Origin: Candidatus Abyssobacteria bacterium SURF_5
GTDB taxonomy: Bacteria > Abyssobacteria > SURF-5
Assembly (NCBI GenBank): GCA_003598085.1
Contig: QZKU01000020.1
Location: forward strand, 1-10,239
Length of the DNA: 10,239 nt
Direction of reading: 5' to 3'
Part shown: in pieces, positions 1 to 10,239 of the stretch
Position numbering within the stretch: the stretch's first letter is position 1
Layout of the letters: each line of letters starts with the position of its first letter
Made by a program: the position numbers and the translations under genes
The notes under the pieces: model-generated
What the model was told of the DNA's origin: nothing
Databases searched by the model: none
What the model saw: the letters and a program-made list of their open reading frames with translations, nothing else

Positions 1-111
1 ATTCCCACAACGCCTACTACTGCTGATTCGCTTCGCACCTTTAAAGACAAAGACCAAAGAAAAGAGCATTTTACAGAAATTTCTTGACATTACTGAAGAG
101 GTCTACTTTGA
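1..111. other. AT-rich leader at window edge, no gene recognised
   Basis: The first 100 bases are about 38% GC by hand count, clearly lower than the coding regions that follow. A minus-strand frame is open from position 90 to the window edge, but it has no ribosome binding site and no recognisable protein motif, so I do not call it. Another TTGACA occurs at 84-89 without a good -10 box at the right distance. The stretch could be the upstream region of the first gene or the edge of a repeat where the assembly stopped. Confidence 0.4.
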
Positions 112-141
112 TTGACACTATTTTGGCGGTTGGCCTATAAT
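112..141 (+). promoter_or_regulatory. Consensus sigma70 promoter of marC-like gene
   Basis: TTGACA at 112-117 and TATAAT at 136-141 are separated by 18 bp. Both hexamers match the consensus exactly. Transcription would begin near 148, leaving a leader of about 40 nt before the ATG at 187. The TTG of the -35 box also opens the longest reading frame of the downstream gene, so the frame extends upstream by chance and cannot be translated from this promoter. Confidence 0.85.
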
Positions 142-186
142 ATCGTATTCCAACTCCTCAACGTAACTTTCACTCCTGGGTGCGAA

Positions 187-807
187 ATGGCTGATACTTT
201 CTTTCTTGACAGTATATATCCGGCGCTGATTCCTTATATCCACAGCTTCATTCCCATGTTTGTGGCTATTGATGCAATTGGGATAATTCCGTTGTATAGT
301 TCATATACAGTTGGACTGTCGGACGAGGTTCGACGAAGGGTGGCGATGCAGGCGATAGTCACGGCGTTTCTCATAGCTCTCGCCTTTCTTTTCGTTGGGA
401 GAACAATATTCCTGCTGCTCGGGATAACGGTGGCTGATTTCCAGATCGCCGGTGGCATTTTGCTTTTTGTTCTTGCAGTTATCGATCTGGTGGCGAGAGA
501 GAAGCCGGAGCGCATGCCGGCGGCGGAAATCGGTGTCGTACCCATTGGAACGCCCTTGATCGTCGGGCCGGCTGTATTGACCGTTTTGATCATAACGTCC
601 GATTTATATGGAATCATGCCGACAATGATAAGTATCCTGCTGAACTTGGCAATAGTGGCGGCGGTCATCTTGAACGCCAACAGGATTCTTGGTTTTATTG
701 GAGAAGGGGGCGCGCGCGGTGTAGCAAAAGTTGTCAGTCTCCTGCTGGGCGCAATCGGCGTGATGATGGTTCGCCGCGGAATTCTTGCCGTTCTTGGTCT
801 CGATTAG
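187..807 (+). CDS. MarC family integral membrane protein
   Basis: This 206-residue, very hydrophobic protein has about six predicted membrane segments (roughly residues 12-40, 53-72, 84-102, 118-137, 146-165 and 182-200). It carries the family hallmarks: an Asp/Gly-rich first segment (AIDAIGIIPLY), the stretch FQIAGGILLF, and TPLIVGPA after the charged central loop. MarC proteins (formerly UPF0056) are inner-membrane proteins. Their substrate is not established, and the old link to multiple antibiotic resistance is not well supported. I start it at ATG 187 because the longer TTG frame at 112 begins inside the -35 box. No strong Shine-Dalgarno sequence precedes the ATG. The stop TAG lies 45 bp before the permease start, in the same frame, so the two genes are probably co-transcribed. 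Family assignment is firm; function is unknown. Confidence 0.88.
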   Translation: MADTFFLDSIYPALIPYIHSFIPMFVAIDAIGIIPLYSSYTVGLSDEVRRRVAMQAIVTAFLIALAFLFVGRTIFLLLGITVADFQIAGGILLFVLAVIDLVAREKPERMPAAEIGVVPIGTPLIVGPAVLTVLIITSDLYGIMPTMISILLNLAIVAAVILNANRILGFIGEGGARGVAKVVSLLLGAIGVMMVRRGILAVLGLD

Positions 808-816
808 CAAATTGAG

Positions 817-822
817 AAGGAG
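817..822 (+). promoter_or_regulatory. Strong Shine-Dalgarno sequence without a normal start at usual spacing
   Basis: AAGGAG at 817-822 (inside GAGAAGGAGA) is the best ribosome binding sequence in the marC-permease gap. No ATG, GTG or TTG lies 5-12 bases downstream in any frame. The only in-frame conventional start is TTG at 853, 30 bases away. An in-frame ATT touches it at 823. It may recruit ribosomes to the permease mRNA at long spacing, or the start may be non-standard. Confidence 0.45.
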
Positions 823-830
823 ATTTCCCT

Positions 831-843
831 CCGGAAGTTCCGG
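831..843. repeat. 13-bp inverted repeat in marC-permease gap
   Basis: CCGGAA and TTCCGG are perfect 6-bp arms around one central base (837). The element lies between the Shine-Dalgarno sequence and the permease TTG start. A one-base loop cannot form an RNA hairpin, so if it is functional a protein-binding site is more likely. Chance occurrence is quite possible. Confidence 0.35.
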
Positions 844-852
844 GATATTACC

Positions 853-2124
853 TTGGCATTTTCCAGATCAGCTGCTTTAATCATCTTTCTGCTTACTTAT
901 ATCGGGCTGGTGTTTTTGCCGCGGCGAAGAATGCAGGCGGCGGTGGCCGGCGCCGGTGCTCTCATGCTCCTTGGAGTGGTTTCCCCTTTTGAAGCCTTTC
1001 GGTTGATTAACTGGAACGTGATGGGGATTTTCTGGGGGACCCTGGTGGTCGCTGAACTTTTCATGGCCTCGAACACGCCTGCCTATTTAGCGGAACTTGT
1101 TGTGGCGAAGTCGCGAAACGTTGTGTGGGCCACGCTCGCCATTTGCGCGTTAACCTCGCTTATATCGGCCTTTGTCGAGAATGTGGCAACCGTCCTCATC
1201 GTTGCGCCCGTTGCGCTGGCTATTACAGGTCGGCTCCATATTTCCCCCGTGCCGGTCATCATAGGGTTGGCGGTCAGCTCAAATCTTCAAGGAGCGGCAA
1301 CATTGATTGGAGATCCTCCAAGCATGCTTTTGGGTGGATTCGCAAAAATGACGTTCAATGATTTCTTTGTGTACGAAGGGAAACCGAGCATCTTTTTTGC
1401 CGTACAGCTTGGAGCGATCGCATCCTTTTTCACTCTGTACCTGATCTTCAGGAATATGCGGCAACCGATCCAAATTGAGCGGACCCAGGAAATTCAGATG
1501 TGGACGCCCCCGATCATGCTGGTGCTGCTGATCGTGCTGCTGGCTCTTTCGTCGCTGATCGACCCGGGCTTCTCTTCACTGGCCGGCATCATTTGCGTGG
1601 CTTTCGGCGTCTTTGGGTTTATATGGTACCGAGTGGCTCATCGAGGCAACATTGTGAATCTCTTTACCGCCCTCGACTGGCAGACGACGTTCTTCCTGAT
1701 GGGTGTCTTCGTGGTTGTGGGAGGAATCACCCACGTCGGATGGATAGATGATATCACCGTGCTGTTTTCTCGAATCTCAGGAGACAACACTTTTCTTGCC
1801 TATTCGCTCCTCGTGTGGATATCGGTGATCTTCTCCGCTTTCATCGACAACGTCCCTTACCTTCTCGCGATGCTGCCGGTGGCCCAGGGACTGGCGGGGG
1901 AGTTGGGGACATCCGATACGTTACTGATGTTCGGACTTCTGATCGGAGCAAGCCTCGGCGGAAATATCACCCCCATCGGAGCTTCGGCAAATATTGTCGG
2001 CGTCGGCATCCTCTCAAAACGAGGCCATCATGTCAGTCTGCGCGAATTCGCCAGGATCGGAGTCCCCTTCACTCTTGTGGCCACATTTTTCGCATACATC
2101 TTCATCTGGTTCATCTGGAAATGA
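853..2124 (+). CDS. SLC13/ArsB-type (CitMHS-like) anion permease
   Basis: This 423-residue polytopic membrane protein belongs to the ion transporter superfamily (SLC13, ArsB, NhaD, CitM). The two-fold internal repeat of the family shows in paired motifs. The first half has SAFVENVATVL (E109, N110) and SSNLQGAATLIGDPPS (GDPP at 153-156). The second half has SAFIDNVPYLL (D332, N333) and GGNITPIGAS (GGN at 369-371). The re-entrant Asn-containing loops of this superfamily carry substrate and coupling ions. The substrate cannot be read from sequence; dicarboxylate, citrate, sulfate, arsenite or Na+/H+ exchange are all possible. The start is TTG 853, preceded by a weak GGGA at 842-845; a stronger AAGGAG is 30 nt upstream. 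It follows marC by 45 bp and precedes the spermidine-synthase-like gene by 61 bp, so one transcript is likely. Confidence 0.85.
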   Translation: MAFSRSAALIIFLLTYIGLVFLPRRRMQAAVAGAGALMLLGVVSPFEAFRLINWNVMGIFWGTLVVAELFMASNTPAYLAELVVAKSRNVVWATLAICALTSLISAFVENVATVLIVAPVALAITGRLHISPVPVIIGLAVSSNLQGAATLIGDPPSMLLGGFAKMTFNDFFVYEGKPSIFFAVQLGAIASFFTLYLIFRNMRQPIQIERTQEIQMWTPPIMLVLLIVLLALSSLIDPGFSSLAGIICVAFGVFGFIWYRVAHRGNIVNLFTALDWQTTFFLMGVFVVVGGITHVGWIDDITVLFSRISGDNTFLAYSLLVWISVIFSAFIDNVPYLLAMLPVAQGLAGELGTSDTLLMFGLLIGASLGGNITPIGASANIVGVGILSKRGHHVSLREFARIGVPFTLVATFFAYIFIWFIWK

Positions 2125-2185
2125 GCACGAGAAAGGTTCCGTTCTCACGATGTGGTCAGTTCATGTGAATTTCCTATGATATGAG

Positions 2186-4528
2186 ATGATACCAAGTCGT
2201 TCCTCAGAAAGAATGAAGCTGCCGCTCTTGCTGCTTGCGCTGGGATTTACTTCCATGGTGTCGCAGGTTCTGCTGATGCGCGAGCTGGTCGTTGTTTTTT
2301 ACGGCAACGAGTTGTCGCTCGGGATCATGCTTGGCAGTTGGCTGTTCTGGGTCGGCACGGGAAGTTATTCGGGCGGCATCATCCTTCCGCGCGCGCGCTC
2401 AATGAGTCGCTTCAGCGCCGTTGCGCTCCTTCAGGTGCTGCTGGGTCTTCTGAGTTTTGCCACGTTTCTGGCGCTCCGGATGCTGCCGCTGATACTCCGG
2501 CAGGAAACAGCGGGGGAAGTCATCGGCTACGTTCCCATCGCGATCACAAGCTTCTTGTTGCTGGCCCCGCTGTGCCTGCTTCTTGGATTCCTGTTCACGC
2601 TGTTTTGCCATTTGCACGACGGGGAGGAGCCGGTTACATCGATCGGCAGAGTCTATTTTTTTGAAGGACTGGGCGCCGCCGCCGGTGGAATCATATTCGC
2701 TCTCGTTCTCGTGCGCTTTCTTGATCCGGTGACAATCGTTTTCCTGCTGTTCATCATGAATTTGGCCGCCGCCGCTTTTACACTTGCGCTTATTTCGAGA
2801 CCTGTTCTTTCGGCGACGCTTCTCTGTATCCTTTTCCTCGCGGTATCCGGGAGCGCGTTTTTCGGAATCATTGGAACCGTGAAAGAGCGAAGCCTTGCAT
2901 GGCTGTGGCGGGGGCTGCATGTCGTCGATTCCGGTGACTCGATTTACGGCAATGTGACGTATATAGAGCGTGAGGGACAGAGAGCACTGTATGAAAACGG
3001 GCTGCTGATTGCCTCTCACCCAGACCAATTTTCGGCCGAAGAGGCTGTGCATTTTGCCCTTCTCGAACATGCGAAGCCGAAGCGGGTACTGTTGATCGGC
3101 GGGGGCGCGAGCGGCAGTGTAGATGAAATCCTCAAGCATTCGGTTGACCATGTCGACTATGTCGAGCTCGATCCGCTCATCATCGAGATGATTACACGAT
3201 ATTTTCCGCCGGATGCTCGAAGGGGTCTGGAAGACCCAAGAGTGACGATCCACAATATCGACGGCCGGCTCTTCATCAATCGAACGCGGGAAAGCTATGA
3301 CGTCATCATTATCAATCTGCCCGACCCATATACGGCCCAGTTGAACCGATTCTACACCGACTCATTCTTTCGGACGTGCGCGGCCAGATTGAAGCCGGGC
3401 GGGGTTCTCTCGTTTCGGCTCAGTTCGGCGGAAAATTATATTTCTCCCGAACTGCAGCAATTCATTGGGTGCATGTATCGGACCCTGCGCGAGGTATTTC
3501 CGGAAGTGAAGGTGATTCCCGGGGAAACCAATGTTTTCATTGCCGCAGCCGCTCCCAACACGTTGACCCTGGACGCGCACGCGCTTATCCGGCGCCTTTC
3601 GGAGCGGGCGATTCAGCAGCAGGTGCTCTTTGTAAGGGAATACTATCTGCCGCACCGGCTGTCGGAAGACCGCCTTCAGATGCTTGCAGCGGCGCTCTCT
3701 GTCGAGGTCTCCAGGCGGAATACCGATCTGGCGCCGGTATGTTATTTCTATGATGCTGTTTTGTGGAGCAAACAGTTCAAGGATTTCTCGAGCAGCGTCC
3801 TGGTGTGGTTCTCGAAAATTCCGCCCGCTATTCTGCTGGCGGCAGTAGCCGTCTTTTTTGCCGGCGCAGCGTTTGTCCAGATGAGAGCGCCGCGGTTCTG
3901 GGGTCCGAAATCGATTCTTGTGGCCGTGGGCACAACGGGATTTGCGGAGATCACTGTCGAGGTGGTTACGCTTCTGGGTTTCCAGGCGATCCATGGATAT
4001 GTTTATCACAAGATCGCAATTATCATCACCTTCTTCATGGTGGGATTGGCTTTGGGCGCGGCGTCGGCTATTCGCTATGTGAGGGCAAAGCGTTCCCATG
4101 CTCTGCCGTTTCTCGTAGTGCAAGGAACGGTATGCCTTTATCCGCTTCTCTTATTGGGGGCGCTTGTTATCATGACGGGCGGCGGTGCAAGTTCGTTTTT
4201 TGGCCGGGCGCAGTCGGTACAGGCCGCCGTTGTCTTTCCGGCGCTTGCTTTTGCGGCCGGGTTGATTGGCGGACTGCAGTTCCCGCTTGCGAACGCGCTG
4301 TGGCTCGCTGAAGTTCCGGGCACGGCCCGTGCGGCGGGATTCACTTATGGGGTAGACCTTTTTGGCTCGTGCGCCGGCGCGTTTCTGGCTGCGGGTCTAC
4401 TCATCCCTGTCTTCGGGATTCCGTTCGCCTGCGGCGCGGCATCGCTCTTAAACGCCGGCAGCTTTATCCTCGTATTCCTGAAAATTCGTCAAGGCTTTAA
4501 AGGTGTGTCACCGCTCAGTCTCCGGTAA
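2186..4528 (+). CDS. Membrane-embedded spermidine-synthase-like protein (fused MFS/spermidine synthase type)
   Basis: This 780-residue protein has three parts. Residues about 11-232 hold seven hydrophobic segments. Residues about 240-500 form a methyltransferase-fold domain of the spermidine synthase type, with nucleotide-binding GGGASGSV near 304-311, YVELDP near 323-328, NIDGR near 356-360 and INLPDPYTAQLNRFYT near 374-389. Seven further hydrophobic segments follow to the end, including GGLQFPLANALW. Classical spermidine synthases have D-x-x-D-P at the active site; here it reads N-L-P-D-P, so the catalytic Asp is Asn while the second Asp is kept. Ordinary aminopropyl transfer is therefore doubtful. 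The role of such fused proteins is not settled. ATG 2186 is used, but ATG 2213 (MKLPLL), directly before the first membrane segment, is equally possible. The 3' end overlaps the convergent radical SAM gene by 40 bp. Confidence 0.85.
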   Translation: MIPSRSSERMKLPLLLLALGFTSMVSQVLLMRELVVVFYGNELSLGIMLGSWLFWVGTGSYSGGIILPRARSMSRFSAVALLQVLLGLLSFATFLALRMLPLILRQETAGEVIGYVPIAITSFLLLAPLCLLLGFLFTLFCHLHDGEEPVTSIGRVYFFEGLGAAAGGIIFALVLVRFLDPVTIVFLLFIMNLAAAAFTLALISRPVLSATLLCILFLAVSGSAFFGIIGTVKERSLAWLWRGLHVVDSGDSIYGNVTYIEREGQRALYENGLLIASHPDQFSAEEAVHFALLEHAKPKRVLLIGGGASGSVDEILKHSVDHVDYVELDPLIIEMITRYFPPDARRGLEDPRVTIHNIDGRLFINRTRESYDVIIINLPDPYTAQLNRFYTDSFFRTCAARLKPGGVLSFRLSSAENYISPELQQFIGCMYRTLREVFPEVKVIPGETNVFIAAAAPNTLTLDAHALIRRLSERAIQQQVLFVREYYLPHRLSEDRLQMLAAALSVEVSRRNTDLAPVCYFYDAVLWSKQFKDFSSSVLVWFSKIPPAILLAAVAVFFAGAAFVQMRAPRFWGPKSILVAVGTTGFAEITVEVVTLLGFQAIHGYVYHKIAIIITFFMVGLALGAASAIRYVRAKRSHALPFLVVQGTVCLYPLLLLGALVIMTGGGASSFFGRAQSVQAAVVFPALAFAAGLIGGLQFPLANALWLAEVPGTARAAGFTYGVDLFGSCAGAFLAAGLLIPVFGIPFACGAASLLNAGSFILVFLKIRQGFKGVSPLSLR

Positions 4529-5766
4529 TCCTGCCCCGTCTTGTGGGCGACACACTGGTAGCAGGAGAAATCCGCGTCGTCTCCGCCCGGGAAACAGTCG
4601 TACATGCCGGACTGCTGCATGATGAGGTGCCTTTTCCAACCCAATTCGAGGTAAAATTCGGTCGAAGGCAATTCCATCCCCTCGTATCTTGTGCCCCTCG
4701 CCTTGGTCAAAAACCCGAAAATAGGAACGATGGCGTGATCGACCAGAAACTCGTATGCCCGCATGTGGGATTCCACTGCATCTGATTCGTGGGGCGATCC
4801 GTTCGGGGAAAGCAACTCGACGCCTGCAACGAAATTGGTGGCAACTTGTCCGGGACCGAAAATATCGACGGCTGCTTTCAAGCGCCTGATCCATTCTTTC
4901 TTGCCTACCGCTTTTGTCTTGCCGGGAACAACTTCCTCCCAGAGACGGTCTTCCCACACCTCCAGGTTCGGCTGGACCCGATCGGCGCCGGCTTCCTTCA
5001 GCAGGAGCCAGCCTTTTTCGTCGAATGCCTGGCAGACGGCGGTGATTCTGGTTTTCGGTCCAAGAGCTTTTCTTAATGCGGCTATCGTCTTCGCATAGGA
5101 TTTGGCTTCGAGTTCGGTCTTGATGAAAGAGCCGCCGGATACGACGGCGTGGCGAATCTTGATTTCTTTTGCGGCGAGCGTGCAGGCTTCGATGGTCTTT
5201 TTCTGGTTCTGCGGAATGAAATCGGAGATATCCGAGAGCGTGAGCCCTGCCATCATATTTCCGAGGATACAGAAAGCGCACTGGTCGCGGTTCTTCGAGT
5301 ACTCGCAGAAGAGTGAATGCACGATTGCGATGCAATTCTCGGTCCTTTGTCCGAGAAAATCGGAAACAGCCGATCCGTCGGATAAAGTGGTTTGAAAAGT
5401 GGGGCGCGCGGGCGAGGAGACTTCGGTTATCGGATTCTTGCCGCGGAACAAGACATATCTATGGTTCCCCTGCTTTCGGACGAAATAGGGGCTCTTCTTG
5501 TCGAGTTCGAGGTTTACGCGAGTACCATCGGGCAGGGTCAACTGGTTAGGGGCCGCCAGTACTTCATTCGCCGCTTCGTCCGCAGGGATATCCTCCCGGC
5601 TGAGAAAAGCGTTTGTCGGAATCGCCCATAATGCCACCTCAGCAAGGTCCGCTGTAAAACGCAGACCCTCCCTCAGCACGTCCGCTTTCAGGATGATACT
5701 GTCGGGCGTCTCCGCAAACCGATCTTTCAGTCTCTGCAAATGTAAATCAAACTGCATCTTGCCCAT
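4489..5766 (-). CDS. Radical SAM protein with atypical CX8CX2C motif and C-terminal Cys triad
   Basis: This 425-residue protein begins with about 145 residues of unassigned N-terminal domain. A cysteine triad follows (C154, C163, C166) spaced CX8CX2C instead of the canonical CX3CX2C, ending CAFCILG as radical SAM clusters do. Downstream, VVSGGSFI fits the GGE-like SAM-binding strand, and NLEVWEDRLWEEVVPGK resembles the biotin synthase/MqnC-like barrel. Near the C-terminus a second triad (C391, C402, C405; CX10CX2C) could bind an auxiliary Fe-S cluster. The longer frame begins at TTG 5853, but that TTG is the -35 box. GGAGG at 5775-5771 sits just before tandem ATG codons at 5769 and 5766; I prefer 5766 for spacing, with 5757 also possible. 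I do not recognise the exact subfamily or substrate. It is divergent from the cDPG operon, so a functional link is only a possibility. Confidence 0.82.
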   Translation of the reverse strand: MGKMQFDLHLQRLKDRFAETPDSIILKADVLREGLRFTADLAEVALWAIPTNAFLSREDIPADEAANEVLAAPNQLTLPDGTRVNLELDKKSPYFVRKQGNHRYVLFRGKNPITEVSSPARPTFQTTLSDGSAVSDFLGQRTENCIAIVHSLFCEYSKNRDQCAFCILGNMMAGLTLSDISDFIPQNQKKTIEACTLAAKEIKIRHAVVSGGSFIKTELEAKSYAKTIAALRKALGPKTRITAVCQAFDEKGWLLLKEAGADRVQPNLEVWEDRLWEEVVPGKTKAVGKKEWIRRLKAAVDIFGPGQVATNFVAGVELLSPNGSPHESDAVESHMRAYEFLVDHAIVPIFGFLTKARGTRYEGMELPSTEFYLELGWKRHLIMQQSGMYDCFPGGDDADFSCYQCVAHKTGQDYRRLSGDTPLKP

Positions 5767-5770
5767 CATG

Positions 5771-5775
5771 CCTCC
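5771..5775 (-). promoter_or_regulatory. Ribosome binding site deciding the radical SAM start
   Basis: GGAGG on the minus strand (within AGCGGAGGC) lies 1 base before ATG 5769 and 4 bases before ATG 5766. It argues for translation from these tandem ATG codons and against the upstream TTG at 5853, which has no ribosome binding site and lies upstream of the predicted transcript. Confidence 0.7.
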
Positions 5776-5824
5776 GCTCCATGGATTTGCCACTCGCCTT
5801 TGCTCCGGTCCAGGCAACGATCTC

Positions 5825-5853
5825 ACTTTACTTTTTTCCGAAGGCTGTGTCAA
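5825..5853 (-). promoter_or_regulatory. Sigma70 promoter of the radical SAM gene
   Basis: On the minus strand, TTGACA occupies 5853-5848 and TAAAGT occupies 5830-5825, with a 17-bp spacer. The -35 box is perfect and the -10 box matches 4 of 6. The transcript should start near 5818, giving a leader of about 50 nt to the tandem ATG codons. Confidence 0.7.
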
Positions 5854-5854
5854 T

Positions 5855-5867
5855 CCGCTGCGAGCGG
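5855..5867. repeat. Inverted repeat next to the radical SAM -35 box
   Basis: CCGCT-GCG-AGCGG has perfect 5-bp arms with a 3-base centre. It lies one base upstream of the minus-strand -35 box, a usual position for an activator or repressor site. It is short and GC-rich, so chance is possible. Confidence 0.35.
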
Positions 5868-5870
5868 CCG

Positions 5871-5925
5871 AAACGGGGGAGAGTGATCAAGCTCAAATTG
5901 TTCGCTTTTGTTGGTGTCCCCGTTT
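5871..5925. repeat. Spaced inverted repeat between the divergent promoters
   Basis: AAACGGGG at 5871-5878 and CCCCGTTT at 5918-5925 are perfect 8-bp inverted copies separated by 39 bp. The right copy abuts the -35 box of the cDPG operon promoter (5926). Two inverted copies of one site between divergent promoters is a common layout for a shared regulator. No regulator gene is in the window. Confidence 0.45.
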
Positions 5926-5954
5926 TTGACAGCATTTTTGGCCTGTGCTAGACT
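5926..5954 (+). promoter_or_regulatory. Sigma70 promoter with extended -10 driving the cDPG operon
   Basis: TTGACA at 5926-5931 and TAGACT at 5949-5954 are separated by 17 bp. TG at 5946-5947 followed by one base gives an extended -10 element. Transcription would begin near 5961, leaving a leader of about 30 nt. AAGGAG at 5975-5980 serves the GTG start at 5991 with a 10-base, T-rich spacer. This promoter is good evidence that the operon is expressed as bacterial DNA despite its archaeal-type enzymes. Confidence 0.8.
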
Positions 5955-5990
5955 TAAAGAGGAATCCTTGGTAAAAGGAGCATTTTTTTT

Positions 5991-7172
5991 GTGAGCGCGC
6001 AGAAAAACATGTACCCGATGGTGGTCAGCAAGAGCCTGAGTTTCCCGTTTTCGAAGGGGATTCTGTCGCAGGCGCTGATCGCGATCGGAATGAAGCCGAA
6101 CGAGGCTTACAAGGTGGCCGAGAAGATTGAGGCACGGCTGCTCAAGCGCAAGTCGCCTCGCATCGAGAAGGATCAGCTTAAGCGCGTGGTTTACAATGAA
6201 CTGCGACGCGAACACGGGCCTGATCTCGCGAAAAAGTATCTGGAATGGAAGAAGATCACGTCTTCGCTCGTGGTGAAAGAAGGAAGTTCCGGAGTTCCGT
6301 TCTCGAAAGGGATTTTGTCGCAATCGTTGCAGGCGGCGGGGATAGAACCGAATATCTCGCATTCGCTGGCCGTCACCATTGAGAAAACGCTGCTTCGCCG
6401 GGAGAGTCTGGAGGTGACGCGAACGGAGTTGCGGGACCTCACCGTCGGGACTCTGCGCAGGAAGTACGGGTCGGCCTATGCCAATCGATATCTGCTGTGG
6501 CGGCGGCTGAAGAAGCCCGCGCGTCCCCTCATCATCCTGATCGGCGGCACAGCCGGAACCGGCAAGTCCACAATCGGGGTGGAACTCGCGCACCGGCTCG
6601 GGATCACCCGGGTCATCTCGACCGATTCGGTTCGCGAGGTCATGCGGATCATGTTTTCCACCGAGTTAATGCCCACGATTCACAAGTCTTCCTTCGATGC
6701 CTGGCGGGCTTATGACTGGCCAAGGGGCATCAAGGATGACGTCGTTATTGCCGCCTTCATGGAACAGGCCTTGCGCGTGTCGGCTGGTGTATACGCTCTG
6801 ATGGATCGCGCCTTGAACGAAAAAATCAGCACAATTCTCGACGGCGTTCATCTTGTGCCGGGCTTCATAAAGCGCGATTACGGCGGCGATGCGCTCGTGT
6901 GCAAACTCGTCATTACGACAGAGGACGAGGACGTTCATCGCGAACGTTTTCTTATTCGCAGCGAGCAGACTTCCACTCGCAGCGCTGACAAGTACCTGAA
7001 GAACTTTGAGGCGATCAGAAGAATTCAGGATTTCATTGTGTTACAGGCGCACATGCACGGCGTGCCCGTTTTCGACAACGAAAGCTTCGACCAGACCGTG
7101 ACCACTATCGTCAAATACCTTACGGACTTGATCAAGAACCACGATAGAACGTACCTTCATATGGCGAAATGA
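5991..7172 (+). CDS. 2-phosphoglycerate kinase with two tandem ATP-cone domains
   Basis: This 393-residue enzyme is predicted to phosphorylate 2-phosphoglycerate with ATP to 2,3-diphosphoglycerate, the first committed step to cyclic 2,3-diphosphoglycerate. Residues about 17-89 and 102-173 are two copies of an ATP-cone-like module; each starts with PFSKGILSQ and ends with L-x-W-[KR]-[KR]. The kinase domain follows: Walker A GTAGTGKST (186-194), then ISTDSVREVMR, ILDGVHLVPGF and the C-terminal RSEQTSTRSADKYL stretch, all typical of archaeal 2-phosphoglycerate kinase. As I recall, archaeal enzymes are about 300 residues with one ATP-cone, so the second copy explains the extra length. The GTG start is supported by AAGGAG 10 bases upstream. 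The stop overlaps the next start by 4 bases (ATGA, 7169-7172), implying translational coupling. Identification is strong, helped by the next gene. Confidence 0.9.
   Translation: MSAQKNMYPMVVSKSLSFPFSKGILSQALIAIGMKPNEAYKVAEKIEARLLKRKSPRIEKDQLKRVVYNELRREHGPDLAKKYLEWKKITSSLVVKEGSSGVPFSKGILSQSLQAAGIEPNISHSLAVTIEKTLLRRESLEVTRTELRDLTVGTLRRKYGSAYANRYLLWRRLKKPARPLIILIGGTAGTGKSTIGVELAHRLGITRVISTDSVREVMRIMFSTELMPTIHKSSFDAWRAYDWPRGIKDDVVIAAFMEQALRVSAGVYALMDRALNEKISTILDGVHLVPGFIKRDYGGDALVCKLVITTEDEDVHRERFLIRSEQTSTRSADKYLKNFEAIRRIQDFIVLQAHMHGVPVFDNESFDQTVTTIVKYLTDLIKNHDRTYLHMAK
6039..6509 (+). repeat. Tandem ATP-cone duplication inside the kinase gene
   Basis: The units are at 6039-6257 and 6294-6509. 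They share FPFSKGILSQAL versus VPFSKGILSQSL at their starts and LEWKKI versus LLWRRL at their ends. The DNA is still similar around 6046-6070 and 6298-6321 but synonymous sites have diverged, so the duplication is not recent. Confidence 0.75.
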
Positions 7173-8542
7173 AAGCGTTATTCCTCATCGACGGAGAGCA
7201 CTATATCCCTGTTAATCGAGACGGCATTTCTTCGGTGGCGCGCAGCCGCGGGTATGAGGCTACGGCGGCCGCATTTATCGGAGGCATGGAGAAGATCGGG
7301 ACGCCGGAGGATTTGAAAGCGCTGGGGCTGCCCGTCACCATCGAGAAGGACCCGTTTACAGCCATAACGGCGGCAATCGAACGGCACCGGCCGGACATCG
7401 TTGTCGACTTGAGCGACGAGCCGGTCGTCAGCAGCCGCAGGCGCTTCGAGTTCGCCAATTTGATCATTTCACACGACATCCCGTATGAGGGCGCCGATTT
7501 TCGATTCGACCCCCCGCGGTATGAAACCGTGTGCAAGAAGCCCTCGCTTTCTGTGGGCGGCACAGGCAAGCGCGTGGGCAAGACGGCGCTGGCCGCATTC
7601 GTCGCCCGCGCCTTGAACGGGCAAGAGAATGTTCGAGCGTCGTTTACTCCGTGCATCGTCACCATGGGGCGCGGCGGCCCTCCTCAGCCGGAGGTGATCG
7701 AAGGCGGGAAAATCCGGCTGACGCCGGAGCATCTGCTGGCGGAAAGCAGGAGAGGCAAGCATGCGGCAAGCGACCACTATGAGGACGCCCTGATGACGCG
7801 GCTGACCACCGTCGGATGCCGCAGATGCGGCGGCGGTTTTTCGGGGGTGGTCTTTGTTTCGGTCGTTCCGGAAGGCGCGAAGGTGGCGAATGAACTGCCG
7901 TGCGATTTCATTGTGTTCGAGGGCAGCGGTGCGTCCATGCCCCCCGTTGCGACGGATGCGTGGATCATGGCGGTCGGCGCGAACCAGGCGATCGAATACA
8001 TCACCGGCTATATGGGGCCGTATCGCATTCGTAAGAGCGACCTGTGCGTCCTGACCATGTGCGAGGAGCCGTTGGCCGATAAACAGAAGATCGCCGAAAT
8101 GGAAGCCGCCATCTACCGGGTGAATCCTTCGATCCGGCTCGTGAAAACCATCTTCCGGCCGAAGCCGCTCGAGGAAATCGGGGGAGAGAGGGTTGTCCTT
8201 ACGACGACCGCGCCGCCGGCTGCCGGAGAGAAGATCCGCGAGAGTCTGGAGCGGGAATACCGGTGCGATGTAGTGGCCATGAGTCATCATCTTTCACATC
8301 GACCGAAGCTGCGGGAGGATCTTGCCGCGGTTCTCGCGACAGAGAAGCCTACTGTCCTGTTGACGGAAGTAAAAGCAGCCGCGATCGACGTCGTCACTGC
8401 GATCGGCCTTGAGGCCGGCCTGCGCGTCGTATACGCGGATAATATACCGATTCCGTTGGAAGGCGAACCCGACCTGTCTGAATCGGTCCTTCATGTGGCC
8501 CATTCGGCTGTTCAACGATTTACCGCGAAGGAAGCCAGATGA
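7169..8542 (+). CDS. cpgS: Cyclic 2,3-diphosphoglycerate synthetase
   Basis: This 457-residue protein, close to the 460 or so of the Methanothermus fervidus enzyme, is predicted to close 2,3-diphosphoglycerate into cyclic 2,3-diphosphoglycerate using ATP. Family signs include the N-terminal MKALFLIDGEHYIP, DLSDEPVVS, the glycine-rich nucleotide loop SVGGTGKRVGKTA (S128-A140), TMGRGGPPQPE, TVGCRRCGGGFSG and the conserved FEGSGASMPPV. The nucleotide loop is a deviant Walker A with an extra residue compared with GxxxxGKT. In methanogens the product is a potassium-linked thermoprotectant and phosphate store; here its role is inferred. The gene starts inside the stop of the kinase gene (ATGA, 7169) and ends overlapping the mutase start (ATGA, 8539). 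Its substrate-making kinase is immediately upstream, which strongly supports the assignment. Confidence 0.92.
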   Translation: MKALFLIDGEHYIPVNRDGISSVARSRGYEATAAAFIGGMEKIGTPEDLKALGLPVTIEKDPFTAITAAIERHRPDIVVDLSDEPVVSSRRRFEFANLIISHDIPYEGADFRFDPPRYETVCKKPSLSVGGTGKRVGKTALAAFVARALNGQENVRASFTPCIVTMGRGGPPQPEVIEGGKIRLTPEHLLAESRRGKHAASDHYEDALMTRLTTVGCRRCGGGFSGVVFVSVVPEGAKVANELPCDFIVFEGSGASMPPVATDAWIMAVGANQAIEYITGYMGPYRIRKSDLCVLTMCEEPLADKQKIAEMEAAIYRVNPSIRLVKTIFRPKPLEEIGGERVVLTTTAPPAAGEKIRESLEREYRCDVVAMSHHLSHRPKLREDLAAVLATEKPTVLLTEVKAAAIDVVTAIGLEAGLRVVYADNIPIPLEGEPDLSESVLHVAHSAVQRFTAKEAR

Positions 8543-9792
8543 AAACGACTCGCAAAGCGATCATGTTGATTATCGACGGTCTCGGCGACAGGCCAATCAA
8601 AGAACTGGGGAATCTCACGCCTCTCGAAGCCGCAGACACTCCTTGCTTTGATCGTTTGGCCAGGGAGGGGATCACCGGATTGATGGACCCTCTGTCGCCC
8701 GGCATTCGAGTTGGAACCGATGTAGGGCATCTGGCGCTGTTCGGGTACAACCCGCTCAAGGTGTATTGGGGACGCGGGCCGATCGAGGCTTCCGGCGTGG
8801 GAATCTCGCTCAAGCCCGGCGATGTCGCCTTCCGATGCAATTTCGCGACAGTGAATGATAATCTCATTGTCATCGACCGGCGGGCCGGACGCATCCGCCA
8901 TACAGAGGCATTGGCCGCCGCTCTGAATGGTATTCCTCTCGGAAACGGGGTGCGCGCCGTTTTTCGCCCGGCCACCGAGCACAGGGCGGTTCTGGTGTTG
9001 AGCGGCGAGCGACTCTCGGCCGAGGTGACCGATTCCGATCCGGGCCCGTCGAGTGAGGGGGAACCTCTCCGGGAGGTAAGGCCGAAACGGCCGGGCCAGC
9101 CGCTGGCGGAGAAGACGGCTCATTTGGTGAACGAATTCGTCCGGAAATCTCATGAAATCCTGCAGAGCCACGAAATCAATCGCGAGCGCGTGAGAAAGGG
9201 ATTGCTTCCGGCCAATATCGTTATCACGCGAGGGGCCGGCATGGCAGTAAAGATGCGCAGTATTGCCGAGCGGTTCGATATCAAAGGAAGCTGCATCACG
9301 GGGGAAAGCACGGTGGTCGGAATCGCGCAGATGGCGGGCTTCAAAGTTCTCACGAATGAGAAGCTCACGGCGAATATCGATACCGATCTGGAGGAAAAGG
9401 CGCGCCTCGCCGTCGAGGCTTTGAAGGAGACTGACCTTGTCGTGATTCACGTCAAGGCCGCCGATTTGATGGCTCACGATAACAAACCGAGGGAAAAACT
9501 GGCTTTCATCGAGCGTACCGATGGAATGCTTCAAACAATACTTAACGAAGTCGAACACCCCAACGAAACCTACGTGGCGATTACCGCAGATCATTCCACC
9601 CCCTGCTCGATCGGCGAACACAGCGCCGATCCTGTTCCCGTGTTGATCCACGGAGAAGGCGTTCTTGCGGATTCGGTTGAAGCATACGGCGAGCGGGCAT
9701 GCGCGCGCGGGGGGCTCTGCCGAATCAGGGCCAACGATTTTCTGCTTTCGCTGCTCGACCTGATGGGAGCCACGTATCGGTTCGGAAGCTGA
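8539..9792 (+). CDS. apgM: Archaeal-type 2,3-bisphosphoglycerate-independent phosphoglycerate mutase
   Basis: This 417-residue enzyme of the alkaline phosphatase superfamily interconverts 3- and 2-phosphoglycerate through a phospho-enzyme using two divalent metals. Metal and active-site positions are visible: D13 (LIIDGLGDRP), VGTDVGHLALFGY with T60 at the nucleophile position, GRGPIE (78-83), D309 and H313 (AADLMAHD), D351/H352 (TADHSTP) and H361 (EHSADPVPVLIHG). Archaeal ApgM usually has Ser in a GSD-type motif; here it is Thr, which other enzymes of the superfamily use. The length is normal for ApgM. AAGGAAG at 8528-8534 is the ribosome binding site and the start overlaps the cpgS stop. 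In this operon it would supply 2-phosphoglycerate to the kinase; it may also serve glycolysis. The family is certain; the physiological direction is inferred. Confidence 0.92.
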   Translation: MKTTRKAIMLIIDGLGDRPIKELGNLTPLEAADTPCFDRLAREGITGLMDPLSPGIRVGTDVGHLALFGYNPLKVYWGRGPIEASGVGISLKPGDVAFRCNFATVNDNLIVIDRRAGRIRHTEALAAALNGIPLGNGVRAVFRPATEHRAVLVLSGERLSAEVTDSDPGPSSEGEPLREVRPKRPGQPLAEKTAHLVNEFVRKSHEILQSHEINRERVRKGLLPANIVITRGAGMAVKMRSIAERFDIKGSCITGESTVVGIAQMAGFKVLTNEKLTANIDTDLEEKARLAVEALKETDLVVIHVKAADLMAHDNKPREKLAFIERTDGMLQTILNEVEHPNETYVAITADHSTPCSIGEHSADPVPVLIHGEGVLADSVEAYGERACARGGLCRIRANDFLLSLLDLMGATYRFGS

Positions 9793-9796
9793 CGGT

Positions 9797-10239
9797 ATGC
9801 TTCTGGCAAAAGACATAATGACGCGCGACGTCATCACGATCCATTATTCAGCCTCGATTCGAGATCTGTCCAAGCTTCTTTCCGAGAGAGGGATCACGGG
9901 CGTGCCGGTAACGGATGAGAATAACCGGCTGCTCGGCATGATTTCGATGCGGGATGTAATCCGGGAGGAGGTTCGCCGGCTCGGGGCATCTTTCGACTAT
10001 CAGGATATCCACGAACTATTTTCGGCTGCGCTCGCAACCGAAGAGAGTGAGGCTCCGGGGCCCCAGCTTTGGGTCGAGGAGATCATGTCGAGAAACCTGT
10101 ACACGGCAACTGAAACGACGCCGGTGTGCGAGATCTGCCGTTTGACTCATTTTCGACAGTTTGAAAAATTAAGCTATTTTGTATCAAGAACTTACAGAGA
10201 CAGAAAAAGCTCTAGGCACTACATTTTCTCTGGCTCTCT
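9797..10239 (+). CDS. CBS-domain protein, second CBS interrupted, open at window edge
   Basis: Translation from ATG 9797 gives 147 residues without a stop before the window ends. Residues 1-60 form a typical CBS domain: AKDIMTRDVITI, then ERGITGVPVTDENNRLLGMISMRDV. A linker follows, and a second CBS domain begins at residue 92 (WVEEIMSRNLYTATETTPVCEICRL). At about residue 115 the expected CBS sequence stops and is replaced by unrelated, basic residues from AT-rich DNA. CBS pairs bind adenine nucleotides or SAM and act as energy sensors. The ribosome binding site GGAAG (9784-9788) lies 8 bases before the start, and the gene begins 4 bases after apgM, so it belongs to the operon. Either the native gene is disrupted by an insertion, or the last ~99 bases are an assembly overlap into a repeat. 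Confidence 0.75.
   Translation, partial: MLLAKDIMTRDVITIHYSASIRDLSKLLSERGITGVPVTDENNRLLGMISMRDVIREEVRRLGASFDYQDIHELFSAALATEESEAPGPQLWVEEIMSRNLYTATETTPVCEICRLTHFRQFEKLSYFVSRTYRDRKSSRHYIFSGS
10141..10239. mobile_element. Possible insertion-sequence end or repeat at the contig edge
   Basis: From about 10141 the GC content falls from about 60% (previous 100 bases) to about 34%, exactly where the second CBS domain loses its family pattern. On the minus strand one frame is open from the window edge for 18 codons to a TGA complementary to about 10185-10187, followed by AT-rich sequence up to the junction. That layout fits the 3' end and terminal region of a transposase gene. No transposase motif, terminal repeat or target duplication can be verified, so this is tentative. 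Confidence 0.3.

Follow-up and report, generated by a model that had tools for sequence, protein, structure and literature searches.

Cyclic 2,3-diphosphoglycerate (cDPG) was described in a 2023 structural paper as exclusive to hyperthermophilic archaeal methanogens (PMC10690619). The gut methanogen M. smithii is also reported to contain it, and it has been discussed as a storage compound (PMC1224877); mesophilic methanogens have both 2-phosphoglycerate kinase (2PGK) and cDPG, for which another function or storage has been proposed (PMC2686161, PMC1224877). No report of bacterial cDPG genes was found among the open-access papers searched. To our knowledge, no enzyme from a bacterial operon of the 2PGK-CpgS-ApgM kind, in which CpgS is cDPG synthetase, has been assayed. 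The window (the whole stretch of DNA that was analysed, 10,239 bases) is the complete contig C20 of a 5.10 Mb genome (98.5% complete, 1.2% contaminated) and carries a predicted cDPG gene set, a known pathway that stands here in a bacterium and in a new gene context. Judged from its genes and their conservation, the locus is very probably a functional operon with which a mesophilic bacterium makes cDPG. Its features are:

5926..5954, plus strand: sigma-70-type promoter, with TTGACA (5926-5931), a 17-base spacer, TG (5946-5947, extended -10) and TAGACT (5949-5954)
5973..5980, plus strand: likely ribosome binding site AAAAGGAG, 10 bases ahead of the 2PGK GTG start, read from the sequence
5991..7172, plus strand: 2PGK, GTG start, 393 aa, a P-loop kinase domain (GGTAGTGKS) preceded by two N-terminal ATP-cones (about residues 11-170)
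7169..8542, plus strand: CpgS, 457 aa, with P-loop GTGKRVGKTA and ligand residues E41, K42, K134, R135, K138, T139, D202, E299, T347, E400 and K402
8539..9792, plus strand: ApgM-family protein (alkaline phosphatase superfamily), 417 aa, with Thr60 where the nucleophile is usually Ser
9797..10140, plus strand: CBS-domain gene, fourth operon member, cut off by the repeat; assigned by a domain match and the intact copies of relatives
10141..10239, plus strand: repeat at the contig terminus that breaks the CBS gene, recognised by its copies across the genome

The first three open reading frames are joined by ATGA overlaps at both junctions, and these frames and their family matches agree with the three ATGA-coupled genes described in an earlier, sequence-only reading. 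The CBS-domain gene, which that reading did not mention, belongs to the operon: it begins four bases past ApgM, and although the window copy is broken after about codon 115, the gene is intact (158-168 aa) in the same position in the nearest named relative, Candidatus Poribacteria bacterium NC_groundwater_1808 (JACRIR01; G001), in a second relative (G002) and in the Omnitrophota MAG M55B152 (L009). Its product is a probable adenylate sensor. The genome has at least ten copies of the 99-base repeat, and several clearly lie at the ends of contigs, so a mobile or repeated element probably lies within the CBS gene, or the assembly breaks there. The order 2PGK-CpgS-ApgM-CBS is common to all three phylum genomes examined (the window genome, G001 and G002, all of one family) and to the Omnitrophota MAG, so the genes do stay together in related genomes, as the earlier reading had proposed to check. 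The TTGACA / extended -10 promoter that it had described is likewise present. Random 141-bp stretches drawn from this genome reach its score in 1.3% of cases, and both relatives keep the element ahead of 2PGK (TTGACA-N17-TAGACT in G001 and TTGACA-N18-TACACT in G002), while the flanking upstream sequence diverges. The gene matches, together with a promoter that is kept although its flanks differ, make the observation real and beyond chance. Elsewhere in the window, positions 4489-5853 (minus strand, divergent from the operon) encode a variant radical SAM protein above the NF045502 cut-off, which in the relatives does not adjoin the operon, and positions 2186-4528 (plus strand) a 780 aa membrane protein whose spermidine-synthase-like domain scores above the MFS_SpdSyn cut-off.

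Searches of CpgS against Pfam and NCBIfam models gave no match. A phmmer search matched it to the M. fervidus cDPG synthetase (8oru/8ork; residues 2-451 versus 5-455, E 2e-131), and it is 47% identical, over the full length and both domains, to this crystallised enzyme from Methanothermus fervidus, an identity to a solved structure that settles the fold. The roles of twelve ligand-contacting residues were taken from PMC10690619; eleven of these ligand/Mg residues could be mapped (Mf E45, K46, K145, R146, K149, T150, D208, E305, T353, E404 and K406) and all eleven are identical, the twelfth (P335) having been left out because its number misses any proline in the chain. The window protein is thus a predicted cDPG synthetase, which would carry out the ATP-dependent cyclisation of 2,3-diphosphoglycerate (DPG). 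Conserved residues are not enough by themselves to define the pathway, because 2PGK homologues use other substrates and some Bacillota CpgS carry the same residues without a 2PGK. These Bacillota homologues (L022, L023, L024, L028 and L078), whose genomes lack 2PGK, have ABC transporter genes nearby that resemble the 2-aminoethylphosphonate type, and perhaps act on an imported phosphorylated substrate. Another homologue, L005:1501-2874 (L043), has Gly in place of the Mg ligand D208, a loss seen only there among the homologues aligned; it adjoins radical SAM and LolA-like genes, the matching record L043 belongs to a genome (G076) that lacks 2PGK, and the function of this homologue is likely altered. 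Coatesbacteria CpgS have similar radical SAM / LolA-like neighbours and keep D208.

The 2PGK protein scored 393 bits over its whole length against NF003259, above the curated equivalog cut-off of 343, with 323 bits in the best single stretch. Its ATP-cone is matched in two stretches, and two N-terminal matches are also found in G001 and G002. The 2PGKs of the window's bacterial CpgS clade align to the window protein from residue 7-20 and so share the extra ATP-cone, whereas for archaeal and actinobacterial 2PGKs with strong matches the alignment starts at about residue 82-103. Homologues with a different substrate also exist (mevalonate-3-phosphate 5-kinase, NCBIfam NF008996). In the proposed pathway, 2PGK would phosphorylate 2-phosphoglycerate to DPG, and CpgS would use a second ATP to close an intramolecular phosphoanhydride in DPG, with cDPG, ADP and phosphate as products. 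Synthesis would be coupled to the adenylate state through the pair of ATP-cones on 2PGK and through the co-transcribed CBS protein, and the ApgM-like protein could either supply 2-phosphoglycerate from 3-phosphoglycerate or turn over DPG or cDPG by way of its Thr nucleophile.

The ApgM-family assignment is above threshold (PRK04024, 513 bits, cut-off 489; TIGR00306, 446 bits, cut-off 320), and the protein matches PDB 2ZKT over its whole length (344 bits) with the metal-ligand motifs kept. It reads GTDVGHL where 2ZKT has GSDTAHL, so that the expected Ser nucleophile (GSD) is absent and Thr60 stands instead, at what we take, from family knowledge of cofactor-independent mutases, to be the nucleophile position. 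Thr is found here in all four operon-linked copies (window, G001, G002 and L009), which span two phyla, and Ser is kept in 2ZKT, 3IDD/3KD8, both paralogues in the same genome and the actinobacterial members seen. Phosphopentomutase likewise uses Thr; with this enzyme included, a Thr nucleophile is known in the superfamily, so that a feed mutase and a hydrolase are both possible for the operon protein. Thr is also the nucleophile of the superfamily's nucleotide pyrophosphatases/phosphodiesterases and of one phosphatase class, and replacing Ser by Thr in E. coli alkaline phosphatase lowered kcat 4000-fold (PMC11677397, PMC3145672). A second ApgM above the TIGR00306 cut-off lies on C42 (closest to the PhpG model yet under its cut-off), a PRK04200 member adjoins an aspartokinase gene, and neither GpmI nor GpmA was found above cut-off in the genome; viral contigs scanned for ApgM gave no match. 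The suggestion that the operon carries its own feed enzyme therefore holds for the family, while the mutase role is uncertain in view of Thr60 and the other TIGR00306-level ApgM; the operon protein may be a putative specialised mutase or a cDPG/DPG hydrolase.

We know of no gene assigned to a cDPG hydrolase. A speculative and rather unlikely extension is that the Thr-nucleophile ApgM is a cDPG (or DPG) hydrolase and not a mutase, the operon then giving mesophilic bacteria a cDPG storage cycle that is closed and under adenylate control, with a calcineurin-like phosphoesterase upstream of CpgS filling the same place in Actinomycetota. The gene for such a metallophosphoesterase immediately precedes CpgS, in the same orientation, at L010:6099-7004 and at 15 further loci (L011-L014, L018, L027, L030, L032, L059, L061, L142, L143, L152, L154 and L155), all from Actinomycetota except one labelled just 'unidentified bacterium'; its product is a candidate cDPG hydrolase.

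A scan of named genomes returned at least 401 CpgS relatives; the 80 retained include Actinomycetota, Bacillota, Coatesbacteria, Omnitrophota, MAGs labelled Cloacimonadota or Gemmatimonadota, and Methanobacteriales. In an even sample of Actinomycetota the family was present in 162 of 296 genomes, and the rarity in bacteria implied by the sequence-only reading does not stand. Actinomycetota genomes with CpgS also had 2PGK (40/40, against 1/20 without CpgS; Fisher p 1e-14, with hand-picked positives, the first listed genomes without CpgS as negatives, and a test that ignores shared ancestry). By their coordinates, 27 of these 40 genomes have the two genes side by side on a single strand, which gives separate support for one pathway. 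In a tree of 73 CpgS sequences the window protein falls with those of G001 and G002 (100/100), joined next by Gemmatimonadota- and Cloacimonadota-labelled MAGs (98/86) and then by Coatesbacteria (96/87), while Methanobacteriales and Methanopyri make up a clade of their own (100/100). Because branches are long and Archaea (Thermococci, ammonia oxidisers) sparsely sampled, this tree does not settle how the deepest groups are ordered or which way the gene was transferred. The comparison with archaeal homologs that had been proposed thus places the window protein in a bacterial clade, apart from the archaeal methanogens, and a recent archaeal transfer of CpgS into this genome was rejected on that ground.

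No 16S was found in the genome bin. The window is an entire 10.2-kb contig with a repeat at its end, as might be expected if faulty assembly or binning had put an archaeal or otherwise foreign contig into a bacterial bin. This is scarcely credible, as the operon is also in both other phylum genomes (CpgS 72% identity), the G001 copy lies on a 61.8-kb contig (C208) with bacterial recA and succinate dehydrogenase (sdh) genes near it, recognised by eye from their translations, and the CpgS tree unites all three phylum sequences among bacteria (100/100). An archaeal source, already judged unlikely from the window, is excluded for practical purposes. The growth temperature estimated from IVYWREL composition is 39 C (about 95,000 residues, from predicted ORFs only), and the method yields 35 for Methanobrevibacter and 70 for Methanopyri. 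This proteome composition indicates a mesophilic host, and the reading as a thermophile was rejected on the estimate of about 39 C.

Within a bacterial setting the end product could still differ. DPG itself might be the main working product, as a phosphate store or phosphoglycerate mutase cofactor, with CpgS running mostly in reverse and drawing ATP from cDPG; the M. fervidus synthetase was reported to be reversible and energy storage was argued (PMC1224877). We regard this as very unlikely, given that CpgS has a full synthetase site and follows 2PGK in one transcript, and that no cofactor-dependent mutase (TIGR01258) lies above cut-off in the genome, which leaves no visible need for DPG as a cofactor; the cofactor role was rejected for this reason. 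It would be equally surprising if the CpgS and 2PGK homologues made a different metabolite, another phosphorylated hydroxy acid, despite their common ancestry. There are 2PGK relatives that phosphorylate mevalonate-3-phosphate (NCBIfam NF008996), some bacterial CpgS stand without 2PGK beside a 2-aminoethylphosphonate-type ABC transporter, and one homologue lacks the Mg ligand D208, but the window 2PGK and CpgS match the characterised families best and co-occur, and a phosphoglycerate-mutase homologue in the operon points to phosphoglycerates.

With cDPG as the preferred product, its role would most likely be that of a phosphate, carbon or energy reserve or an anionic osmolyte, over that of a heat protectant. 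The thermoprotectant role raised by the sequence-only reading fits poorly with the mesophile-like proteome, a composition for which heat protection is not an obvious role. Should the bacterial operons prove functional, a metabolite rich in phosphate and energy would be common among uncultured bacteria and Actinomycetota, many of which probably live at moderate temperature. Heat protection would then no longer serve as the general account of its role, and cDPG could be produced with mesophilic enzymes. The operon also supplies candidates for the cDPG degradation step.

Compared with the cDPG pathway of Methanothermus fervidus and Methanothermobacter (8ORK/8ORU), the window has both enzymes, with the 47% CpgS identity and the ligand residues in common, but differs in its bacterial promoter and host, mesophile-like genome, ApgM-Thr and CBS genes and extra 2PGK ATP-cone; 2PGK and CpgS are not neighbours in the archaeal loci examined, whereas in the window they share one operon. 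The Actinomycetota pairs, including that of Candidatus Aquicultor, resemble the window in having adjacent, same-strand genes for both steps (27/40), yet there CpgS comes first, the calcineurin-like phosphoesterase is upstream in 16 loci, the ApgM-CBS cassette is lacking and the 2PGK matches begin only at the second ATP-cone. The operon-linked ApgM copies are like the archaeal-type cofactor-independent mutase 2ZKT (ApgM, PRK04024) over the whole length and in the metal-binding motifs, but carry Thr in place of Ser.
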